Shown here piece after piece: positions 1-64,000 of a stretch of DNA of 64,000 nucleotides. Below the pieces are notes generated by a model. That model searched no databases. It was not told where the DNA came from and worked only from the letters and a program-made list of their open reading frames with translations. The position numbers and the translations under genes were made by a program. This DNA comes from Trichococcus shcherbakoviae (GTDB taxonomy: Bacteria > Bacillota > Bacilli > Lactobacillales > Aerococcaceae). The stretch spans positions 124,001 to 188,000 of the forward strand of contig NZ_OY762653.1 of assembly GCF_963666195.1 (NCBI RefSeq). The letters run 5' to 3'. Each line of letters opens with the position of its first letter. Position 1 is the stretch's first letter.

Positions 1-2
1 AA

Positions 3-1001
3 AAAATGAAAAATGTAGAAGTCATGCCAGATGACATACTTCTGAATATTACTGGAGATTCAGTTGCTCGATGTTGCATCGTCCCAAATGGTATATTACC
101 CGCACGGGTTAATCAGCATGTATCTATCATACGACCAAATTCCGATTTGGTTGATCCAAGATATTTACTTTATTGGATTAATAATTCTATAACAAAAGAA
201 TTATTGCTATCTCTTGCTTCTACAGGAGCAACAAGAAAAGCTCTTACAAAAGGCATGATAGAAAAATTAAAACTATCGATCCCACCAATTATAGAACAAA
301 AGTTTATAGCAAGCACTCTTTCCTGCCTAGACGATAAAATTAAAATCAACAATCGCATCAACGAAAACCTTGAAGAAATGGCTCAGACTATTTTCAAAAG
401 TTGGTTTGTGAATTTTGATCCTTTTCAGGAAGGAGAATTTGAAGACAGTGAATTAGGCAGAATCCCAAAGGGCTGGAGGGTAGTAGAATTAGGTGAGTTC
501 TTCCCTGTCATTACAGGAAAGAAGAATGCAAATGTTTCTTCAGAAATCGGGAAATATCCATTTTTCAGTTGCTCACAAGATGTTGCTTGGACAGATGATT
601 ATTCTTTTGAAGGCAACGCTATTCTTGTTGCGGGAAACGGCGATTTTAATGTTAAATGGTACAAAGGAAAATTTGAAGCATATCAGAGAACCTATGTACT
701 GATTCCATATAACGAAAGATTAACAGGGTTATTGTTTGCTGCTATAAAATTTAGTCTTGATAAAATTACATCGGGACATAGGGGCTCGGTTATTAAGTTT
801 ATAACAAAAGGTAGCATAGAAAATTTTAAAATTGCTATGCCATCAACAGTTGAAGACTTTGAAATTGTCTCAACTTTTGAGACCTTAAATAATAAGATTG
901 AATTCAATAATAATCAAATTAGAATATTAACTGATATACGTGATTCATTATTGCCTAAACTAATGTCCGGAGAAATCCTGGTACCAATTGAGGAGTTGTA
1001 A
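3..1001 (+). CDS. hsdS: Type I restriction-modification specificity subunit HsdS (5' partial)
   Basis: The frame is open to the left window edge, so the gene begins outside the window. The visible 331+ residues hold the end of the first target recognition domain, the conserved helical spacer (around 95-125, with the DDKIKINNRINENLEEMAQ-type pattern), a second TRD and the C-terminal helix ending LLPKLMSGEI. HsdS proteins are usually 400-450 aa, so roughly the first 80-120 residues are missing. HsdS chooses the DNA sequence methylated and cut by the HsdM/HsdR complex. The gene ends 3 nt before hsdR; hsdM presumably lies just upstream, outside the window. Confidence 0.9.
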   Translation, partial: KMKNVEVMPDDILLNITGDSVARCCIVPNGILPARVNQHVSIIRPNSDLVDPRYLLYWINNSITKELLLSLASTGATRKALTKGMIEKLKLSIPPIIEQKFIASTLSCLDDKIKINNRINENLEEMAQTIFKSWFVNFDPFQEGEFEDSELGRIPKGWRVVELGEFFPVITGKKNANVSSEIGKYPFFSCSQDVAWTDDYSFEGNAILVAGNGDFNVKWYKGKFEAYQRTYVLIPYNERLTGLLFAAIKFSLDKITSGHRGSVIKFITKGSIENFKIAMPSTVEDFEIVSTFETLNNKIEFNNNQIRILTDIRDSLLPKLMSGEILVPIEEL

Positions 1002-1004
1002 TAG

Positions 1005-4000
1005 ATGCCCAAAAATTTCTGTGAATCCCACTTAGAAGAAGCCACCATTGAATGGTTTGATGAGCTAGGTTATGAGATTGTTTTCGGTCCTGATATTGCA
1101 CCAGATGGAGAGTATCCTGAACGTGAAGATTATAGTGACGTTATTCTAAGTGACAGGCTTAAAGAGGCTCTCACAAGGATAAATCCAAAGATGCCAAGCA
1201 GTGCAATTGATGATGCATTTAGGCAGATAGTTATTCCTCAGAGCCCTAGCCTTATTATGAACAACAAAGCTTTTCAAAAAATGATAACCGATGGCATTGA
1301 TGTTCAGGTGAGGCAGACAGATGCTAGTTATAGAACTGAAAAGGTATATTTATTTGACTTAGAAAAACCGTTAAACAACGAATTCATGGTTGCTAACCAG
1401 TTCACAATTGTTGAACATGGGGTAGAAAAAAGGCCGGATGTTATAGCTTTTGTAAATGGTATTCCTCTAGTAGTTATTGAACTAAAAAGTGTCAGTGATG
1501 AAAATGTTGATATTACTGATGCTTTTAACCAGCTTCAGACATATAAAATGACTATTCCTTCACTATTCACCTATAATTCATTTATGGTGACCAGTGACGG
1601 TGTTAATGCCAGAGCTGGTACCCTGTCATCTGATGAAGACAGATTCATGGCATGGCGTACGATAGATGGTGACAATGTAGCATCTCTGTCCATACCTCAG
1701 CTTGAAGTATTAATTAAAGGGATGTTTCAAACTGATCGGTTCCTTGATATTATTAAGCATTTTGTACTGTTCCAGAGTGATGGTGCGGATACAATAAAAA
1801 TCCTTGCCGGATACCATCAATATCACGCAGTTAACAAAGCGGTTGAGAGTACAGAACGTGCTACTTTGGAATCTGGGGATAGACGTATTGGTGTTGTTTG
1901 GCATACGCAAGGCAGCGGAAAAAGTCTATCTATGGCATTCTACGCTGGGAAACTTGTAATCAGCGAGGAACTTGAAAATCCGACAATTATAGTTATTACA
2001 GACCGAAATGATCTGGATGACCAGTTATTCGGAACATTTCTGAAGAGTAAGGATATTCTCCGAAGTACCCCAGTTCAAGCATCAGATAGAACGCATTTGC
2101 GAGAATTACTTAATAATCGTTCTAGTGGTGGCATTATTTTTACGACCATTCACAAGTTTGCTCCTGTTGCAAATGAATTAAAAGAAAGCATCGATAATTA
2201 TTCGCACTTGGATAAGGTTGCTGAAAATCCAGTCGAGTATGGGAAGAGCATGGTTCTTACTGACCGTAAAAACGTGATAGTCATGGCAGATGAAGCTCAT
2301 CGCAGTCAATATGGATTTGGTGCTGATATAGTTAAGAATAACGATGAAGTCGATGTAAAATATGGTTACGCAAAATATATGCGGGACAGTCTTCCAAACG
2401 CGTCTTATATCGGTTTTACTGGTACGCCAGTTGAATTGACCGACAAAAATACCAGAGCGGTATTTGGTGACTACATAGACGTCTATGATATGACCAGAGC
2501 AGTTGAAGATGGAACTACAGTTAAGATATTCTATGAAAGCAGAATCGCAAAACTGGATCTCCCGGAAGACTTGAAGCCCAAGATCGATTCCGAATATGAC
2601 GAAATAACTGAGTTCCAAGAATATAACCAAAAAGAAAAACTCAAGAGCAAATGGGCTAGACTCGAGGCTATTGTCGGGACCAATTCACGTGTAAAACAAA
2701 TAGCAAAAGATATTGTTGAGCACTTTGAAAAGCGTGAGCAGGCACAAGAAAATGAAGGTGGCAAAGCAATGATTGTTGCCATGAGCAGAAGAATTGCAAT
2801 TGATCTATACAAAGAGATAATAGCGATTCGTCCGGACTGGCATAGCGATGAATTAATGAGCGGAAAAATAAAGATTGTAATGACAGGCAGCTCCTCTGAC
2901 CCGGCTGACTGGCAAGCGTATATCGGAACTAAGGCCAATAGAGAAACTTTAGCTAAACGTATGAAAGACAAGAAAGATGAGTTGAAACTTGTCATCGTTA
3001 GAGATATGTGGCTCACTGGTTTTGACGTCCCGAGCATGCACACCATGTATATTGATAAACCTATGAAAGGTCACAATTTAATGCAGGCCATTGCAAGGGT
3101 TAACAGAGTATTCAAAGATAAGCAAGGTGGGCTTATTGTTGACTATATTGGAATAGCAGAGAATTTAAAAGAAGCGCTTTCTCGATACACTGAAAGTGAT
3201 AAAAACACTACGGGTGTTGATACAGAAGTTGCATCCATGATTCTGCTTGAAAAGCATGATTTGATCAAAGAGTTGCTGCATGGCCACGACTACAACAAGT
3301 TCTTCACTGGTAAGCCAAGTGAGAAAATGCAAGCTATTGTTGAAACGATGGATTACATCATCGGTCTTCGTGAGGAAAGAAAGAACGATTACATCCGGCT
3401 AGTAACCGAAATGTCTAGGGCTTATTCTCTCTGCGCAACGACCGATATTGCTGAAAGACTCAATGTTGAGATTGGATTCCATAAAGCTGTTAAAGCAAGT
3501 CTTGTAAAAATTATTAATGATGAGAACAAGAAGAAAACAACTTCCCAGCTGGACAGTGAATTGAACCAGTTAATATCAAAATCTATTTCTTCAAATGAAG
3601 TCATTGATATATTGGAATCAGTGGGGCTTTCAAAACCTAATATTGCAATACTTTCTGATGAGTTTCTTGAAGAAGTCAAAGGAATGAAACAAAAAAATCT
3701 GGCTGTAGAACTTTTGAATCGCTTACTTCAAGGAAGCATTAAAACTTTCTCAAGGCGCAATCTTGTGCAGTCTAAGAAGTTTTCTGAACTTTTGGAAGGT
3801 GCAATTAGAAAATATCAGAACAGAGCCATTGAAACAACTCAAGTAATTATGGAACTCATTGAACTTGCTAAACAGATAAGTGAGGCAGAAAAACGCGGCG
3901 AGAGCACAGGTTTAACCCCAGATGAATTGGCTTTCTACGATGCATTGTCAGATAATGAATCTGCAAAAGAAATTATGGGTGAAGATATTTTGAAACAAAT

Positions 4001-4196
4001 CGCCAGAGATCTTACCATGTCGATAAAAAACAACATCAGCGTAGACTGGGCCATCCGTGACAGCGTCCAAGCCAAAATGAAAATGATAATAAAACGGTTA
4101 TTGAAGAAATATGGATATCCGCCAGATAAGACTGCAAAAGCAGTAGATATCGTGATGGAGCAGACTAAGTTGATGTGTCAGAATGAGAGTCTCTAA
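1005..4196 (+). CDS. hsdR: Type I restriction endonuclease R subunit HsdR
   Basis: A 1063-aa motor/nuclease subunit that translocates and cuts unmodified DNA in an ATP-dependent way. An N-terminal PD-(D/E)xK nuclease is visible (D145, E159-L-K161). The SF2 helicase follows, with Walker [10 protein letters not shown] near residue 299-307, DEAH box at 429-432 and motif III FTGTP at 471-475. The C-terminal helical region is complete and no frameshift is seen, so it looks active. It starts 3 nt after hsdS behind a GAGGAG ribosome site. AT-rich composition matches the rest of the 5' island. Confidence 0.95.
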
Positions 4197-4293
4197 GAGT
4201 TAAGCAATTAACGAAGCAATACTTATTGAAGGATACCGAATGGAACTCTAACAAAAATCAAGTATCATTTTGTGAATAGGTAAGAAGGAAAAA

Positions 4294-4345
4294 CTCCTAC
4301 CCGATTGGTGGACTAAATCTTTTTGGTCCACCAATCGGATAGGAG
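4294..4345 (+). repeat. Long hairpin between hsdR and the CBASS cyclase
   Basis: Two 20-nt arms (4294-4313 and 4326-4345) are complementary at 19 of 20 positions, with a 12-nt T-rich loop. No T-run follows the right arm, so it is not a normal intrinsic terminator for hsdR. The ribosome site of the next gene (AAGGAGG, 4346-4352) begins directly after the right arm. The hairpin could therefore influence translation of the cyclase or be a mobile palindromic repeat; either role is inference. Confidence 0.7.
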
Positions 4346-4396
4346 AAGGAGGAGATTATAATAGCAATAACTATTGATAATGCATTTAATGAATTC

Positions 4397-5359
4397 ATGA
4401 AAGATAAAGTAAATCTTGACCAAAGTAAAACTGTCCAAGCAAGGGGTAGCCGAGACTGGCTAAAAGAGAAAATCCATACATTTGAGGGTAACGAAGGTTT
4501 CCCAAAAGTATATACAGACATCGACACATATTTTGGTTCATTTTCAAGAAAAACTAAAATTCGTGAACTCGATGACATTGATATCATGATCGGTTTAAAT
4601 GCTCAAGGAAGTACTTACATAGAATCTTGTGGCAAAATTGAGTTAACTGTACCGGAAACAGCCCTAGACCTTCTCCGCCTGTGCCATGATGATACAAATA
4701 AATTAAATTCAAGAAAGGTTATCAATAAATTTGTTTCTAATTTAAAAAACATAGCACAGTACGAAAATGCTGAAATAAATAGAAGAAGTGAAGCTGCAAC
4801 TCTTAAACTGCTGTCGTATCCTTGGAACTTTGATATTGTGCCTTGTTTTTTTTCAAAACCGGAAATTAACGGGAAGACATATTATTGCATTCCTGATGGT
4901 GAAGGCAATTGGAAAAAAACAGATCCACGAATAGATGGGCAAAGAATATCAAGGATAAACCAATCACTTGATGGCAATGTACTTAATGTGATCAGAGCAA
5001 TTAAATATTGGAATAGAAGGCCAACTATGCCCTCAATGGGATCGTATTCCCTGGAGTGTTTGATTTTAGAATATTACGAAACAAAGGGTAGTTGCTCAAA
5101 GTGGATTGATATGGAAGTGAAAGCTTTACTTGGTCATTTAGCAGGTGCAATATATAGACCTATTTACGATCCTAAAAATATACAGGGAGACTTAAATATC
5201 CTGCCTTATGCGGAAAAATTAAAAATTTCGAGAAGAGCGCGAACGGATTATGAAACAGCGGTTGCGGCTAGGAATAAGGAAGAAGCAGGAGATCAAAAAG
5301 CAGCTATAAATAAATGGAAGGAAATATTCGGGAGTGAATTTCCGAGTTATACGGGTTAA
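4397..5359 (+). CDS. CBASS CD-NTase (SMODS-type cyclic oligonucleotide synthase)
   Basis: A nucleotidyltransferase of the cGAS/DncV-like (SMODS) class. The GS motif YFGSFS (residues 45-50), the metal-binding D60-x-D62 and the third acidic residue D146 (WNFDIVPCF) are all present, so the active site is complete. In known CBASS systems such enzymes make cyclic nucleotide alarms on phage infection. The 3-nt-spaced neighbour is a 4-TM effector, which supports a short type I CBASS. The first ATG (4397) has no good ribosome site. Coding-like sequence extends upstream in frame to an ATA at 4361, placed 8 nt after a perfect AAGGAGG, so the true start may be a non-standard ATA giving 12 extra residues. 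Confidence 0.85.
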   Translation: MKDKVNLDQSKTVQARGSRDWLKEKIHTFEGNEGFPKVYTDIDTYFGSFSRKTKIRELDDIDIMIGLNAQGSTYIESCGKIELTVPETALDLLRLCHDDTNKLNSRKVINKFVSNLKNIAQYENAEINRRSEAATLKLLSYPWNFDIVPCFFSKPEINGKTYYCIPDGEGNWKKTDPRIDGQRISRINQSLDGNVLNVIRAIKYWNRRPTMPSMGSYSLECLILEYYETKGSCSKWIDMEVKALLGHLAGAIYRPIYDPKNIQGDLNILPYAEKLKISRRARTDYETAVAARNKEEAGDQKAAINKWKEIFGSEFPSYTG

Positions 5360-5363
5360 ATAG

Positions 5364-6293
5364 GTGATGATAGATAGTGGAATTTCAAAAAGACAAAATG
5401 AAGATAAAAATATTGACCTCTTAGCAGCGCAAAGGCAATTATATTTTGAAGCTAAACGAATGACTTTTTATCAATTTGTTCTAAGCGTTTTAATTCCGGT
5501 AACATTGCCAGTTTTAAAAAAAAATTGTTCTGATGATATTAGCAGGCTGTCATTTATTTCAGTATTTGCCATTTTGATTCTGGTTATTAATAATTTCTAT
5601 TTTGAAAAACAAGTGAAAATTCAAAGGGATAAAGCTGCTAAAATTCAAGAGTTATTTGATACTGACGTGCTTGAGATCAGCTGGAATAGTCAACTTTGTG
5701 GGTCTAAAGAAGTTTTACACAACGGTTTGAAAATCAAAGCTGAGAAGTACAAGAAAAGAAATAAAACTGTAGATAATCTATCGAATTGGTATCCACTAGA
5801 ATATTCTAATGTAGCTATTTCTGCTGCCAGGATTATGTGTCAAAAAGTAAATGTTTCGTGGGAAAATGAAGTGAGGACTGTGTACAAATATTTTCTTATA
5901 ATCGTTTTATCAACCAGTTCGATTTTTATTATTCTGTATTCAATTATTGAAAATAATAGTTTTCCGGATACTTTAATATCCATTATTATTCCACTATTTC
6001 CGATTGGATACTACATTTTCAGAAGGTATTGTGAGAACAATGACACGATTATAAGCAGTGCGAAATTGCATGGTAGGTTGGAGGTTGTTTGGGAACAGGT
6101 AATGAAAAGTGATTCTACAGATGCTGATTTGGCTGTGTCATCGAGAAAATTACAAGATAGCATTTTTAATTACAGGAGCAATGCTATTATGATATGGGAT
6201 TGGATCTATTATTTCAAAAGAGAAGAACAAGAAAGTGATATGAATGAGGTTGCAAAATGTGTAGTTGAAGAATTTAATAAGGTGAAATTTTGA
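5364..6293 (+). CDS. S-4TM family pore-forming effector (CBASS partner)
   Basis: A 309-aa membrane protein with two pairs of transmembrane helices (about 35-51 and 62-78; 175-193 and 203-219). It opens with the typical S-4TM segment KRQNEDKNIDLLAAQRQLYFEAK. SMODS-associated 4TM proteins are predicted to form membrane pores when they bind the nucleotide made by the linked cyclase, killing the infected cell. The gene sits 4 nt after the cyclase stop, so the two are almost certainly co-translated. ATG 5367 is an equally possible start. No CBASS Cap2/Cap3 ancillary genes are next to it. Confidence 0.85.
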   Translation: MMIDSGISKRQNEDKNIDLLAAQRQLYFEAKRMTFYQFVLSVLIPVTLPVLKKNCSDDISRLSFISVFAILILVINNFYFEKQVKIQRDKAAKIQELFDTDVLEISWNSQLCGSKEVLHNGLKIKAEKYKKRNKTVDNLSNWYPLEYSNVAISAARIMCQKVNVSWENEVRTVYKYFLIIVLSTSSIFIILYSIIENNSFPDTLISIIIPLFPIGYYIFRRYCENNDTIISSAKLHGRLEVVWEQVMKSDSTDADLAVSSRKLQDSIFNYRSNAIMIWDWIYYFKREEQESDMNEVAKCVVEEFNKVKF

Positions 6294-6370
6294 TATAATA
6301 GTATAACCTTCATTCCCGGATTATTATTACTTGGTACTGAAAAAGCTCGTACCTACGGCCTTTCCCCTCA

Positions 6371-6410
6371 AACCTCGTTATAAATCTCTACAACAGTTTA
6401 TAACGAGGTT
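6371..6410. repeat. 14-bp inverted repeat after the CBASS pair
   Basis: A perfect 14-bp inverted repeat (6371-6384 and 6397-6410) with a 12-nt loop lies about 80 nt after the S-4TM stop. It has no following T-run, so termination is uncertain. It may delimit the CBASS transcript from the next gene. Confidence 0.5.
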
Positions 6411-6516
6411 CAACAGGTAAACATTGATTTATCAAGCTTTTAACGATCCACGTTAAAATTTTATCGGGAATCCAGGGTATAAGTTCTTTCATAATATGAA
6501 AATAAGGAGATTCGTT

Positions 6517-7500
6517 ATGTATAAAATACTCGATGATAAAGGCGTTCTCTACAAGGAATATCAATATGCTGATGAAGCAGAATATGAAAAAATAATTGTT
6601 GCCAATTCTGAAATGATATTTGGTACCCAAGGTATATACTTCGATATTAAAAAGAAAATCGGCAAATCTAAAGAAGGTGCAGCAATACCAGATGGCTACT
6701 ACTTGGATTTGAAGTTTCATGATGAACCCATTCTGTATTTTGTTGAGATAGAACTAAGTGACCATGATGTTTATGGCCATATTGGCGAACAGGTATTACG
6801 ATTCGCGATTTCTTCCGAAATGAGCAAGCATAAAATAAAAACCATACTTATTGACGATATTAACACAGACCCTGCCAAGAGTAAGAAGATTGAAGACTTT
6901 TTTAAGGTATCCTCAAAGTTCAACAATATCAACGAACTCCTAGACAGGCTAATTTTTGATGAAGACGTTGCAGTGATTATTGTTATCAATGAAAAAAGTG
7001 AACAGCTGTCTAGAGTTTTATCAAAAATTAAAATCTCAGCAGATATAATTGAGGCTCAAAGTTTTGTCGACAATGGTAAACTACTACATCGTTTTACACC
7101 ATTTCAAGATGATGTTTTAGAGGCAGTACTCCCATCTACAGATTTGGATGATTTAGATACTATAGTTGTTCCGGCAAAAGAAGAAGGTTTTAAAGATGTT
7201 TTTATTGGCGAAAAATGCTGGTATCAAATCCGAATCTCCGCAGCTATGCTTGGTAAAATTAAATATATTGCTGCATATCAGGTTGCACCAATGTCTGCAA
7301 TAACTCACGTTGCAGAGGTTGAGCGGATAGAAAAATACAAGGACACTGATAAGTATATCTTGTACTTTAAAGAGGAAGCAAAACAAATTAAGAAGGTGTC
7401 TCTTTCGGGGCAAACAAAAGGAAAAGCGCCCCAGGCCCCAAGATACACTACCTTTGCAAAGTTGTTGGAGGCAAATACACTGGATGACTTGTGGAAATAA
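6517..7500 (+). CDS. Uncharacterised protein with nuclease-like N-terminal domain
   Basis: I do not recognise a named family. The start at 6517 was chosen for the AAGGAG ribosome site about 8 nt upstream; an earlier ATG at 6496 has none. The 327-aa protein has a beta-rich N-terminal part with a PD-(D/E)xK-like arrangement (P58-D59, then FVEIE at 75-79, with E in place of the usual K). The middle (about 90-165) looks like an alpha/beta core and the C-terminus is basic. It lies among defence genes, so a restriction- or defence-related role is possible but unproven. Confidence 0.7.
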   Translation: MYKILDDKGVLYKEYQYADEAEYEKIIVANSEMIFGTQGIYFDIKKKIGKSKEGAAIPDGYYLDLKFHDEPILYFVEIELSDHDVYGHIGEQVLRFAISSEMSKHKIKTILIDDINTDPAKSKKIEDFFKVSSKFNNINELLDRLIFDEDVAVIIVINEKSEQLSRVLSKIKISADIIEAQSFVDNGKLLHRFTPFQDDVLEAVLPSTDLDDLDTIVVPAKEEGFKDVFIGEKCWYQIRISAAMLGKIKYIAAYQVAPMSAITHVAEVERIEKYKDTDKYILYFKEEAKQIKKVSLSGQTKGKAPQAPRYTTFAKLLEANTLDDLWK

Positions 7501-7521
7501 CATTTTGAAAGAATGATTAGA

Positions 7522-7555
7522 CCTAGCTTTGAAATGTTATTCATGGCTAGGTTTA
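7522..7555 (+). terminator. Weak hairpin after the 6517-7500 gene
   Basis: Short arms CCTAGC and GCTAGG flank an 18-nt loop and are followed by TTTA. It could act as a weak terminator; no stronger one is present before the next gene. Confidence 0.3.
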
Positions 7556-7636
7556 CTGGTTTTGGCGAATTTATTTGAGAAGAAATTCAAGGACTCATAA
7601 AGTATGAAATGGGTCTTATGATTAAAGGAGGATACT

Positions 7637-8644
7637 ATGTTATATAAATTGAATACGAAAGCAAAAGGTTATGCAAAGGTAAATAGAGTTTCTTTGGGTT
7701 CAGTTGGTTGGACGGAGCTCGACTTACAAAATCTATTATCTAATCACATCCAGGATTTGATATCAACGAATGAACTAATGACTATCTTCAATGAACGACC
7801 ACGCCAAGAAGAACCAGACATATTAGCTCTGGATAAGAATGGTGATTTATACATATTTGAACTCAAGCGTTGGAGTTCGCATCAAGAAAACTTATTGCAA
7901 GTGTTAAGATATGGGCAACTTTACGGTAACAGTAGCTATGATGAGTTGAATGATTTGTTTAATAAATATCTAAAGGATAAAGATTCCAGAGCTGAGTTAT
8001 ACGAGATACATCAACAGTATTTCGATCTTGCTGATAGTTCCAGAATTAGCAAAAAGGAATTTAATCTTAAACAACATTTTCTTGTAGTGACAAATGGACT
8101 AGATCAGAAAACAGTTGAAGCAATTGCGTACTGGAAGAAAAATGGCTTAAACATCGATGCAGTCGTTTATTGGGTTTTTGAAATTAATGGTGAATACTTC
8201 ATCGAATTTAATATGTACTCTCCAGTAGAAGGTTTACTTGAATACGAAAGCAATACGTATATTCTTAATACAAACTACTCAAATAATGAACAGCATACAG
8301 AAGATATGCTGAGAGACCATAAAGCTGCGGCATATTATCCGGGATGGAGAGAAAAAATCACAAAACTCCAGAAGGGCGATACTGTATTTCTTTATAAAAG
8401 CGGTGTGGGTATTATTGCATACGGCACTGCTACTGGTAAATTGTAAGAGCAGGATTGTGATGGACATGCTAACTACGAGTATTATATGAAACTCGATAAA
8501 TTCCAAGAGCTTCGAATTCCATTAACGGCTCCTGAGATGAAAAAGGTTGCTAATCAGGGCTTTAATTTTAGACTGACCATGTTTTCGATAAGCGAGGACT
8601 GTAAAGAACTCCTAATCAAGGAAATCAAGAATGCTCGACTATAA
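7637..8644 (+). pseudogene. NucS-like PD-(D/E)xK nuclease with EVE/PUA-like tail, interrupted by an in-frame stop
   Basis: The first open part (7637-8446, 269 aa) has a clear nuclease motif: P60-D61, E75-L-K77 and Q88 in a NucS/DUF91-like fold. It then enters a small C-terminal domain with the pattern YYPGWREKI..L..GDTVFLYKSGVGIIAYG that looks EVE/PUA-like. A TAA at 8444-8446 stops it mid-domain. The same reading frame stays open for 65 more codons to 8644 and encodes a plausible remainder (NYEYYMKLDKF, then FRLTMFSIS). The simplest reading is one nonsense substitution in a 335-residue gene. The nuclease domain alone could still be made. The stop overlaps the left arm of the terminator. Confidence 0.75.
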
Positions 8645-8677
8645 AAGAAACAATTATTCCTTTTATAGTCGAGCATT
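8630..8677 (+). terminator. Perfect 18-bp inverted repeat at the end of the interrupted nuclease gene
   Basis: Arms 8630-8647 and 8660-8677 are perfectly complementary with a 12-nt loop. The left arm includes the natural stop of the interrupted gene, which argues that this stop, not 8446, is the original gene end. No T-run follows on the plus strand. Confidence 0.6.
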
Positions 8678-8752
8678 CCGAGATGGTGTAGAGGCCTCCA
8701 TATCACCCGCAAAATACCAAAAAATCGTATAAAATAGAGAGCTGGTAACTGT

Positions 8753-9778
8753 ATGTTAAAAGAGCTATATTATCCATCATTTGAAGTAGGCAATCCTAAT
8801 TGGTTAAAATATGCTCTTCTGTACAAACAAAATCTTACGACAATTATACCTGATGGTTTTGAGAGACATACATCAGGAGCATATAGATATATACGGAAGA
8901 ATACTGACCTTCTAAAAATTTATAGTCCAATTGATTCTGATAAAACTGAGGCTCATAATATTTTTTTCCCAATTATAAAAGACATTGTAGATAATCAGAA
9001 TGATTATCTTGTTCCCGAACCATTATATTATTCACAGTTATCAAGAGAAAAAAGCACGACTTTATATTCTGTATATAAAAACTCGATATTTAATTATACC
9101 TTATACGATGAGAAGATGAATTCTGTTTCATTAGCATATTTAATTCGTAACGGCTTAGCTGAAAGAGGTCAAAATGCTGGTGAAATAAAACTTTCCAGAA
9201 GTTTAGCATTTTTTTATATGAATACTTTTGCTACTGTGATTTCTAAGCATGGGTTTATACCTACATCTGATTCTAATGTAGATGACTATCTAATGGCTAC
9301 AATGAAGAATTTACATTACTTTGATAATATCAAGAAGCATATAAACGCTGAAACGACACATCAGCTTATAATCTCTCAGTTTTTGCCTCAGAATATTCAT
9401 GATTACTCTAATTTACAGATAATAAGATTTAGAGAGAAACGTAGCTATGCTGATGCTATAGATAACTATAACAAGTTGATAAATGAAATAATTAGCATTA
9501 ACCATTCGGAAGAAGACATTAAGGCGTGTCTAAGAATGATAGATGAGTGTACTAATGAATTAAAATGTCTCATAAAAAGAGATCTTGGCCCTGTGCTGAT
9601 TGTTACTGCTATGGCAACTCTTGATAGTTCAATCGAATCCAATATTATTGTTCCGATAGTTAGTTATGTAGCTAACAATTTAGTAGCTAAAATTACTAAA
9701 AAAAATAAAATTTCTACAAATTTTAAAGAAAGATCTGACACCAGAAAGATAATTACTAACCTTAAATATTTGGAGTAA
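8753..9778 (+). CDS. Uncharacterised accessory-region protein (DUF6236-like)
   Basis: A 341-aa AT-rich protein. The opening YYPSFEVGNPNWLKYALLY followed by IIPDGFE resembles the start of DUF6236 proteins from memory; this is a tentative match. The body is helical, and a segment near 280-315 (LIVTAMATLD...IIVPIVSYVANNLV) is hydrophobic but not a clear membrane span. No catalytic motif was recognised. It is followed by the AbiTii-domain gene on the same strand, so it may belong to the same defence cluster. Confidence 0.65.
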   Translation: MLKELYYPSFEVGNPNWLKYALLYKQNLTTIIPDGFERHTSGAYRYIRKNTDLLKIYSPIDSDKTEAHNIFFPIIKDIVDNQNDYLVPEPLYYSQLSREKSTTLYSVYKNSIFNYTLYDEKMNSVSLAYLIRNGLAERGQNAGEIKLSRSLAFFYMNTFATVISKHGFIPTSDSNVDDYLMATMKNLHYFDNIKKHINAETTHQLIISQFLPQNIHDYSNLQIIRFREKRSYADAIDNYNKLINEIISINHSEEDIKACLRMIDECTNELKCLIKRDLGPVLIVTAMATLDSSIESNIIVPIVSYVANNLVAKITKKNKISTNFKERSDTRKIITNLKYLE

Positions 9779-9863
9779 TTGGTTTAATCCATGACTTAAA
9801 AAAAACGAGACAGCTGACAGTATTATGCATCAAAAAAACATGGATTCAAAAGGAGTAGTTTCG

Positions 9864-10493
9864 ATGGCTAAAAGTCAGGTAATTAAAGATTTAGCAACTA
9901 ATAAAATTAGTTTAGAAGAAACATTGCAGAGATTATTGGTAATTATTATGTATTTAGGCAATTATGAATTAGAAAATTGGATTACGGAAGAGTTAAATGG
10001 TTACAGAGATAAATCAAAAATTCCGATATACAGAAGAAATATAGGTTACAGATTATTATATTCAGGCATAAATGGTAACTTTCAAATTACAAATAATCCA
10101 TTACCTATTGAGTGGTTACCTAAACAATTAAGAGACAGTATAGATTCTATTGATGCAAAAGAATCTATACGAATAATTGAGAAAGTGATAGAAAATAAAG
10201 AAAGAGTAGCTAACGATTTAACCTATTTAGCCAGTTTAATTTATAAAGATACAGGTGTTCAATGTACTAAAATTATTCAAGAATATAGCAATATATCATA
10301 TCAGGGGATAGTCAGTAATGTTAAAACTAAGTTGCTTCAAATACTTATTAATATAGAACAAGAATTTGGTGAGTTGGATTCCTTGGATATTAATTTAGAA
10401 TCAAAAACTGAAGAGCAAGTCGGATTGTTAAATGAAAAAATAAAGAATGTTATATCTTTTGATGGCATGCAGGAGGAATATACGAGTGAGTAA
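9864..10493 (+). CDS. AbiTii domain-containing protein
   Basis: A 209-aa protein whose first ~80 residues match the AbiTii pattern: a short leader, then VIKDLATNKISLEETLQRLLVI..LGNYELENWITEELNGY. AbiTii is linked to lactococcal-type abortive phage infection; its biochemical activity is not established. The start at 9864 is preferred because AAAGGAG lies about 9 nt upstream; an ATG at 9825 has no such site. The last 8 nt overlap the next gene, implying translational coupling. The C-terminal part (about 100-209) is helical and unrecognised. Confidence 0.8.
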   Translation: MAKSQVIKDLATNKISLEETLQRLLVIIMYLGNYELENWITEELNGYRDKSKIPIYRRNIGYRLLYSGINGNFQITNNPLPIEWLPKQLRDSIDSIDAKESIRIIEKVIENKERVANDLTYLASLIYKDTGVQCTKIIQEYSNISYQGIVSNVKTKLLQILINIEQEFGELDSLDINLESKTEEQVGLLNEKIKNVISFDGMQEEYTSE

Positions 10494-11061
10494 TAATTTT
10501 AAACTATTGATTGTGGGTGCTATGATTTCTCTTATTTCATCAATAATTACATTTCTAATGCAAGAAGCATATAAACAACTTTCAAAAAATCAAGGAAAAG
10601 TTAAGATATATCGTAAAATAGTGTACAGTAAGTTTATCAAGAATCAAACTTGGGGATTCTCAACTAGCACTGATGGTTTACATTTTTCGATACCGATGTG
10701 GATTGAAATTCATAATACAAAAAATAAAAATGAAATAATTAGAAATTTCAATTTAGCATTATATAATAACGGGGAAAAAGTATCTATGATGACACAATTA
10801 AATCATGGTAACATTAATGGTGAAAATCTATTTTTTGGTGATAACGGTGTTTATTCTTTTTTAGTTTCGCCAGAAAGTATAGAAAGATACGATTTGTATT
10901 TTATGCTTAAAAAGAAAGATTTTGAATATAACTTTGATGAGGTTAGAGTATCTTATTATGATACTAGGGATAAACATAAGGAATTTAAGTTGCTTGAAAT
11001 TGATAGGTGTTGGGTGGTCCAAAACAATAAAATAGATACTGATTGGAATCTGATCGATTAG
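10486..11061 (+). CDS. Small membrane-anchored protein coupled to AbiTii
   Basis: A 191-aa protein started from GTG 10486, 9 nt after AGGAGG, inside the end of the AbiTii gene. An N-terminal transmembrane helix (about 5-25, LLIVGAMISLISSIITFLM) is followed by a basic stretch and a beta-rich domain with alternating hydrophobics (WIEIHNTK, FNLALYNNGEKV, DEVRVSYYD). I recognise no named family. The overlap and order suggest it works with the AbiTii protein, perhaps as a membrane sensor or anchor; this is inference. Confidence 0.7.
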   Translation: MSNNFKLLIVGAMISLISSIITFLMQEAYKQLSKNQGKVKIYRKIVYSKFIKNQTWGFSTSTDGLHFSIPMWIEIHNTKNKNEIIRNFNLALYNNGEKVSMMTQLNHGNINGENLFFGDNGVYSFLVSPESIERYDLYFMLKKKDFEYNFDEVRVSYYDTRDKHKEFKLLEIDRCWVVQNNKIDTDWNLID

Positions 11062-11118
11062 CATTTTAGAAACGAATATTTACTAAATGTTGATTTTTTT
11101 ATGAAAAGGAGCAGGCTT

Positions 11119-11307
11119 ATGGTAAAACAATTCTATAAAGAACAGATTTGTGAAAAATGTGGAAAAACTTCGTACATATATAAGATACATTATCCAGCAC
11201 CTGATGGCTATGAACATGAATGTAGTTGTTCTTATTGCGATTATACTTTTTTCCAAATCAAGAAAAAATCTTTGGATGATTATATTGCTTATAAAGAGAA
11301 AAAATGA
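11119..11307 (+). CDS. Small zinc-ribbon-like protein
   Basis: A 62-aa protein with cysteines arranged C-x2-C (CEKC near residue 12) and, after about 20 residues, C-x-C-x2-C (CSCSYC). This fits a small zinc ribbon. It has a lysine-rich tail. ATG 11119 has AAAAGGAG 7 nt upstream, so it is preferred to ATG 11101. It lies 57 nt after the membrane protein and before the terminator, so it is the last gene of the AT-rich island. Function unknown. Confidence 0.6.
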   Translation: MVKQFYKEQICEKCGKTSYIYKIHYPAPDGYEHECSCSYCDYTFFQIKKKSLDDYIAYKEKK

Positions 11308-11383
11308 TTTTTCACATCAAAATATTGTCTCTTAGAATGAAACGCACATTCATACCGCAAGACGTGTTTTTCATAAAAATGTT

Positions 11384-11421
11384 AAAAAAGCGAAAATCTG
11401 CTTGATTTCCGCTTTTTTATT
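11384..11421 (+). terminator. Terminator at the right end of the defence island
   Basis: Arms AAAAAAGCG (11384-11392) and CGCTTTTTT (11410-11418) form a hairpin flanked by an A-run and T-run, so it can work in both directions. It marks the switch from AT-rich island DNA to the GC-richer rexB gene. Confidence 0.75.
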
Positions 11422-11498
11422 TACCTATAATCCCAATGCTTCACCACCCCCTTATGGTAAAATAACCATATTGACTTACACGAACAGGAGGCGATCCG

Positions 11499-14400
11499 AT
11501 GGGGTTGCAGTTTATTTTAGGCAAGGAATCGGCGGACAAGAAACAAGCGATATATGAGCGGATTTCGGGGATCATGACGGAGGAGCCGGATGCGGAGGTA
11601 TTTGTGCTGGTTCCAGAGCACGCGAAGTTCGAGGCGGAGATGTCGATCCTGGAGAAACTTTGGCAATTCGAGGTTTTCCGCGATCAGGACATGATGGGCT
11701 CGATGAATCTGCAGACGTTCAGTTTCAGCCGCTTGGCGTGGTATTTGCTGAAGAAATCGCCGATCTTCCAACAGCAGCAATTGTCGGAAGCCGGCCTCAG
11801 CATGCTGGTGCGGAAGATTCTGATGGAGAAGGAGCAGGAGCTGATCCTTTTCCGCCGGGAAGCCAACAAAGAAGGCTTCATCAAACAACTGACCGATCTG
11901 TTTCTGGAGCTGCGCAGCGGGCGCATCGAAGAGGAGGATCTGCAGGGGATTCTGGCGAGCCAGGCCGAATCCGGCAACGAGGCCGATTTCCAGCTGAAGT
12001 TGACGGAACTGAAGGAGCTTTACCATGCCTTCAACGAAGCGCTGCTGGACAAATACCTCGAAAAGGAGGTCATCCTTGAGGCGCTGGCCGGCGTCATCGA
12101 AACGCTGGATATGCAGAACACCTATGTCTTCATCGACGGTTTCTACCGTTTCACAGCCCGCGAGCTGCAGATCGTCACGACGCTGCTGCGCTCCGCAAAA
12201 CAAGTCACGATCACATTGGCGCTGGACAAAGCCTATGTCAGCGAACCACCGGCCATGCATCAGCTGTTTTATACGGCTGGGTCGACCTATCACACGCTCT
12301 ATCATTTGGCGCGCAGCCTGCGCGTTCCGGTCATGAAGGACCATTGGGTTGCGAAGGATACGGACGGCTACAAGGATGCTTTGTTGACCCTTGAGAATTA
12401 TTGGATCGCGTCCACGGATGCGACCGCCAACAAAGTCCAAGGCTCGTTTGAGCTTACTGTCGACCAGAAGGAAGCTATCCGGGTCTGGGGCTGCGAAACG
12501 AAACAGGCGGAAGTCTTCCATGTGGCCAATGAAATCAAAAAACTGGTCGCCGAGGACGGTTACCGCTATAAAGACATCCTGATTTTGGCGCGGACGGTCG
12601 AAGAATACGAAACGATGGTGAAGCCGGTATTCGACAAAGACGGGATGGACGTCTTCTATGACAAGGCAGACGCCATGAAGCACCATCCGTTCATGGATTT
12701 CATCGACGCGCTGTTTCGAATCCGCCGCCATCATTGGCGCTATCCGGACATCATGCGCTTGCTGCGCACGGAATTGTTGACGCCTGCCAACCATGACAAT
12801 CCGGCAGGGCTTGAGGAAACGTCGGCAGCCGTGCTGCGATTCCGCGAACAGGTCGATGTGATCGAGAATGTCTTGCTGGCATACGGCTATGAAGGCAACA
12901 GCTGGCTTTCGAAGGATGATTGGTATTTTGCGACCTTCAGGGACGAGAACGGCAACAGCAACCAGAGCCCCGAGGATAGACGGATGCAGGACACCTCCAA
13001 CCAGGTCCGCAATTATCTGAGGGATCTGTTGCTGCCGTTCTTCCAGAAGATGGCGAAGGCCAAGACGGGCCGGGAAGCCGCAAGGAACCTGTACAATTTC
13101 CTGATCGCCGCCAAAGTCGACAAACAGATGCTGTTCTGGCGCGATGAAGCCTTGGCGCAGGGGGACCTGATCCAAGCGCGCCAGCAGGAGCAGATCTGGA
13201 AAGTTTTCCTGAACCTGTTGGATGAGTACGTCGAAATTCTGGGGGACAGCCCTTTCCAGGCTGCAGCATTCCATGAAATCCTATTGACCGGTTTCCAGAA
13301 CGCGACTTTCAGCCTGGTGCCGCCAAGTATCGACCAAGTCGTCTTCTCGAGCATCGATGGAGCGCGCTTCGAGCCGGCGAAGGTGGTCTTCCTGATGGGG
13401 ATGACCCAGGACCATTTGCCTGCGCAGAAAGAGAATAAATCATTGCTGACGGAAGAGGACCGCGCGCGTCTCAGCGGTTCGTTGAATAATGAAGAAAAAT
13501 ATCTGCACCCGACGACCGCCGAGTCGATGGCCGCTGAACCGTATGTGGCCTACCAGGCCTTCCTTTCAGGGACGGAAAAGGTCATCTTCAGCTATCCGAT
13601 GAGTGCGGACGACAGCAAGAAATCACCGAAAATTTCGCCTTATGTGTCGCGCGTTGCCAATGCGCTGCAGATACCTGTCGAAATCAAGCACCAGGACATC
13701 GCCGATGCGGAGGATACGACTGCCTTCCTAGGCAGCAAACAACAGAACATCAGCCAGCTGGTTCATCTGCTGAGGCACCAACGCGCGACGAATGAGTCGG
13801 TGCCGACGCTATGGAAATACATTTTGGCCTACATATCCAAGGATCCGCAAGCCAAACGGATCATGCAGCAGGTCTTCGCCAGCCTCTGGCACAAAAATGT
13901 GCCGAGCAAGCTGACGGCGCCGGTTGCCGAGCAGCTCTACGGAAAAGACCTGTATTTGTCGGTCTCACAGCTGGAACGCTATTTTGAAGATCCGTACAGC
14001 CATTTCCTGCAATACGGCTTGAAGCTCAAGGAACGGGCGAAATACGAGCTGTCCGCTGCCGGAACCGGCGAATTTTTCCATGAAGCCTTGGAACAGATCG
14101 TCAACCAGCTGAAGAGCAGGCTCATCGATACCGCTGATCTGAGTGAGGAGACAGTCAAACAGATTGCCGATGCAGTCCTAAATGAGCTCTATGGGAGCGA
14201 AAAATTCAAAATTCTGAGGACCTCCAACCGGATGGCCTTCATCCGTGACCAGCTGGGCGAAACAATCCAGAAAATGGCTTGGGTGCTCAACCAACACAGC
14301 CGACGGACGGCCTTGAAGAACATCCGTACCGAAGCCGTCTTCGGGCAAATGGGCGGCGAACAGATGCTGGACGGATTGGACATGCCGCTGAACAACGGCG

Positions 14401-15125
14401 GCACCCTGCATATCCGCGGGAAGATCGACCGGATCGATCTGGTCAACGCCGGGGACGAGAATTATCTGACCATCCTTGACTACAAATCGAGCGCGCACAG
14501 TTTCAATTTCTCCGACGCCTACTACGGATTGGCGATGCAAATGATCACCTATCTGGATGTGGCCCTGCTGAACGCTGACAAGCTGCTGGCCGGGAAGACC
14601 TTGCCGGCAGGAGCTTTCTATCTGCACGTCAAGAACCCGTTCATCAAGCAGAACAGTTTCATGACGCTCGAGGATTACCAGAAGACGATCATCACTGATT
14701 ACAAGCTGAAAGGGCTGTTGCTGAACGACACTGCCGTTTTGGACACAATCGATCCGTCTGTCGAAAGCGGTAAGTCTTCGGAAATCTTCCCTTTCAACAA
14801 ACTGAAGGCCGGCAATCTGGGCAAAAAGGACGAATTGATTACATTGGATGATTTCCACAATCTGATCGCCAAGAACCGGGCGAACATGGTGGAGGCCGGC
14901 GATAAGATCCTGTCCGGCGACCTGAAGCTCGACCCAATCAAGGAACGGCCGTATACGCCGACAGTCAGCGGACCTTACCGCGCCATCTCGCAGTTCGACA
15001 ACACGTTGCCGGAGAACCGCTACCGCAAATACATCAAGCTGAGCAAGGAAGATGTGCTTTCGAAGATCAAGCAAGAACGCGACGAGAATAATCAAGAATC
15101 CAACGAGGAAGGGGAGGAGCAATGA
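11499..15125 (+). CDS. rexB: ATP-dependent helicase/nuclease subunit B (RexB/AddB)
   Basis: A 1208-aa partner of RexA in the RecBCD-like AddAB/RexAB complex, which resects double-strand breaks for recombination and degrades linear foreign DNA. The C-terminal RecB-type nuclease is intact: GKIDRID, then LDYKS (D994-Y-K996) and the Q..TYL helix. The N-terminal helicase-like part has no functional Walker A (GKESADKK), and the four iron-sulfur cysteines of Bacillus AddB are absent (YFEDPYSHF at the first position). Both features are usual for the RexB form of lactic acid bacteria. The ribosome site is AGGAGG before ATG 11499. It overlaps rexA by 4 nt. Confidence 0.95.
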   Translation: MGLQFILGKESADKKQAIYERISGIMTEEPDAEVFVLVPEHAKFEAEMSILEKLWQFEVFRDQDMMGSMNLQTFSFSRLAWYLLKKSPIFQQQQLSEAGLSMLVRKILMEKEQELILFRREANKEGFIKQLTDLFLELRSGRIEEEDLQGILASQAESGNEADFQLKLTELKELYHAFNEALLDKYLEKEVILEALAGVIETLDMQNTYVFIDGFYRFTARELQIVTTLLRSAKQVTITLALDKAYVSEPPAMHQLFYTAGSTYHTLYHLARSLRVPVMKDHWVAKDTDGYKDALLTLENYWIASTDATANKVQGSFELTVDQKEAIRVWGCETKQAEVFHVANEIKKLVAEDGYRYKDILILARTVEEYETMVKPVFDKDGMDVFYDKADAMKHHPFMDFIDALFRIRRHHWRYPDIMRLLRTELLTPANHDNPAGLEETSAAVLRFREQVDVIENVLLAYGYEGNSWLSKDDWYFATFRDENGNSNQSPEDRRMQDTSNQVRNYLRDLLLPFFQKMAKAKTGREAARNLYNFLIAAKVDKQMLFWRDEALAQGDLIQARQQEQIWKVFLNLLDEYVEILGDSPFQAAAFHEILLTGFQNATFSLVPPSIDQVVFSSIDGARFEPAKVVFLMGMTQDHLPAQKENKSLLTEEDRARLSGSLNNEEKYLHPTTAESMAAEPYVAYQAFLSGTEKVIFSYPMSADDSKKSPKISPYVSRVANALQIPVEIKHQDIADAEDTTAFLGSKQQNISQLVHLLRHQRATNESVPTLWKYILAYISKDPQAKRIMQQVFASLWHKNVPSKLTAPVAEQLYGKDLYLSVSQLERYFEDPYSHFLQYGLKLKERAKYELSAAGTGEFFHEALEQIVNQLKSRLIDTADLSEETVKQIADAVLNELYGSEKFKILRTSNRMAFIRDQLGETIQKMAWVLNQHSRRTALKNIRTEAVFGQMGGEQMLDGLDMPLNNGGTLHIRGKIDRIDLVNAGDENYLTILDYKSSAHSFNFSDAYYGLAMQMITYLDVALLNADKLLAGKTLPAGAFYLHVKNPFIKQNSFMTLEDYQKTIITDYKLKGLLLNDTAVLDTIDPSVESGKSSEIFPFNKLKAGNLGKKDELITLDDFHNLIAKNRANMVEAGDKILSGDLKLDPIKERPYTPTVSGPYRAISQFDNTLPENRYRKYIKLSKEDVLSKIKQERDENNQESNEEGEEQ

Positions 15126-18100
15126 TGACAGGCATACCGGCACGCACACCCAATGAAAAATTCACGGAAACGCAATGGCAATCGATCTACCAGACCGGGG
15201 ACAATATCCTCGTCTCCGCCTCGGCAGGATCCGGCAAAACGACTGTCCTGATTCAGCGGATCATCGAAAAAGTGAAGGGCGGAACGAACGTCGATGAACT
15301 GCTTGTCGTCACCTTCACCGAATCAGCTGCCAAGGAAATGAAGGAGCGGATGACGGGCGCCATCCAGACCGCCATCAACGAAGCCCAGTCGCAGGAGCAA
15401 TACCTGCACCTGATCAAGCAGCTTTCGCTGATGCCGCAGGCGAACATCTCGACGATCCACGCCTTCTGCCTGAAGGTCATTCAGCGCTATTTCTATCTGA
15501 TCGATCTGGATCCGGTCTTCCGCTTGTTGGCGGACACGATCGAAGTCGAGCTGCTGAAGGAGGACGTCTGGGAAGAGGTCAAGGAGGAACTTTACGGGGA
15601 GCCGGATACGCACTTCAAGAATCTGGCCAAGGCTTATTCGAAGGACCGCAGCGACGACGATCTGATGAAGCTGATCTTCTCGCTCTACGACTTTTCGCGC
15701 GCGAACCCGATTCCTTACCGCTGGCTGGATTCTTTGCCGTCTTTGTACAACACCGAAGCCGGGTTGACGAACAGTGTGCTCTATCAGGAATTGCTGAAGC
15801 CGCAGCTGCTGAGCCTGATCGAAGGCATCCGCTACGACATCGAACAAGCACGGCATCTGGCGGGGCAAGATGTGAAAACGGCTGCCCAGCGCGAAATTTT
15901 CGAAACGGAGCAGGGCTATGCCGACCGCCTGTTGGAAGCTGTCCAGCAGGATGACTACGAATCGGCCTACACGATTGCGAACGAACAGCTGCAGTTTGCG
16001 CGTTGGCCGAGCAGCAAGAAGGCCGACCCGGATGAAGTGAAGGATCAGAAAGCACTGCTGAAAAACCTGCGCGACAAATACAAGAAGGATTTCGCCTCAT
16101 TGAGCGCGCAGTACCTCAACCGGCCGCTTGCGGAACAGGAGGAAGTGCTGAAAGGCATCCACCCATACGCCGAGGAGATGGCCCGGGTGACGAAACGCTT
16201 TTCCGAAGCCTATTGGGAACGGAAATTGGACGACAATGTGCTTGATTTCAATGACCTGGAGCATCTGACACTGCAGATTCTGGCGCCGATTGCCGAGGAT
16301 GGGGAACGCAAGATGAGCGACGCGAGCGCTTATTTCCGTAGCAAATTCGAGGAAGTGCTGATCGACGAATATCAGGACGTGAACCAGCTGCAGGAGAGCA
16401 TCCTCTACTGGGTGACGCGGCATCAGCCGGAAACCGAGAACCTGTTCATGGTTGGGGATGTCAAACAGTCCATATACGCCTTCCGCTTGGCCGACCCGAG
16501 CCTGTTCCTGCGCAAATACGCGGCCTTTGCCGACAAAAACGGCGGAGAACGGATCATTCTGGCCGAAAACTTCCGATCGCGCGCAGAGGTCATCCATTTC
16601 ACGAATTTCATCTTCGAACAGCTGATGGACGAAAAAGTCGGCCAGATGGATTACGACGAAGCCGCGAAGCTCCAGGCCGGTAACAAATCCTTCCCGGAGA
16701 GCGAGCGCAACCAGACGGAGCTACTGATCTACCTGTCGGAGATTGCCGACAACGATGAGGAAACCCTCACGCCGGAGAACGATCTCGAAGCCGACCTGAC
16801 GATCGACGACAAGACAGCAGGGGAAGTCACGATGGTGGCGCAGAAAATCAAGGCGCTGATCGATGAGAAGTTCCTGATCTACGACAAAAAGAACAAGGAA
16901 GAACGGCCGCTATCCTACCGGGACATCGTGCTGTTGACGCCGACGAAGAAGAACAACCTTGTCATCCTGGAGATCTTCAAAGATTTCCAGATTCCGGTCA
17001 TCCTGAATGACACGGAAAGCTATTTCCAGCGCACCGAGGTTTCGATCATCCTGTCCTTGCTGAAGGTGATTGACAACCCGCGCCAGGATATCCCGCTAGC
17101 GGCAGTACTGCGTTCGCCGATCGTCGGTTTGGATGAGAAACAGCTGGCGCTGATCCGCATCCAGCAGAAGAACGGCGATTTCTACGAAGCCGTGCAGCAT
17201 TTCATCAAAATTTGCGAAAGTTCTGGGATTGACCAGACCGCGGAAATCAAGGACGCGCACAGCAAGTTGGCGCTGTTCATGGGTCGCTTGCACGAATGGC
17301 GCAACATTGCCAGACGGAGCAGTCTCGTCACCCTGATCTGGACCATCTACAACGACACCCACTTCCTCGACTACGTAGGCGGCATGGTCGCCGGCAAACA
17401 GCGGACGGCCAATCTGCACGCCCTCTATGAGCGGGCCAAGAAGTATGAGGAAACGAACTACAAAGGGCTGTTCCAGTTCATCCGCTTCATCGAGAAGATT
17501 CAACAGCGCGACAAAGACTTGGCGGAACCGACTTCCTTCAGCGATGACGAGGATGCCGTCAGGGTCATGACCATCCACGCCAGCAAAGGCCTGGAGTTCC
17601 CTGTCGTCTTCCTGATGGATCTGTCGAAACGGTTCAACCTGAGCGATACCCAAAGCAAATACATCTTCTCCGAGACGCATGGGCTCGGGACCGATTATTT
17701 CGACGTCCAGCAGCGGGTACAGTATCCGTCCTTGGCGCGCCAAGCGTTGGCGATCGAAAAGAAAAAGAAATTGTTGGCGGAAGAGATGCGCAAGCTCTAT
17801 GTGGCTCTGACCCGCGCCGAGCAGAAACTGTTCCTGGTAGGGTCCTACAAATCCGAAGAAAAGCTTTGGGCCGATTGGCAAGTGGCCGACGGAACAAGCG
17901 GGAAGCTGCTGCCGGATTACCTGCGCCTGCAGGCCAGCTCGATGATGAAATGGCTCGGCATGTGTCTGTACCGGCATGAAGATGCAGAGAACGATCATTT
18001 CCATAAGGAATACCGCGGCGAACTGACGCACTACCCGGTGCACTTCAGCATCCAGACTTTCCGCGAGGAAGACCTGTTGTCCTACATCCCGGTCGCCATG

Positions 18101-18934
18101 GAGGAGATCAACGAATCGCAGTGGAAAGACGAAATCGAGCAGATGGCGTCGGCGAAAGTCGAAGCGCACGAACACTCGCTGGCGGAAGAAATGAAGCTGG
18201 CCGTTGCCCTGATGGAAGCGAAATACCCCTACGAGGCGGCAATGACGACGACCAGCTACCAGTCCGTTTCGGAGATTAAGCGCCTGTTCGAGGATCCGGA
18301 CGAAAGCCATATGCTGAAGCTGGACCTTTCCGACACCAAACGGGTCTCCCGCTATGTGGAGCCCGAGTTCCCGCGTCCGCGCTTCATGCAGGAGATGGTA
18401 ATGCCGAACAGCGCCGAAATCGGTACCGCGACCCATTTCGTGATGCAGTCCGTGGATCTAGAAAAGGAAATCACCGCAGCCTATGTGGCGCAACTGTTGC
18501 TTGAATTGGTAAGTGATGGACTGCTGGAGAAGGCTGTTGCTGAGAAGCTCGATGCGGAACAAATCGCGTTGTTCTTCCGGACGGAATTGGGCCAGGAAAT
18601 CCAGGCGAACGCTGACAGGGTGAGACGGGAAATGCCGTTCTCGTTGCTGATTCCGGCAAGCCGGATATTCGCTGAGATGCCGGAAGACTCAACCGACAAT
18701 CTGCTGATCCACGGTATCATCGACGGCTTCATCGAGTACGACGATCACATCGTCCTCTACGACTTCAAAACCGATTTCGTGGGCGATCAAGCTCCGGTAT
18801 TGCCCGAGAACATCGTCGACAAATACCGCGGCCAGATGAACCTGTACAAGAAAGGCCTCGAGACCATCCGTCAGAAACCCGTCAGCGCGGCGTATATTGC
18901 GCTGCTTTCGAACCATACGAATATTTCCGTATAA
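15122..18934 (+). CDS. rexA: ATP-dependent helicase/nuclease subunit A (RexA/AddA)
   Basis: A 1270-aa UvrD-family helicase with a C-terminal nuclease. Walker A is ASAGSGKT (33-40), Walker B IDEYQDVN is near 413, then GDVKQSIYAFRLADP, and helicase motif V/VI around 815 (MTIHASKGLEFP). The nuclease motif HGIIDGF...LYDFKTD lies near 1197-1218. All key residues are present. Its ATG sits inside the rexB stop (ATGATGA), so the two subunits are translationally coupled. A strong terminator follows immediately, so rexBA is a two-gene operon. Confidence 0.96.
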   Translation: MMTGIPARTPNEKFTETQWQSIYQTGDNILVSASAGSGKTTVLIQRIIEKVKGGTNVDELLVVTFTESAAKEMKERMTGAIQTAINEAQSQEQYLHLIKQLSLMPQANISTIHAFCLKVIQRYFYLIDLDPVFRLLADTIEVELLKEDVWEEVKEELYGEPDTHFKNLAKAYSKDRSDDDLMKLIFSLYDFSRANPIPYRWLDSLPSLYNTEAGLTNSVLYQELLKPQLLSLIEGIRYDIEQARHLAGQDVKTAAQREIFETEQGYADRLLEAVQQDDYESAYTIANEQLQFARWPSSKKADPDEVKDQKALLKNLRDKYKKDFASLSAQYLNRPLAEQEEVLKGIHPYAEEMARVTKRFSEAYWERKLDDNVLDFNDLEHLTLQILAPIAEDGERKMSDASAYFRSKFEEVLIDEYQDVNQLQESILYWVTRHQPETENLFMVGDVKQSIYAFRLADPSLFLRKYAAFADKNGGERIILAENFRSRAEVIHFTNFIFEQLMDEKVGQMDYDEAAKLQAGNKSFPESERNQTELLIYLSEIADNDEETLTPENDLEADLTIDDKTAGEVTMVAQKIKALIDEKFLIYDKKNKEERPLSYRDIVLLTPTKKNNLVILEIFKDFQIPVILNDTESYFQRTEVSIILSLLKVIDNPRQDIPLAAVLRSPIVGLDEKQLALIRIQQKNGDFYEAVQHFIKICESSGIDQTAEIKDAHSKLALFMGRLHEWRNIARRSSLVTLIWTIYNDTHFLDYVGGMVAGKQRTANLHALYERAKKYEETNYKGLFQFIRFIEKIQQRDKDLAEPTSFSDDEDAVRVMTIHASKGLEFPVVFLMDLSKRFNLSDTQSKYIFSETHGLGTDYFDVQQRVQYPSLARQALAIEKKKKLLAEEMRKLYVALTRAEQKLFLVGSYKSEEKLWADWQVADGTSGKLLPDYLRLQASSMMKWLGMCLYRHEDAENDHFHKEYRGELTHYPVHFSIQTFREEDLLSYIPVAMEEINESQWKDEIEQMASAKVEAHEHSLAEEMKLAVALMEAKYPYEAAMTTTSYQSVSEIKRLFEDPDESHMLKLDLSDTKRVSRYVEPEFPRPRFMQEMVMPNSAEIGTATHFVMQSVDLEKEITAAYVAQLLLELVSDGLLEKAVAEKLDAEQIALFFRTELGQEIQANADRVRREMPFSLLIPASRIFAEMPEDSTDNLLIHGIIDGFIEYDDHIVLYDFKTDFVGDQAPVLPENIVDKYRGQMNLYKKGLETIRQKPVSAAYIALLSNHTNISV

Positions 18935-18943
18935 ATTAAACTG

Positions 18944-18993
18944 AAAAAGGTGGAGCATCCAAGGATTAAATCCAGGATACTCCACCTTTTTTT
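18944..18993 (+). terminator. rexBA terminator
   Basis: Arms AAAGGTGGAGcATCC and GGATaCTCCACCTTT with a 14-nt loop and a 7-T tract end just 10-60 nt after rexA. The A-run on the left lets it serve the opposite strand too, where the DUF2798 gene ends. Confidence 0.85.
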
Positions 18994-19020
18994 GATTTTT
19001 CAACAACTATGCGCTAAAGC

Positions 19021-19482
19021 TTATTCCAAAATAAGCTGACTATTGGATTGGATATTACCAAGAATTGTCCGGGATATAGGTCCGACAACCAACAATTGCA
19101 ACGGCAAAGCGACAATTACATTCATTCTCCACGCTTCGCTATAGGCAGCCCATAAATTATCGGGGATGCTGCCTTCAATCAGAACACCGAATAATGACAT
19201 GAAAGTGACCATCCCTAAAACCATCAAACTGGAGATTGTCAAAATTAACTGCACCTTATTTTCTTTTTTGATGGGTAGTCGAAAAGCAATTTTCTTTGCA
19301 ATCACTCCTACAATGAATACGTCCAAAATAAAGGCGACAACAAAACCTGGCACTAAGCCTGCGACAAGCGGTATAAGAGCTAAATTGTCATGTAACAGCA
19401 GATTGTACATACTCATTCCTAACACCATCATAGAGCACATTATCGTCGTAAAAATAATTCCTTCTTTTTTGTTTGTGGGCAT
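19021..19482 (-). CDS. DUF2798 family membrane protein
   Basis: A 153-aa protein with four predicted transmembrane helices arranged as two similar halves; each half has an S-x-M-V-L-G-M core (SMMVLGMSMYN and SLMVLGMVTFM). That duplicated two-helix design is typical of DUF2798. The start at 19482 is chosen for AAGGAG 8 nt upstream. Function is unknown; it stands alone. Confidence 0.75.
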   Translation of the reverse strand: MPTNKKEGIIFTTIMCSMMVLGMSMYNLLLHDNLALIPLVAGLVPGFVVAFILDVFIVGVIAKKIAFRLPIKKENKVQLILTISSLMVLGMVTFMSLFGVLIEGSIPDNLWAAYSEAWRMNVIVALPLQLLVVGPISRTILGNIQSNSQLILE

Positions 19483-19649
19483 GTAAACACTCCTTCTATT
19501 TTTGTGCAACGTCAACCATGGTATCACAAATATAGAATGTGTGTAAGAAGTATTTTCAGGATTAATTTAAATATTTTGAAAATCAGTATATTGCTATTGC
19601 ATAAGTGTCTTCTGAACCTGGCTCATAAAGGCTCCTTTAAATGGTACTA

Positions 19650-19871
19650 TCAGAAATCTATTTCCTTCATCATTTCATCAAAAGAAACAACTTGAGGGTT
19701 CTCAGTATGTTGTTCCATGGCAGTACGGTAGAGTTCCAGATCGATTTCATCTTCGATTTTTTCCAGTACAGCATTCCTTAGGAGGGCAGAGACCGTTATG
19801 TTTTTGGCTTTCGCATATTGTTTGATCAATTTTTCGTCTTCTTCGTCCATGCGCAATAATATCGTGACCAT
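19650..19871 (-). CDS. RelB/DUF6290-type ribbon-helix-helix antitoxin-like protein
   Basis: A 73-aa protein with a ribbon-helix-helix N-terminus (TILLRMDEEDEKLIKQYAKAKNITVSALLRNAV split between strand and helices) and an acidic C-terminus ending FDEMMKEIDF, as in toxin-binding antitoxins. The start at 19871 follows AAAGGAG. No toxin gene follows: downstream on the same strand there is only a 10-codon ORF with its own AAAGGAG (about 19588-19620). It therefore appears to be an orphan antitoxin or a remnant of a pair. Confidence 0.65.
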   Translation of the reverse strand: MVTILLRMDEEDEKLIKQYAKAKNITVSALLRNAVLEKIEDEIDLELYRTAMEQHTENPQVVSFDEMMKEIDF

Positions 19872-20097
19872 TTCTACCACTCCTTTATGTTCAATGTAAT
19901 CCAAAGCGTGTTCCTATTCAACTATTTTAAATAAATGAAAAAAGTGTTGCCACCTGCTCCTTTTCAGAATCTTTCCGTTTCAGGTTTTCATATGTTAAAA
20001 TATTTTTATAAGAACTTACAGCGCTTCCTTGTTTGAAAAATCAATAGCGGAACTAGCACAGGTTTTCTTGTTACCGAGAAGGGTGGATTCCTTACCA

Positions 20098-21030
20098 ATG
20101 GTTGCTGATAATAATAGGTACATGTCTTTGATAAACGAAATGATTGAGCAGAGGCAGTCAGAACCGCTTGAAGAGAAAATTGCAAATACGAGAGATAGAA
20201 ATATAAGAGTGGCAGGAATCATCCGAGACTATCTCGCCAAAAAATACCATGCCGAGGTTATTGTTACAGGCGGTCTTTCGGTTGAATACTATACTGACGG
20301 TGGTTATACTACCCAGGATATTGATATGATTACACAGTCACAAAGGGAATTAGAAATAATATTAACGGATCTTGGGTTTATGAGGGATGGGAAATATTGG
20401 GTACATGATCCTCTTGAAATTGTTATAGAGGTTGTAGCAAGTGTACCTTTTGATGGAGTATACAAGCCCACACTAAAAGCTGCTACAAAAGACGGTTTTT
20501 CTGTTAATTTCGTGGATATTAATGACATTTTGATGGATCGAGTAAGAGGGCTTGCTCATTGGCAATACAAGGACTACGGGGAGCAACTGCTTGCGTTGAT
20601 TGACAGCCACCTCCAGAAATTAGATATGGAATACCTAAAGCAAAACTTAGAGGGGAAAGAAGAATATGAGCTTCTTCTCTATCACATACGTCTCTTGCAG
20701 AATGATAATCTGCCTGAAGCACAAGCGTATCGGGTGAAAAGATATTTAGAGCAGAAAGGAATTCCCTACTCTGAATTGCGAGAAGGAGATGAGTCAGAGT
20801 ACCTGTACCTTGCATTCCCTTTACAGGAGGATGCTAAGACTCACTTTGGCAGCTATTTCGGTCTCCTCCTACTACCCCATATTGATATTCTGTTATATAA
20901 TGATGACGAAGAAGAGTTTGAATCAAAAGAAGATGCAGATGTAGCTACTACACTAATCAAGTACAGCGCTAGATACGGTGAGCCATTTTCTTCCATTTTG
21001 GAAGCTCTAGAAAAGGAGGTAGTTGAATGA
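20098..21030 (+). CDS. Nucleotidyltransferase-fold protein (DUF6036/AbiEii-like)
   Basis: About 310 aa. A minimal nucleotidyltransferase core is visible: GG at 58-59 (VTGGLSVEYY) and D-I-D at 74-76 (TQDIDMI), followed by EIVIEV. This is the pattern of AbiEii/MenA-type toxins and DUF6036 proteins. The C-terminal half is acidic (DDEEEFESKEDAD). The start is uncertain: ATG 20098 has a poor AAGGGTGG site; TTG 20029 and ATG 20122 are alternatives. It overlaps a 61-aa partner by 4 nt, as toxin-antitoxin pairs do. Low GC compared with flanking genes. Confidence 0.7.
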   Translation: MVADNNRYMSLINEMIEQRQSEPLEEKIANTRDRNIRVAGIIRDYLAKKYHAEVIVTGGLSVEYYTDGGYTTQDIDMITQSQRELEIILTDLGFMRDGKYWVHDPLEIVIEVVASVPFDGVYKPTLKAATKDGFSVNFVDINDILMDRVRGLAHWQYKDYGEQLLALIDSHLQKLDMEYLKQNLEGKEEYELLLYHIRLLQNDNLPEAQAYRVKRYLEQKGIPYSELREGDESEYLYLAFPLQEDAKTHFGSYFGLLLLPHIDILLYNDDEEEFESKEDADVATTLIKYSARYGEPFSSILEALEKEVVE

Positions 21031-21212
21031 GAGTCAAATTGAAGGTTACAACGTCCCGTACTTCTCGAATGGAAGAGTTGGCAAAGGCTTCTAATTTTTA
21101 TACAGCTACCAAATTTCCGGACAGAAGTCCTCACATGAGGGAACCAAAAAAAGCAGAGATACTCGAGTCTTGGGAGAAACGCCGTAACGGTTTTAAGATA
21201 GGAAATATATAG
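21027..21212 (+). CDS. Small basic protein coupled to the nucleotidyltransferase gene
   Basis: A 61-aa basic protein (many K/R, little hydrophobic core) beginning in the ATGA overlap with the previous stop. I recognise no family. Its size, coupling and position suggest a partner of the nucleotidyltransferase, either regulatory or structural; inference only. A terminator follows at once. Confidence 0.55.
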   Translation: MRVKLKVTTSRTSRMEELAKASNFYTATKFPDRSPHMREPKKAEILESWEKRRNGFKIGNI

Positions 21213-21227
21213 GTGAGCATCAGAACA

Positions 21228-21262
21228 GGGAGTAGGGGGATGATCTTCCTACTCCCTTTTTC
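21228..21262 (+). terminator. Terminator of the nucleotidyltransferase pair
   Basis: Perfect 9-bp arms GGGAGTAGG (21228-21236) and CCTACTCCC (21248-21256) with an 11-nt loop and T5. Confidence 0.85.
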
Positions 21263-21408
21263 TGTCTTCTTAGACTAGATTATGAGTGTCTAATCTAAGA
21301 AGACATCATTTCATCGAAATAAAGAACGGCACTTTTCGTAAGCTTCCACTTTCGTTTTTTTCGGGACTATGGTACTTTTATGGGGATGAAGTAAAAGGAG
21401 GAATCTCG

Positions 21409-24285
21409 ATGAAACGAATTGATCGAATCTACGAGTATATCAAAATCCGCTCAGAGGAGTGGACTGAAGCTGCTTTTGAGCAAGAGAACGATGGTGTGAC
21501 GACTCAGGAAGTCGTGATGCAGCTCGATATCAAACGGCCAAATGCAAGCAGCGACTTAAATGAGCTCGTGCGTCTGGGAAAGCTGATCAAATCCTCTGGA
21601 CGGCCGGTCAGATATGCGGATCACTCTTTGAAATGGAATGAGCGACCACAAAAAAAGATGCACTCATATAAAGAAGACCCACTCAAGCCAACAGCAAGGG
21701 CAAGCAGCGAAAAACGCGGGTCTGCCTCTGAAATTTCTCGTGTCCTCACAACCCGGGAAGGAAACAATACGGGTAGCCGTGAAACAAATAGTGAGGTATT
21801 TGCGAATGTAATCGGTTCAAAAGATAGTATGCGGACTCAAGTTGATCAGGCAAAGGCGGCGATCCTCTATCCTCCTAAGGGGTTAAGCTGCTTGATCACT
21901 GGACCAACAGGGAGCGGGAAAACCTTTTTTGTTCATGCGATGTTTCGTTTCGCGCAAGCAAATCAAGTTTTTGCAGCTGATAAGGAGCTGGTTGTATTCA
22001 ATTGTGCCGACTATGCGCACAATCCCGAATTATTGATGGCTCATTTGTTCGGATATCGTAAGGGTGCTTTTACAGGAGCGACGGAAACGACGGACGGCTT
22101 GATCCAACGGGCAGACGGCGGCATGCTGTTTATGGACGAAGTGCACCGCCTGCCGCCGGAAGGGCAAGAAATGATTTTTTATCTTCTGGATCACGGCACC
22201 TATAATCGATTAGGCGAAACCGATAAAGCCAACAAAGTAAATGTCCGTCTTGTTTGTGCAACGACGGAAGATCCCGCTTCCAGTTTGCTCCAGACCTTTG
22301 TGCGACGTATTCCAATCGTTATTAAATTGCCGCAATTTTCGGAGCGTCCGATTGCGGAACAAGTGGACTTGTTGAAGCGGATGGTCTCGATCGAAGCCAA
22401 TCGAATCCAAAAAAGTATCCATGTGAAACAGGATGCAGTGAAGGCTTTGATCGGCAGCGTAACCTACGGAAATGTCGGGCAGTTGAAATCGAATGTCCAG
22501 CTTGTTTGTGCGCGGGCCTTTTTGAACTATATGAATTCAAGTGAAATATCGATTACGTTGGATGAGCTTACACCAGAGATCCAAAACGGCCTGCTCAATC
22601 TGGCGAATAATCATCGCGAGCGCTTGAATGAACTTACTCGGATGCTGGAGCCCGTGCTGACGTTGGTGCCGAATGAAGGAGCGGAAAGCCCGCTGAAAGG
22701 CGATTCCTATGAGCTTCCTTATAATCTGTATGAAATTATCGGAAATAAGGCCGCGCTGCTGCGGGAAGATGGGCTTGATAAGGAATCCATAAATCATTAT
22801 ATTACGACCGACATCAATGTCCATCTGAAGTCTTTCTATCGTGATACGGGTTTGACCTTTGACACGGAGAAAAAGCTTTCTGAAATCATTGATCAACGCA
22901 TTATTCGCTTTGCAAAAAATATGTTCGAATATGCCCAAGATCATTTGGATTATCACTTCCAACGGAACTTCGTCTATGCGATGAGTCTGCATATCAGCTC
23001 ATTTTTAAAGCGGATCCAATTAGGCGAAAGCAGCCGGACGCTCCATGCAAGCATCAAAAATATGGTGGAAGATTATCCCCAAGAGTTTACGGTCGCTAAA
23101 TGGATGAAACAAGAGCTGCAAAAAGAATACAGCATCAACATCCCCGAGGTGGAGACCTATTATCTGACTTTGTTGCTGGTTTCATTAAAGCAAGACAAAG
23201 CCACAGGGCGCGTGGGTGTTGTGATTGCAGCCCATGGCAGGAGCACAGCAACGAGCATGGCCGAGGTTGTGACGACATTGTTGGGTGTCGACAATATTCG
23301 CGCTGTAGATATGCCTCTTGAGATGAAGCCCCAAGTGGCCCTCGAAAAAATTATTCATTGTGTTCAAGAAATCGATCGAGGGAGCGGAGTCATTTTGTTG
23401 GTCGATATGGGCTCGCTGGCGACTTTTTCCGAAAAAATCACAGAAAAAACCGGAATTGAGGTCAAAACGATCGACATGGTCACAACGCCAATCGTTTTGG
23501 AAACGGTACGCAAGACAGATCTTGTTGAAACGACACTTGATGAAATTTATCGATCGCTCCAATCTTTCCGTGGTTATGCAGGAAGCAGCGTGACCACCAG
23601 AGAGGAGAACGGGCACACCCTGAAGCGCAAAAAGGCAATCATTGCGATCTGCGCTTCGGGTGAAGGAACCGCGCAAAAGATGAAGGAGATCATCGACAAG
23701 CATTTAGAGAAATATTTTGATGTGGAAATCGAGGTACTGCCGATTTCGGTGATCGAAATGGATGAGCAATTGGCAAACTTGCAACAGGAGTATGAAATCC
23801 TGGCGACAACAGGAATCGTCAAACCAAAAATCGATGCCGTTTACATTCCAATGGAACATTTCTTCAACGGAGATGCCGAAAAGGTATTGGACTATTTAGT
23901 GGAAGAAGCCGAATCCTATGATGATAGCGAGTTGACATTGGAAAAGGCGAAGCAGATATGCGTGGAATACATGACGCAAAGCTTTACTTTCTTGAATCCG
24001 CAAAAGCTGATCGAACCTTTGTGGAAGTTTAGTTCTTCCTTATTGAAGAATGAAGAAAATTATTCCCAAACAATCAATCTTCTGATGCACCTCGCGGGAA
24101 TGTTTGAGCGGTCCTTGCGCCAAGATACATTGATTGCACCGCTTGAAGAACTGGAAATGACAGAACAGTCCGATACATTTAAGCAGCTGGAACAATCTTT
24201 AAATCTCCTCAGCAGCACTTTTCAAATTGAAATGCCGAAAGATGAAGTATACTATCTACAACAATTGTTGGCCTATCAAGAATAA
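21409..24285 (+). CDS. LevR/ManR-type sigma-54-dependent PTS operon activator
   Basis: A 958-aa modular regulator. After an N-terminal DNA-binding wing comes an AAA+ sigma-54 activator domain: Walker A GPTGSGKT (165-172), the sigma-54 contact loop GAFTGA (219-224) and Walker B GGMLFMDE near 239. Then follow a PRD domain (about 480-590), an EIIA-Man-like domain with AAHGRS (His near 609), an EIIB-Gat-like domain (ICASGEGT near 745) and a second PRD. Such proteins activate mannose-family PTS operons when phosphorylation by HPr and the EIIs signals substrate. ATG 21409 follows a perfect AAAGGAGG; the longer ORF from 21286 has no ribosome site. It directly precedes its likely target promoter. Confidence 0.92.
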   Translation: MKRIDRIYEYIKIRSEEWTEAAFEQENDGVTTQEVVMQLDIKRPNASSDLNELVRLGKLIKSSGRPVRYADHSLKWNERPQKKMHSYKEDPLKPTARASSEKRGSASEISRVLTTREGNNTGSRETNSEVFANVIGSKDSMRTQVDQAKAAILYPPKGLSCLITGPTGSGKTFFVHAMFRFAQANQVFAADKELVVFNCADYAHNPELLMAHLFGYRKGAFTGATETTDGLIQRADGGMLFMDEVHRLPPEGQEMIFYLLDHGTYNRLGETDKANKVNVRLVCATTEDPASSLLQTFVRRIPIVIKLPQFSERPIAEQVDLLKRMVSIEANRIQKSIHVKQDAVKALIGSVTYGNVGQLKSNVQLVCARAFLNYMNSSEISITLDELTPEIQNGLLNLANNHRERLNELTRMLEPVLTLVPNEGAESPLKGDSYELPYNLYEIIGNKAALLREDGLDKESINHYITTDINVHLKSFYRDTGLTFDTEKKLSEIIDQRIIRFAKNMFEYAQDHLDYHFQRNFVYAMSLHISSFLKRIQLGESSRTLHASIKNMVEDYPQEFTVAKWMKQELQKEYSINIPEVETYYLTLLLVSLKQDKATGRVGVVIAAHGRSTATSMAEVVTTLLGVDNIRAVDMPLEMKPQVALEKIIHCVQEIDRGSGVILLVDMGSLATFSEKITEKTGIEVKTIDMVTTPIVLETVRKTDLVETTLDEIYRSLQSFRGYAGSSVTTREENGHTLKRKKAIIAICASGEGTAQKMKEIIDKHLEKYFDVEIEVLPISVIEMDEQLANLQQEYEILATTGIVKPKIDAVYIPMEHFFNGDAEKVLDYLVEEAESYDDSELTLEKAKQICVEYMTQSFTFLNPQKLIEPLWKFSSSLLKNEENYSQTINLLMHLAGMFERSLRQDTLIAPLEELEMTEQSDTFKQLEQSLNLLSSTFQIEMPKDEVYYLQQLLAYQE

Positions 24286-24299
24286 CGATACAGTATCGC

Positions 24300-24396
24300 A
24301 TACACTAACAAAAAATAATTATAGATACACTAAGACACTATGTGTTTTAGTGTATTTTTTCTGCTATTTTCTCCGAAGAAACGGGCCATACACTAA
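24300..24396 (+). promoter_or_regulatory. Repeated ATACACTAA boxes: probable upstream activating sequence
   Basis: The 9-mer ATACACTAA occurs at 24300-24308, 24325-24333 and 24388-24396, and inverted (TTAGTGTAT) at 24347-24355. The second and the inverted copies form a palindrome that may also act as a terminator for the activator gene (T6 follows). Location just upstream of a -24/-12 promoter fits LevR binding sites; binding is inferred. Confidence 0.65.
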
Positions 24397-24398
24397 GT

Positions 24399-24413
24399 TG
24401 GCACGCTTTTTGC
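24399..24413 (+). promoter_or_regulatory. Sigma-54 (-24/-12) promoter of the mannose-family PTS operon
   Basis: TGGCAC (24399-24404), a 5-nt spacer and TTGC (24410-24413), an exact match to the TGGCAC-N5-TTGCW consensus. Transcription is expected to start near 24425, about 70 nt before the EIIAB gene. Confidence 0.93.
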
Positions 24414-24495
24414 ATATAGTATAGTGTCTGGTAAATGGCCTGCCAAGCTATTTATCCAAACAGTCACAAAAATATATTCAATAGGAGGTATACAA

Positions 24496-25482
24496 ATGGT
24501 AGGAATTATCCTAGCAAGTCATGGAGATTTCGCTGAAGGCATTCTGCAATCTGCTTCGATGATTTTCGGCGAACAAGAAAATGTCAAAGCAGTGACCTTG
24601 GCGCCAAGCGAAGGACCGGACGATGTCAAAAGAAAGATGCAAGAGGCTATCGCATCCTTTGACAATCAAGATGAAGTGCTGTTCTTAGTCGATTTATGGG
24701 GCGGTACACCGTTCAACCAAGCCAACAGTCTTTTTGAAGCACATAAAGACACTTGGGCGATTATCGCCGGAATGAACCTTCCGATGGTCATCGAAGCGTA
24801 TGCTGCACGTCTGAGCATGGAATCAGCACAAAAGATTGCTGCTCAAATTCTTCCAGCAGCGAAGGATGGCGTAAGAGCTAAGCCAGAAAGTTTAGAGCCG
24901 AAGAAAGTGGAAGCGGCTTCTAAGGTACAACCGCTAAAAGGCAGCCTTCCCCCAGGGACAGTTGTTGGCGATGGCAAAATCAAGTTATCTTTAGTTCGTT
25001 TGGATTCACGTTTGCTTCACGGACAAGTGGCAACAACGTGGGCGAAATCAGCCGGAACAGATCGAATCATCGTAGTTTCGGATGATGTCTCAAGAGATGA
25101 ATTGCGTAAAAACCTCATCGTGCAAGCGGCTCCTCCAGGAGTCAAAGCCAATGTGATTCCAATCAAAAAAATGATTGAAATTGCGAAAGATCCTCGTTTT
25201 GGAAACACTCACGCTCTCTTGCTTTTTGAAAATGTGCAAGATGTCGTTCGGGTAATCGAAGGCGGCGTGAAGATTGAGGAATTGAATGTTGGGTCAATGG
25301 CTCACTCAGTCGGCAAGGTTGTTGTGAATAAGGTCTTATCAATGGGGCCTGAAGATGTGAAAGCATTTGAAGCATTGAAAACAAAAGGTGTTAAATTTGA
25401 TGTCCGGAAAGTTCCGAATGATTCATCGGAAAAAATGGATACGTTGCTGAAAAAAGCTAAAGAAGAATTAGCAAAGGCATAA
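24496..25482 (+). CDS. manX: PTS mannose-family EIIAB component
   Basis: A 328-aa fused cytoplasmic phosphotransferase. The EIIA domain has its phosphorylated His at H9 (ASHGDF); a Pro/Lys-rich linker spans about 128-158. The EIIB domain has its phospho-His at H175 (SRLLHGQVATTW). Phosphate passes from HPr to A, to B, and to sugar entering through EIIC/EIID. ATG 24496 follows AGGAGG. A longer frame open from 24424 starts at the sigma-54 transcription start and is not used. First gene of the operon. Confidence 0.93.
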   Translation: MVGIILASHGDFAEGILQSASMIFGEQENVKAVTLAPSEGPDDVKRKMQEAIASFDNQDEVLFLVDLWGGTPFNQANSLFEAHKDTWAIIAGMNLPMVIEAYAARLSMESAQKIAAQILPAAKDGVRAKPESLEPKKVEAASKVQPLKGSLPPGTVVGDGKIKLSLVRLDSRLLHGQVATTWAKSAGTDRIIVVSDDVSRDELRKNLIVQAAPPGVKANVIPIKKMIEIAKDPRFGNTHALLLFENVQDVVRVIEGGVKIEELNVGSMAHSVGKVVVNKVLSMGPEDVKAFEALKTKGVKFDVRKVPNDSSEKMDTLLKKAKEELAKA

Positions 25483-25503
25483 CAAGAAAAGAGGAGGTAT
25501 ATT

Positions 25504-26304
25504 ATGTCAGTCATTTCAATTATTCTGGTTATCATCGTGGCATTCTTTGCCGGGATGGAAGGTATTTTAGATGAGTTCCAATTCCATCAACCGCTCGTTG
25601 CATGTACACTGATCGGCCTGGTCACAGGAAATCTTGAAGCTGGTATTATTCTTGGCGGATCATTACAAATGATCGCCTTAGGTTGGGCAAACATCGGAGC
25701 CGCTGTAGCACCTGACGCAGCACTCGCTTCTGTCGCATCTGCAATTATTTTGGTATTAGGTGGTCAAGGTGTAGATGGCGTATCTTCCGCTATTGCCATT
25801 GCGATCCCTCTGGCTGTTGCTGGTTTGGTCTTGACGATGTTCGTTCGTACTCTAGCAGTTCCTGTTGTTCATTTGATGGACGCAGCTGCAGAACAAGGCG
25901 ACTATCGTAAGATTGAATTGCTTCAAATTGGAGCAATTGCCATGCAAGGTTTGCGTATCGCAATTCCTGCTGCATTGCTACTGTTCATCCCTGCAGACGC
26001 TGTCCGTTCTGGCTTGGAAGCAATGCCGGGTTGGTTGACTGATGGAATGGCAATCGGTGGTGGTATGGTCGTAGCCGTTGGTTATGCAATGGTCATCAAT
26101 ATGATGGCTACTAAAGAAGTATGGCCATTCTTCATCATTGGTTTCGTTGTTGCTGCTGTATCTCAATTGACGTTGATCGCATTAGGAGCCCTAGGCGTTG
26201 CAATGGCCTTGATCTACTTGAACCTTTCAAAAATGGGCGGTTCTGGTAATGGCGGTTCTGGTAACACTGGCGATCCACTTGATTCGATACTCAACGACTA
26301 TTAG
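25504..26304 (+). CDS. manY: PTS mannose-family EIIC component
   Basis: A 266-aa integral membrane permease subunit with 6-7 hydrophobic segments, including the conserved opening GILDEFQFHQPLVACTLIG. It pairs with EIID to form the sugar channel. Gly/Ser/Asn repeats (GGSGNGGSGN) near the C-terminus form a flexible tail. It lies 21 nt after EIIAB and 17 nt before EIID. Confidence 0.93.
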   Translation: MSVISIILVIIVAFFAGMEGILDEFQFHQPLVACTLIGLVTGNLEAGIILGGSLQMIALGWANIGAAVAPDAALASVASAIILVLGGQGVDGVSSAIAIAIPLAVAGLVLTMFVRTLAVPVVHLMDAAAEQGDYRKIELLQIGAIAMQGLRIAIPAALLLFIPADAVRSGLEAMPGWLTDGMAIGGGMVVAVGYAMVINMMATKEVWPFFIIGFVVAAVSQLTLIALGALGVAMALIYLNLSKMGGSGNGGSGNTGDPLDSILNDY

Positions 26305-26321
26305 GAAAGGAGACTGCAAAC

Positions 26322-27248
26322 ATGGCACAAAATACGGCAAATAAAAAATTCGTATTAACTAAAAAAGATAGATTAGCGGTTGCTTGGCGTTCCACCTTCA
26401 TACAAGGATCATGGAACTATGAACGGATGCAAAACGGTGGCTGGGCTTTCGCAATGATTCCAGCAATCAAGAAACTTTATCCAGAAAAGGAAGATCGCGT
26501 CCTAGCATTGAAACGCCACTTGGAATTCTTCAATACACATCCATATGTGGCCTCTCCAGTATTAGGAGTAACGCTAGCGTTGGAAGAAGAACGCGCAAAC
26601 GGAGCTCCAGTAGATGATGTTACGATTCAAGGTGTGAAGGTCGGAATGATGGGACCTCTTGCCGGTGTTGGTGACCCTGTGTTCTGGTTTACAGTCCGTC
26701 CAATTCTGGGGGCTTTAGGTGCATCCTTGGCCTTAACAGGAAACATCTTAGGACCTATCTTATTCTTTGTTGCATGGAACGCTATCCGTTGGGGATTCAT
26801 GTGGTATACCCAAGAATTCGGTTATAAGGCTGGATCAAAAATCACTGAGGATTTGTCAGGCGGAATACTGCAAGATTTGACAAAAGGAGCTTCCATTCTT
26901 GGGATGTTCGTATTGGCTGCCTTGGTGCAACGTTGGGTATCCATCTCGTTTGCTCCGACCGTTTCTTCAGTGAAACTTTCAGAAGGCGCATTTATCGATT
27001 GGGAAAACCTGCCAAGTGGCACTGCTGGTATCCAGCAAGCGCTGAGCCAATATACTTCAGGCTTGTCACTGACTGATACAAAAGTAACGACCTTGCAAAA
27101 CAACTTGGATCAATTGATCCCTGGCTTGGCAGCATTGCTGTTGACATTCCTTTGCATGTGGTTATTGAAGAAGAAAGTTTCTCCAATCGTGATCATTCTT
27201 GGGCTGTTCGTTGTCGGTATCGGCGGACGCTTGATCGGATTGCTATAA
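26322..27248 (+). CDS. manZ: PTS mannose-family EIID component
   Basis: A 308-aa EIID subunit. The conserved N-terminus (RSTFIQGSWNYERMQNGGWA split across the first 35-50 residues) and the GVKVGMMGPLAGVGDPVFW core are present. The C-terminus has the final transmembrane helices. With EIIC it forms the membrane complex, which in lactic acid bacteria also serves as a receptor for class IIa bacteriocins and some phages (family knowledge). Confidence 0.94.
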   Translation: MAQNTANKKFVLTKKDRLAVAWRSTFIQGSWNYERMQNGGWAFAMIPAIKKLYPEKEDRVLALKRHLEFFNTHPYVASPVLGVTLALEEERANGAPVDDVTIQGVKVGMMGPLAGVGDPVFWFTVRPILGALGASLALTGNILGPILFFVAWNAIRWGFMWYTQEFGYKAGSKITEDLSGGILQDLTKGASILGMFVLAALVQRWVSISFAPTVSSVKLSEGAFIDWENLPSGTAGIQQALSQYTSGLSLTDTKVTTLQNNLDQLIPGLAALLLTFLCMWLLKKKVSPIVIILGLFVVGIGGRLIGLL

Positions 27249-27278
27249 TTTTCCGATGCATCAAAAATGATGATTGTG

Positions 27279-27312
27279 AGGCTCAGGCAAACCTGCCTGG
27301 GCCTTGTTTTTT
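27279..27312 (+). terminator. Terminator after EIID
   Basis: Arms AGGCTCAGGC (27279-27288) and GCCTGGGCCT (27295-27304), one wobble pair, followed by TTGTTTTTTT. It probably causes partial termination before the DUF956 gene. Confidence 0.75.
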
Positions 27313-27377
27313 TCTTGTAAAGAACAAAGGTAGTATATTATACTCAAATTAGACAAAAAGAGAGAGGGGCATATGTA

Positions 27378-27758
27378 ATGGTTGAATCCCTGAATGCAAA
27401 GGTTGATATGGTAGTGGATGGTACTTCTTATATGGGGTTAACAGACTATGGGAAAATTATGATTGGAGATCAGGCATTTGAATTTTATCATCATCGTGAT
27501 CCGCGAAAGTTCATTCAAATTCCTTGGGAAGAGGTTGATTATGTCCTAGCATCGGTGATGTTCAAAGGAAAATGGATTCCTCGTTTTGCGCTTCAGACAA
27601 AGAAAGACGGTACGTATACTTTTTCATCAAAAAATCCCAAGGACGTTTTACGTGCGATCCGCATCTATGTACAGCCAGATCATATGGTTCAATCATTGGG
27701 TTTCTTCGATGTTTTGAAGAATGCCTTCAAGCATATGCTCAAAAAGAAAGCATCCTAA
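27378..27758 (+). CDS. manO: DUF956 family protein (ManO-like)
   Basis: A 126-aa protein with the DUF956 pattern: VDGTSYMGLTDYGKIMIGD near the start, PRKFIQIPWEEVDYV in the middle, and a basic C-terminus. DUF956 proteins are encoded at the end of mannose PTS operons in lactic acid bacteria, where ManO has been proposed to affect operon expression. No enzymatic motif is seen. Confidence 0.88.
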   Translation: MVESLNAKVDMVVDGTSYMGLTDYGKIMIGDQAFEFYHHRDPRKFIQIPWEEVDYVLASVMFKGKWIPRFALQTKKDGTYTFSSKNPKDVLRAIRIYVQPDHMVQSLGFFDVLKNAFKHMLKKKAS

Positions 27759-27826
27759 ATTGCGGCTGGAAATCAAGGTGCATACGGTTGGTGGTTGCTG
27801 GATGAGCGATTTAAGGAGGTTCTAAC

Positions 27827-28324
27827 GTGGTGATGGATATTCGATTGGTACGAATCGACGATCGTTTGATTCATGGACAGGTGGCAACCGTGTGGACAAA
27901 GCTAAGCAAGGCAGAGCGGATTATTGTCATCAGTGACGAGGTGGCGCGGGATCATCTGCGTAAGACGCTCTTGCGTCAAGTCGCTCCACCAGGTGTAAAG
28001 GTCAATGTGATTCCAGTGGATAAGTTTGTCGATATTTACTTCGATGATGCGCATAACCAATTTCGGGCGATGCTCTTGTTTACGAATCCTCTCGATGTCG
28101 CACGAATCGTGCAAAGAGGCGTTCAAATTGATCATGTCAATATCGGCAGTATGAGTTATTCTGATGGAAAAAAGATGATCACCAACGCAGTAGCCGTTGA
28201 TAAACGTGATATTCAGGCTTTCGAGTATCTGAATTTCAAGGGTATCCAATTGGATATCCGGAAGGTCGTCGCTGACAATAAATTGGATCTCATGCAAGTG
28301 CTGAAAAAAGAAGGATTATTATAG
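27827..28324 (+). CDS. Extra stand-alone PTS mannose-family EIIB
   Basis: A 165-aa EIIB with phospho-His H16 (DDRLIHGQVATVW). It resembles the EIIB half of the EIIAB gene 3 kb upstream along its whole length but differs at many positions, so it is a paralogue rather than a recent copy. GTG 27827 lies 7 nt after AAGGAGG; ATG 27833 is possible. A spare EIIB may relay phosphate to the LevR regulator or to the EIIC/EIID complex. Confidence 0.85.
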   Translation: MVMDIRLVRIDDRLIHGQVATVWTKLSKAERIIVISDEVARDHLRKTLLRQVAPPGVKVNVIPVDKFVDIYFDDAHNQFRAMLLFTNPLDVARIVQRGVQIDHVNIGSMSYSDGKKMITNAVAVDKRDIQAFEYLNFKGIQLDIRKVVADNKLDLMQVLKKEGLL

Positions 28325-28329
28325 CGCAC

Positions 28330-28380
28330 AATAAAAGAAGTCACAAAGCGAATGTAACAGCTTTCTGACTTCTTTATTTT
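28330..28380 (+). terminator. Terminator of the mannose-family PTS operon
   Basis: Long arms (28330-28349 and 28360-28378), with one mismatch, contain the AAAGAAGTCA / TGACTTCTTT core and end in TTATTTT. Confidence 0.8.
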
Positions 28381-28415
28381 AATTCGGAGCGGTATAGTAT
28401 GTATGAGGTGATGGA

Positions 28416-29048
28416 ATGCTAAAAGAAGCATGTGTAGAAAATTTTACGAATGTCCCTGGGGTCATCGCGCGCGGGGCTAAACGGATTGAACTGTGTGACA
28501 ACTTAACTGTAGGGGGAACAACACCAAGCGTTGGCGTCATCAAAATCACAACGGATTATTGCTCGGACAAAGATGTACCCGTTATCGTAATACTGCGACC
28601 ACGGGGTGGAGATTTTGTTTATTCCATTCTGGAAAAAGCTATCATGATGCGGGATTTAGAAGAAATCATTTCCTTGCATTCCGATGGTATAGCGGTGGGG
28701 GCTTTAACCGCGGCTAACGAGTTGGATAAACCATTTTTGGAGGAAATCGCTAAGTTAGCCATCGATAATGGAATAGAACTTGCTTTCCATATGGCATTTG
28801 ATCACATGCCGGAAGGTAAACAAAAAGACGCATTGTTATGGTTGGGAGAAATTGGTTTTACACGGATTTTGACGCATGGCGGTCCTACCGAAAACACGAT
28901 TTTCGATAACGCAGCGCACATTGCCGAACTTGCGAAAATCAGTCCCGGTATGACGATCATGCCGGGCGGCGGTATTACGAAAGACAATCTCGCAGACCTT
29001 GAAAAAATTTTGGGATTCACCGAAGTACACGGGACGCGAATTGTGTAG
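28416..29048 (+). CDS. cutC: CutC family protein
   Basis: A 210-aa TIM-barrel protein with family signatures: ACVENF near the N-terminus, RIELCDNLTVGGTTPS, VILRPRGGDF, and the FHMAFD / ILTHGG / MPGGGI strand ends. CutC is named for copper homeostasis, but its true biochemical role is unsettled. It is monocistronic between two terminators. Confidence 0.9.
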   Translation: MLKEACVENFTNVPGVIARGAKRIELCDNLTVGGTTPSVGVIKITTDYCSDKDVPVIVILRPRGGDFVYSILEKAIMMRDLEEIISLHSDGIAVGALTAANELDKPFLEEIAKLAIDNGIELAFHMAFDHMPEGKQKDALLWLGEIGFTRILTHGGPTENTIFDNAAHIAELAKISPGMTIMPGGGITKDNLADLEKILGFTEVHGTRIV

Positions 29049-29066
29049 GATCCTATCAAAGGCAAA

Positions 29067-29122
29067 AAAGAGACTGTATCAGAACCAGAACAGGATTTTC
29101 TGGCTTTGATGCAGCCTCTTTT
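29067..29122 (+). terminator. cutC terminator
   Basis: An imperfect long hairpin: AAAAGAGaCTG...ACCAGA pairs with TCTGGC...CAGcCTCTTTT. The left arm begins about 18 nt after the stop. Confidence 0.6.
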
Positions 29123-29154
29123 GTATGGGCTTACCCCTTTATGCGCAGAGATTC

Positions 29155-29240
29155 CCTTCCAAAACCCATTTGGCGGGGAATCCCACCGCCAAACCGCAAA
29201 GAAGGGGCTGCCTCATCATCGAGACAGCCCCTTCGTTAGG
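29155..29240. repeat. Intergenic repeat unit (GCCAAA/TTGGCGGG plus GACAGCC hairpin), copy 1
   Basis: A small palindromic block with ATTTGGCGGGGAATCCC and CACCGCCAAA is followed by a hairpin whose arms are 29201-29213 and 29221-29235 (GGGGCTG / CAGCCCC). The hairpin also serves as terminator for the minus-strand DUF4015 gene. A matching arrangement occurs near 39.05-39.28 kb. Confidence 0.6.
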
Positions 29241-29245
29241 CATTT

Positions 29246-30466
29246 TTAGTAAGTGTAGTTATTCAGTGCGTTCCACAAAAGGAACTCATTGACGCCGGCA
29301 TCGTACAGTGCCTGCACTTGGGCATCGACTTGTTCTTTGCCGTAGGTTTGGTAGAAACCGGAACCCAGATAGGAAGCGGTGAAATCCTGTAGCCACGGTC
29401 GGCTGATAGGCGGTGTTTCCAAAGTTGCAAGCAACTCGTTTTCGACGATCATATATTCGGATACCAGTTCATAGGGATAAAGATCCGGTTTGTAGATGCC
29501 GAAGTAATCGGTGCCCCAGTGGCTCGGGTAGATCATCGAGGAGATGACATCGACATTCTCGGAAATCTGTGGGAAGTTCTGGCCGATGCCGGATGCTTCG
29601 ACGACAGAAGCGGTATAGCCGAAGATATCAACGGATACGTCCACGCCGTAGGGCATCAATTTTTCTTTCGCATAAGCGGTAAAGTCTGTGATGGCTTGCA
29701 CGCGTTTTTCGTCGTCGGTCATTTCCAAGTCAGCGTATTCGCCCATGTCGTAATTCAAGTCATCGCCCCAGACTTCGAAGCCTTCCGGGAAGCGGACATA
29801 GTCGAACTGGACTTCCTTGAATCCGACTTTGGCTGCTTCAATCCCGACATTGACTGCATAATCCCAAGTCTGCTTCAGGAACGGGTTGATGAACGATTCG
29901 CCGTTGGAAGCGACCCAGACGGAGCCATCGCTTTCGGTGAAGGACATCTCCGGTTGTTCGTTGGCCAACAGCGTATCCTTGAAGGTCACGATGCGGGCAA
30001 TCGGATAAATCTGTTTCTCTTCCATCACGTCCATCAACTCTTTGATATCCGGGATATACTCTTCCGTATTTTCCTGGATGTGGCTATCCTTCGAGTTGAA
30101 GTCTGCAGTCACGACGCCCATGTCATCCTTGATGTCGATGACCATCGCGTTCAGATTGTTTGAATCGACGTAATCGACTAGTTTGTTGAATTTTTCTTCA
30201 TAGCCGACCGAGTAGGCCGTCACGTAGATCCCTTTTACGCCGTCAGTCGGATAGGCGATTTCGACACCACTGTCGTAGAAGAATTTCTTCGGTAGTTCCT
30301 TGGCGGTAGGTGTCTTCAAAAGGGCACCTTGGCGCAGCGTCAGCGTGCTGGTGGCTGCTGTCGTTTCAGCAGAGCTTTCGGTTTCGCTGGCCGATGCAAC
30401 CGTCGTGCTGGATAGGAAAAACAATAAACTAGCGGCAGCGAGTGTCTGTTTAAAATAAGTCATCAT
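29246..30466 (-). CDS. Secreted putative glycoside hydrolase (DUF4015)
   Basis: A 406-aa protein with a signal peptide (hydrophobic LAAASLLFFLSSTTVASA, cleavage after about residue 27). The remainder is a TIM-barrel DUF4015 domain: KGIYVTAYSVG, MVIDIKDDMG, YPIARIVTFKD, VQFDYVRFPEG and a final ISSMIYPSHW. Acidic residues at strand ends (D of IDIKDD, D of FDYVRFP) suit a glycosidase-like site; substrate unknown, probably wall polysaccharide. Its start overlaps by 1 nt the stop of the deacetylase gene, so they form an envelope operon. Confidence 0.85.
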   Translation of the reverse strand: MMTYFKQTLAAASLLFFLSSTTVASASETESSAETTAATSTLTLRQGALLKTPTAKELPKKFFYDSGVEIAYPTDGVKGIYVTAYSVGYEEKFNKLVDYVDSNNLNAMVIDIKDDMGVVTADFNSKDSHIQENTEEYIPDIKELMDVMEEKQIYPIARIVTFKDTLLANEQPEMSFTESDGSVWVASNGESFINPFLKQTWDYAVNVGIEAAKVGFKEVQFDYVRFPEGFEVWGDDLNYDMGEYADLEMTDDEKRVQAITDFTAYAKEKLMPYGVDVSVDIFGYTASVVEASGIGQNFPQISENVDVISSMIYPSHWGTDYFGIYKPDLYPYELVSEYMIVENELLATLETPPISRPWLQDFTASYLGSGFYQTYGKEQVDAQVQALYDAGVNEFLLWNALNNYTY

Positions 30467-31845
30467 TACATTTCCTCCCGTTCAGGCGATTCGATCACAT
30501 TCGGATCCACGATGGTGATATCTTTCGCGCGCAGGCCATCGATGATGGCGCCGATCGCGTCGTTTGTCCAGGGACGATCATGCATCAGCAAGTTCGCGCC
30601 GTCACCCAAGTATTTTGAATTGACCATGACATCGGCTAAAGCAGTGCCTTCCATGAATTCTTCGACCCAGTCATAGCCGTAGGTCCAGTTCATGATTGTC
30701 ATGCCTTCCGCTGCGGCGATCGCGATGGTGTCCTCATTATATTGTCCGTATGGGGCACGCAGGAAGCGTGGACGCTCGCCGGTGATTTCTTCGATCAGGT
30801 CGTTCGTTGATTTGATTTCCTCCAGTTGTTCATCATAGGTCAGAGTTTGGAAATCGGGATGCGAATAGGAATGGTTCCCGATTTCGAAGCCCATGTCATA
30901 GACGGTCTTGATGTCTTCTCGCGCTTGCTCGTTCGTGAGGAATTGTCCCATTACGAAGAAGATGGCATTGGCATCCTTCGATTTGACGGTTTCGGCAATT
31001 TCCACGGTGTAGCTGTTCGGTTGCTGCGGCGCATCATCAAAAGTCAACAAAGCGACCTGCGTGTTGCCGTCCTCATCAATCGGTTGGACCGTGGAAATCT
31101 CTGGATTGATGCGGTATTCGTAGCTGACGGGCTCAGCTTTTTTTGCTGGCGTTTCTGCAGCGGCAGCCTCAGAGGATTCCGCAGCGCCGGCAGAAGAATC
31201 GGCTTCTGCACTTCCTTCCGTACCGATTGCGGCGATGGCTGCTTCCAATTCAACCAATTGCGCATCCAATGTCGTCAAATTCTCAGCGACTGGAGCGAGG
31301 TTGGCTTGGTTTGTTTCGGCGCTAAGATTGATCGCTTCGATGCCTGCAAAGAACGTATCAAAAGTGGCATCATCTGCTCCGAAGCCGGTCAACAGTTCTT
31401 CTTCTTTATCCAAGCTGTCTCGATAGGCAGCTAGGTAAGCCAACGAATTTTCGCTGAACAAATCCAACGTTTCGCCGATTGCCTGCATCTGATCCAGCGG
31501 CAAGGTCTCTTCGTCGAAGGCAACAAAGTCGGCTTTCGTTTCGGCCAATCCCTCCAAAGCGCTTTCAATCGAATCGGCTAAAGTGCGGCGTTCTTCCAGG
31601 TTGCTGAACACGGCTGCCGATCCGTCTTTGAAAGTCTTCAATTCTTCATCGCTGGCCAGCGATTCGTCAAATGTTGTCTGTAATGCGGTCTCCAATTGTT
31701 GCAGCTCATTCAATTGGGCAACAATTTCGGTTTCTTCGGTTCTGATCTGGGTGATTGTTTCTGTCGTTTCTTTCACTTGATCAGCGCAGGCTGACAATAC
31801 CAGTGCACTGGTAAAAACTAATGCAATCTTCTTACCTCTCAACAT
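30466..31845 (-). CDS. Lipoprotein: YkyA-like domain fused to polysaccharide deacetylase
   Basis: 459 aa. A lipobox LVLSAC (Cys about residue 20) predicts a membrane-anchored lipoprotein. Residues about 25-210 are a helical YkyA-like wall-binding domain, then an Ala/Ser/Glu-rich linker, then a NodB-type deacetylase (about 245-455) with TFDDAP, HSYSHPDF (metal-binding H-x3-H) and RAPYG. The enzyme probably removes acetyl groups from peptidoglycan or another wall glycan. The usual first-motif TFDDG is TFDDA here. ATG 31845 has AAAGGAG 7 nt upstream. Confidence 0.85.
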   Translation of the reverse strand: MLRGKKIALVFTSALVLSACADQVKETTETITQIRTEETEIVAQLNELQQLETALQTTFDESLASDEELKTFKDGSAAVFSNLEERRTLADSIESALEGLAETKADFVAFDEETLPLDQMQAIGETLDLFSENSLAYLAAYRDSLDKEEELLTGFGADDATFDTFFAGIEAINLSAETNQANLAPVAENLTTLDAQLVELEAAIAAIGTEGSAEADSSAGAAESSEAAAAETPAKKAEPVSYEYRINPEISTVQPIDEDGNTQVALLTFDDAPQQPNSYTVEIAETVKSKDANAIFFVMGQFLTNEQAREDIKTVYDMGFEIGNHSYSHPDFQTLTYDEQLEEIKSTNDLIEEITGERPRFLRAPYGQYNEDTIAIAAAEGMTIMNWTYGYDWVEEFMEGTALADVMVNSKYLGDGANLLMHDRPWTNDAIGAIIDGLRAKDITIVDPNVIESPEREEM

Positions 31846-32115
31846 AAACAAGCTCCTTTATTACGTGATATATAACAATACAATCTTCATTATACCGAAA
31901 ATGAGGATTCTTTATCAAGGTCGATTGCGCTATATGCAGAAAATTGTTAAAGATACATTAAAATGATAGTCACAACTTACCTGATGTGTAAGGCAAATAA
32001 GGCTTCAATCGGAAATGCCGGAATCAATGACTATACAATTTTGAAAATTAGTTTACAATAGATAGAGGCAAAAGATACGGAAAAACGTTAATTTCAGAAT
32101 AAGTGAGGCTATCGG

Positions 32116-32595
32116 ATGATTATCTATTATATATTGGCCATCTTGCTGTTGGTCCTGGACCAGTGGAGCAAACTGGCCATCGTAAATAATTTTGCATTGC
32201 ACGAAGTAAAGGAAGTGCTGCCGGGCATTTTGTCCCTGTTCTACATTCAGAACGAGGGCGCTGCCTGGGGGATTTTTGAAGGAAGAATGTTCTTTTTCTT
32301 CATCATTACCGTAGTTGTTGTGGGCGCGATGGTCTATAATGCACACAAGCAAGGCTTCGACAAAAAAATCGTGGGCATCAGTTACGCTTTCCTTTTGAGC
32401 GGTGCTCTCGGCAATTTCATCGATCGGATGCGTTTGGGATACGTGGTGGATATGTTCCGCCTGGACTTCATTGATTTTCCGATTTTTAATGTGGCGGATG
32501 TCTGTTTGACGATAGGCGTCATCCTGATGACGATCTATATCCTTTTCATGGAAGAGGAAGAAGAAAAAATAAGTTCAAAAAATAAGCTAAAGTAA
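32116..32595 (+). CDS. lspA: Lipoprotein signal peptidase (signal peptidase II)
   Basis: A 159-aa four-helix membrane aspartyl protease that cleaves prolipoprotein signals. Catalytic aspartates are D103 (GNFIDRM) and D128 (FNVADVC); the N-terminal DQWSK and NEGAAWG motifs are also present. The acidic tail EEEEEK is cytoplasmic. It is 12 nt before the pseudouridine synthase gene, a common pairing in Firmicutes. Confidence 0.96.
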   Translation: MIIYYILAILLLVLDQWSKLAIVNNFALHEVKEVLPGILSLFYIQNEGAAWGIFEGRMFFFFIITVVVVGAMVYNAHKQGFDKKIVGISYAFLLSGALGNFIDRMRLGYVVDMFRLDFIDFPIFNVADVCLTIGVILMTIYILFMEEEEEKISSKNKLK

Positions 32596-32607
32596 AGTGG
32601 GATTCAA

Positions 32608-33513
32608 ATGACAGAAAAAATCGTTTTTAATATTGATGGTCAAACCGGTAGGATCGATAAGATCTTGGCGGATTTCATGACCGGCACAAGCCGCTCGCAG
32701 ATTCAGGCATGGGTCAAAGACGGCAATCTGATGGTGAACGACAAACCCGTCAAATCGAATTATAAGGTCCAAGAAGGGGATCTTCTGGAATTGACGATTC
32801 CGGAACCGGAACAGATCAACGTCACGCCAGAGGATATTGCATTGGATGTCATCTACGAAGACGAGGCGCTATTGGTCGTCAATAAGCCGTCAGGTATGGT
32901 TGTGCATCCATCCAAAGGGCATCTTTCCGGCACCCTGGTCAACGGCTTGTTGTTTCACGTAAACTCTCTGTCCGATGGCACGGCTAATATCCGTCCGGGA
33001 ATCGTTCACCGCATCGATATGGATACATCCGGTTTATTGGTCGTCGCTAAGACGAACGAAGCCCACCAGAAATTGGCGGAGCAGTTGGAGAACCACACGA
33101 TGGAGCGTGCCTATCTTGCTTTGGTCCATGGTGTGATTCCGCATGATGATGGCACTATCGATGCGCCGATCGCCCGGATGATGATCGACCGCAAAAAACG
33201 CACAGTTGCTGACGGCGGCAAAAAGGCAGTGACGCATTTTGATGTCATCGAGCGTTTCCGTGACTTCACTTTGCTGAAATTGCACCTTGAAACCGGCCGT
33301 ACGCACCAAATCCGTGTCCATATGAAATACATCGGCCATCCAGTTGCCGGAGACCCTATGTACGGACCGGCTGAAACGCTCAGCGGCCATGGACAATATT
33401 TGCATGCGGCGACTTTGGGCTTCATCCACCCGACGACGGGCAAGGAAATGCGCTTCGAAGCACCTTTGCCTGATTTCTACAGCGAGAAATTGGCGGAACT
33501 GCGCAAAAACTGA
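32608..33513 (+). CDS. rluD: RluA/RluD-family pseudouridine synthase
   Basis: A 301-aa enzyme with an N-terminal S4 RNA-binding domain (RIDKILADFMTGTSRSQIQAW split region, about 10-60) and a catalytic domain with HRIDMDTSGLL, in which D137 is the nucleophile. It modifies uridines in 23S rRNA or a related RNA. It follows lspA and directly precedes the pyrR promoter, which begins at its stop codon. Confidence 0.92.
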   Translation: MTEKIVFNIDGQTGRIDKILADFMTGTSRSQIQAWVKDGNLMVNDKPVKSNYKVQEGDLLELTIPEPEQINVTPEDIALDVIYEDEALLVVNKPSGMVVHPSKGHLSGTLVNGLLFHVNSLSDGTANIRPGIVHRIDMDTSGLLVVAKTNEAHQKLAEQLENHTMERAYLALVHGVIPHDDGTIDAPIARMMIDRKKRTVADGGKKAVTHFDVIERFRDFTLLKLHLETGRTHQIRVHMKYIGHPVAGDPMYGPAETLSGHGQYLHAATLGFIHPTTGKEMRFEAPLPDFYSEKLAELRKN

Positions 33514-33542
33514 TTGACAGCAACGGCGCTATTGGTTATCAT
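33514..33542 (+). promoter_or_regulatory. pyrR-KDFE promoter
   Basis: TTGACA (33514-33519), 17-nt spacer, TATCAT (33537-33542). It overlaps the rluD stop codon by design of the compact region. Confidence 0.75.
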
Positions 33543-33559
33543 TACAGTAATATTGAAGG

Positions 33560-34226
<667 letters not shown>

Positions 34227-34236
34227 AAAATAGGTC

Positions 34237-34310
34237 GGTGATTCTTTAACTGTGTCCCGAGAGACACAGAAGAATTTGCTTTGAAGCTTGCTCCATCGCA
34301 TTTTTTTAGA
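34237..34310 (+). promoter_or_regulatory. Probable second PyrR attenuator between pyrR and pyrK
   Basis: A stem ATTCTT...CTGTGTC / GACACAG...AAGAAT holds the loop GTCCCGAGAGAC, one base away from the PyrR loop consensus. A T7 tract lies at 34301-34307, but the terminator stem before it is weak. This fits a PyrR-controlled gap between pyrR and pyrK; less certain than the other sites. Confidence 0.6.
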
Positions 34311-34347
34311 TCACCTTATTTTGTCAAAATTAAGGAGGAAAATAATT

Positions 34348-36753
<2,406 letters not shown>

Positions 36754-36754
36754 A

Positions 36755-37387
36755 ATGACGATAGCAAAAGAAGTAGCAAAATCATTATTGGACATCAAAG
36801 CAGTGAGCTTAAGCCCTCAGGACCCTTTTACTTGGGCATCAGGCATCAGAAGCCCTATCTATTGCGATAACCGCGTCACCATGAGCTACCCGGCTGTGCG
36901 CAAACAGATTGCGCAAGGCTTGGCTGATCTGATCAAAGAAAAATACCCAGATGCAGAAGTGATTGCTGGAACTGCGACTGCAGGCATTCCGCACGCAGCT
37001 TGGATCGCTGACATTTTGGACTTGCCGATGGTCTACATCCGCAGCAAAGCGAAAGACCATGGAACAGGCCGCAAAATCGAAGGCAAAATCACCGAAGGCC
37101 AAAAAATGGTCGTAGTCGAAGATCTGATTTCAACAGGCGGCAGCGTCATCGAAGCGTCAAAAGCAGCCGAACTGGAAGGCGCAAACGTATTGGGTTGCGT
37201 CGCCATCTTCACTTATGAATTGGCTAAAGGAACGAAAAATTTCGCCGATGCCGGCCTTGCGATCGACACATTGTCCAACTACAGCACATTGCTGGAAGTT
37301 GCCCACGAAACGAATTACATCTCCGAAGAAGAGTTGGAGTTATTGAAAGACTGGAGTAAAGACCCTGAAAACTGGTTCAAGGGCTAA
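36755..37387 (+). CDS. pyrE: Orotate phosphoribosyltransferase
   Basis: A 210-aa enzyme adding PRPP to orotate. The PRPP motif [15 protein letters not shown] and the [11 protein letters not shown] segment are present. It starts 1 nt after the pyrF stop at ATG 36755. A strong terminator closes the block. Confidence 0.96.
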
Positions 37388-37414
37388 TCCCACTTCCGAA
37401 TAGTTATCATGTTA

Positions 37415-37457
37415 AACCCGGCAAACAAGATCTGGAATCTTGTTTGCCGGGTTTTCT
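37415..37457 (+). terminator. pyrE terminator
   Basis: Perfect 17-bp arms (37415-37431 and 37437-37453), 5-nt loop, then TT-rich tract. Confidence 0.92.
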
Positions 37458-37544
37458 CTTTATTTTTTACAAGTAAGCGCTCTAAAGATGGTATACTACT
37501 TGTATTGATTTATATAGAGGATAACGTTTGGAGGTAAGCAGACA

Positions 37545-38870
37545 ATGGCAATGCAGGAATTTCAACTGAAACAAACGCAGCAACAATCGATCCGGATGAC
37601 GCAACAGATGCGACAGGCATTGCACATTTTGCAGATGCCTATGTCGGAACTTTCCGCCTACATAGAGGACAAGGCATTGGGGAATCCGTTGATGGACATC
37701 AAAAAGCGTGCGTCGGACACGGGCGCGGTGGCCGTCTCTAATGTATACACAGCGGATAATCAGACGCCTTGGTATGAACGCATGGAAAGCAAAAATCAGT
37801 CGCTCTATGACTTTCTGCATGAACAGATCTATCTGAATATGAAAAACACGCCGCTCAGGCAGCTGGTCCTGTTCCTCATCCGCTACGTGACGGATGACGG
37901 CTATTTGGATATCAAGCTGGAAGAGGTTGCGGAGGCGACTGCGGCCCAAGAAACGGAAGTGTTGGATGCCTTGACGCTCCTGCAACAGTTGGATCCTCCC
38001 GGTGTCGGTGCCCGCGACCTGCAGGAGTTTCTGATGCTGCAGACCGAAAGGGACGAACAATCGCCCCCGCTGGCCTACTACATACTGGAAAATTATTTCA
38101 AGGAGCTGTCTGCCTATCGCTTAGAGTCGATTAGGGACGTCGAGGAGATCGACCATGACGAACTGATCGAAATCATAACCTACATGAGCAAGCTGAAGAC
38201 GAAACTGCAGTGGGAGACCACATTCGAGGAAACGGTCTTCGTCGAACCGGACATCTATGTAGCCATAGCCGAGGACAACACACTAGACGTCTCGTTCAAT
38301 CAAAGCGGCCTGCCATCGGTTGCGTTCAACGAAGACTATTACAGCGAATTGCTTGCGTTGGCGGATAAAGATATGAAACGTTATCTGGAAGAAAAAAAGA
38401 AAGAAATTTCCTGGATCCAGCAGTGTGTTCTCCAACGGACGCAGAACGTCATCAAAATAACGGAAGCCATCCTGCAGCTGCAGGCGGATTATTTCTTGGA
38501 AAAAGCCTCATCGATGAAACCTATGGCGATGAAAAACATCGCCAAAATAACGGACTTAAGCATTTCGACGGTTAGCAGGGTCGTGAACGACAAATATATG
38601 GCGACCCCGAAAGGCATCTTCGAATTGCGCTTTTTCTTCCGGAGCGGTTTTATGAAAGAGGATGATGGGGATCAGGTAGCCATCTCATCCATCGTCATCG
38701 AAACCGAAATAAAGGAAATAATCGGCCGCGAAGAAAAGGTAAAACCGGTTTCCGACCAGATGATTGCCGATCATTTCATCGCGCAAGGAATCGACATCTC
38801 CCGCAGAACGGTGGCAAAATACCGCATGGGCTTGGGAATACCCTCCAGTTCGAAAAGAAAAAGGACATAA
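37545..38870 (+). CDS. rpoN: RNA polymerase sigma-54 factor RpoN
   Basis: A 441-aa sigma-54. The Gln-rich region I (QLKQTQQQSIRMTQQMRQAL), core-binding domain, the helix-turn-helix around 325-345 (SISTVSRVVND) and the RpoN box near the C-terminus (ISRRTVAKYR) are all visible. It is needed for the -24/-12 promoter of the mannose-family PTS operon in this same window. It is monocistronic; the C-terminal tail SSSKRKRT is short and basic. Confidence 0.96.
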   Translation: MAMQEFQLKQTQQQSIRMTQQMRQALHILQMPMSELSAYIEDKALGNPLMDIKKRASDTGAVAVSNVYTADNQTPWYERMESKNQSLYDFLHEQIYLNMKNTPLRQLVLFLIRYVTDDGYLDIKLEEVAEATAAQETEVLDALTLLQQLDPPGVGARDLQEFLMLQTERDEQSPPLAYYILENYFKELSAYRLESIRDVEEIDHDELIEIITYMSKLKTKLQWETTFEETVFVEPDIYVAIAEDNTLDVSFNQSGLPSVAFNEDYYSELLALADKDMKRYLEEKKKEISWIQQCVLQRTQNVIKITEAILQLQADYFLEKASSMKPMAMKNIAKITDLSISTVSRVVNDKYMATPKGIFELRFFFRSGFMKEDDGDQVAISSIVIETEIKEIIGREEKVKPVSDQMIADHFIAQGIDISRRTVAKYRMGLGIPSSSKRKRT

Positions 38871-38902
38871 TTATGTCGATGGGTGAGTCAGCACACCCTG
38901 AA

Positions 38903-38943
38903 CGGAAACCGGATGCGAAATCATTACGGTTTTCGTTTTTTTA
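38903..38943 (+). terminator. rpoN terminator
   Basis: Arms CGGAAACCG (38903-38911) and CGGTTTTCG (38927-38935), one mismatch, followed by T7. Confidence 0.75.
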
Positions 38944-38960
38944 TTATCTCGCCAACGAAA

Positions 38961-39011
38961 AAGGGGGTGTATAAAACCAGAAAGTACTTTTCTGGTTTTA
39001 TACACCCCCTT
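38961..39011. repeat. Perfect 23-bp palindrome
   Basis: Arms 38961-38983 and 38989-39011 are fully complementary with a 5-nt loop. The flanks lack a T-run in either direction, so it is not a typical terminator. It may be a palindromic element. Confidence 0.75.
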
Positions 39012-39045
39012 CTATTTTGGAATTGAATTTATGCTCAGAAAAAAC

Positions 39046-39280
39046 CCGCCAAAAGCGGTTAGGCGGGGGAAAAAAGTTCAAATCACAGTCATAAAACCCG
39101 CCAAAACCACCTTGGCGGGGAAAAACGTCCGCGGACAACACGAGATTCCCCGTCAAATCCATTTTGGCGGTTAATCTCACTCACAATCATAAGTACGAAC
39201 CCTTGCTCCGGGACTAGACAATCATACCAACAAACCACAGAGAAGAAGCTGTCTCATTTCGAGACAGCCTCCTCTTTGCA
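39046..39280. repeat. Intergenic CCCGCCAAA/TTGGCGGG repeats plus GACAGC hairpin, copy 2
   Basis: This 469-nt gap between rpoN and rqcH holds no gene. It has three related small palindromes at about 39046-39069, 39096-39119 and 39149-39171, built on CCCGCCAAA and TTGGCGGGG. They are followed by a hairpin at 39244-39275 (AAGCTGTCTC / GAGACAGC) that can terminate rqcH on the minus strand. The layout repeats that at 29155-29240. Confidence 0.65.
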
Positions 39281-39338
39281 CGCTTTAGGAGAAGCGGACT
39301 TTAAATTATCGATCTTGCGATGCAACGGTAACCTGCTC

Positions 39339-41042
39339 TCAATCGGCCTTCAGCGTCCGGACCAGTTCCTTATCCGGCGTTACATAAAGGGTTTTTTGCC
39401 CTTCGTAGATGACGAAGCCGGGTTTTGCGCCGTTTGGTTTGCGGATGTTTTTGACCGCAACGTAGTCGACAGGGACGTTCGAAGAATTCTGGAACTTGGA
39501 ATAATAGGCGGCCAATGTCGCCGCTTCAAAGAGTGTCTCCTCGGAAGGGTGATTGCTTTCGATGATGACATGCGAACCGGGTATGTTTTTCGTATGCAGC
39601 CAAATATCCGATTTTTTTGCCGTCTTCAGCGTCAGCTGGTCGTTCTGCACATTGTTCTTTCCGATCAGGATGGTCGTGCCGTCCGATGACAAGAATTTGT
39701 GGGGCTTGCTGGTTTTGTGCTTTTTCTGTTTACCTTTGTACTTTTTCTTCAAATATCCGGATTCGCGCAGCTCGTCCTTTATGTCCTCCAAGTCCTGCGG
39801 GTCGGAGAGTTGGATCAGCGTTTCGATGGATTCCAAATATTCGTTCTCCGCATGGGTATGTTCGACCTGCTCATTCACGTATGCGACGGCAGTGGTGAGC
39901 TTCTGATATTTGGAAAAGTATTTTTGGGCATTCTGGGAAGGGGTCAGTGCTGGATTCAAAGCAATCGTGATCGGATTCTCATCATCGTAGAAGTTGTTGA
40001 GCGTCACTTCCATATCGCCTTTTTTCATTTGATGCAGATAGGCCGTCAAGATCTCTCCCTTGATCCGGTAGACATCAGCTTTTTCCGTCTCCAACAGCGT
40101 CTGGTCCAGCTTCTTCAGCTTCAGCTGATTCTTCTTGCGTTCCGTGTTGACGATATGGAGCAGCTCGGAAGCCACTTGGTTGATGCGGTCCCGGGATGCT
40201 TTTTCATCATAGTAGGCGTCCAACAATTCACTGAGGCTGTCGTAATGCCTTTTTTCTCCCGGAAGACTTCGGAACGGGAAGGGGGTAAAATGTTGTTTCT
40301 TTGCGGATTCCTCGGTCAATGTAGGGATAGCTGTGTCCAGCTGTTGTTTAAACGCGAGAATCGCATCCGCTGCAGACAATCCATCCTGCTCCGTATAGTA
40401 GCTGATTTCCATTGCGGAATCGCTGCCCAAGCCCTGAAAAGCTCCTTGCAATGATTTGAACAGCGGTAATTCATCGCTAAATGTGGCTGCGACTGATGCC
40501 AGTTCCTCTTTTTCCATCTCAAAAGGGTTCGCTTTGTCCTGATGGGGCGGCAACTGATAGGCGACGCCTGGATGCAGCGGCCGGAAACTGTTTTGGTAAA
40601 ACGGCACATGCTTCAGGCAATCGATGATCATCCTGGTTTGCTTATCGATCAGGAAGATGTTGCTGTGGCGACCCATCAATTCGATGATCAATTCCATTTG
40701 GCGTTGGTCGCCGAGTTCATCGAAATTCCGGAACGAGAAAATGATGATCCGGTCGTTGCCCAATTGTTTGATGTCTTCGATGTAGGCACCCTCCAGATTT
40801 TTGCGCAGCACCATACAGAAATTGGGCGCGGAATCGGGGTTGGATAAGTTATCGTTGATTACTTGTATCCGAGCGTAGGATGGGTGAGCTGACAGCAATA
40901 CCCGTTTGTTTTTCCGATTGGCTCGTATGGTAAGAATAATTTCGTGCTGAAACGGCTGATAGACCTTGCTGATCCTGCCGTTTTCCAGGTCGCGGTTCAA
41001 TTCCTTGACCATGGCACGTGTAAATACACCATCAAAAGACAT
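39339..41042 (-). CDS. rqcH: RqcH (Rqc2/NFACT family, fibronectin-binding protein A homologue)
   Basis: A 567-aa ribosome quality-control factor. NFACT-N is intact (FDGVFTRAMVKEL at the start, GNDRIIIFSFRNFDE around 93-107). It is followed by helix-hairpin-helix and coiled-coil segments (about 290-430) and the NFACT-R domain (IGKNNVQND...DIWLHTKNIPGSHVII). RqcH adds C-terminal alanine tails to stalled nascent chains on 50S subunits. Also called FbpA in streptococci. A decayed second copy of its N-terminal part lies 400 nt upstream. Confidence 0.95.
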   Translation of the reverse strand: MSFDGVFTRAMVKELNRDLENGRISKVYQPFQHEIILTIRANRKNKRVLLSAHPSYARIQVINDNLSNPDSAPNFCMVLRKNLEGAYIEDIKQLGNDRIIIFSFRNFDELGDQRQMELIIELMGRHSNIFLIDKQTRMIIDCLKHVPFYQNSFRPLHPGVAYQLPPHQDKANPFEMEKEELASVAATFSDELPLFKSLQGAFQGLGSDSAMEISYYTEQDGLSAADAILAFKQQLDTAIPTLTEESAKKQHFTPFPFRSLPGEKRHYDSLSELLDAYYDEKASRDRINQVASELLHIVNTERKKNQLKLKKLDQTLLETEKADVYRIKGEILTAYLHQMKKGDMEVTLNNFYDDENPITIALNPALTPSQNAQKYFSKYQKLTTAVAYVNEQVEHTHAENEYLESIETLIQLSDPQDLEDIKDELRESGYLKKKYKGKQKKHKTSKPHKFLSSDGTTILIGKNNVQNDQLTLKTAKKSDIWLHTKNIPGSHVIIESNHPSEETLFEAATLAAYYSKFQNSSNVPVDYVAVKNIRKPNGAKPGFVIYEGQKTLYVTPDKELVRTLKAD

Positions 41043-41434
41043 GAGAACACCTCCTAGTACATGTCAATATACACCTTTCATTATACCATATCATCTCCGG
41101 CGGCTGGCGTGTTTCTTCTTTGTGTCATATTTTAGTGCAAAACAAAAGGGAAGGCGCACATGGTATGTACCTGTATTGTCATTCACCGGATGACAGATAT
41201 CCAAAACGGCATGCAAGAAGGCAACATTCAACCCTAACAACGAACAAAATACACAAACATAAGTTTCGGTAATTTGAATTACATCAGAAGAAAGAAGAAA
41301 TATGCGAAATTTTTCGGGTTTTTACTTTTGTTTTTCTAAAAGAAGTAGATTTAGAGATAAACACATGTTCCTAACGAGCGGTTTCAAAAAAACAACAACT
41401 ATAAAGTGTATTTAAACAAGAATAGTATCAATTC

Positions 41435-41700
41435 GACGATGGGCTCCAGTTGCTGCTGGGCGCTAAGTTCATCGAAGTTCCGAAAAGAGAAAATGATGAT
41501 CCGGTCATTTCCTAATTAGTGAATCTCTTCGATGATTACTCCTTCGAGTTTCTTTCGGAGCACCATGCAGACGTTCCGATATCCTGAAAGGCAAGGGGAG
41601 TTATTCGGTTTTTGGACATTCAAAATTCGGGAGGGTGGATGAAAACAAAATACTGTTAGTTTCCCAAGCGAACAATCAACATAGTGACATTATATTTGAT
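41435..41700 (-). pseudogene. Decayed rqcH-like fragment
   Basis: Read on the minus strand, this stretch encodes segments matching the first third of RqcH: MVLRKKLEGVIIEEIH, then a TAA where RqcH has Gln, then LGNDRIIIFSFRNFDEL, with a frameshift further upstream. Compared with the intact copy (about 40680-40930 minus) the fragment keeps order and spacing but differs at many positions. It is therefore an old duplicate or an acquired paralogue, not a recent copy. Confidence 0.8.
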
Positions 41701-42476
41701 TTTAAGAGTTTGCCGATTTTTAATAAACAACAGTGCATTTTGTGTCGGATATCTCACTCGAAAAATGTAAATCCTTAGTGAACAGAGTGTAAAGATAGTA
41801 TGATGAAATGCTTATACATAGGTATTTTTAGTGTTTTAGCCTGGGTCATTGGTGAACGATTCGCGAAGTTCTTTCCATCAATTTACACGACTGGAAATTT
41901 TTTTTAGGACGGGAATTACATGGATCATTGCACTCGGAAATAAATAAAATAACAATTTTACATAAAAATGTTGCTTTTAAAACGAAGGTGACTTATACTA
42001 AGAAAGTAATCGAAACATGGAAGCGGTTGCAACTTACTTGTCATCTTGTGTTTTTGAATGTCAGCACCACTGTGATTGGAGCCCATCATAATGGGGGCCT
42101 GCTGTTCCTTCATGACCACTAACAGTAAGTCATCAACTTTACTTCATGCGGTGTTGCAGAAGAAAAGGATTGCGATATCCAAACTGAATCCATCGCGACA
42201 ACTGAACTTGTCGCTTATTAAAAATCTCATTGCTGGGCATGGTGATGAGGATAACCTTGGGGGGATGGAGTACGTAATGGATGAATCAACAAGATTGCAA
42301 AGTATGGTGTTTTGCTCAATTTTTCATAAGCTTCATCAGCAAACGTATACTGCCATTATTCAATGCATATCCATCCTTTATTCAGCACCCTTCGATTACA
42401 CGTATACGCAGAATAGGTGAAATCATTTTGAAAGCCAATGTGGACTTCCCCCGAAGTTTTTTGGGTCAATCAAAGG
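41701..42476. other. Gene-poor stretch
   Basis: No supported gene was found. Several open frames of 60-115 codons occur on the plus strand, but they lack ribosome sites, have odd composition and overlap each other. The interval lies between the rqcH fragment and the next terminator and may be further decayed DNA. Confidence 0.5.
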
Positions 42477-42518
42477 AAAAAAGCATGATCACAGGGTAGT
42501 TCCTTGATCATGCTTTTT
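42477..42518 (+). terminator. Terminator before the trpX leader
   Basis: Arms GCATGATCA and TGATCATGC with a 13-nt loop, A-run before and T5 after. It insulates the trpX promoter region from upstream transcription. Confidence 0.75.
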
Positions 42519-42579
42519 GTTTTGCGGAATGGAAACGGTAAGTAATATGAGAATACCTCATCTTTTTCTAATCCTACTC

Positions 42580-42608
42580 TTGACTTTGTTTTTCCCATTG
42601 GTTACTAT
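42580..42608 (+). promoter_or_regulatory. Promoter of the trpX leader transcript
   Basis: TTGACT (42580-42585), 17-nt spacer, TACTAT (42603-42608). Transcription would start near 42615, 25 nt before the leader ORF. Confidence 0.7.
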
Positions 42609-42639
42609 TAAATTATCAATCAAAAAGGAGCAATCAAGC

Positions 42640-42702
42640 ATGTCTGCATATACTCGCGTTTCCAAATTGAATTTTTTCGATTGGCAAAGCCACGTGGAGT
42701 AG
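42640..42702 (+). CDS. 20-aa leader peptide with a single Trp codon upstream of trpX
   Basis: ATG 42640 has AAAAAGGAG about 9 nt upstream. The peptide is short, carries the only Trp codon at residue 15 (42682-42684) in the context FFDWQSHVE, and ends five codons later at TAG 42700-42702. An attenuator follows. The low Trp density and distance from the attenuator stem (about 45 nt) do not fit simple E. coli trp-type stalling; arrest at the stop codon, as in TnaC, is an alternative. Confidence 0.6.
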   Translation: MSAYTRVSKLNFFDWQSHVE

Positions 42703-42730
42703 GTTGTTCTTTGTGACGTATTGATTGTCC

Positions 42731-42872
42731 GTAGATACAGCCTCAGATGAAACATCTGAACAGTATCTATGTGGATTACTAAAGATATTTAAGCCGCCAC
42801 ATAGACAATATCGGTCTGTGTGGCGTTTTCTGTATTCAGCCGCCATACTTGGTTCAGATGGCGGCTTTTTTA
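42731..42872 (+). promoter_or_regulatory. Two-stage attenuator upstream of trpX
   Basis: Segment 1 (42731-42749) pairs with segment 2 (42753-42770). Segment 2 (42766-42774) can instead pair perfectly with segment 3 (42797-42805), which would block terminator one (arms 42795-42806 and 42814-42825, weak T4). Terminator two follows (arms 42838-42846 and 42858-42866, then T6), 47 nt before trpX. Its right arm also matches 42791-42799, so long-range competition is possible. No T-box motif is present. Confidence 0.75.
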
Positions 42873-42918
42873 TCACCTTTTTACAGAATAAGAAGCAGAA
42901 AAATTGGAGGAATCAGAA

Positions 42919-43962
42919 ATGAAAAAATTATTCAGAGCACGCGCAAGTATCTTGACCCTAATGGCAGCGACAGTATTGATGGCATGCGGCAATTCGGATG
43001 CCAATAATTCGGACACCTCTTCGGACGGTTCCGCTGCAAGCTCCACCGACAGCATCAATCCGGATTTGCCTTACATCGGCATCATGCAATTGACGACCCA
43101 TCCGGCACTCGATCAGATCGGGGAAGGCATCATCGACCAATTGGAAGAAGCCGGGTATGTGGACGGCGAAACGGCAACGATCGATTTCCAGAATGCACAG
43201 GGCGACCAGTCAAATATGCAGTCGATAGCGGAGCGGTTCGTTTCGAATGATGCGGATATCATGATCGGCATCGCTACCCCTGCAGCACAAGCTTTGGCGA
43301 ATGCTTCCAGCGATATTCCGATCATTTTGGGGGCCATCACGGATCCGGTGGCTGCCAGTCTTGTGGATTCAATGGAAAAACCGGGCGGCAACATCACCGG
43401 CGTCAGCGACAAGACTCCGGCCCGCGACCAGTTTATTTTGATTCAACAGTTGCTTCCTGATGCCAAAACAATCGGTATCCTTTACTCATCCGCAGAGGAC
43501 AATTCAATCAGTTCCGCTAAAGAGGCTGAAGAAATTGCTGCTTCATTAGGCTTGAAGACAGTCACGAAAACAGTCACTTCAACGAACGATATCGCACAGG
43601 TCGCTGAAAGTCTTGCTTCTGAAGTGGATGCCATCTACGTGCCGACAGACAACACCATCGCAAGCGGCTTAGCGACATTGATCCCGGTTGCGGATGCTTA
43701 CAACATCCCGGTGTTCCCTGCTGTTGATACGATGGTAGAAGAAGGCGGGTTGGCGACGATCGGTTTGAATCAATACGCGCTGGGTACCCAAACCGGAGCT
43801 GTGGCAGCCGATGTTCTGGCTGGAGCCGATCCCGCTACTTACCCTGTACAATACGCGACCGGTATTCAACTGGTCATCAATCGAGCTAAAGCCGATCAAT
43901 TGGGCATCACGATTCCTGATGATATCGCACAGAATGCTATCTTTGTAGGTGAAGGAGAGTAA
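42919..43962 (+). CDS. trpX: Tryptophan-type ABC transporter substrate-binding lipoprotein
   Basis: A 347-aa lipoprotein with a lipobox VLMAC, a Ser/Asp-rich linker, and a periplasmic-binding fold of the PF04392 class. It resembles streptococcal TrpX over its whole length (GIMQLTTHPALD, FQNAQGDQSNM, MIGIATPAAQALA, ILGAITDPVAA, VSDKTPA, VPTDNTIASG). That family is linked to tryptophan uptake, but substrate is inferred. ATG 42919 follows GGAGG. First gene of trpXYZ. Confidence 0.88.
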   Translation: MKKLFRARASILTLMAATVLMACGNSDANNSDTSSDGSAASSTDSINPDLPYIGIMQLTTHPALDQIGEGIIDQLEEAGYVDGETATIDFQNAQGDQSNMQSIAERFVSNDADIMIGIATPAAQALANASSDIPIILGAITDPVAASLVDSMEKPGGNITGVSDKTPARDQFILIQQLLPDAKTIGILYSSAEDNSISSAKEAEEIAASLGLKTVTKTVTSTNDIAQVAESLASEVDAIYVPTDNTIASGLATLIPVADAYNIPVFPAVDTMVEEGGLATIGLNQYALGTQTGAVAADVLAGADPATYPVQYATGIQLVINRAKADQLGITIPDDIAQNAIFVGEGE

Positions 43963-43967
43963 ATTTA

Positions 43968-44864
43968 ATGAACATGATTATTTCCGCCGTCTCCCAAGGG
44001 TTGCTTTGGAGTATTCTGGCACTGGGTTTATTTGTAAGTTTCCGTATATTGGATTTGGCTGACATGACTACCGAGGGTTCGTTTCCCCTCGGTGCGGCTG
44101 TCGCTGTTCAAGCCATCACTTTAGGCGCCAATCCTTATATCGCTATTATATTTGCCATCATTGCCGGCAGTTCAGCTGGATTGATAACTGGTTTTTTGAT
44201 CACAAAATTGCAGATTCCCAGCCTTTTGGCGGGTATTCTGACGATGACTGGCCTCTATTCCATCAACCTGCGCGTGATGGGTAGAGCAAACATCAGTCTG
44301 TTGGGCAAGGATACGATTTTCACCGTTTTCCAAAACATGAATCTCCCAAGACATTTCGACACGATTACGTTGGGCTTGTTGGTAGTCGTATTGATTATTG
44401 GGCTCTACGTCATCTTTTTCAAAACGGAATTCGGTCAAGCTGTCATCGCGACAGGTGACAATGAAGCGATGGCCCGCTCATTGGGTATTTCCACAAATAC
44501 GATGAAAATCGTCGGCCTGATGATCTCGAACGGTATCGTCGCATTGGCTGGATCCATCATCGCTCAGGACAATGGCTACGCCGACATCAGCATGGGTATC
44601 GGAACGATCGTCATCGGTCTGGCTTCGATCATCATCGGCGAAGTATTGTTCACTAATGTTTCTTTCAAAATGCGTTTGGTTTGCCTGATGCTCGGTTCGG
44701 TTCTGTACCGTCTGATTATGGTGATGGTATTGGAAGCAGGCATGAACCCGAATGACTTCAAGTTGATTTCAGCTGTATTGTTGACCTTCTTCTTGGCGTT
44801 GCCGAAAATCAAGGAAACCTACTACATGTACTCTTTGCGAAAGAAGGTGAAGCGAAATGATTAA
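43968..44864 (+). CDS. trpY: Tryptophan-type ABC transporter permease
   Basis: A 298-aa membrane protein with about eight hydrophobic helices and the BPD_transp_2 pattern (FRILDLADMTTEGSFPLGAAV near residue 26, GDNEAMARSLG near 165). Homologous permeases move amino acids or similar small solutes. It starts 5 nt after trpX and overlaps trpZ by 8 nt. Confidence 0.88.
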   Translation: MNMIISAVSQGLLWSILALGLFVSFRILDLADMTTEGSFPLGAAVAVQAITLGANPYIAIIFAIIAGSSAGLITGFLITKLQIPSLLAGILTMTGLYSINLRVMGRANISLLGKDTIFTVFQNMNLPRHFDTITLGLLVVVLIIGLYVIFFKTEFGQAVIATGDNEAMARSLGISTNTMKIVGLMISNGIVALAGSIIAQDNGYADISMGIGTIVIGLASIIIGEVLFTNVSFKMRLVCLMLGSVLYRLIMVMVLEAGMNPNDFKLISAVLLTFFLALPKIKETYYMYSLRKKVKRND

Positions 44865-45651
44865 TCAAGAAGCGATGTTGACGATGTCACATGTCTCCAA
44901 AACGTTCTACCCTGGTTCACCCAATCAGGTCAACGCACTGCAGGACGTCAATCTGACGGTCAGACAAGGCGATTTCATCACCTTGGTCGGAGGCAACGGA
45001 GCCGGCAAATCAACCTTGTTGAATGCCATTTCCGGAAACTTCCTGCCTGATACAGGCGACATCATCGTGAACGGACAGAATGTTACATTCCTGAAAGAAG
45101 ATAAGCGCGCGCCATACATCAGTCGGGTCTTCCAGGATCCAAAAATGGGGACCGCTCCACGGATGACGGTGCAGGAAAACTTATCCTTGGCATACCGCAG
45201 AGGCCAAAAACGGACGCTGCGCTTCGGAACTTCGCATGAAGAAAAAGCATTCTTCAAAGAGGAACTGAAGAAATTGGGCTTAGGCCTTGAAAACCGGATG
45301 GGCTCCGACATCGGGCTGTTGTCCGGTGGTCAGAGACAAGCCATCGCTCTGCTGATGGCAACGATGAAAAGACCGGACATCTTGCTGTTGGATGAACATA
45401 CGGCAGCGTTGGATCCGAAAACGGCTAAATTGGTTCTCGAATTGACGAATCAACAAGTCCTCGACAACAACCTGACCAGCATCATGATCACCCACAACCT
45501 GCAGGACGCGATCCAGTACGGTAATCGCATGCTGGTGTTGCATCACGGTCAAATCATGAAGGATTATGACGCTGAAATGAAAAAATCATTGACGCCCGAA
45601 AAAATATTTGCTGAACTTCAGGAGTTATCCATCCAAGACATCTTGGTCTGA
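44857..45651 (+). CDS. trpZ: Tryptophan-type ABC transporter ATP-binding protein
   Basis: A 264-aa ATPase with Walker A GGNGAGKST (near 46-54), signature LSGGQRQA (near 149), Walker B ILLLDEHTA and switch His ITHNL. All catalytic residues are present. It overlaps the permease by 8 nt, completing a three-gene importer. Confidence 0.9.
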   Translation: MINQEAMLTMSHVSKTFYPGSPNQVNALQDVNLTVRQGDFITLVGGNGAGKSTLLNAISGNFLPDTGDIIVNGQNVTFLKEDKRAPYISRVFQDPKMGTAPRMTVQENLSLAYRRGQKRTLRFGTSHEEKAFFKEELKKLGLGLENRMGSDIGLLSGGQRQAIALLMATMKRPDILLLDEHTAALDPKTAKLVLELTNQQVLDNNLTSIMITHNLQDAIQYGNRMLVLHHGQIMKDYDAEMKKSLTPEKIFAELQELSIQDILV

Positions 45652-45670
45652 CAGAAAGGTAGTGATCTTT

Positions 45671-46525
45671 ATGTGGCATCCGGGAAATGCGATCGGCTTC
45701 ATCAGCTGTTCGAACGGATTGACGAATAATGATCGCTCGTTGGAAATGGTTTCGTCACTCAGCCGGAAACTCAAGGATGATTTTGGCCTTGAGACCGTAA
45801 TGGGTGACGTACTCTTCCTGGACAAAGAGACACAGCAAACCGAGGCCCCTGCATCCCGTGCAGGGGCTTTATTGTCTCTTTATTCCGATGCGAGCGTAAA
45901 AGCGATATTTGACTTATCCGGCGGGGATTTAGCCAATGAAATATTGCCTTATCTCGATTTCGGTATCATCAAAAAGAATCCGAAACCCTACTTCGGCTAC
46001 AGCGATAATTCTGTGATCGTGAATGCGATCCAAGCCAAGACCGGCATCCAGAATATCCTCTATAACCCAAAAGTGCTCGTGAGCCAGGAGGAAGCATTCC
46101 AAACACAAGCCCTCCGTGATTTATCCAGCGTTAACGATGCAGACTGGACCAGCACGTTCGGAATAGGCGGAAACAGTGCCTCTGAGCAATCTTCGGTAGT
46201 TTTTGCAGGCGGGAATCTGCGTTGTTTCCTGAAGCTGGCAGGGACCCCTTATTGGCCGGAATTGGAAAACAAAGTGTTGGTCCTCGAATCGGCAGGCGGC
46301 AGGTACGAAGCGATGTGCAGCGGGTTGGCGCAACTGGAACAATTGAGCGCGTTCGAAAAAATCAACGGTATGCTCATCGGGCAATTCACGCAAATCGAGT
46401 TGGATGGAAAAAAGGCCGCTTTTCTGGCTGTGTGCAGGGACTATGCTTCGCGGTACGGGTTCCCTGTGTGGGAAACTGCATTCATCGGACATGATGACCG
46501 TTCCAAGCCGATCCGCATCGGCTGA
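45671..46525 (+). CDS. S66 family peptidase (LD-carboxypeptidase/MccF-like)
   Basis: A 284-aa serine peptidase with the family triad visible: Ser111 (FGYSDNS), Glu206 (VLESAGG) and His274 (IGHDDRSKP). The N-terminal GNAIGFISCSNG and the middle FDLSGGD segments are typical. S66 enzymes recycle murein tetrapeptides or inactivate microcin C-like peptides. ATG 45671 is 20 nt after trpZ, so it may be co-transcribed. The longer ORF from 45608 overlaps trpZ and is unlikely. Confidence 0.88.
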   Translation: MWHPGNAIGFISCSNGLTNNDRSLEMVSSLSRKLKDDFGLETVMGDVLFLDKETQQTEAPASRAGALLSLYSDASVKAIFDLSGGDLANEILPYLDFGIIKKNPKPYFGYSDNSVIVNAIQAKTGIQNILYNPKVLVSQEEAFQTQALRDLSSVNDADWTSTFGIGGNSASEQSSVVFAGGNLRCFLKLAGTPYWPELENKVLVLESAGGRYEAMCSGLAQLEQLSAFEKINGMLIGQFTQIELDGKKAAFLAVCRDYASRYGFPVWETAFIGHDDRSKPIRIG

Positions 46526-46578
46526 GGGGACTGTATCTTGCTTGATTGCGAAAAAACACAACATCCGTTTAGTCATCA

Positions 46579-46607
46579 TTGACAAAAGTGTCTATGCGCG
46601 TTATTAT
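46579..46607 (+). promoter_or_regulatory. pyrBC promoter
   Basis: TTGACA (46579-46584), 17-nt spacer, TATTAT (46602-46607). Confidence 0.75.
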
Positions 46608-46627
46608 TTTAGCAACAGAATGAATTT

Positions 46628-46729
46628 CCTTTAACGAGAGTCCAGAGAGACTACTAAGGAGCATATCAGGCGTACTGCGCCTTCATCATGACTTTATGCC
46701 CATTGTCTCTTTGACCATGGGCTTTTTTT
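46628..46729 (+). promoter_or_regulatory. PyrR attenuator 1 of pyrB leader
   Basis: The PyrR loop AGTCCAGAGAGACT (about 46639-46652) sits within a CCTTT..AAGG-type stem. It is followed by a terminator with arms GCCCAT (46698-46703) and ATGGGC (46717-46722) and T7. Confidence 0.88.
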
Positions 46730-46770
46730 CTGGAGATTTATCCTATCGCACAATTTAATAGCGAATGTGA

Positions 46771-46886
46771 GACTTTAAGGGGGTCCTGTGAGGCCCGCAA
46801 GGTCACTAGATGGCCGCTCTGTATCCAAATATGGGAGCGGCTGGCCTAGAACCTGAAGAACTTACAAATTCTTCGGGTTCTTTTTG
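46771..46886 (+). promoter_or_regulatory. PyrR attenuator 2 of pyrB leader
   Basis: A second PyrR-like loop GGTCCTGTGAGGCC (about 46781-46795) with the flanking CTTTAAGG and GCAAGG pairing. An internal hairpin GCCGCTC / GAGCGGC lies around 46813-46840. A strong terminator follows: arms AGAACCTGAAGAA (46848-46860) and TTCTTCGGGTTCT (46869-46881) with T5. Two attenuators in a row would sharpen pyrimidine control of pyrBC. Confidence 0.85.
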
Positions 46887-46922
46887 CCTCCATTCACAAA
46901 AAACTAATTGGAGGGCTTTAAA

Positions 46923-47864
46923 ATGATGCAGACAACAAATCAGATCGCATTAAAAAACTTTGTAAGTGTCGAGGAACTCACGAATCTGGAAATCATGTCG
47001 CTGATCCTGCGGGCATCCGAATTCAAAAACGGCGTCCAACCAGATCGGGATTTGACTGAGGGCATCTACGCTTCGAACTTGTTTTTCGAGAACAGCACAC
47101 GCACACACAAAAGTTTCGAAATGGCGGAACACAAGTTGGGGATGAAAGTCATCAGCTTTGACACTTCGACCAGCAGCGTCAGCAAAGGCGAGACGCTTTA
47201 TGACACGGTTTTGACCTTATCGGCGATCGGCGTGGATGTGGTCGTTATCCGCCACAGTGCGGAAGCCTACTACAAAGAATTGATCGAAAGCCCAGGTATC
47301 ACCGCGTCAATCGTGAACGGCGGAGATGGCGCCGGCCAGCATCCGAGCCAGTGCTTGTTGGACCTATTGACGATCTACGAAGAATTCCATACTTTCAGCG
47401 GAGTTAAGGTAGCCATATGCGGCGACTTGTCTCACTCACGTGTAGCGAAAACAAACATGCAGATGCTGCAGCGCCTCGGAGCGACCATTTATTTCACGGG
47501 TCCGGAAGAGTGGTACGATTCTACTTTCGATCAATACGGAACGCACAAGGAAATCGATGACATCATCGGAGTAGTCGATGTCATGATGCTGCTCCGCGTC
47601 CAAACAGAACGCCATGGCGGCAAAGCGATGCGCTACACTAAAGCCGAGTATCTAGATAAATTCGGCTTGACCGTCGCTCGGGAAGCACGCATGAAGGAAA
47701 CAGCCATCATCATGCATCCCGCTCCGGTAAACCGAGATGTGGAATTGGCGGACAGCCTAGTGGAATGCCGCCGCTCACGAATCGTGACGCAAATGAAAAA
47801 TGGCGTCTTTGCCAGAATGGCCATATTGGAAGCCATCGCAAACGGAAGAACGACAAACGTATAA
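46923..47864 (+). CDS. pyrB: Aspartate carbamoyltransferase catalytic subunit
   Basis: A 313-aa enzyme condensing carbamoyl phosphate and aspartate. Carbamoyl-phosphate site [10 protein letters not shown], the [10 protein letters not shown] motif and [11 protein letters not shown] are present. ATG 46923 is 8 nt after GGAGG; the TTG at 46908 overlaps the ribosome site. No pyrI regulatory subunit follows, as usual in Firmicutes. Confidence 0.96.
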
Positions 47865-47893
47865 CAATAACAATTCACCAGTGGAGGGATAAC

Positions 47894-49171
47894 ATGTCAG
47901 TTTGGATAAAAAATGCGAAAATGTTGGGTCAAAAAGAGGAACTTATTCCTGTTGAGATATATGTGAAAGACGATAAAATTGCCGCAATCGGCCAGGATCT
48001 GCAAGGAACGGCTGAGGATGCGACAGTCATCGATGCCAAGGGCGGTCTGGTAACTCCAGGATTGATCGACGTGCATGTACACTTGCGTGAACCGGGCTTC
48101 ACCTATAAAGAGACAATCGAAACAGGAACACAGGCAGCCGCTCGCGGAGGCTTCACTACTGTCTGCGCGATGCCAAACCTGAATCCAGTTCCGGATACGG
48201 CAGATAAATTCGCTGATATCCAACAGCTGATCAAAGATACTGCCATCATTAAAGTCAAACAGTACGCGCCCATCACCGAGAATTTGCGCAGCGACGTGCT
48301 GACCGATCAGAAGCAATTGTTGGAAGCCGGCGCTTTCGCCTTCACTAACGACGGTGTCGGTGTCCAAACTGCCGGAACGATGTATTTGGCAATGAAGGAA
48401 GCCGCAAAGAATAACGTCGCTCTTGTTGCACATACCGAAGACGACTCCCTGTTGTTCGGAGGCGTGATGCATAAAGGGACCCGTTCCGACGAATTGGATC
48501 TGCCCGGCATCTTGAGCGTGACGGAATCGACGCAAATCGCCCGCGATGTGCTTTTGGCGGAAGCGACAGGCTGTCATTACCATGTCTGCCATGTTTCCAC
48601 GAAAGAAAGCGTACGCGTCATCCGGGATGCCAAACGTGCAGGGATCCACGTCACTGCCGAAGTCGCTCCGCATCACTTGATTCTGATAGATGGGTCGATC
48701 CCAACGGACACTGCCATCTACAAAATGAACCCGCCATTACGCGGTGCTGAAGATCGTGCAGCTTTGATCGAAGGTTTGTTGGACGGCACGATCGACTGCA
48801 TCGCAACCGATCACGCTCCGCATGGCGAAGAAGAAAAGCAAGGCAGCATGGTCGGCGCTCCGTTCGGCATCGTCGGCATCGAGACAGCTTTCCAATTGAT
48901 GTATTCCAACTTCGTTTTGGGTGGGGTCTTCACCTTAAAACAACTGGTCGATTGGATGACCGTCAAGCCTGCAGCGTTGTTCGGCATGGAATCCGGGACT
49001 CTGGATATCGGCGCTCAAGCGGATATCGCCATCTTCGATCTGGAGAATGAATACGAAATCCGCAGCGAAGATTTCCTTTCTAAAGCTACAAATACACCTT
49101 TCACCGGCTGGAAAGTCAAAGGCGAAACACTTTATACATTAGTGGATGGCAAGGTCGTCTACACAAAATAA
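47894..49171 (+). CDS. pyrC: Dihydroorotase
   Basis: A 425-aa class I zinc amidohydrolase closing carbamoyl aspartate. Metal ligands are visible in DVHVHLREPG and CIATDHAPH, with the intermediate His in VAHTED / HYHVCHVS. ATG 47894 follows GGAGGG. Longer upstream starts would overlap pyrB in another frame and are rejected. It is 29 nt after pyrB. Confidence 0.95.
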   Translation: MSVWIKNAKMLGQKEELIPVEIYVKDDKIAAIGQDLQGTAEDATVIDAKGGLVTPGLIDVHVHLREPGFTYKETIETGTQAAARGGFTTVCAMPNLNPVPDTADKFADIQQLIKDTAIIKVKQYAPITENLRSDVLTDQKQLLEAGAFAFTNDGVGVQTAGTMYLAMKEAAKNNVALVAHTEDDSLLFGGVMHKGTRSDELDLPGILSVTESTQIARDVLLAEATGCHYHVCHVSTKESVRVIRDAKRAGIHVTAEVAPHHLILIDGSIPTDTAIYKMNPPLRGAEDRAALIEGLLDGTIDCIATDHAPHGEEEKQGSMVGAPFGIVGIETAFQLMYSNFVLGGVFTLKQLVDWMTVKPAALFGMESGTLDIGAQADIAIFDLENEYEIRSEDFLSKATNTPFTGWKVKGETLYTLVDGKVVYTK

Positions 49172-49260
49172 ATGCAAGACCCGGAGTAAGCAGCGAATTG
49201 CAATTCGTTGCTTATTTCTTTATAATGACTAGGCAGAATTATGAATGGATAGGTGAAAAA

Positions 49261-49914
49261 ATGACGAAACATTTAAAGAACATGTTATTGGTCATCGTTG
49301 CGGTCACAATAACCGCTATCGGGGCGAGCTTCACGGTGAAAGCCAACGTCGGCGTGGGTGCATACGAAGCCCTTAACATGAGCATCAACCAACTTTCCGG
49401 CATCAAAATCGGAACGCTGGCGATCATATTGAATATCATATGTGTAGCGATACAATGGCTTTTGATGAAAAAAGATTTTCCACTCAGACAATTGTTTCAA
49501 ATTCCTGTCACATTGATCCTTGGTCAAGTGATGAACCTGATGCTTTATACGGTATTTTCCGGTTTGACGATCGACCAGTACTGGGTGAAAATCGCAATGG
49601 TCATTTTAGGGGGCATCATAGCCTCAATCGGGGTCGGATCGATGATGGCTTTGAATTACATCAATATGCCTTTAGAGGGCGCTTGTATGGCCTTCAGTAA
49701 CCGATTCGGCTTCAACTTCGGGAAAGTGCGCCAAATAGTCGATGTGTTGTTGATCGCAGCCGCTTTGTTGATCACTTTCTCGACGGAAACTACCATCACG
49801 GTAAGGGAAGGTACCATCATCAGCATGCTTCTCTTCCCGCCGAGCATGAATTTTGTCTATGAAAAAATCAGATCTTCAGCCGCCGCGCAGGGGCTTTCAA
49901 TCGATCTTGACTGA
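49261..49914 (+). CDS. YczE/YyaS/YitT family membrane protein
   Basis: A 217-aa protein with five to six predicted transmembrane helices. The N-terminal pattern (GASFTVKANVGVGAYEALNMS) is the YczE-type signature. Function unknown; B. subtilis YczE affects secondary metabolite production. The start at 49261 has only a weak AGGTGA site. A hairpin-rich spacer separates it from pyrC. Confidence 0.75.
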   Translation: MTKHLKNMLLVIVAVTITAIGASFTVKANVGVGAYEALNMSINQLSGIKIGTLAIILNIICVAIQWLLMKKDFPLRQLFQIPVTLILGQVMNLMLYTVFSGLTIDQYWVKIAMVILGGIIASIGVGSMMALNYINMPLEGACMAFSNRFGFNFGKVRQIVDVLLIAAALLITFSTETTITVREGTIISMLLFPPSMNFVYEKIRSSAAAQGLSIDLD

Positions 49915-50034
49915 TTCATCCCGCATAAAAACACTACATATGGTTTGTTTTTTGATTAATAATACTGTATGATGTATCCATAAGCTTTATCCGAAAAGGG
50001 GATATTTATCGGATAATCAATGGAGGGAACCATC

Positions 50035-50274
50035 ATGTCGAACAAGAATGTCACAGTATACACGAAACCGAATTGCATGCAGTGCAATTTTACAAAGAAA
50101 TTTTTGGATGATAACAGCATCCGTTATGAAATCAAAGATATCCAGGAATCCGAAGTGGCCCTGGCGGAAGTCAAAGAGTTGGGTTTCCAATCTTTGCCTG
50201 TAGTCGTCTTTGATGGCGTTGAGCCATTTTTCGGCTTCAGACCTGATTTGCTTGAACAGTTGATCACAGCTTAA
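50035..50274 (+). CDS. nrdH: NrdH-like glutaredoxin family redoxin
   Basis: A 79-aa thioredoxin-fold protein with the CMQC redox pair near residue 14-17 (KPNCMQCNFTKKFL) and LPVVVFD cis-Pro segment, ending FGFRPDLLEQL. NrdH reduces class Ib ribonucleotide reductase, but no nrdEF gene is adjacent. ATG 50035 follows GGAGGG. Confidence 0.85.
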   Translation: MSNKNVTVYTKPNCMQCNFTKKFLDDNSIRYEIKDIQESEVALAEVKELGFQSLPVVVFDGVEPFFGFRPDLLEQLITA

Positions 50275-50289
50275 TCGCGCAACATCCGG

Positions 50290-50333
50290 CAGCACCAGAT
50301 TTCCCTTCAGGGGATATCCGGTGCTGTTTTTTT
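50290..50333 (+). terminator. nrdH terminator
   Basis: Arms CAGCACC (50290-50296) and GGTGCTG (50320-50326) plus an inner pairing, followed by T7. Confidence 0.85.
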
Positions 50334-50410
50334 CAGCCAAATGTTGTAAACCATGTTAAGATAGAGGAAAGAAACTACAATTACTGCGGTAAGAAAGGGG
50401 ACTAATTAAA

Positions 50411-50827
50411 ATGACAAAATCTTTATATCATACGGAAATCATCAATGATGAGGGATTGAACGGGACCGTATCTGTTTCGGATGGGGAATCCCTGCAAACT
50501 TCAGATCCACTGAAGGATTTAGCCGGCTTCAATCCTGAACAGTTATTTGGCTTGTCATGGGCGACTTGCTTGAATGCTACAATTGAGGCTTTGCTTAAAG
50601 CCAGGAAAGCCGAGGCGAGAAGCAAAGCGGAAGTCCATGTTGATTTCTGCAGGGAAGAAGACGGAAAAGGCTTTTATTTCGATCTGAAGGCCTTTATTTC
50701 GGTCGAAGGCATGGAATTGGCGGACGTCGAGAAACTTGCGCAATCAGCCCACAAACGCTGTCCTGTTTCAAAAATCATCGGCGACTACAATCACGTCACT
50801 TTGGAAGTTGTCCCGTACGCGGAATAA
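50411..50827 (+). CDS. OsmC/Ohr family peroxiredoxin-like protein
   Basis: A 138-aa OsmC-fold protein with the two redox cysteines in SWATCLNATIEA (about 57) and KRCPVSKII (about 117). Ohr enzymes reduce organic hydroperoxides; OsmC relatives do similarly. The length and the L-F-x-x-x-x-x-x-C pattern favour the Ohr group. Confidence 0.87.
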   Translation: MTKSLYHTEIINDEGLNGTVSVSDGESLQTSDPLKDLAGFNPEQLFGLSWATCLNATIEALLKARKAEARSKAEVHVDFCREEDGKGFYFDLKAFISVEGMELADVEKLAQSAHKRCPVSKIIGDYNHVTLEVVPYAE

Positions 50828-50928
50828 CAGCTTCAAATCGGCTGCTTCAATTAACAGCTAATCCGTATCACTTTGCAACAGTCTGTTTTGTGATAAAATA
50901 GTGAAAAGCAGAAAAGGTGGCGTAGCGT

Positions 50929-52407
50929 ATGTTAAAAGATTTCGATTTTGACAAAAAAGACACGACATTATCCGGCACAAAAAGGTCCGAACTCGGCAGT
51001 GAATTGGCCGCTTTGCAAAGAAAACTGGTCAGCAGCGATTCATCCATGCTGATCATCGTCGATGGCTGGGAATCCTCAGGCAAAGGGCATATTTTGAAGG
51101 ATCTGACGAGGGAGTTGGACCCGCGTTATTTCGAAGTAAGTGTCTTCGATGATGCCTTGGACGATTACGCAGAGCGTCCCTTTTTGTGGCGCTTCGCACG
51201 GGATTTGCCCGGTAAAGGCCGGATCGCTTTTTTTGATCGGAGTTTCTATTCTGAACTCATGAACGATCTGAAAGTGAATGATGAACGACTGGAACATCAC
51301 CTTGGCTATATCAGTTTTCTGGAGCGGATGCTGGTTGCCGACAATACAATTGTCCTGAAATTATTTCTTCACCACTCGCAAAACACGATGGAAAAACGGA
51401 TTGAGAAACTGAAAAACGATCCGTACAGAGAGTTCCTCATCACGAAAGACGATGAAAAACAACTCAAAAAATACTCTAAATATCTGAAGCACTTCGACAA
51501 AATATTGGCAATGACAAATTTCGATTCATCTCCGTGGCACGTGATTTCTTCGGAGGATCTGAAGGATGCTTCCCGCGAAGCGATTAGCATCGCCAACAGC
51601 ACTTTAAAGAGACACCTCGAGCAAACTGAAAAGAAACCACCGGTGCCGATCCGTTCCGGCCTGAAGGAAAAACCACTGGCCAAAATCGATTTGAAAGCTG
51701 CAATAACGGAAGAAGAGTATGAAGCACAGCTGGAGAAACTGCAGGAAGAAGCTGGGGAATTGGTCTATGAAATGTGGCTGAAAAAGATCCCTTGTGTCCT
51801 TGTATTCGAAGGGACTGATGCAGCAGGTAAGGGCGGAGCAATCAGCCGCTTGACAAGGTTGATCGATCCCCGCAGTTATGATGTCGCCACGACTGCGGCA
51901 CCTACGGAAAACGAGAGCCGCTTTAATTATCTTTGGCGCTTCTATCAGACTTTCCCGGTAAAAGGGAAAATGACCATCTACGACAGAAGTTGGTACGGCC
52001 GCGTGTTGGTGGAACGGGTGGAAGGATTCACGCCGGAATACCGCTGGGCAGCTGCCTACGAAGAAATCAATGAAATGGAGCACAACTTGGTCCACGATGG
52101 CTTGTTGATCATCAAATTCCTGATCGTGATAGACAAAGAAGAGCAAAAACAGCGCTTCAAAGACCGGGAAAACGATCCGGAGAAAAACTACAAGCTGACC
52201 GATGAAGATTGGCGGAACCACGAAAAATTCGAGCAATACGAAGAAGCGATGAACGAAATGGTCGCCAGAACGGACACGAAAGATGCTCCATGGATCATTG
52301 TCGAAGGGACCCAAAAAGAATATGCCCGGATCAAAGTGTTGGAAGAATTCATCAGCCGGGCAAGAGCCTTCATCGATAGCCACGAGGGCAAGAAGCAAGA
52401 AAAATAG
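50929..52407 (+). CDS. pap: Polyphosphate:AMP phosphotransferase (double PPK2 domain)
   Basis: A 492-aa protein made of two PPK2 kinase domains, each with a Walker A-like loop: DGWESSGKG at residue 45 and EGTDAAGKGG near 294. The second domain carries the lid and the YDRSWYGRVLVERVEG motif in full; the first has FDRSFYSELM and appears degenerate. Two-domain PPK2 proteins use polyphosphate to phosphorylate AMP. It ends 24 nt before coaBC. Confidence 0.9.
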   Translation: MLKDFDFDKKDTTLSGTKRSELGSELAALQRKLVSSDSSMLIIVDGWESSGKGHILKDLTRELDPRYFEVSVFDDALDDYAERPFLWRFARDLPGKGRIAFFDRSFYSELMNDLKVNDERLEHHLGYISFLERMLVADNTIVLKLFLHHSQNTMEKRIEKLKNDPYREFLITKDDEKQLKKYSKYLKHFDKILAMTNFDSSPWHVISSEDLKDASREAISIANSTLKRHLEQTEKKPPVPIRSGLKEKPLAKIDLKAAITEEEYEAQLEKLQEEAGELVYEMWLKKIPCVLVFEGTDAAGKGGAISRLTRLIDPRSYDVATTAAPTENESRFNYLWRFYQTFPVKGKMTIYDRSWYGRVLVERVEGFTPEYRWAAAYEEINEMEHNLVHDGLLIIKFLIVIDKEEQKQRFKDRENDPEKNYKLTDEDWRNHEKFEQYEEAMNEMVARTDTKDAPWIIVEGTQKEYARIKVLEEFISRARAFIDSHEGKKQEK

Positions 52408-52431
52408 TTGAATGTAAGCGGGGCGTATAAT

Positions 52432-53652
52432 TTGTTAACAAACAAGAAAGTAACCATCTATGTAACGGGCGGCATCGCAGTGTACAAAGCAGCCGATCTC
52501 GTCAGAAAATTCATCAAAGCGGGCGCCGAAGTTAAAGTCGCGATGACCGCTTCGGCTCAGGAATTCGTCACGCCGTTGACATTCCAGGTATTGAGCAAGC
52601 ACGACGTCTACACAGACACCTTCGATGAAAAAGACGCGCATTTCGTCAGCCATATCCATTTGGCTGACTGGACTGAGCTTGCTGTCGTAGCGCCGGCAAC
52701 AGCCAACATCATCGCCAAGATGGCGAACGGCATCGCCGATGATTTTGTGTCGACTGCGCTATTGGCAACGACGGCTCCACGCCTGATCGTGCCTGCAATG
52801 AACCAGCATATGCTGGAGAATCCGGCTACAATCCGGAATATGGAAGCACTGAAAAGTTACGGCTATGAAATCATGGAGCCTGACACAGGCTTCTTGGCTG
52901 AAGGATACGAAGGCAAAGGGCGCATGCCTGAACCGGATAAAATTGTCGAGGCAGCGCAGCTAGTCGTTTTGAATAATGCCAAAGAACTGCCTTTGAAAGG
53001 CAAAAAGGTGCTCATCACGGCAGGCGGAACGAAAGAGCGTATAGACCCGGTCAGATTCATCACCAATGATTCTTCCGGCAAAATGGGCTACAGTTTGGCG
53101 AAAGCCGCCCGTGACTTAGGCGCTGAAGTGACATTGGTCACCGCGACGAATCTGTTGCCGATTCCTTTTGGGGTCGAAGCGATATCCGTGCAATCGTCCG
53201 AAGAAATGGCAGCGGCAGTTTTAGATAACTTTCACAATGTCGATATGGTCATCATGGCAGCGGCTGTATCAGATTACAGACCCAAAACGCAAGCAGCTGT
53301 CAAAATCAAGAAAACAAACGAGGATTTGACATTGGTTTTGGAGAAAACGACGGATATCTTAGCTGAACTCGGAAAAAGAAAAACGGGTCAATTTTTGATC
53401 GGTTTTGCGGCTGAAACGCATGAAGTCGAACATTATGCGCTAGACAAGCTGAAACGCAAAAAGGCGGATATGATCGTAGCAAATGACGTTTCTAAGGAAT
53501 ATGCAGGATTCAACAAAGATACAAACGAAGTGATCATTTACCAAGCGGATAAAGAACCGATCCAAATTTCGGTGCGGTCAAAAGATTTGATCGCGGAAGA
53601 AATCTTGTATGCAGCCATCGATTCGATGCATGATGAAGTTGGCATGGAATAA
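52432..53652 (+). CDS. coaBC: Bifunctional phosphopantothenoylcysteine decarboxylase/synthetase CoaBC
   Basis: A 406-aa fusion for coenzyme A synthesis. CoaC domain: GGIAVYKAADLVR, active His in SHIHLADW, and PAMNQHM. CoaB domain: ITAGGTKERIDPVRFITNDSSGKMG and AAAVSDYRP. The likely start is TTG 52432 with AGCGGGG about 8 nt upstream; TTG 52408 touches the previous stop. A non-ATG start is notable but not rare. Confidence 0.92.
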   Translation: MLTNKKVTIYVTGGIAVYKAADLVRKFIKAGAEVKVAMTASAQEFVTPLTFQVLSKHDVYTDTFDEKDAHFVSHIHLADWTELAVVAPATANIIAKMANGIADDFVSTALLATTAPRLIVPAMNQHMLENPATIRNMEALKSYGYEIMEPDTGFLAEGYEGKGRMPEPDKIVEAAQLVVLNNAKELPLKGKKVLITAGGTKERIDPVRFITNDSSGKMGYSLAKAARDLGAEVTLVTATNLLPIPFGVEAISVQSSEEMAAAVLDNFHNVDMVIMAAAVSDYRPKTQAAVKIKKTNEDLTLVLEKTTDILAELGKRKTGQFLIGFAAETHEVEHYALDKLKRKKADMIVANDVSKEYAGFNKDTNEVIIYQADKEPIQISVRSKDLIAEEILYAAIDSMHDEVGME

Positions 53653-53680
53653 GTTAAAATGACTAATAAATAACATAATG

Positions 53681-53728
53681 TAGCAAAATTGCGATAATAG
53701 TGATTATTTCGCAATTTTGCTATTTTTG
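53681..53728 (+). terminator. coaBC terminator
   Basis: Perfect 14-bp arms (53681-53694 and 53709-53722), 14-nt loop, then T5. Confidence 0.88.
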
Positions 53729-53937
53729 TATGGTGCGGATAGGATGAATATGATTATTGCTGTTTCTGATAACTTTTATATTAAACTTTGTATAATATAT
53801 ATTATGTAAACTAGAATATAGAATTTTTGCAGATCCGATTTGATGCGGCCTTAATCCCCCGTTTTTCAGGTTTTTGCAGGTCCAAAATCGCCTCAGGTTA
53901 TCTACTGACAATTATTGGCAACAAAGGCATTATTTTT

Positions 53938-54061
53938 CATGTTCATCCGTTGGATTCGTTGCTTCAGGGCCAATCAAACCATAAAAGCCGGCAATCCAAC
54001 AAAATAATTAGTTGGATTGCCGGCCATTACAAGCATTTATGGATTAGATTGACATGAACAT
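53938..54061. repeat. Nested palindromic element in a 650-nt gene-free gap
   Basis: A perfect 14-bp inverted repeat (53987-54000 and 54011-54024, GCCGGCAATCCAAC arms) lies inside a second, longer-range pair (CATGTTCAT at 53938 and ATGAACAT at 54054). No gene is supported in 53730-54290; open frames here follow the palindromes. It may be a small non-autonomous repeat. Confidence 0.5.
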
Positions 54062-54233
54062 AATCAGGCCGCAGCAGATGATTGTCGTTGAAAGGTCAGC
54101 TGATTAAAGTTATTGAGCTGCGATTGAAGGAATCTTAAGGTACAGGAAGTTTTGCATTGGTAGTTGGGTCATTTGACGCGACTAATGAAATTTTTCATAT
54201 AAACAGGCCTCGTATTGTACTGAAATAAAAATC

Positions 54234-54288
54234 GGCTTATCTGAGCTGAATGAGCTGGATAAAATCCTGCCCGAATCACAGATAAGCC
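54234..54288 (-). terminator. Terminator of the 127-aa gene
   Basis: 10-bp perfect arms GGCTTATCTG (54234-54243) and CAGATAAGCC (54279-54288). On the minus strand they are followed by a T5 tract. Confidence 0.65.
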
Positions 54289-54307
54289 TGATCAGACATT
54301 ATAATCA

Positions 54308-54691
54308 TCAGTCGAAATACGCAAAAAGCTTTTCTTTGACTTCCTCAAGAAATTCCAAATCTGATGCAACAGGATTTTCGATTTCCAGCAATGTGAGATA
54401 ATCATCCGTATCCACGCTGTTGACGACCAGTTCGGCTAAAGAGCCATGGGGAAATTTATTCATACGGATGTCGAGCCCAGCTTCCAGATAAGCACGATTA
54501 CAACCTGAACAGGACTGAACCTTCCTGATCAAATCATCATAATTCACGTTTTTTCTTTGCTCAGTTACGATTTCTTCCATGAAGGTGAGGATATCTTGTT
54601 CCGTCTGACTCTTGTATTCCGGAGCCACCCTTTCTTTCAGAATCAGCAGAAACTGCTCCAATTTCAATCTGTTGACTGTTACGTTTTTCAT
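54308..54691 (-). CDS. Conserved hypothetical protein, 127 aa
   Basis: A soluble acidic protein with a central pair of cysteines (CSGCNRAYLEAGLDI). I do not recognise the family. The start at 54691 is 11 nt after GAGGAG; a GTG four codons earlier sits too close to that site. It has no membrane segment. It is followed by its own terminator, so it is monocistronic. Confidence 0.6.
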   Translation of the reverse strand: MKNVTVNRLKLEQFLLILKERVAPEYKSQTEQDILTFMEEIVTEQRKNVNYDDLIRKVQSCSGCNRAYLEAGLDIRMNKFPHGSLAELVVNSVDTDDYLTLLEIENPVASDLEFLEEVKEKLFAYFD

Positions 54692-54863
54692 CGTACCATT
54701 CACTCCTCGCTCCAGACAGGCTACCAGTGTCGTTTACACCTATATATTACCACCTTGGGAGCTGATTGGACGAATGATAGCGTTTGGAGGATAGACAACA
54801 AAAAAGCGGATGTGCCCTTTCCTTCTCTAGGAAAATGGTCGCATTCGCTATTTTTTTCTATTT

Positions 54864-55427
54864 TCAGCTTCTTACAGGCACAGCCTGCAGCATTTGGTAC
54901 AATTCTGATGGAGATGGCACGTCGCTTATGTTTGCTGAGTAATGGCTCAAAACAACTTGCCCTTTTCTGTCGACGACGATTGTCGCTTGCAGTTGCAGTT
55001 CATTCCCCTCAAAACGTTGACATTCGATCCCGTAGTATTCAAATTCCAGCAGTTTTTCTTCGGAAACACCGTAAACAAGATCGCGCATGGAGTCAGATGA
55101 AGGGATATCAAAGTGTTCATACAAGGATTGCTCTGGATCCGCTATGACGGTAAATGGAATTTTCATTTTCGTCGTTCTTTCGGCAACAGCAGCTTCCGTC
55201 CCTTGTATCACCATCATGATTTCGATCCCCTGTTCTTTGAGGAATTGATAGGCATCGCGGTATTTCAGCATATCCAGCTGACTCATGCCGCACCCCAGAT
55301 GTCTCAGGAAAATCACCGCAGTGAAATCGCGTTTCAGCTGAGATCGGAAACTTTCACAATTCCCATTCTTCGTCAAAAATAAAAAATCTTCTATTTCTGT
55401 TCCTTCGGTCAACTTCACTTGACCCAC
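54864..55427 (-). CDS. Peroxiredoxin-like (AhpC/TSA, PRXL2-type) protein
   Basis: A 187-aa thioredoxin-fold protein with the FLRHLGCGMSQ motif. Cys46 occupies the peroxidatic position; relatives often have F-x-x-x-C-x-x-C. A second Cys near 136 (IECQRFE) might resolve it. TVIADPEQ and IVVDRKGQVV are typical AhpC/TSA strands. Reaction on peroxides is inferred. Confidence 0.8.
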   Translation of the reverse strand: MGQVKLTEGTEIEDFLFLTKNGNCESFRSQLKRDFTAVIFLRHLGCGMSQLDMLKYRDAYQFLKEQGIEIMMVIQGTEAAVAERTTKMKIPFTVIADPEQSLYEHFDIPSSDSMRDLVYGVSEEKLLEFEYYGIECQRFEGNELQLQATIVVDRKGQVVLSHYSANISDVPSPSELYQMLQAVPVRS

Positions 55428-55695
55428 CCCTTCCGCATTTTCCCCGCAACAGTTTGTTTCTGATGCAGTTAGCGTTCAATTAACACAATTTGTTTACTCC
55501 ATGTAAGAATATCTTACCGGTTCTTTCTGATTTTGTCGATGATATTGTTACATTAATCGTCAGAAAATCTGACATGCATTTTTCTGAGGGCTGTAAGTGT
55601 TGTCATATTTATCCAATGGCTTTAAATTGACAGCGCTTACGCACTGTGATAGATTGACTTTGATGAGGAAAACAAGTACTCAAGGAGGTGTATGT

Positions 55696-56844
55696 ATGGC
55701 AAGAGGAGGCGGTGGCGGATCACGGGGAGGTGGTGGTTCTTTCGGCGGCAGCCGTGGTGGCGGAGGCCGCAGCAGCGGTGGTCGCGGCAGTTCTTTTGGA
55801 GGCGGATCCTTCGGCGGCAGCAAAAGCGGTCGTGGTGGCGGTAGCAAAGGAAGTAGTGGATCTTTTGGAGGCGGCGGGTTTAATATCCCCCGTTCTTCCG
55901 GTTCAAGCGGTCCGATTTTCCGGAGTGGCCCCATTATCAGAGGCCCATCTTCCGGCGGTCCCAATTATTCTGGTGGTAGCCCTAGAGGTGCTCCGGGCTG
56001 CGGTTTAGGCTGCGGTACGATCGCATTGGTCGTGATTATTTTGGCTATTGTTTTCGGTTTGATTTTCTCCTTCAATACGGGATCTTCTCTTTCCGGTTCG
56101 GGCGGGAACAACGAAATCACCCTTTCTACAGTGGAACGGGAGCCCCTTCCGGATGGTTCGGTCACGGAAACGGATTATTACACAGACACGATTGGTTGGA
56201 TCGGAAACCGCTCTGAATTGACCTCGGGGATGAAGCATTTCTACGAGAAAACCGGCGTGCAACCCTATCTTTACTTGACGGATGACATCAACGGTTCGAC
56301 GAATCCCTCGATGGAGGATTTGGAAAGCTTCGCGAACGAAAAATATGATGAACTATTTGCCGACGAGGCCCATCTGCTGTTGGTATTTTTCGAATATCAG
56401 TCCAGCATGTACATGGATTATTATGTAGTCGGTACCCAGGCTGCCACTGTCATCGATACAGAGGCCGGCGATGTCCTGCTTGATTACATCGATTCCTATT
56501 ACTATGATGACAACAGAACGGACGAAGAATTCTTCAGCGATGCTTTCCGGGATTCCGCGGATCGCATCATGGAAGTGACGCGTTCCCCGTGGATCGCGGT
56601 TCTGATCGTTTTCGGCGTCATTATCCTGCTCGCCCTTCTGTTCTTCTGGTGGCGGCATGCCAAAAAACAAAAGAATCTGGAAGCACAGCAAACGGAAGAT
56701 ATTCTGAAGACGCCGTTGGATACGTTCGGTAATACCGAGGCGGAGGAACTTACGAAAAAATATGATGCCGATGTCCCGCAGCAAGTCGATACCAGCCCTA
56801 CCCCGCAGGCAGAAGACGCAACCAAGGAAGACACGAACCCATAA
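55696..56844 (+). CDS. TPM-domain-like membrane protein with Gly/Ser/Arg-rich N-terminus
   Basis: 382 aa. Residues 1-105 are almost wholly Gly, Ser and Arg (GGGGSRGG-type repeats). A transmembrane helix spans about 106-128, then an extracytoplasmic TPM-like alpha/beta domain (about 150-290, with GIKH-type FYEKTGVQPYLYLTDD and LLVFFEYQ strands), a second helix at 299-319, and an acidic tail. ATG 55696 follows a perfect AAGGAGG. It is 13 nt before a PspA gene, so both likely act in membrane stress response. Confidence 0.8.
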   Translation: MARGGGGGSRGGGGSFGGSRGGGGRSSGGRGSSFGGGSFGGSKSGRGGGSKGSSGSFGGGGFNIPRSSGSSGPIFRSGPIIRGPSSGGPNYSGGSPRGAPGCGLGCGTIALVVIILAIVFGLIFSFNTGSSLSGSGGNNEITLSTVEREPLPDGSVTETDYYTDTIGWIGNRSELTSGMKHFYEKTGVQPYLYLTDDINGSTNPSMEDLESFANEKYDELFADEAHLLLVFFEYQSSMYMDYYVVGTQAATVIDTEAGDVLLDYIDSYYYDDNRTDEEFFSDAFRDSADRIMEVTRSPWIAVLIVFGVIILLALLFFWWRHAKKQKNLEAQQTEDILKTPLDTFGNTEAEELTKKYDADVPQQVDTSPTPQAEDATKEDTNP

Positions 56845-56857
56845 GGAGGAAACGGAA

Positions 56858-57535
56858 ATGGCAATACTGGAGAGATTTTCGGATATCATCAGTGCGAACA
56901 TCAATGCTTTGATCGACAAAATGGAAAATCCGGCAAAAATGATCGACCAATACCTGCGAGATATGATGGAAGATTTGGCTGAAGTCAAAAGAAGCACAGC
57001 CGGCGTCATGGCGGAAGAGACCCGGACCAAGCGTTTAGTCGATGAAAACCAGGCGGAAGTCATCAAATACACCGATTATGCCAAAAAAGCCTTGGAAGCC
57101 GGCAATGAGAACGATGCCCGCATTTTCCTGACCAAAAAGCAGGAATTGGAAAATGTCGGTGCAGGATTGGCTACTTCATACGCCTCGGCTCATGAAAATG
57201 CCGTCAAGATGCGCCAGATGCATGATAAACTGGCAACCGACATCGAAACGCTCAAATCCCGCCGTGAAATGATTAAATCCAAGATAGCGGTCGCCAAAAC
57301 CCAGGAAACCCTCAACAAAGCAACGGATTCCATCGCGAGCACAAAAGGTGCCATGAGCTCCTTCGAACGGATGGAAGAAAAAGCCGACAAAATGTTGGAT
57401 CAGGCTAATGCGATGTCCGAGTTGAACATGACACCGATCGACGAAGCGAAAGCGCTGGAAGAAAAATACGCAAGCCAAGGATCGGCATCTGTAGAAGAGG
57501 AACTTGAGCAAATGAAAAAAGATATGGGAGTGTAA
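56858..57535 (+). CDS. pspA: PspA/IM30 family phage shock protein A
   Basis: A 225-aa almost wholly helical coiled-coil protein with the PspA opening (RFSDIISANINALIDKMENPAKMIDQYLRDM split over the first 45 residues). PspA/IM30 proteins coat and repair the inner leaflet of stressed membranes. ATG 56858 follows AAGGAGG. Pairing with the membrane TPM-like protein fits a two-gene envelope-stress module. Confidence 0.92.
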   Translation: MAILERFSDIISANINALIDKMENPAKMIDQYLRDMMEDLAEVKRSTAGVMAEETRTKRLVDENQAEVIKYTDYAKKALEAGNENDARIFLTKKQELENVGAGLATSYASAHENAVKMRQMHDKLATDIETLKSRREMIKSKIAVAKTQETLNKATDSIASTKGAMSSFERMEEKADKMLDQANAMSELNMTPIDEAKALEEKYASQGSASVEEELEQMKKDMGV

Positions 57536-57551
57536 TCCATATCATACTTAC

Positions 57552-57595
57552 AAAAAGTGCACCCTGCCATTTTGAATGGCAAGGTGCACTTTTTT
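57552..57595 (+). terminator. pspA terminator
   Basis: Arms AAAAAGTGCACC and GGTGCACTTTTT with an inner GCCATT / AATGGC pairing and T6. The symmetric A/T flanks allow bidirectional use. Confidence 0.9.
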
Positions 57596-57692
57596 GCTGA
57601 TTTTGCGGAAACGCATTTTGAGGCGATTTCAATCGGGAATGTGTACCCACCATCACGAAACTCTCTCAAAACACGTTATTTTTTTACGGGTG

Positions 57693-58244
57693 TTAAAATC
57701 CGAAATCGACCCGTTTGTATACGTTGTTGATGTTCTCCTGGGTGATGTCGATATAACGGAGCGTGACCGCCTGCGAAGAGTGCTGAAAGATTGTTTGGAG
57801 CAGGGAAATATCGACGCCCTGCTTATAGGAATGATAGCCGAAGCTCTTTCGCAGCGAATGGGCGCTCAAGGTGATGCCGATCATATCCCCGGCATGCGCG
57901 ATGATGCGGTGTGCTTGCGTACGCTTGATATGGCTGTTCTTGTCGGCGTTGGAATAGAACAAATAATCTGTCGCATCCAGCCCTTCCCTTTTAACATAAT
58001 CCGAAATGGATTGCTTCAAGCGGTCATGGATGGCCAACTCTTTCTTCTTGCCCGTTTTCATCTCGACGATCTGATACGACTCTTTCCCCAGTACTTGCCC
58101 CACCTTCACGTTCAGGATGTCGCTGATGCGCAGACCTGTCCGGATAGCATACTCCAGCAACAGGCGATTTTTCGAATATGGCGGATAAACGTCCATCAAT
58201 GTTTGAATTTGGCTGATGTCTTTGATTGCATGAGTGGTATTCAC
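57693..58244 (-). CDS. Solitary tyrosine recombinase (catalytic domain only)
   Basis: A 183-aa integrase-family enzyme. The full active site is present: R39 (TGLRISDI), K near 64-67, H129 and R132 (AHSLRK), H155, and the nucleophile Y164 (LRYIDI). The N-terminal core-binding domain of XerC/D and phage integrases is missing, so it is a short, FimB-like form. Such enzymes invert or excise small DNA segments. No mobile genes or obvious inverted target were found beside it. Confidence 0.85.
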   Translation of the reverse strand: MNTTHAIKDISQIQTLMDVYPPYSKNRLLLEYAIRTGLRISDILNVKVGQVLGKESYQIVEMKTGKKKELAIHDRLKQSISDYVKREGLDATDYLFYSNADKNSHIKRTQAHRIIAHAGDMIGITLSAHSLRKSFGYHSYKQGVDISLLQTIFQHSSQAVTLRYIDITQENINNVYKRVDFGF

Positions 58245-58264
58245 TGAAATGTCCTCTTGTTTCC

Positions 58265-58600
58265 TCTATTTTAGCCCTCCGATATCCGGGGTTTTTCGGT
58301 TGATTTCGATAAAAAAAGCATACCATTTTGGTATTGATAAATCAACGTTTTATGAGGAACACAATTATACATGTGTTCCCCCTTTTGGTGTCTCATTCCC
58401 AACTTTTGACAGGCTGCAGAAACGACTTTTGAGACGATTTCGCGCATGGTTATGGCCAACTATGCGCGAAACGAAACGACACGACAGGCTCTTTTGGGGA
58501 ATACTTTGACTTTGCGTCGCAGAAGCTTCATAATTATTTAAAGAAATGATAATACATTTCGTTGTTTATCTTTGATACAATACAAGCATGCTACGAAAGA
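58265..58600. other. 371-nt gap between recombinase and DUF1002 gene
   Basis: No gene is supported. A perfect 8-bp hairpin (GGAACACA 58356-58363 / TGTGTTCC 58372-58379) is present. It could be a recombinase site, but no second copy was found nearby. Confidence 0.4.
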
Positions 58601-58614
58601 AAGAAGGTTAAACC

Positions 58615-59583
58615 ATGAAACTGAAAAAAATGATGACAGTAGGTCTGGCTTCGTTGACCTTATTGGGAATTACCGCTCCGGCAGCGTTTGCCGATAAAGT
58701 CGCAATCGAACCGATCTTCACTTACGGCGAGAGTCTGAACGCCGCCCAACTGGAGGAAACCAGAGAAACGCTGGGAGTAGCCGAGGGAACGAACGAGTTA
58801 GTCGTGGCAGTCAATGAATTGAACGGCTTGCTTCAGGATGATTACCCTTATAGCCAAGTCTATTCGAGCACGTACATCACGCCTGCCGACAGCGATGGTG
58901 CTGTTTCAGTGGAGATTCTGACTCCTGAAACCATTACTGCGATCACAGAGGCGCAGTATAAAAATGCTGCCATCACAGCGGGCGCAGTGGATGTGGACAT
59001 CAAGGTAGCGTCTGCTGTCAAGGTTGACGGATCCGGCGCTTTGGCCGGTGTCTACAAAGCTTTTGCTGATTCAGGAAACACACTGGATGCAGCGGCCGTG
59101 GAAGTCGCCCAGGAAGAACTGGCTGTCACTTCTGCAGTAACCGAGGAAAACCAAGCCGACAGCGGCTATTCGGATGAATTGATGAACGCTGCGATCGTGG
59201 AAATGAAACAGGACATCCAAGAAGCCAAGGATGCGAACAACGGTAACATCAGCGCTGACGACATCCGTCAAATCGTCGAGGATGTGCTGAAGAACTACAA
59301 CCTTGACACCATCCTGTCTTCGGACAACATCACGAACATCCAGAACCTCATGATCAATTTCGGCGACATCAATCTTACTGCGGCGCAGAAAGAACAGATT
59401 GCCGCTTTCGGTGAAGAACTGCAGGCAACCGGCGGAGAATTGTTCGAGCAGGCAAAAACGGCCTGGAGCAATGTTGATCAGGAACAACTGAAGGAAGACA
59501 GCATGGGAATATGGGAATCCATCGTCCAATTCTTCACGAACCTTTTCGGCGGCAACGACAGCACTACAACTGAAACCGAATAA
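58615..59583 (+). CDS. Secreted DUF1002 protein
   Basis: A 322-aa protein with a signal peptide (KMMTVGLASLTLLGITAPAAFA, cleavage near residue 26) and a DUF1002 body: TYGESLNAAQLEETRETLGV, a YSSTYITP segment, ITAGAVDVDIKVASAVKVDGSGALAGVYKAF region, and a helical C-terminus. Extracellular; role unknown. It is monocistronic with a strong terminator. Confidence 0.88.
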   Translation: MKLKKMMTVGLASLTLLGITAPAAFADKVAIEPIFTYGESLNAAQLEETRETLGVAEGTNELVVAVNELNGLLQDDYPYSQVYSSTYITPADSDGAVSVEILTPETITAITEAQYKNAAITAGAVDVDIKVASAVKVDGSGALAGVYKAFADSGNTLDAAAVEVAQEELAVTSAVTEENQADSGYSDELMNAAIVEMKQDIQEAKDANNGNISADDIRQIVEDVLKNYNLDTILSSDNITNIQNLMINFGDINLTAAQKEQIAAFGEELQATGGELFEQAKTAWSNVDQEQLKEDSMGIWESIVQFFTNLFGGNDSTTTETE

Positions 59584-59608
59584 CCGAAGCATCGCTAGCA
59601 ACATAATG

Positions 59609-59650
59609 AAGAAGCCTTCCTTTCTGTATCCGTCGAAAGGAAGGCTTCTT
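59609..59650 (+). terminator. DUF1002 gene terminator
   Basis: Perfect 16-bp arms (59609-59624 and 59635-59650), 10-nt loop. The T-tract is short. Confidence 0.8.
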
Positions 59651-59773
59651 GCTATCTAGGGATTCAATTGGAATCAATCATGATAATTCCCTATCGTCTT
59701 CACAAAAAAATTAAATTTGCATGTTATCCTCTTGAATGAGTACTGATGCATTTATTGAAAGGAGGATACCCGT

Positions 59774-60490
59774 ATGATAGACCTTCCCCTATTGCTTGCC
59801 CTTTTTGTTGCGGTGGCCTATTTCACCTTTTCCAGCCGCGGCATGCTGGCGTATACGTTCGGCATTTATCTGGATCTTCCCAACGTCATCATCCATGAGT
59901 GCGGCCATGCTCTTACAGCGCGCTTATGGGGCGGAAGCATCCAGTCGATAAAATTCAATGTCCTTCCCTCAATCGTCAAAAGCGGCGGCATCCTCGGTTT
60001 GGCCGAAATCGGAAACCGCAGCGGGTTGGGTATGTTCTTTAGCCTGCTCGGTGGTTATGTATCACAGGCGTTGTTCTTTGTGGTAATGTCCTATCTCTAT
60101 TTACAGGGACTGCTGCTTTGGATCATTCCGCTTTTTTTGGGCGTCTATTTGCTTACCAATTTGTTGGCGCGGGAAAAAAGTTTTTGGCAGAACCTGATCA
60201 TCCTGATTGTGATTGGTTGTTCCATTCTGCTTTACCGGAACGACTACAGCTTCCTTTTGCGGATTTATCAGTCAGTGGACGTCATCACAATCGGTTTCGT
60301 CGTCTGGTATATGCTTGGTTTGGCCCATCAATTTTTCATTGTTTTGCTTTTGAAAAATGACAGCCATTGGGACGGAACAGCCTTGGCGACAAAAACATAT
60401 ATCCCTACCATCATCTGGAAAGTTCTCTTTCTCATTGCAATGGGCGGAGCCTATTTCGCCCCCTCTTGGCTGCAACTACTGTTGGTTTGA
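59774..60490 (+). CDS. M50 family membrane metalloprotease-like protein
   Basis: A 238-aa protein with seven hydrophobic segments and the zinc motif H41-E-C-G-H45 (VIIHECGHALTARLWGG). The M50B-type GGYVSQ segment follows (near 90). These proteases act within membranes, and some are only related to site-2 protease. Substrate unknown. The AGGAGG site precedes ATG 59774. Confidence 0.8.
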   Translation: MIDLPLLLALFVAVAYFTFSSRGMLAYTFGIYLDLPNVIIHECGHALTARLWGGSIQSIKFNVLPSIVKSGGILGLAEIGNRSGLGMFFSLLGGYVSQALFFVVMSYLYLQGLLLWIIPLFLGVYLLTNLLAREKSFWQNLIILIVIGCSILLYRNDYSFLLRIYQSVDVITIGFVVWYMLGLAHQFFIVLLLKNDSHWDGTALATKTYIPTIIWKVLFLIAMGGAYFAPSWLQLLLV

Positions 60491-60502
60491 ATCAGATAAT
60501 CC

Positions 60503-60549
60503 AAAAAGCTGAAGAAACGCCTCTATAATGGCATTTCTTCAGCTTTTTT
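60503..60549. terminator. Shared terminator of the M50 gene and the minus-strand nucleotidyltransferase gene
   Basis: Arms AAAAAGCTGAAGAAA (60503-60517) and TTTCTTCAGCTTTTT (60534-60548), perfect and flanked by A and T runs, so bidirectional. Confidence 0.88.
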
Positions 60550-60557
60550 TGCTGGTT

Positions 60558-60947
60558 TTATCGTTGGGCCAGATGTGCTTCAATTTTGGCAATGTCCATC
60601 AAATCTTTTTCCCGGCCCAGCTGCTTCTTCATAACGATGACTGATTCCAGGCTCGCGACCGGAACCCCCTCGATCATCGTGATATCCCCTCTATGCCAAT
60701 CCTCGAAAATTTCCACATCATCGCTGTAGATCACCTTGCGGGCGAAAGCGCCTTGTTTGATCGGGTATCCCTGAGCAACTAAAGCTCGGAACGCTTCCCT
60801 GGTGCAGCTGATGTCTATATCCTTTGTTTCCTCTTTTATGCCATGCATAACCAGTGCCGTCCCGGTGATGACGCAATAGTCACCTGACTTCAACGGAAGC
60901 GCCGAAACACTTTCCTTGATTGTTTCTTTTTGGAACATATCTTTCAC
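60558..60947 (-). CDS. Small nucleotidyltransferase-fold protein
   Basis: A 129-aa protein with a minimal nucleotidyltransferase motif: G29-T-A-L (TGTALVMHG) and D-I-D at 43-45. It lacks the rest of a long C-terminal domain. It resembles small AbiEii/MNT-like or DUF6036-like proteins. No partner gene is adjacent. Its role is unknown. Confidence 0.7.
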   Translation of the reverse strand: MKDMFQKETIKESVSALPLKSGDYCVITGTALVMHGIKEETKDIDISCTREAFRALVAQGYPIKQGAFARKVIYSDDVEIFEDWHRGDITMIEGVPVASLESVIVMKKQLGREKDLMDIAKIEAHLAQR

Positions 60948-61015
60948 TCCTCGCTTGTTCGTCCAGGGAACATTATATCATGCAATCAGATCAATTTCTT
61001 GAAGCGAAACAAAAA

Positions 61016-61058
61016 AAGAGGGGCCATCGAGCACATAAACTGTTCGATGGCCCCTCTT
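61016..61058 (-). terminator. lysA terminator
   Basis: Perfect 15-bp arms (61016-61030 and 61044-61058). On the minus strand the stem is followed by T7. Confidence 0.9.
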
Positions 61059-61070
61059 ATTTGATTCCGT

Positions 61071-62336
61071 TTATTTCACGTCTTTGAAAAGACCCGTAAA
61101 GTCGAACGTTGCAAAGTAATCCGCTGGCGTTTCCGGGCGACGGATCATTTCCGTGCCGCCGTCTTCCTTCAACAGGATTTCAGCCGAACGCAATTTCCCG
61201 TTGTAGTTGTAACCCATCGAGAAGCCGTGCGCTCCTGTGTCATGGATCACGACCAAGTCGCCGATGTCGATTTTAGGCAGCATGCGGTTGATGGCGAATT
61301 TGTCGTTATTTTCGCATAATCCCCCGGTCACATCATACAGGTGATCCGCTGGCTGATCTTCTTTACCCATCACGGTGATGTGGTGATAAGCACCGTACAT
61401 TGCCGGACGCAACAAATTGACTGCGCTGGCATCCAGACCGATGTAATCTTTGTAGATGTGCTTTTCGTGGATGGCCGTTGCCACCAAGCAACCGTATGGC
61501 CCAAGCATGTATCTGCCTAGCTCCGTATAGATCGCAACATCACCCAAGCCGGCAGGCACCAAGATTTCTTCGAACGCCTTGCGCACACCTTCGCCGATTT
61601 TCGCTACATCCGCAGCTTTTTGTTCCGGCAGGTAAGGGATGCCGATTCCGCCTGAAAGGTTGATGAAAGTGATATCTGCGCCTGTTTCCTCCTTCAGTTC
61701 GACGGCAGTCTGGAACAGGATGCCCGCAAGGATCGGATAGTACTCATCCGCAACGTTATTGCTGGCTAGGAACGAATGCAGGCCGAAGTGTTTCACGCCT
61801 TTTGCCATCAACTTTTTGAAACCTTCAGTCAATTGTGGACGTGTGAAGCCGTATTTTGCGTCTTCGGGTTTGTCCATGATTTCATTGTTGATCGTGAACT
61901 CTCCGCCTGGATTGAATCGGCAGCTGACCGTTTCCGGCAATCCGGCTGCTTCTTCCAGGAAATCGATGTGGGTAATGTCATCCAAATTGATGGTCGCATT
62001 CAGTTTGCGGGCGAATTGGAAGTCTTCCTTAGGTGTCACGTTCGAAGAGAACATGATTTCATCGCCTTTGAATCCGAGCGCATCGGCCATCATCAACTCT
62101 GTGTAGGTCGAACAGTCCACGCCGCAGCCTTCTTCCTTCAGAATCTGCAGAATGGCCGGTGTCGGTGTTGCCTTCACAGCGAAGTATTCTTTGAAGCCTT
62201 TGTTCCAGGAGAAAGCCGCATTCAATTTGCGCGCATTCTCACGGATACCTTTTTCATCATATAAATGGAAGGGAGTCGGATACTGTTGTACAATTTCTTC
62301 CAATTGCTCTTTTTCAACAAATACTTTTTTTGTCAT
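61071..62336 (-). CDS. lysA: Diaminopimelate decarboxylase
   Basis: A 421-aa fold-type III PLP enzyme making lysine from meso-DAP. The PLP lysine K55 (YFAVKAT), the GGIGIPY glycine loop, and CENND near residue 340 (substrate Cys and acid) are present. It overlaps the TrmB-type regulator gene by 4 nt (ATGA), and both are transcribed leftward. Lysine synthesis genes for earlier steps are not in the window. Confidence 0.93.
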   Translation of the reverse strand: MTKKVFVEKEQLEEIVQQYPTPFHLYDEKGIRENARKLNAAFSWNKGFKEYFAVKATPTPAILQILKEEGCGVDCSTYTELMMADALGFKGDEIMFSSNVTPKEDFQFARKLNATINLDDITHIDFLEEAAGLPETVSCRFNPGGEFTINNEIMDKPEDAKYGFTRPQLTEGFKKLMAKGVKHFGLHSFLASNNVADEYYPILAGILFQTAVELKEETGADITFINLSGGIGIPYLPEQKAADVAKIGEGVRKAFEEILVPAGLGDVAIYTELGRYMLGPYGCLVATAIHEKHIYKDYIGLDASAVNLLRPAMYGAYHHITVMGKEDQPADHLYDVTGGLCENNDKFAINRMLPKIDIGDLVVIHDTGAHGFSMGYNYNGKLRSAEILLKEDGGTEMIRRPETPADYFATFDFTGLFKDVK

Positions 62337-63037
62337 TTCGCTTCAAATCCTCTCATCATTTCGACTACTTTGATTTCGTTCTGCAACGATTCTTTCAATA
62401 AATCAACTACATTTTTCTTCCCGGAATACAGACAAGTGGAAAACTCTCCCTCATCGATATCACCAGTCAGAACGGTCGTGGAATCCACGATGATTCGTAC
62501 TTGCTTCTTCGGCTTCTCCAAAACATGAACAGTCATGCCTTCCTGAGGGAAAGGCGTATCGGTTATGACGACCATTTTAATGCCGCGCTGATGTGCTGCT
62601 TGCATTTCCGTCAAAAGTTCCGGCAGGATATTCCCGGACACGGACAAGTAGACGCGAGACTTCGATTCTGAAATCATATTGCGCATTTTGTCCATTATGC
62701 GCTGTTCGCCTGTGATGGTTATATACCCCTCCGCATCTTCTCTTCTTTGGGGGATATTCTTGATCAATTCCTGCTTGGATTCCTGTAGGGATCGGATTTT
62801 GTTCCCACAGAATTCCTCCACAGGTACCGGGGTATAACGGGTCGTCTCCCCTTCGATGATGAAGGCCGCTCCTTTTTCAACCAACGAGGCCAATGATGCA
62901 TAGGCGTTCGACCGTGAAATGCCGGTTATCTTCGATACTTCATAGCCGTTCAGGTCCCCGTCCGAAAGCAAGGTCAGGTAGATGGTCGCTTCGTGCCTGG
63001 TCAGGTTAAATCGCGTCAACAATTCTGTGTTATCCAC
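62333..63037 (-). CDS. TrmB family transcriptional regulator
   Basis: A 234-aa protein with an N-terminal winged helix (LNGYEVSKITGISRSNAYASLASLVEKG, about 30-57) and a phospholipase-D-like effector domain (RVYLSVSGNILPELLTEM, 130-150). TrmB family proteins sense sugars or metabolites and repress or activate nearby operons. Its overlap with lysA suggests control of lysA. Start ATG 63037. Confidence 0.88.
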   Translation of the reverse strand: MDNTELLTRFNLTRHEATIYLTLLSDGDLNGYEVSKITGISRSNAYASLASLVEKGAAFIIEGETTRYTPVPVEEFCGNKIRSLQESKQELIKNIPQRREDAEGYITITGEQRIMDKMRNMISESKSRVYLSVSGNILPELLTEMQAAHQRGIKMVVITDTPFPQEGMTVHVLEKPKKQVRIIVDSTTVLTGDIDEGEFSTCLYSGKKNVVDLLKESLQNEIKVVEMMRGFEAK

Positions 63038-63192
63038 TGAATAGATCCTCTCATTTCAATGCGTGTTCTGCTTTTTTGACAGTAGTATTACTGCATAGGA
63101 ACACTATATACTATTTCCGTTTTCTTGTCTATTTCTAATGCTTTTTTCATGTAATATTTTTTTGAATTTATTTGCTTGAAACATACAACTTT

Positions 63193-63810
63193 TTAAACAT
63201 GGTGATGGCTGTAGTGCTCAACCAAGTCCCCGAGCATATCGGTGGCGATGTCGTTCTGGCCTCCGCGCGGCACGATGATGTCGGCTTGGATTTTGGACGG
63301 CTCGATGAAGGCATCGTGCATCGGTTTGACGGTCGTCAGATAGCGGGCGATCGTACTCTCATACGTGCTGTTTCTTTCGCGGATATCCCTCTCGATTCTT
63401 CTGATCAAGCGGATATCCGGTTCCGCATCGACAAATATTTTGATGTCGATCATGGAAACCAATTTGGGTATGGCCAAAATCAGGATCCCTTCTAGGATGA
63501 CGACCGGCTTCGACTCGATCGGGGTCGTCTTTTTCGAACGCGCCTGCAGACCGAAGTCGTAGATCGGTGCCTCGATGTCTTGTCCAGAACGGAGTTTTGC
63601 CAAATCAGCTATCAGCAGTTCGTTATCGAAGGCATTTGGGTGATCGAGATTCAGGTTTTCGCGTTCAATTGCGCTCAGATGCGTTTGATCCTTGTAGTAC
63701 CAATCCTGCGATACATAGACGACATTGCCCTTGCCCAGTCTTTTCGCGATTGTTTTTGCTACGGTTGTTTTGCCGGCTCCCGATCCTCCGGTAATCCCGA
63801 TGATGATCAT
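63193..63810 (-). CDS. udk: Uridine kinase
   Basis: A 205-aa P-loop kinase: Walker A GGSGAGKT (8-15), the YYKDQ uridine loop, and VILEGILIL. It phosphorylates uridine and cytidine for salvage, complementing the de novo pyr genes in this window. The start at 63810 follows a GGGGACG site. Confidence 0.94.
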   Translation of the reverse strand: MIIIGITGGSGAGKTTVAKTIAKRLGKGNVVYVSQDWYYKDQTHLSAIERENLNLDHPNAFDNELLIADLAKLRSGQDIEAPIYDFGLQARSKKTTPIESKPVVILEGILILAIPKLVSMIDIKIFVDAEPDIRLIRRIERDIRERNSTYESTIARYLTTVKPMHDAFIEPSKIQADIIVPRGGQNDIATDMLGDLVEHYSHHHV

Positions 63811-63902
63811 CTTTATCGTCCCCTGTCATAAGATGGTTGTGGTCCTTCTACATCCATTATAAGCTTTCACTGGGCCATAGGCGAACGCCAACGGACAAAA
63901 AA

Positions 63903-63941
63903 GGAAACAAGTATCTGCTTCAGCGGCAGATTCTTGTTTCC
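63903..63941 (-). terminator. Terminator right of udk
   Basis: Arms GGAAACAAGTATCTGC (63903-63918) and GCAGATTCTTGTTTCC (63926-63941), one mismatch, followed on the minus strand by T6. It would end a leftward gene entering from outside the window. Confidence 0.7.
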
Positions 63942-64000
63942 GTATATAGGATTCAAATCAAAAATAATGATTTGAGGACCGTTATGAACACAACCAAACT

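Follow-up and report, generated by a model that had tools for sequence, protein, structure and literature searches.

The leader upstream of the trpXYZ operon of Trichococcus shcherbakoviae is very probably a ribosome-mediated transcription attenuator that would sense charged tRNA-Trp through the Trp codon of a short leader peptide. The stretch of DNA in which it lies (64,000 nucleotides, positions 124,001 to 188,000 of contig NZ_OY762653.1; hereafter the window, whose own numbering is used throughout) belongs to a 2.93-Mb single-contig genome, and the leader analysed here occupies window positions 42580-42918. Three properties differ from what a classical attenuator would offer: 1) a stalled ribosome is predicted to expose an RNA segment instead of covering the first stem, and the leader's coding end is itself a pairing arm; 2) two terminators appear to work in relay; and 3) the regulatory codons seem exchangeable.

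Architecture of the trpXYZ leader

The leader spans about 300 nt between a promoter-like site and trpX (Table 1). An original prediction, made from the letters alone, had described a good promoter, a 20-codon ORF with a ribosome site and one Trp codon, and a double attenuator with mutually exclusive hairpins. The ORF, its Shine-Dalgarno site and its Trp codon are present as described. The promoter stands in part: the site keeps its position in all six correctly oriented rows of the same genus (reading TTGACA in L014), whereas as a lone match it is no more than chance would give, with 11 such sites against 10.4 expected. The closest named relatives of TrpX belong to Trichococcus, with identities of 95-98% at eight full-length loci (T. 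palustris excluded) and of 81% to T. palustris. A contig titled Sedimentibacter sp. SX930 (MUZD01000002.1, L037) encodes a TrpX 97% identical to that of the window and is probably a mislabelled Trichococcus assembly.

Table 1. Features of the leader and of the operon downstream, in window coordinates
Feature	Position	Strand	Basis
Promoter-like site TTGACT-17-TACTAT	42580..42608	+	Motif scan
Shine-Dalgarno AAGGAG of leader peptide	42625..42630	+	SD-like site in 99/100 elements
Leader ORF MSAYTRVSKLNFFDWQSHVE*, 20 codons	42640..42702	+	Trp-frame ORF in 99/100 elements
Single Trp codon (W15), regulatory	42682..42684	+	RNA segments hold their distance to W15
Segment 0, CCACGTGGA, within the ORF, able to pair with segment 3	42690..42698	+	Pairing tests, fold
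Segment 1, AGGTTGT, overlapping the stop codon, able to pair with 42737-42743	42701..42707	+	Pairing tests, fold
Segment 2, left arm of hairpin 1 (with segment 3) or partner of segment 1	42730..42743	+	Fold, pairing tests
Segment 3, GTATCTATGTGG, partner options segments 0, 2 and 4	42763..42774	+	Pairing tests, fold
Antiterminator, 42766-42774 (segment 3) with 42797-42805 (segment 4)	42766..42805	+	Exact match, pairing tests
Terminator one: segment 4 (42795-42806), segment 5 (42814-42825), TTTT	42795..42829	+	Terminator scan, fold
Terminator two: segment 6 (42838-42848), segment 7 (42858-42866), T run	42838..42872	+	Fold
trpX, Trp ABC transporter substrate-binding protein	42919..43962	+	NF041285, 422 bits (cut-off 390)
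trpY-like permease	43968..44864	+	ABC permease matches, under the family cut-offs; named by position
trpZ-like ATPase	44857..45651	+	ABC ATPase matches, under the family cut-offs; named by position

Shuffled sequences fold at -61.1 kcal/mol (sd 5.0) and the leader at -87.5 kcal/mol (z -5.3; 0/200 shuffles as low). In the predicted structure, hairpin 1 is formed by pairing of 42730-42738 with 42763-42771, with an inner helix of 42743-42749 and 42753-42759. The alternative antiterminator is an exact 9-bp match between TCTATGTGG and CCACATAGA, which excludes both hairpin 1 and terminator one, and its earlier description proved right letter for letter. Both predicted terminators are also there; terminator two was found by the fold and is absent from the terminator scan, whose loop limit was 8. 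The right arm of terminator two had been said to match 42791-42799 as well, and the duplex so formed comes to -16.5 kcal/mol. Its left arm, segment 6, has an alternative partner in segment 5 (42818-42825 with 42841-42848; 8 bp and -13.9 kcal/mol in the window). The original prediction had missed two pairing segments, namely segment 0 inside the ORF and segment 1 at and after the stop codon (42700-42702).

The absence of a T-box was borne out, with no such Rfam match at the gathering score in the window and none at E up to 1 within 42540-42960. The sole Rfam match at the gathering score in the window is a PyrR binding site at 33558-33659. A further leader of about 330 nt at 46579-46881, which has a 13-bp terminator and a promoter resembling the consensus, lies 5' of an aspartate carbamoyltransferase-like gene (by reading); it resembles a pyrimidine attenuator and is without an Rfam match at the gathering score.

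Distribution and conservation of the leader ORF

The same kind of ORF precedes trpX in all 12 same-genus loci compared (L001, L004-L014), and it is also found in related genera and 5' of the genome's own second trpX paralog (L002). A covariance model, R1, was built from 20 elements of relatives. It matched 222 of the 395 genomes of the order Lactobacillales, representing 58 of 80 genera, as well as 65/76 genomes of the family and 15/299 of the class, 12 of those 15 lying in the order. A TrpX-like gene was present at 72 of 80 fetched loci. Elsewhere, Trp-type elements stand upstream of trpB (L189, by TIGR00263; L093, L102, L104 and L106, by reading) or of a trpP-like gene (L192, PF17099). By reading of ORFs, those of L091 and L107 precede an oligopeptide-binding-like protein and PTS-like genes, respectively. 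The elements of L095 and L097 are very like the trpB leader of L093, with no ORF of more than 90 codons in about 1.6 kb downstream, and are perhaps remnants after gene loss.

Comparative tests were run on 100 elements (set A3) from which an antisense row (L025) had been removed before counting; this set and a 39-element set (A5) described below were chosen for breadth from the fetched loci, and are thus non-random and include close relatives. An ORF with start, Shine-Dalgarno site and stop occurs in the Trp frame of 99/100 elements; the counts for the remaining two frames are 1 and 6. The first columns of R1 include TGGCAA, so that the model itself partly accounts for Trp at that position; frame, start and stop were not modelled.

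The 99 leader peptides are 11-25 residues long. W is present in all of them and followed by Q in 92, and two Trp codons are found in 53, three in one and a single one in 45, the window included. The commonest form is W-Q-x-W, and W-Q is mostly followed by x-W or x-H/R/Q. Looking for the peptide context FFDWQ in relatives had been proposed earlier; the search succeeds far beyond the genus, with W-Q and not FFDWQ as the conserved unit. Upstream of the first W no conserved residue was found among the 99 peptides, the best position reaching 34/99. The codon after the first Trp (42685-42687 in the window) is CAA in 93/100 elements, which neither pairing nor the codon model explains. As a predicted ORF, the leader would thus be what an attenuator calls for, a short peptide with codons for the regulated amino acid.

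We also considered whether the leader consists of two plain terminators and an unrelated short ORF, with no translational regulation. The region has 7 terminator-like sites, little more than the 5.4 (sd 2.2) expected by chance, as such a reading would have it. It is nonetheless very improbable in our view, given that the element recurs in 58 of the 80 genera sampled and that ORF frame, spacing and alternative pairings are kept throughout the 100 elements tested.

Alternative pairings are maintained by own partners

To score each pairing, the duplex energy of a segment with its own partner was compared with the energies obtained when partners were dealt among the 100 elements in 60 shuffles. 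Own partners were better in five pairings of the model, with 0/60 shuffles as good: 0:3 (-14.7 versus -12.1 kcal/mol), 1:2 (-15.3 versus -11.3), 2:3 (-13.8 versus -12.0), 3:4 (-13.4 versus -12.1) and 4:5 (-17.9 versus -12.1). Antiterminator and terminator one, 3:4 and 4:5, both use segment 4 and both beat shuffles, and are hence mutually exclusive. No own-partner advantage was seen among the 100 elements for 1:3 (30/60 shuffles as good) or 1:4 (11/60). Two pairs outside the model, 0:2 (-8.1 versus -7.2 kcal/mol) and 0:5 (-10.6 versus -9.8 kcal/mol), beat the shuffles too, by 0.9 and 0.75, an excess that relatedness of the elements may explain.

Column-wise counts over 20 sequences gave a mixed picture. 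Segments 0 and 3 form standard pairs at 88.7%, falling to 29-52% when slid by 1-3 columns, and their covariation score is 0.240 against 0.188 (0/500 shuffles); further pair types were no more than in shuffles (9 versus 9.0; 424/500). The 3:4 helix has 96.1% standard pairs and a covariation score of 0.219 against 0.178 (0/500 shuffles), with pairs changed on both sides no more frequent than in shuffles (1; 462/500). In a fixed-register count (A1), 1:2 is paired at 76%, with no pair changed on both sides and slid versions reaching up to 56%. We ascribe this weak count to the existence of two classes of register; in the duplex test above, 1:2 is supported.

A second terminator was identified by rule in 84/100 elements, and the 16 without one were excluded from the tests that concern it. 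Here, 5:6 is also better with own partners (-11.4 versus -7.8 kcal/mol; 0/60, n=84). The controls 4:6 and 5:7 barely differ from shuffles (5/60 and 12/60, respectively), and 4:7 shows a small difference (-7.4 versus -6.6 kcal/mol; 0/60), both with n=84. When segment 4 was withheld from folding, segment 5 paired with segment 6 in 83/84 elements. Terminator two is thus probably coupled to terminator one in these folds, and its relief by 5:6 pairing is what we infer from the coupling.

RNA segments are anchored at the Trp codon

The stop codon lies +9 to +33 nt from the Trp codon, at +18 in 63/100 elements. In searches without positional limits, and counting from the first base of the Trp codon, segment 0 starts 5-8 nt further on in 77/100 elements and segment 1 starts 15-20 nt further on in 83/100. 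Anchoring was judged from the 37/100 elements in which the stop is not at +18. In these, the start of segment 0 has an sd of 2.8 nt relative to Trp and of 8.5 nt relative to the stop, and that of segment 1 an sd of 3.5 nt and 7.4 nt, respectively; the last paired base of segment 1 is less clear (sd 4.6 versus 6.8). The anchor of the RNA segments is the Trp codon and not the stop. A mechanism that reads the stop is disfavoured, because it would be expected to fix the stop, which instead moves.

This bears on an alternative that had been put forward as realistic, a TnaC-like arrest in which free tryptophan would hold the ribosome at the stop codon, mask segment 1 and switch the operon off at high Trp. 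A leader of the TnaC type has a fixed distance from Trp to stop and conserved residues besides Trp, whereas in the 100 elements the distance varies and the residues preceding Trp do too. The RNA logic would permit such an arrest, in that 79/100 elements take the OFF fold when a ribosome is placed at the stop (see below), and the peptides have an invariant W, followed by Q in 92/99. However, the segments do not track a stop that wanders from 9 to 33 nt past the Trp codon, no position upstream of Trp exceeds 34/99, and 53/99 peptides have two Trp codons. Residues after W-Q sit in segment 0 and co-vary with segment 3: S-H, I-R, S-Q and N-W-R-R differ as peptides and share the same pairing role, segment 0 being the coding end of the leader. 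WQSH was dropped as a candidate arrest motif for the same reason, these residues being the coding side of segment 0. The codons are, moreover, exchanged for Tyr/Phe or Ile/Leu/Val as the downstream genes change. We therefore regard arrest at the stop as improbable, and return to attenuation by a ribosome at the Trp codon.

Predicted folds respond to ribosome position

Each element was folded from an assumed downstream edge of the ribosome to the end of segment 4. With the edge at W+12, which places the Trp codon in the A site, segment 3 pairs mostly with segment 4 (ON) in 87/100 elements and does not in 13/100. The 3:4 fold was predicted in 86/100 and 82/100 elements at edges of +15 and +18, and the result is less clear at +21, where the A site holds the fourth codon (64/100 ON). 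With the stop codon in the A site, 2:3 (OFF) was obtained in 79/100 elements and not in 21/100, and at an edge of W+33 segment 3 pairs with segment 2 in 92/100. Shuffling the region of segment 1 left the 3:4 fold in 68/500 cases. In the window, 8.8 pairs are expected for 3:4 when the ribosome stalls at Trp, and 8.5 for 2:3 when it is at the stop; an edge of stop+15 instead of +12 tips the latter to 3:4 (6.7 versus 4.2 pairs).

In the absence of a ribosome, segment 0 takes segment 3 in 88/100 elements when the transcript ends at segment 3. Once the transcript reaches segment 4 the elements are split, with 3:4 in 49/100, 0:3 in 43/100 and 2:3 in 8/100. In the window it is segment 2 that first takes segment 3 (8.9 pairs), and 3:4 is ahead when segment 4 is present (6.3 versus 4.4).

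The position of the ribosome predicts the fold for simulated transcripts ending at segment 4 only. In equilibrium folds with segment 5 made, no switch was seen in the window, as 4:5 wins at all six ribosome positions tried, and with terminator one complete 4:5 wins in 62/84 elements even when a ribosome is stalled at Trp. The switch must therefore be kinetic, and we assume that it is decided during transcription.

From these folds the following scheme can be proposed. When Trp is short, a ribosome would stall with the Trp codon in its A site, masking segment 0 and leaving segment 1 free. Pairing of segments 1 and 2 would then leave segment 3 free for segment 4 and so pre-empt terminator one, and the released segment 5 would pair with segment 6 and weaken terminator two (ON: 1:2, 3:4, 5:6). 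When Trp is plentiful, the ribosome would reach the stop region and mask segment 1, allowing 2:3 to form and leaving both terminators free to form (OFF: 2:3, 4:5, 6:7). On RNA without a ribosome, segment 3 would be captured before segment 4 is made, by segment 0 in most relatives and by segment 2 in the window, and this early capture would favour OFF if the fold holds until segments 4 and 5 are made. The scheme is conjectural as to whether the ribosome stalls, whether transcripts terminate or read through, how untranslated RNA behaves and whether terminator two is relieved in relay.

The original prediction had held that a ribosome stalled at the Trp codon would sit too far from the first stem to cover it. 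The distance is as stated. Covering that stem is, however, not needed, because a stall at Trp masks segment 0 and leaves segment 1 free, which is the predicted ON state. Its central suggestion of a Trp-sensing leader peptide gains support from the codon-anchored segments and from the modelled response of the fold to ribosome position.

Codon exchange among related elements

Three matches of R1 lack Trp and encode peptides ending ...YYYGYFR*, ...YFYSYFR* and ...FYFSYFR*, each 5' of a TrpX-like paralog. A second model, R2, was built from five elements of this Tyr/Phe type. It matches 187/295 genomes of the order, a count that includes cross-matches to Trp-type elements, and 27/299 genomes of the class, six of which do not belong to the order. 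Apart from the five model loci, 48 loci with R2 matches were inspected, with genes named by reading except where a profile was tested. The gene downstream is TrpX-like in 21, aroE-like in 21, a DAHP synthase in three, an aminotransferase in one and an ilv gene in two. Profiles identified aroE at L224 (TIGR00507, 216.5 versus 200.2), DAHP synthase at L255 (TIGR01361), acetolactate synthase at L222 (TIGR00118) and threonine ammonia-lyase at L243 (TIGR01127). Peptides 5' of aroE read ...LNNYYFSYFR* or close variants, those 5' of DAHP synthase ...RFYFSYF*, and those before the two ilv genes ...LLISVIR* and ...LIISIIR*.

The folding analysis was repeated on 39 R2-type elements, two of them of the Ile/Leu/Val type. 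ON was predicted with the ribosome at the regulatory codon in 37/39 and OFF with the ribosome at the stop in 34/39; without a ribosome, segment 0 takes segment 3 in 39/39 transcripts ending at segment 3 and in 35/39 ending at segment 4. Under a stricter start rule, 5/39 Tyr-type leaders were not found again, though peptides had been listed for those five earlier.

In a tree of 115 substrate-binding proteins (SBPs), 96 with a Trp leader and 18 with a Tyr/Phe leader are separated by a single branch (SH-aLRT 99). Shuffled labels gave a mean of 16.9 leader changes, and 0/500 shuffles were as low as observed. Leader and SBP gene may simply have been inherited together. One Tyr-type paralog (L266) misses the TrpX cut-off, with a score of 324 versus 390, and we predict from the leaders that TrpX paralogs with a Tyr leader are likely Tyr/Phe transporters.

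Three further cases were noted. The third TrpX-like SBP of this genome (L003) groups with the Tyr-leader SBPs and has a different short leader, MQPQTKVPQSHHQ*, running straight into a terminator (by reading). A weak R1 match (L209) has an HHHH leader before hisZ-like and hisG-like genes, with seemingly the same segment chain (by reading). In Enterococcus sulfureus (L044, 4672-8960), a Trp-leader transporter operon is followed by an aroE-like gene with a Tyr/Phe leader, so that both versions of the switch lie near each other.

Relation to known systems

At a lax threshold, the leader matches the Rfam family RF04312, 'trpB' (42728-42835; 42.5 bits, E 9.7e-5), and so falls short of the gathering score of 59. 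Narunsky et al. (2024, PMC11109978) described the trpB motif as a strong riboswitch candidate without a ligand and listed over 900 members, from Firmicutes and Fusobacteria. According to the passage on this motif, it is usually found 5' of an uncharacterised ABC transporter, and a classic attenuator was deemed possible (PMC11109978). That passage makes no mention of a leader peptide, in contrast to the leader ORF seen here; the gene associations it gives, trpB and an ABC transporter, are the same as ours. The architecture is shared as well, in that the window has two hairpins of which the second is an intrinsic terminator, with the antiterminator in the right shoulder of the first. The match spans segment 2 to terminator one, which leaves the leader, segments 0 and 1 and terminator two outside it.

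Seven of the 24 Trp-type loci scanned pass the RF04312 cut-off (L093, L102, L111, L114, L122, L157 and L187), and through R1 the window element, itself below that cut-off, is related to elements that pass. An eighth locus over the cut-off, in G082, was found by RF04312 itself and also has a Trp leader. A scan of 249 genomes of the phylum with RF04312 gave matches at E <= 0.001 in 5 genomes, one of them over the cut-off. Matches outside the order (L269-L271), all below the cut-off, are without such a leader and look like chance terminators.

These observations bear on whether the conserved hairpin is a riboswitch with tryptophan or some other small molecule as its direct ligand, which is the proposal made for the trpB motif. 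Segments 2 and 3 are conserved in sequence, and the motif stands in print as a strong candidate of that kind (PMC11109978). On the other hand, the conserved arms are those common to the alternative pairings, a leader ORF lies at a steady distance in 99/100 elements, and the same RNA with Tyr/Phe codons precedes other genes. Each of the eight loci that reach the RF04312 cut-off has a Trp leader, although seven had been found through R1, so that this amounts to one independent case. Direct binding is, in our estimate, a shade less probable even than arrest at the stop, and leader-peptide attenuation is the reading we retain.

A second family, RF02863 (Enterococcus sRNA 2410), matches the Tyr/Phe version 5' of aroE, in L224 and in E. 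sulfureus L044, where the match lies downstream of the Trp-leader transporter operon; it does not match L266, the other Tyr-type locus scanned. RF02863 is filed as an sRNA gene, whereas here it resembles a leader attenuator with the peptide ...LNNYYFSYFR*.

The trp leader of E. coli has four segments, of which a stalled ribosome covers the first and frees the second. The present element is like it in that a ribosome on a leader peptide with Trp codons would decide between antiterminator and terminator. It is unlike it in that a stall would mask segment 0 and expose segment 1, and in its longer chain with two terminators. Among Bacillota, leader-peptide attenuation by branched-chain amino acids is described for Listeria Rli60 and Staphylococcus aureus ilvD, the former having been tested by mutation and reporters (PMC5864092, PMC5794164). 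Those attenuators respond to other amino acids, and Rli60 is drawn with four segments. The trpXYZ operon of Streptococcus suis is reported to use a T-box, and the same paper reports none for S. pyogenes trpX (PMC9382623). Operon, signal (tRNA-Trp charging) and transcription antitermination would be the same as in the window, but the T-box binds tRNA directly, whereas the window has a leader ORF and no T-box.

For Firmicutes, His leader peptides with runs of the regulated codon have been proposed before hisZ, hisS and his operons (PMC2965389, PMC9413887). L209 is of the same sort; the passages on these leaders do not link them to trp or aro elements. In the 2010 survey among these papers, leader-peptide attenuation was thought unproven outside Proteobacteria and Actinobacteria (PMC2965389). 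In the open-access literature, preprints excluded, we found no paper on a Trp leader or on the present mechanism for trpXYZ.

Implications

Taken jointly, the Trp, Tyr/Phe and Ile/Leu/Val elements could represent one modular attenuator that serves several amino acids, in Lactobacillales as well as in some other Bacilli. It would consist of a domino chain of eight segments with two successive terminators, in which the coding end of the leader is an RNA arm able to hold untranslated RNA in the OFF state, and it would be re-targeted by exchange of codons (Trp, Tyr/Phe, Ile/Leu/Val and perhaps His), which would also explain two Rfam families. We lean only slightly towards this wider reading, and rate it no higher because the untranslated state is split once segment 4 is made.

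If it is true, RF04312, an orphan riboswitch candidate with more than 900 examples in the published account (PMC11109978), would be a translated attenuator, and the search for its ligand could stop. The Enterococcus 'sRNA' RF02863 would likewise be corrected. Codon exchange on one RNA frame would allow the substrates of transporters to be predicted directly, and leader-peptide attenuation would govern Trp and aromatic amino-acid genes in over half the genomes sampled from the order.
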